Below are positions 1 to 9,410 of a stretch of 9,410 nucleotides of DNA, piece by piece. Each line of letters begins with the position of its first letter. Position 1 is the first letter of the stretch. The position numbers and the translations under genes were made by a program. The notes below the pieces were generated by a model. That model searched no databases. It worked only from the letters and a program-made list of their open reading frames with translations, and was not told the origin of the DNA. Source of the stretch: a bacterium (lineage in GTDB: Bacteria > Blakebacterota > Blakebacteria > Blakebacterales > Blakebacteraceae); contig JALGVQ010000118.1 in assembly GCA_025774615.1 (NCBI GenBank), forward strand, positions 1 to 9,410, written 5' to 3'.

Positions 1-1927
1 GCACCCTGTGGTCACGGAGATGGTAGCTACTGTTCATGAACAGCTGACGACGATTCTGGATGACTCTCCCTTCTTTACCATCGATGTCTCGCGAAACCAC
101 CTCACCATTGGGGAGATCAGTACCAGTCCTGAGCACACACTCTTCCATGCTCTGGCCCGGCGGTTCTACCGGCACCTGATCTTCAAGCTGACATTCCAGC
201 GGGGAATAGAACCGGATGAGATCGGGGATTGCATAAAGGCGATTTCGGTCAAACCAGTCAGCTCGACCGATCCTTTCGGGGCCGGCTCCGATGATCAGAT
301 CGTCAGCTCGACCGATCCTTTCGGGGCCGGCTCCGATGATCAGATCACCCGGTGGCCTCACATCGCGATCGAAGTAACCCCCTTCAGCTCACTGGCCCTC
401 GCCGAAGATGAAGACGGGGAGGCCGATCCATTTGCAAAGGGGTTGGAAGCCTACGAAGGGCTGAATCAGGCTCAGAAAGCAGGAGGGTCAGAGGCGAACG
501 AAGCGCTGAGCCAGGCTCAGAGCCAGCTCTCCGATCTCAACCTGACGAAACTGGCCGGGGTTCTGCGCAATTCAGATTCCTCTGATCCGGCTGTTCTCAA
601 TGAAGGCATCTCGAAGCTTATCCTGGGAATGAAGCCGGAGACCATGCAGGATCTGGTCAGTCGCCTTCCGGAATCTTACCGGAAGAGTGCGGCTGAAAGC
701 GCCGTCGAGGCCACGATTCGTGAAATCGTCGAAGCTGCGGATGCAGGGAACAACGACAATGCCTCGAATGCCCTGTTGCGACTGCTGACCAAACTGGCCC
801 TGCTTACTGATGACGACGGGGAACCGGTCAGTTCCGAAGATGACCAGCAGCTCGCGGCGCTCCTGCAGCGCCTGGGCGCGGGTTGGGATATCGAGAATCC
901 GAATCCGCAGGATTACGATTCAGCTCTGCGCAAATTCAACCAGACGGCGCAGCAGCTATCGAGCGATCTGGAGTGGGATGAGGAGCCGGATGCCGAACGG
1001 ATCGTGCAGATCAGTGTAGAGATCGATGAGATGGCTCCAACGACTCTGAAAGCAACAACCGACATGATCTCCTGCGGCCAGACAGGAGGATTGATGAACC
1101 TCCTGGAGGATGCCCCCACCCAGGTCGAAGCTTCCGATGCCCTATGGCTTCGGGTCGACCGGAAGGACACAGTCCACCATGTTCTGGATTACCAGCCGGT
1201 GGACTACCTGACCCTCGATCGGGTCATTACCCGTATCTGGGAGGTTGCGGCCGGGCCGATGCTCGACCGCATGCTCGACTCTGATTCCCGAACAGAGCGT
1301 ATGAGCTTGATGGAGAGACTGGAACGGCTTGGCCCTGACATCGGACCGGCCATCATGAAGCGGCTGGATGACGGACCATGGTACCGCCTGCGCAATCTGC
1401 TCAATCTGCTTGGCCGGCTACCGGTCCTGCCCGACGAATTCTCACCGTGGGACTATATCGACCACTCAGATCCCCGTGTAAGACGTGAAGCGTATGCGAT
1501 CGCGCTGGACCGGGAAGCGTATCGGGATCAGGCGATCCGTCGCGCTCTGGATGATCCCGACTCACTGGTGATCGAACTGGCCCTTGAGATTGTACAGAGC
1601 CGATGTCCGCAGGAACTCATTCCCCATCTGGTCGCGATGATTCACGATCCCACGTGTACATCCCGGATTAAAATTGCCTGTATTCGCTGTATGGGTTCGT
1701 CACGCTGCACCGAGGCCCTGGAAGCGCTCTGCGGTCTGACCTGGTGCCGGAAGTGGTTGATTCTGAACTCGCTGGCACCGAAATCCGCAACCATGCTGGC
1801 TGCGCTTGCGGTTCTCACCAAGTCGTGGCGGCACGAACCGCGCGCGATCCAGGTCCTGCGGATGGCTCTGCGATCATCTGATCCACAGATCCAGGCGGTC
1901 GTCCGCTCAACAGGTTCCGCATCGTGA
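1..1927 (+). CDS. HEAT-repeat protein with N-terminal domain shared with the downstream HD-GYP protein (5' end outside window)
   Basis: No enzymatic function is recognised. The frame is open from the window edge, and the first possible start inside is GTG at 8. The two codons before it read His-Pro, matching the Gly-His-Pro at residues 24-26 of the next gene's product. The real start is therefore probably upstream, with roughly 25-30 residues missing. Numbered from the GTG, residues 1-80 and about 114-125 align with the N-terminal domain of the next protein (for example RWPHIAI here, RFPHISF there). Residues 84-113 are an exact 15-residue repeat. Residues 130-400 are acidic, Ala/Gln/Leu-rich and probably helical. 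Residues about 415-635 look like HEAT repeats, with phrases such as WYRLRNLLNLLGRL and DHSDPRVRREAYAIAL, which suggests a protein-binding scaffold. The stop overlaps the next start (GTGA, 1924-1927), so the two genes are translationally coupled. A role as partner of the HD-GYP protein is inferred from the overlap and shared domain. Confidence 0.85.
   Translation, partial: HPVVTEMVATVHEQLTTILDDSPFFTIDVSRNHLTIGEISTSPEHTLFHALARRFYRHLIFKLTFQRGIEPDEIGDCIKAISVKPVSSTDPFGAGSDDQIVSSTDPFGAGSDDQITRWPHIAIEVTPFSSLALAEDEDGEADPFAKGLEAYEGLNQAQKAGGSEANEALSQAQSQLSDLNLTKLAGVLRNSDSSDPAVLNEGISKLILGMKPETMQDLVSRLPESYRKSAAESAVEATIREIVEAADAGNNDNASNALLRLLTKLALLTDDDGEPVSSEDDQQLAALLQRLGAGWDIENPNPQDYDSALRKFNQTAQQLSSDLEWDEEPDAERIVQISVEIDEMAPTTLKATTDMISCGQTGGLMNLLEDAPTQVEASDALWLRVDRKDTVHHVLDYQPVDYLTLDRVITRIWEVAAGPMLDRMLDSDSRTERMSLMERLERLGPDIGPAIMKRLDDGPWYRLRNLLNLLGRLPVLPDEFSPWDYIDHSDPRVRREAYAIALDREAYRDQAIRRALDDPDSLVIELALEIVQSRCPQELIPHLVAMIHDPTCTSRIKIACIRCMGSSRCTEALEALCGLTWCRKWLILNSLAPKSATMLAALAVLTKSWRHEPRAIQVLRMALRSSDPQIQAVVRSTGSAS
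257..346 (+). repeat. Exact 45-bp in-frame tandem duplication (2 copies)
   Basis: Copies at 257-301 and 302-346 are identical over 45 bases, and the identity stops exactly at both outer edges. Each encodes VSSTDPFGAGSDDQI. The duplication lies in the linker between the two conserved parts of the N-terminal domain. With one copy removed, the linker is about 21 residues, close to the 17 in the paralogous domain of the next gene. This implies a recent duplication in a length-tolerant loop. An assembly artefact is possible but would need read-level checking. Confidence 0.95.
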
Positions 1928-3087
1928 ATCCTCCAGTCCAGTTCCTGACCAGGTTGGCGAAAGCATTCACCAATCTCGCTCTGTATCGTGAGGGACACCC
2001 TTCCCGTGAGAGTGCTCTGGACGATGCTATCGAGGCGTTGGATGTCCTCCTCGAGACCGACCCCGAACCGGACTTCAGCTTCCTCGATGGTGATATCATC
2101 TACCAGGATCGCCCCCTCAGTGAACTGAGGAACCTGCCTCTGATCAAACACCTGGCCCGGCGCCGCATCCAGCGGATCGAGATCAGTGCCGGTCTCACCC
2201 GGCAGGAATTCCGGACCTTCCTCCAAGAGGCCTCAAACCAGTTGAACCGTCCTGCCGATTCTCTCTCGGCAGGTCCCATCCGGTTCCCGCACATCAGTTT
2301 CGGGCGACTCGATACGGGCGAAGAGGGCGAAGAACAGGTAACTCCGTTCGAGCTGAAGGCGGAGGTCGAAAAGGTCGACTTTATCCGTGAAGAGGCCTCG
2401 ATGAAGGGGCGCATATCCACCGCGCTGGCACGGGCGGTCGTGCAGACGCTTTCTACCGCTATGCGCTACAGCCGAAATATTATGGTGCCACTCCTGTCGC
2501 TGAAGGATGTGGACCAGTACAGCACCATACATTCAATGAACACCTCAATGCTGGCCATGGCGATGGGGGAGTATTTCCGCTTACCTAAACAGCAGGTCCG
2601 GATAATCGGTGAGGCTGCGCTTCTGCACGATATGGGCAAGGTCACTATCCCCCTCGACATCCTCAATAAACCAGAGGCTCCGACCGAACAGGAATGGGAG
2701 GTCATCAAGCAGCATCCGGTCGAGGGCGCCCGCATCCTGCTGCGATCTCCTGAAAATCTGGAACTGGCTGTGATAGCAGCCTATGAGCACCATATCAGAT
2801 GGAACTGCAAGGGCTACCCGCTCCTGCATTATAAACGCCGCCCCCACCGGATCGCCCAGATCACTCAGATCTGTGACACCTTTGACGCCATGCGTACACA
2901 GCGTCCTTTCCAGGGATCGGTATCGACTGCAGAGATACTCTCAACTCTGTCGGCGGGAGCCGGGACCGATTACCAGCCCGATCTGGTCCGGGCGTTCATC
3001 AGTATGATGGGAGAGTGGTCTTCCCAGATCAAAGAGATCGATGTCGGCTCCGAATCGACACCATCAACAATGCGTGAATTACTCTGA
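1924..3087 (+). CDS. HD-GYP-type metal-dependent phosphohydrolase, variant signature
   Basis: Family members usually hydrolyse cyclic di-GMP in the cytoplasm. Residues 1-130 form an uncharacterised N-terminal domain also present in the preceding protein (markers: LYREGHP 20-26, ISAGLTRQEF 87-96, RFPHISF 120-126). A helical linker leads to the HD domain at about 195-365. Likely metal ligands are all present: H203, H235-D236 in LLHDMGK, H264 in KQHP, H289-H290, and D318 in CDTFDAM. GYP is kept at 297-299, but the usual HHExWDGxGYP reads HHIRWNCKGYP, so Glu, Asp and Gly are replaced by Ile, Asn and Cys. Catalysis is plausible but specificity is uncertain. Position H203 minus 4 is Tyr, which argues against the trinuclear-metal subgroup. 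The start is GTG, overlapping the upstream stop, with no strong ribosome-binding site, consistent with coupled translation. The stop abuts the stop of the convergent ATPase gene. Confidence 0.9.
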   Translation: MNPPVQFLTRLAKAFTNLALYREGHPSRESALDDAIEALDVLLETDPEPDFSFLDGDIIYQDRPLSELRNLPLIKHLARRRIQRIEISAGLTRQEFRTFLQEASNQLNRPADSLSAGPIRFPHISFGRLDTGEEGEEQVTPFELKAEVEKVDFIREEASMKGRISTALARAVVQTLSTAMRYSRNIMVPLLSLKDVDQYSTIHSMNTSMLAMAMGEYFRLPKQQVRIIGEAALLHDMGKVTIPLDILNKPEAPTEQEWEVIKQHPVEGARILLRSPENLELAVIAAYEHHIRWNCKGYPLLHYKRRPHRIAQITQICDTFDAMRTQRPFQGSVSTAEILSTLSAGAGTDYQPDLVRAFISMMGEWSSQIKEIDVGSESTPSTMRELL

Positions 3088-4977
3088 TCAGACTTTGGAA
3101 TCAGGGGTGGCTACGAGGACCTGCTCCAGGGTAGTGAGACCCTCAGAAGCTTTTTTCAACCCGTCGGAACGGAGTGTACTGTTGCTTCCCTGACTATCGA
3201 GGTACGTTCGGATGGCTTCATTGGATGCTCCCTGCAGGATCAACCCGAAAATCTCATCATCGGGAACGAGGAGTTCGAATACACCGATCCGCCCCTTATA
3301 ACCGCTCTCCTGACAGGCACGACACCCCTGAGCACGGTACAGGAGGGTGTCCTCCGGGAGTCCTATACGTTGCAGCATTTCGGGTTCAGGCCTGTACTCT
3401 TCCTTGCAGCGCGGACACAGCTTGCGGAGAAGTCGTTGGGCCAGTACTCCGATGATGGTAGCTGTCAGCAGATACGGTTCGAGTCCCATATCCCGAAGGC
3501 GGGTAAAAGCACCGATGGCGGTATTGGTATGGAGAGTGGAGAGGACGAGGTGCCCGGTCAGCGCTGCCTGAATGGCCATTTCGCTGGTCTCGCGATCTCG
3601 CATCTCGCCCACCATGATGACGTCAGGGTCCTGACGCAGGATGGAGCGTATCCCGTCTGCAAAGGTGAAACCCGCCCGAACATTGATCTGTGCCTGGCTG
3701 ATTCCGTCGAGGTAATATTCAACGGGATCCTCCATGGTGACAATATTCCGTGAGATGGTGTAGATCCGTCGCAGTATTCCATAGAGGGTCGAGCTCTTCC
3801 CACTTCCGGTGGGGCCGGTAACCAGGATAATCCCATTGGGATTAAGGATGAGCTTCTCGATCTGCGCGAGCATATCGGGCTCGAATCCAAGGTCTTCGAG
3901 TTCAATACTGCTCGATTCGGAATCGAGGATCCGCAGAACGATCTTCTCGTTCACGCCACGACCACGGATGATTGTCGGGAAGGTCGAGACCCGGATGTCG
4001 ATCATCCGCGCCTCATGCCGGACCTGAAATCGGCCGTCCTGTGGTTTCCGTTTCTCGGCGATGTCCATATTGGCCATGATCTTGAGCCGGGAAGTGATCT
4101 GGGCACGCAACTGCAGCGGGATCGGGTTTCGTTCAGCGAGCACTCCGTCGATTCGGTAGCGGAGCCGCACGTGATTGAGCATCGGCTCGAAGTGAATATC
4201 TGAAGCCCGTTCCGAGATCGCCTGCGCGATGATCGCGTTCACGATCCTGATGATCTGGGCGCCTTCCTCGGCCGAGAGGACCTCCGGCTCATCCACCTCC
4301 TTGACTACATCCAGTTCAATCGAATTCATATCCAGCAGCAGATCGGACATCTGTTCGATGTTTGAACCGAAGTTTCGTTCGATTGCGGAAAGGATTTTTA
4401 TCTCTGACGCGATAACCGGTTCGATCTCTTTGCCGGTCTTGAATTTGATTATATCCATCACTCGCAGGTTGGATGGTTCAGCCATCGCTACGGTGAGAAC
4501 ACCATTCGTTTCGTAGAGAGGAATCACTTTATGCTGTCGAGCCATATCCTCGGTGATGGTGAGGAGCAGCTTCTTTTCGAAGATGAAATTGTCCAACATG
4601 ACATGGGGGATGTCCAACTGGGCTGCCAGCACATCAACCAGACGGTCTTCGCTTATATATCCCAGTTTGATCAGGCATCGGCCGAGCTGCTCACCTCCCT
4701 TTTTGTGCTCTTCGATCCCTTCGTTCAACTGAACCTCAGACAGCAACTCCTGCTCAATCAGAATCTCACCCAGCAGTTTGTGCTGGCTGATCTGGATCTG
4801 TTCACCCAGAACATCAGTCAGGTCCTCCTGGCTGATATGACCGAGTTTGACCAACACGGTCCCCAGGCTGGTTCCTGTACGACGATGCTCATCGAGACCA
4901 AGGGCGAGTTGTTGATTCGAGATCAGTTTCTGGGCGATAAGGATCTCACCCAGTTTTTTCCATTTTTGCTGAGCCAT
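3088..4977 (-). CDS. GspE/PilB-family type II secretion / type IV pilus ATPase with tandem MshEN modules
   Basis: A cytoplasmic hexameric ATPase that would power pilus extension or type II secretion at the inner membrane. Four half-motifs of the MshEN kind (LGxxLxxxxxIsxxxLxxxLxxx) start near residues 9, 38, 69 and 98, giving two full modules where one is typical. A second N-terminal domain follows (about 125-205), then the ATPase core: Walker A GPTGSGKS 388-395, Asp box TMEDPVEY 414-421, Walker B region DPDVIMVGEMRD 450-461, His box TGHLVLSTLHTN 474-485, and a zinc-type tetracysteine C521/C524/C552/C555. MshEN modules in this family can bind c-di-GMP. Here the Arg of RLG is replaced by Lys, Leu, Ser or Gln, so binding is uncertain. 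There is a short insertion (RGRGV) before NEKIVLRIL. Start: ATG preceded by AAGGA five bases upstream. No other pilus gene is in view, so PilB versus GspE versus MshE is not decided. Confidence 0.95.
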   Translation of the reverse strand: MAQQKWKKLGEILIAQKLISNQQLALGLDEHRRTGTSLGTVLVKLGHISQEDLTDVLGEQIQISQHKLLGEILIEQELLSEVQLNEGIEEHKKGGEQLGRCLIKLGYISEDRLVDVLAAQLDIPHVMLDNFIFEKKLLLTITEDMARQHKVIPLYETNGVLTVAMAEPSNLRVMDIIKFKTGKEIEPVIASEIKILSAIERNFGSNIEQMSDLLLDMNSIELDVVKEVDEPEVLSAEEGAQIIRIVNAIIAQAISERASDIHFEPMLNHVRLRYRIDGVLAERNPIPLQLRAQITSRLKIMANMDIAEKRKPQDGRFQVRHEARMIDIRVSTFPTIIRGRGVNEKIVLRILDSESSSIELEDLGFEPDMLAQIEKLILNPNGIILVTGPTGSGKSSTLYGILRRIYTISRNIVTMEDPVEYYLDGISQAQINVRAGFTFADGIRSILRQDPDVIMVGEMRDRETSEMAIQAALTGHLVLSTLHTNTAIGAFTRLRDMGLEPYLLTATIIGVLAQRLLRKLCPRCKEEYRPEPEMLQRIGLPEDTLLYRAQGCRACQESGYKGRIGVFELLVPDDEIFGLILQGASNEAIRTYLDSQGSNSTLRSDGLKKASEGLTTLEQVLVATPDSKV

Positions 4978-5023
4978 CAGATTCCTTGAGCAGGTAGACT
5001 CTGATTGGAGAAACGACCATCAA

Positions 5024-5052
5024 ATAGTATGGCAGACAATAAGTTGCAGTAA
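5024..5052 (-). promoter_or_regulatory. Weak candidate promoter for the GspE/PilB-like ATPase gene
   Basis: On the minus strand, TTACTG (5047-5052) lies 17 bases from TACTAT (5024-5029), about 46 bases before the ATG. The -10 matches consensus at four of six positions and the -35 match is poor. The gap from 4978 to 5132 is locally AT-rich and holds no gene, so a promoter here is reasonable, but these boxes are only a suggestion. Confidence 0.25.
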
Positions 5053-5102
5053 ACCATGAAAGAGATAAATCGTGCACCGGTTGCCGAGACTACAATTCAT
5101 TG

Positions 5103-5119
5103 CCCGGAATGTCTCCGGG
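5103..5119 (-). terminator. Possible weak terminator hairpin after the ADOP permease gene
   Basis: A 6-bp perfect stem, CCCGGA / TCCGGG with a five-base loop, begins 13 bases past the permease stop codon. On the minus strand it is followed by CAATGAATTGT, which is not a proper T tract. It may end or slow transcription before the ATPase gene, or be incidental in GC-rich sequence. Confidence 0.3.
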
Positions 5120-5132
5120 GCTCCGGTAACGG

Positions 5133-7790
5133 TCAGTCGGCTCGCAGCGCTTCCAGAGGATCGATCTTCACTGCCCGAATAGCCGGCAGCAGGCAGGCCA
5201 GCAAGGCCACCACGGCCATAGCCAGGGCCACCAGCAGATACGTCAGGGGGTCGGTCGGTTCGGTCGAGAAGAGCATTCCCCTCATCAGAGTTGCGGCCAC
5301 CCATCCACCGATGAGTCCGAGCAACAGGCCGGTTCCGGCCCAGATAGCGCCCATTCGGATCACTCTGAACATCACATGCGCTGGTCCGGCCCCCATGGCG
5401 ATCCTGATCCCCATCTCCCTGGTGCGTTGACTCACGAAGTAGGAGAGAACGCCGTAGAGACCGGTCGAGGCCAGGATGAAGGCGATAACGGAGAACACTC
5501 CAAGCAGGAGTATCTGAAAGCGGAAGCCGGCCGTTGAACTGGAGAGCCGGTCCGTCATGGTACTGGTCCCGGTGATCGGTACGTCTTCATCTGCTTCCCT
5601 GACGATCCCGCGGATCGCGGGAACCAGTGCTGTCACATCACCATCCACCCTGATCGCAAGATTGAGATTCGCCTGCGGATATTGGCGATTGGGCAGGTAG
5701 AAGGCAGGGCGGAAGGGAGCATTGAGGCCGTAATCAGGCAGGTCACCGACAACGCCGATGATCTCGAGAGGGATCCCTTCTCCCCAGGGCAATATGAGGA
5801 TCTTGCCTACCGGATTCTCCTCGGGGAAGGCCTGTTCGACGAGAGTCCTGCTCACGACGGTCACTGGTGGCGAGCCGTCCTGGTCGGTCGGTTCAAACAT
5901 GCGGCCGGCAAGGATCGGGACGCCCAGTGTCCTGAAATAACCATCTATCACGAACCGTCGTGTTGCCGGGATTCGCTCGGAGGCATCAGCCGGAGGGCGA
6001 TCGGCTCTCCATATGCCATTATACAAACCGCCGAAGAGCGGGAATCCATCGGTTGCCGAGGCATCCACGACACCAGGCAGAGCTTTGATCCGCGCCAGGA
6101 TTGCATCAAATACCTGCACCCGGGTGGCGGGATCCTGGTAAGAGAAGGCAGGGAGCTGAAGGTTCATGGTGAGAAGCCCTTCTGCATCCATTCCCGGATC
6201 GACCTGCTGTAGCCTCATGAAGCTGCGGATCAACAGGCCCGATCCGATCAGCAGCGTGAGTGACAGAGCCACCTGGGTGACAACAAGCAGACTACGGATA
6301 CGAAGACTGCGACGATCCCCGGTGCTCGTTCTGCCCTCCTTCAGAGAATCGACAAGACTTGCACGTGAACTTCGCATAGCCGGTACGATGCCAAACAGCA
6401 AGCCGGTTACTATCGCGATGACCACGGTGAACAGAAGTACCGTGGTATCGATCCCGATCGATTGCAGACGGGGGACATTGGCGGGACTGAGTGCCTTCAG
6501 GATCCGGATCCCCTGCAGGGAGAGCAGTATCCCACCCATGGTTCCAAGCATGGTGATGACCAGACTCTCGGTAAGGAGCTGTCGGATGATGGCTCCTCTC
6601 GGGGCACCAAGAGACAGCCGGACAGCGAACTCGCTTCGTCTCGATGTCACCCGGGCAAGCAGCAGTGAGGACAGATTCGCGCATGCGATGAGCAGTACCA
6701 GGGAAACAGCGCCCATGAGGAGAAGCATCGAAACTCGGATGTTTCCGAAAAACTGTGTATGAAGGTCGACCAATCTGATCCCCCAGCCACCCTTCACCTC
6801 CGGCCAGGCTTCAGATATCGTGGCTGCCAGAATATCCATTTCTGACTGCGCCTGCTGGATTGTAACACCATTGGCCAGGCGACCGATGATGAAGAAATTA
6901 TTGTTACCTCTTCCTGATTCCGAGGATCCGCCGCGCTGCATGGGAGTCCAGAGCTCCACACCGCTGGGGTAGTCGAAATCTTCCGGCATCACACCCACAA
7001 TTTCAAAGGAAGCGCCATTGATGATGATACCGGTTCCAATGACAGAAGGATCGCCACCGTATCTCCGTTGCCAGAACCCGTAACTGAGGACGCCCACATT
7101 CGGTCCCCCCAGTACTTCCTCTTCGGCGGTGAATCCTCTGCCATGGAGAGGAGCAACAGCCAGCGTGGTGAAGAGATTATGAGAGACCGTGGTCGAGATC
7201 ACCCGTTCCGGTTCGTCCCCGCCGGTGACGATGACGCCGGGACGGAACAGGAGATGGGCACCGAGTGAGGAAAAGGAACTCGACTCTTCCCGGTAGTCGA
7301 AGTAATCGAGGGCGGAAATCGAGTTTGGCCTGCCCTCGGAGGTGATGGCTTGCACCCAGATGAGTTGATCCGGCTCATCATAGGGCAGGGGGCGCAGGAC
7401 CACACCGTGCAGGGCGCTGAACATTGTGGTGACCCCGCCGATCCCTATGGAAAGGATCAGCAGGCAGATGATCGTGAATCCGGGGTGCTTGCGCATGTTG
7501 CGACCGGCCAGACGGAGATCGGTCATGACATCGGTTATATACTCTCTCCTGGCGCGGACTTTCCGCCGGCGATCCTCGATCTCCACACATTCCTTCTGAT
7601 AGTTGCTGTCATCTCCGAAGCGGCTCATGGCTTCCTCTCTGGCCTCTTCTGGCGACAGGCCTTCTTCATCCACTATCCGTTTCACGCTCATCTCCAGGTG
7701 GAAGGTCAATTCCTCGGAGACTGCCCGGTCGACATCGCTGCGACGGAGCATCAAGCGCCAGGCGCGGCGTATCCTGTTCTGCTCGGCCAT
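5133..7790 (-). CDS. ADOP/MacB-like ABC transporter permease (FtsX-type, duplicated)
   Basis: A large inner-membrane permease of the 'acidobacterial duplicated orphan permease' type. Residues 1-95 form the cytoplasmic prefix domain (charged helix with HLEMSVKRIVDEEG and AREEAMSRFGD). Hydrophobic segments lie near 105-127, 354-378, 403-425, 450-471, 500-521, 760-786, 812-836 and 849-870, giving two four-helix FtsX units. Each unit has a periplasmic MacB core-like domain (about 130-350 and 530-755). Both units carry the family's cytoplasmic phrase (RRSEFAVRLSLGAPRG 384-399; REMGIRIAMGAGPAHV 791-806), and the protein ends in IDPLEALRAD. The length of 885 suits the family. No ATP-binding subunit is nearby, typical of these orphan permeases; the substrate is unknown. 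ATG overlaps the PadR stop by one base (TGATG), so both genes are one coupled operon. Confidence 0.95.
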   Translation of the reverse strand: MAEQNRIRRAWRLMLRRSDVDRAVSEELTFHLEMSVKRIVDEEGLSPEEAREEAMSRFGDDSNYQKECVEIEDRRRKVRARREYITDVMTDLRLAGRNMRKHPGFTIICLLILSIGIGGVTTMFSALHGVVLRPLPYDEPDQLIWVQAITSEGRPNSISALDYFDYREESSSFSSLGAHLLFRPGVIVTGGDEPERVISTTVSHNLFTTLAVAPLHGRGFTAEEEVLGGPNVGVLSYGFWQRRYGGDPSVIGTGIIINGASFEIVGVMPEDFDYPSGVELWTPMQRGGSSESGRGNNNFFIIGRLANGVTIQQAQSEMDILAATISEAWPEVKGGWGIRLVDLHTQFFGNIRVSMLLLMGAVSLVLLIACANLSSLLLARVTSRRSEFAVRLSLGAPRGAIIRQLLTESLVITMLGTMGGILLSLQGIRILKALSPANVPRLQSIGIDTTVLLFTVVIAIVTGLLFGIVPAMRSSRASLVDSLKEGRTSTGDRRSLRIRSLLVVTQVALSLTLLIGSGLLIRSFMRLQQVDPGMDAEGLLTMNLQLPAFSYQDPATRVQVFDAILARIKALPGVVDASATDGFPLFGGLYNGIWRADRPPADASERIPATRRFVIDGYFRTLGVPILAGRMFEPTDQDGSPPVTVVSRTLVEQAFPEENPVGKILILPWGEGIPLEIIGVVGDLPDYGLNAPFRPAFYLPNRQYPQANLNLAIRVDGDVTALVPAIRGIVREADEDVPITGTSTMTDRLSSSTAGFRFQILLLGVFSVIAFILASTGLYGVLSYFVSQRTREMGIRIAMGAGPAHVMFRVIRMGAIWAGTGLLLGLIGGWVAATLMRGMLFSTEPTDPLTYLLVALAMAVVALLACLLPAIRAVKIDPLEALRAD

Positions 7791-8119
7791 CAGGTCGCCA
7801 ATATCCGTGCGAGTACCCGGACGTAGCGGCTCCAGGTAGTGGTCCGGGAGGTGAGTTCCAGGCGGCCTTTCTCGGTCAGCCGGTAATATTTTGCTCGACG
7901 GTTGTTCTCTGATAATCCCCAGTTCGCCTGTATGTATCCCCGGTCCTCGATACGGTAGAGCGCCGGATAGATGGCTCCCTCTTCGATGGCGATCTCACCT
8001 TCTGAAGTGTCACGGAGCCAGCAGAGGATATCCCAGCCGTGCTTCGGTCCCCAGATCAGAGCTTTCAGGATGAGCATGTCCAGTGTCCCCTGAACGAGCT
8101 CCATCGGATCCTGTTTCAT
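7790..8119 (-). CDS. PadR-family transcriptional regulator
   Basis: A small winged-helix DNA-binding repressor, usually dimeric. The 109 residues match the short PadR subgroup that precedes ADOP permeases: opening GTLDMLILKAL (11-21), GPKHGWDIL, EGAIYPALYRIEDRGYI (the recognition helix and wing region) and SENNRRAKYYRLTEKGR. The start is ATG at 8119 with AGGAGG (8124-8129) four bases upstream. A second in-frame ATG at residue 6 lacks such a site. It overlaps the permease gene by one base and very probably controls it and itself. The effector is unknown. Confidence 0.95.
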   Translation of the reverse strand: MKQDPMELVQGTLDMLILKALIWGPKHGWDILCWLRDTSEGEIAIEEGAIYPALYRIEDRGYIQANWGLSENNRRAKYYRLTEKGRLELTSRTTTWSRYVRVLARILAT

Positions 8120-8134
8120 AAGGCCTCCTGGTCA

Positions 8135-8156
8135 GGCAGCAGCGAATCGAGCTGCC
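8135..8156. repeat. Short inverted repeat in the padR-like gene leader
   Basis: GGCAGC (8135-8140) and GCTGCC (8151-8156) can pair across a ten-base loop, starting 16 bases before the PadR start codon and just upstream of its ribosome-binding site. It could be an operator half-site pair or an mRNA hairpin affecting translation. It may also be chance. Confidence 0.35.
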
Positions 8157-8174
8157 GCTGCATCAGCAATACAT

Positions 8175-8195
8175 CTGTTCTACGGTCAGAAACAG
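8175..8195. promoter_or_regulatory. Candidate PadR operator (interrupted palindrome)
   Basis: CTGTTCT (8175-8181) and AGAAACAG (8188-8195) form an inverted repeat with one extra A, separated by ACGGTC. It lies about 56-76 bases upstream of the PadR start, a normal place for an autoregulatory site. The assignment rests on symmetry and position only. It does not contain the ATGT/ACAT arrangement known for some PadR proteins. Confidence 0.35.
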
Positions 8196-8330
8196 GAGGT
8201 TGTTACCCTAAAATGATAGAGGGAGCGGGTGAGGGTAAGAAGGCTGCCTGAATACGTGCTGATATGTGACTCGTGGTAGCGTCGATATCGGACGGAGGAT
8301 TATGATAAGCGCCAACGAGAGGATTCCAGA

Positions 8331-9410
8331 ATGATGGTGATCGTGATATGTGCGCTCCTTGCGTCTGCACCCCCGGCTGGTGTCTCAGCCGATGCCACAG
8401 CCGGTATCTCAACCGGGATCGACCTGTATGTCGACCAGGAGGTCCTCTCCCTCAGCGGCCGAGTGGTGGATGCTGATGGCAGACCGGCAGTCGGGGTCAG
8501 TGTCGGCTTTGACTGGTACATGACCGATGAGAGACTGGTCGCGGATTCGGTGAGTGTTTCGGATGAGAACGGGAGCTTTTCCGGTATTCCGTTCACCGGT
8601 CGCCCGGCCGCCATCATGGCTGTTGACCGTGAGCAGCAGACCGGGGGCATGGTTGTCGTTCTGACCGCCGATGATGAGATCATCATCCAGCTCACACCAC
8701 TTGTTCCGGTACGTGGAAGAATCGTCTGTTGCTTCTTTGATGAGCGACCGGAGTACAGCTACGTCTCCATCATGGTTCCGATCCCCGGCTATCTCCCTTC
8801 GACCCTCGTCCATGAAGAGACCGGCGTGGCGGCATCGTTCCGGATACTCCTGCCGCCCGGATCGTATGACTACAACCTCTATACTCACGGTATCGAGTTC
8901 CGTCGCGAGAACGGATCATTCACCGTGAAGTCGGGAGAAGACCTCGATCTTGGAGAACTCGATTTCGGCGTGACACCGATCGCCTCCTTCTATGGGAAGT
9001 ATCCTCCCGACCTGCAGGCCACCGATGTCGAGGGGGCAGAAGCTGATATCAGTTACCGGGACTATCGAGGCCGGTGGGTGCTGGCCTACTACTTTGCGTA
9101 TACGTGAAAGGAGTGCGTTCGCAGCAGTCTGCCTGCGATGATCGACCTGTATGAGCAATACCATGACCGGCGGGATGAGTTCGCCATCGTAATCGTGCAT
9201 ACACAGCACCCCGAGGTGTCGGACCTCAAGGATCTCGAACCGCTTCTCTACGGTCCGGGCGGTATCTCCGAGCGCTATTGGAACGGCAGACGGCTACCCT
9301 TTCCGCTGGTATTCGATGGTAGCGGCCGATCGTTCGATCCGTTTGGAACTCTCGGATATTTCGAGATGCTCATCGATCCCGAAGGGAATCTTGTACGTGG
9401 TGGAGACACC
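8331..9410 (+). CDS. Predicted exported thioredoxin-fold selenoprotein (TlpA/AhpC-like, UxxC) with N-terminal carboxypeptidase-regulatory-like domain; 3' end outside window
   Basis: Likely a periplasmic or membrane-exported thiol oxidoreductase. Start: ATG with AGAGGA seven bases upstream; no earlier in-frame start exists after TAG at 8277. Residues 1-20 resemble a signal peptide (hydrophobic core, VSA cleavage), though without a basic n-region. Residues about 38-125 look like a carboxypeptidase-regulatory beta domain (LSGRVVDADGRPAVGVSV, then DENGSFSGIPF), followed by a second beta-rich part. From about 221, YGKYPPDLQATDVEG leads into the thioredoxin fold (RGRWVLAYYFAYT). TGA 9105-9107 is then read as selenocysteine 259, giving T-U-K-E-C with C262, followed by SSLPAMIDLYEQY and, near the end, GYFEMLIDPEGNLV. 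The frame stays open for 101 codons after the TGA to the window edge. The usual cis-proline position appears to be Phe344. The alternative is a nonsense mutation or sequencing error in a Cys codon, leaving a 258-residue fragment. Confidence 0.8.
9105..9107 (+). other. In-frame TGA, predicted selenocysteine codon
   Basis: This TGA sits at the first Cys position of the thioredoxin CxxC motif, three residues before C262. Homology-like sequence flanks it on both sides in the same frame, without a frameshift. The five complete genes in the window use TGA as a stop, so this is not a genome-wide reassignment. Recoding needs a local signal, and one is present just downstream. Confidence 0.78.
9119..9138 (+). 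promoter_or_regulatory. Predicted bacterial SECIS hairpin
   Basis: TCGCA (9119-9123) pairs with TGCGA (9134-9138). After a single bulged C (9133), GCA (9124-9126) pairs with TGC (9130-9132), leaving the apical loop GTC (9127-9129). The loop G is the twentieth base after the TGA, in the range expected for SelB-recognised elements. As I recall the E. coli fdhF element, bases 20-25 after its UGA are also GUCUGC, identical to this site. The hairpin lies inside the coding sequence, as bacterial SECIS elements do. Confidence 0.7.

Follow-up and report, generated by a model that had tools for sequence, protein, structure and literature searches.

An in-frame TGA very probably decoded as selenocysteine in a TlpA/ResA-type protein with a carboxypeptidase-regulatory-like domain

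Results

The selenoprotein gene and its genomic context

The DNA analysed here (the window) is a stretch of 9,410 nucleotides that corresponds to the entire contig C171. On the forward strand, a reading frame that begins at the ATG at position 8331 ends under the standard code after 258 codons, at the TGA located at 9105-9107. When this triplet is read as selenocysteine (Sec), all the 360 codons from 8331 to 9410 are open up to the end of the window, and the residue U259 lies in the sequence AYT-U-KEC, which forms a UxxC motif (U-K-E-C). A preliminary description of this DNA had claimed that the frame goes on past the TGA, and that automated annotation would call a 258-residue protein without its catalytic domain; both claims agree with our translations, in which all the stretches quoted there are present. 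The gene continues in a second contig of this genome, C92, whose start overlaps the end of the window exactly over 114 nt; this contig supplies the final 17 codons, followed by the stop codon (C92:165-167). The join is confirmed by G001, a relative of the same genus in which a single contig holds the genes in this order. The complete product has 377 amino acids, and its sole internal TGA is at residue 259.

Downstream of the selenoprotein gene, C92 includes mobA and the genes for a molybdopterin oxidoreductase of the DMSO-reductase family and a DmsB-like iron-sulfur protein/ferredoxin (L020:165-3120); the selenoprotein gene is joined to mobA by an ATGA overlap. The order mobA, molybdoenzyme, DmsB-like protein is kept in G001, where it is followed by a hydrophobic protein with no Pfam match. 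A neighbourhood conserved across the whole family was not found, and the linkage with mobA and the molybdoenzyme is restricted to the genus of the window. Since it is missing in the other phylum in which homologues occur (see below), we regard it as specific to the lineage and, with respect to function, as no more than a hint. On the other side, divergent from the selenoprotein gene, the reverse strand of the window (5133-8119) encodes a PadR-type regulator and a MacB/FtsX-type permease, and a PadR-like gene is also present upstream of the selenoprotein gene in G001. At the opposite end of the window (257-346), the gene of a HEAT-repeat protein contains two perfect in-frame tandem copies of 45 nt (VSSTDPFGAGSDDQI twice), which represent either a recent duplication or an assembly artefact.

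Domain organization of the protein

The first residues of the protein (MMVIVICALLASAPPAGVSA, 8331-8390) read as a likely signal peptide, and hydrophobic N-termini are present in most members of the family. These features suggest that the selenoprotein is exported and would act outside the cytoplasm. Residues 40-84 (8448-8582) correspond to a carboxypeptidase-regulatory-like (Ig-like) domain; the match of the window protein to PF13620 is below the cut-off (E 8e-4), and this model matches 10 of 10 family members, with a best E value of 3e-9. A TlpA/ResA-like thioredoxin domain (AhpC-TSA, PF00578) extends across the TGA, from residue 226 to 341 (9006-9353), with a score of 26.4 bits against a cut-off of 26, and it is matched in 10/10 family members as well. 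Hence the earlier claim that the thioredoxin fold resumes after the TGA holds. The best solved structure found with the family profile was the ResA chain 4nmu (E 3e-20), and in the alignment U259 falls opposite the initial Cys of the ResA motif CKPC; the second Cys of the motif is retained, as UKEC in the window protein and as UKSC in G001. An AlphaFold model obtained from three sequences shows the order strand-Sec-helix-strand around residues 249-290 with a pLDDT of 36, and was rejected as a query for fold searches for being too weak.

Selenocysteine machinery of the genome

A tRNA-Sec with the anticodon TCA was detected above the Rfam cut-off in the genome of the window, along with SelA, SelB and SelD, each above its curated cut-off. 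The preliminary description had pointed to selA, selB, selC and selD as genes to look for, and all four are present; selB and the tRNA-Sec, whose absence it had named as counter-evidence, are both there. An in-frame TGA also occurs in the SelD of this genome, in the context VTCAG-U-ASKL, and SelD is therefore a second selenoprotein. No further selenoprotein was found among the FdhA-like proteins, none of which has an internal TGA. In the phylum of the window SelD is a selenoprotein (CAG-U-ASKL) at loci L040 (G000:C273) and L043 (G003:C168), and G003 encodes another SelD as well, which lacks TGA and is part of a 741-residue frame (L039), possibly a fusion.

Conservation of the TGA and of the codons that follow it

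The search of the proteins of the phylum of the window covered four genomes and yielded one informative relative, G001 (JALGWK010000106.1); a scan of the contigs for close relatives also gave a single locus. G001 retains the TGA, the UKSC motif, the hairpin described below and the entire downstream domain. The identity between both genes is 86% after the TGA and 61% before it; dN and dS are 0.12 and 1.50 after the TGA (dN/dS about 0.08), and 0.28 and 1.34 before it, so that constraint is stronger on the stretch following the TGA, where purifying selection acts on the codons. Directly before the TGA, 32 nt of the window are missing from the assembly of G001, which breaks the frame of its gene (L006:1258-1268, contig G001:C348); given the strong constraint downstream, this shortening likely reflects a fault of the assembly or a deletion that occurred very recently.

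Among 294 genomes of a second phylum we identified full-length homologues, mostly with 24-35% identity to the window protein. Seventeen full-length loci carry exactly one in-frame TGA each, and in the alignment these triplets and that of the window share one column, which excludes chance; the Cys three residues on is invariant in the 18 Sec rows. In homologues lacking Sec this column holds Cys (L069), Ser (L061) or Arg (L065). Residue 259, the position at which the preliminary description had proposed to compare homologues, is hence TGA/Sec in 17 of them, and Cys in L069 and in ResA/TlpA. Of the 17 genomes with a Sec form, 14 have a tRNA-Sec above the cut-off and the remaining three are 70-84% complete, versus none with a tRNA-Sec among the six genomes of family f136 (99-100% complete), whose homologues are all without TGA (Fisher p = 0.0008 for 14/17 against 0/6, a value that overstates independence because the genomes are related). 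The tRNA-Sec is also present in four other genomes in which the TGA form was not detected. One locus of the second phylum, L052 (G617:C170:19448-21447), has a TGA copy and a non-TGA homologue in tandem, about 130 nt apart. The family tree gave no supported position for the window gene.

These data allow other readings of the triplet to be weighed. Were the TGA a genuine stop, or the result of a nonsense mutation, the locus would be a pseudogene or would encode a 258-residue protein devoid of the redox domain; the standard code does give 258 amino acids, and G001 carries its frame-breaking shortening at the same spot, but a pseudogene or truncated protein is very improbable in view of a dN/dS lower after the TGA than before it, of the retention of the TGA in 18 aligned genes from two phyla and of the complete Sec machinery of the genome. 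A TGC or TGT misread as TGA by a sequencing or assembly error could be suspected in a single metagenome-assembled genome (MAG) near the end of a contig; the probability of this is negligible, given that a separate MAG of the genus and 17 loci of other genomes have TGA at the same site. Decoding of the TGA as another amino acid, such as Trp after reassignment of the stop codon, would leave the frame equally open, but is just as remote, considering the tRNA-Sec, SelA and SelB in the genome, the alignment of residue 259 with a redox Cys, the absence of internal TGA in the downstream mobA and molybdenum oxidoreductase genes, and the fact that the selenoprotein gene itself stops at TGA.

A putative SECIS element downstream of the TGA

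Consistent with decoding as selenocysteine, a putative bacterial SECIS hairpin can be drawn at 9116-9140 of the forward strand, with a folding energy of -12.9 kcal/mol. Bacterial SECIS elements have been described by an apical loop of 3-9 nt with G in one of its first two positions, a stem of 4-16 bp, a spacing of 16-37 nt and a minimum free energy of -7.5 kcal/mol or lower (PMC13188914). All the values of the window hairpin fall within these limits: its loop has 3 nt (GUC, 9127-9129) with G at the first position, the spacing from the TGA to the loop is 19 nt, and the core stem (9120-9137) has 7 bp and one bulged C.

The 45 nt that follow the TGA align without gaps across 19 genes. The Ser codon of the loop is AGT in 17 of the 17 loci that encode Ser at this position, as compared with 4.9% of the other Ser codons of these genes; this count includes related genomes, and its p-value overstates independence. 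The covariation of the hairpin pairs was above that of all 500 shuffles, and the synonymous divergence between the window and G001 is 0.13 in the first 12 codons after the TGA versus 0.70 in the rest, as expected if a SECIS overlies these codons. In unconstrained folding, the stability of the region did not exceed that of shuffled sequences or of other stretches of the same genes, and for this reason the folding energy was dropped as an argument for a SECIS; the consensus folding by RNAalifold chose a different, weak helix of 3 bp instead of the hairpin. Conservation is stronger evidence for the SECIS than folding stability.

Discussion

The alignments and gene content reported here make it very probable that Sec is inserted at the TGA 9105-9107 of a gene whose product has a TlpA/ResA-type fold and belongs to the family described above. 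The preliminary description had placed Sec at the nucleophilic position, and the alignment with the first Cys, the Sec machinery and the 17 homologues with TGA bear this out. Very probably, SelA, SelB, SelC and SelD insert Sec at this codon under the direction of the putative SECIS hairpin, which lies some 20 nt further on. In the resulting protein of 377 residues, the C-terminal part is a TlpA/ResA-type thioredoxin domain with the active site Sec-Lys-Glu-Cys; before it come a likely signal peptide and one or two beta-rich domains, the first of them carboxypeptidase-regulatory-like. In the mechanism that we propose, by analogy with the thioredoxin superfamily, the selenolate of Sec would attack a disulfide of the substrate, or a peroxide, and Cys262, three residues on, would resolve the intermediate through a selenenylsulfide.

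A role as thiol-disulfide reductase is the function that we favour, with moderate confidence. A broader proposal, which we advance as speculation and regard as unlikely as a whole, is that these proteins form a distinct and unnamed exported family, a carboxypeptidase-regulatory-like domain with a Sec-containing TlpA domain, spread over two phyla, that in the genus of the window was recruited to the operon of mobA and of a DMSO-reductase-type molybdoenzyme, and may keep the periplasmic side of that respiratory system reduced.

Annotation that reads the TGA as a stop loses the catalytic half of the window protein, and the same would apply to at least 17 relatives; the family alignment is sufficient to build a model that would rescue these truncated proteins. 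In addition, the Sec trait is added to a candidate phylum (four genomes examined), in which selenium becomes linked to a molybdoenzyme operon.

ResA, TlpA and StoA are thiol-disulfide oxidoreductases involved in cytochrome c maturation and sporulation. They share their fold with the window protein and the active sites align, but the latter differs from ResA by having Sec in place of the nucleophilic Cys and by its extra N-terminal domains; as ResA proper (NCBIfam NF002854) it was rejected, with 27.7 bits against a cut-off of 170. In NCBIfam (June 2026) no model scored above its cut-off for the window protein, and its architecture is therefore uncatalogued there. The nearest model of such a selenoprotein for the family as a whole is NF041054, the ResA-like protein with the motif WAxxUGC, referred to as 'UGC-containing TlpA' in PMC13188914, which is also a TlpA-like selenoprotein but has UGC and not UxxC. 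The matches to this model are weak (best E 3.5e-5) and were obtained for five of ten family members; the window protein has UxxC and does not match it, and this assignment was also discarded.

No description of a fusion between a carboxypeptidase-regulatory domain and a Sec-containing TlpA domain was found in open-access papers. The suggestion of the preliminary description that such a fusion may be undescribed thus stands for these papers and for NCBIfam; it has to be amended in that the architecture is family-wide, non-Sec paralogues included, and not exclusive to this gene. TlpA-like selenoproteins with UxxC are themselves a known kind. TlpA-like and Prx-like UxxC proteins with Sec have been catalogued (PMC13188914, PMC9312934, PMC1088965), among them the Prx-like thiol:disulfide oxidoreductases (PF00578, UxxC) and the thiol-disulfide isomerase-like proteins (cd02966, UxxC) (PMC13188914 Table 1, PMC1088965). 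Under the convention that names subfamilies by domain and Sec motif (PMC9312934), the window protein would fall under PF00578/UxxC. It has in common with these selenoproteins the thioredoxin superfamily, Sec as the first residue of UxxC and a SECIS just downstream; in contrast to them, as far as their descriptions go, it adds a carboxypeptidase-regulatory-like domain and a middle beta domain, and is likely exported.
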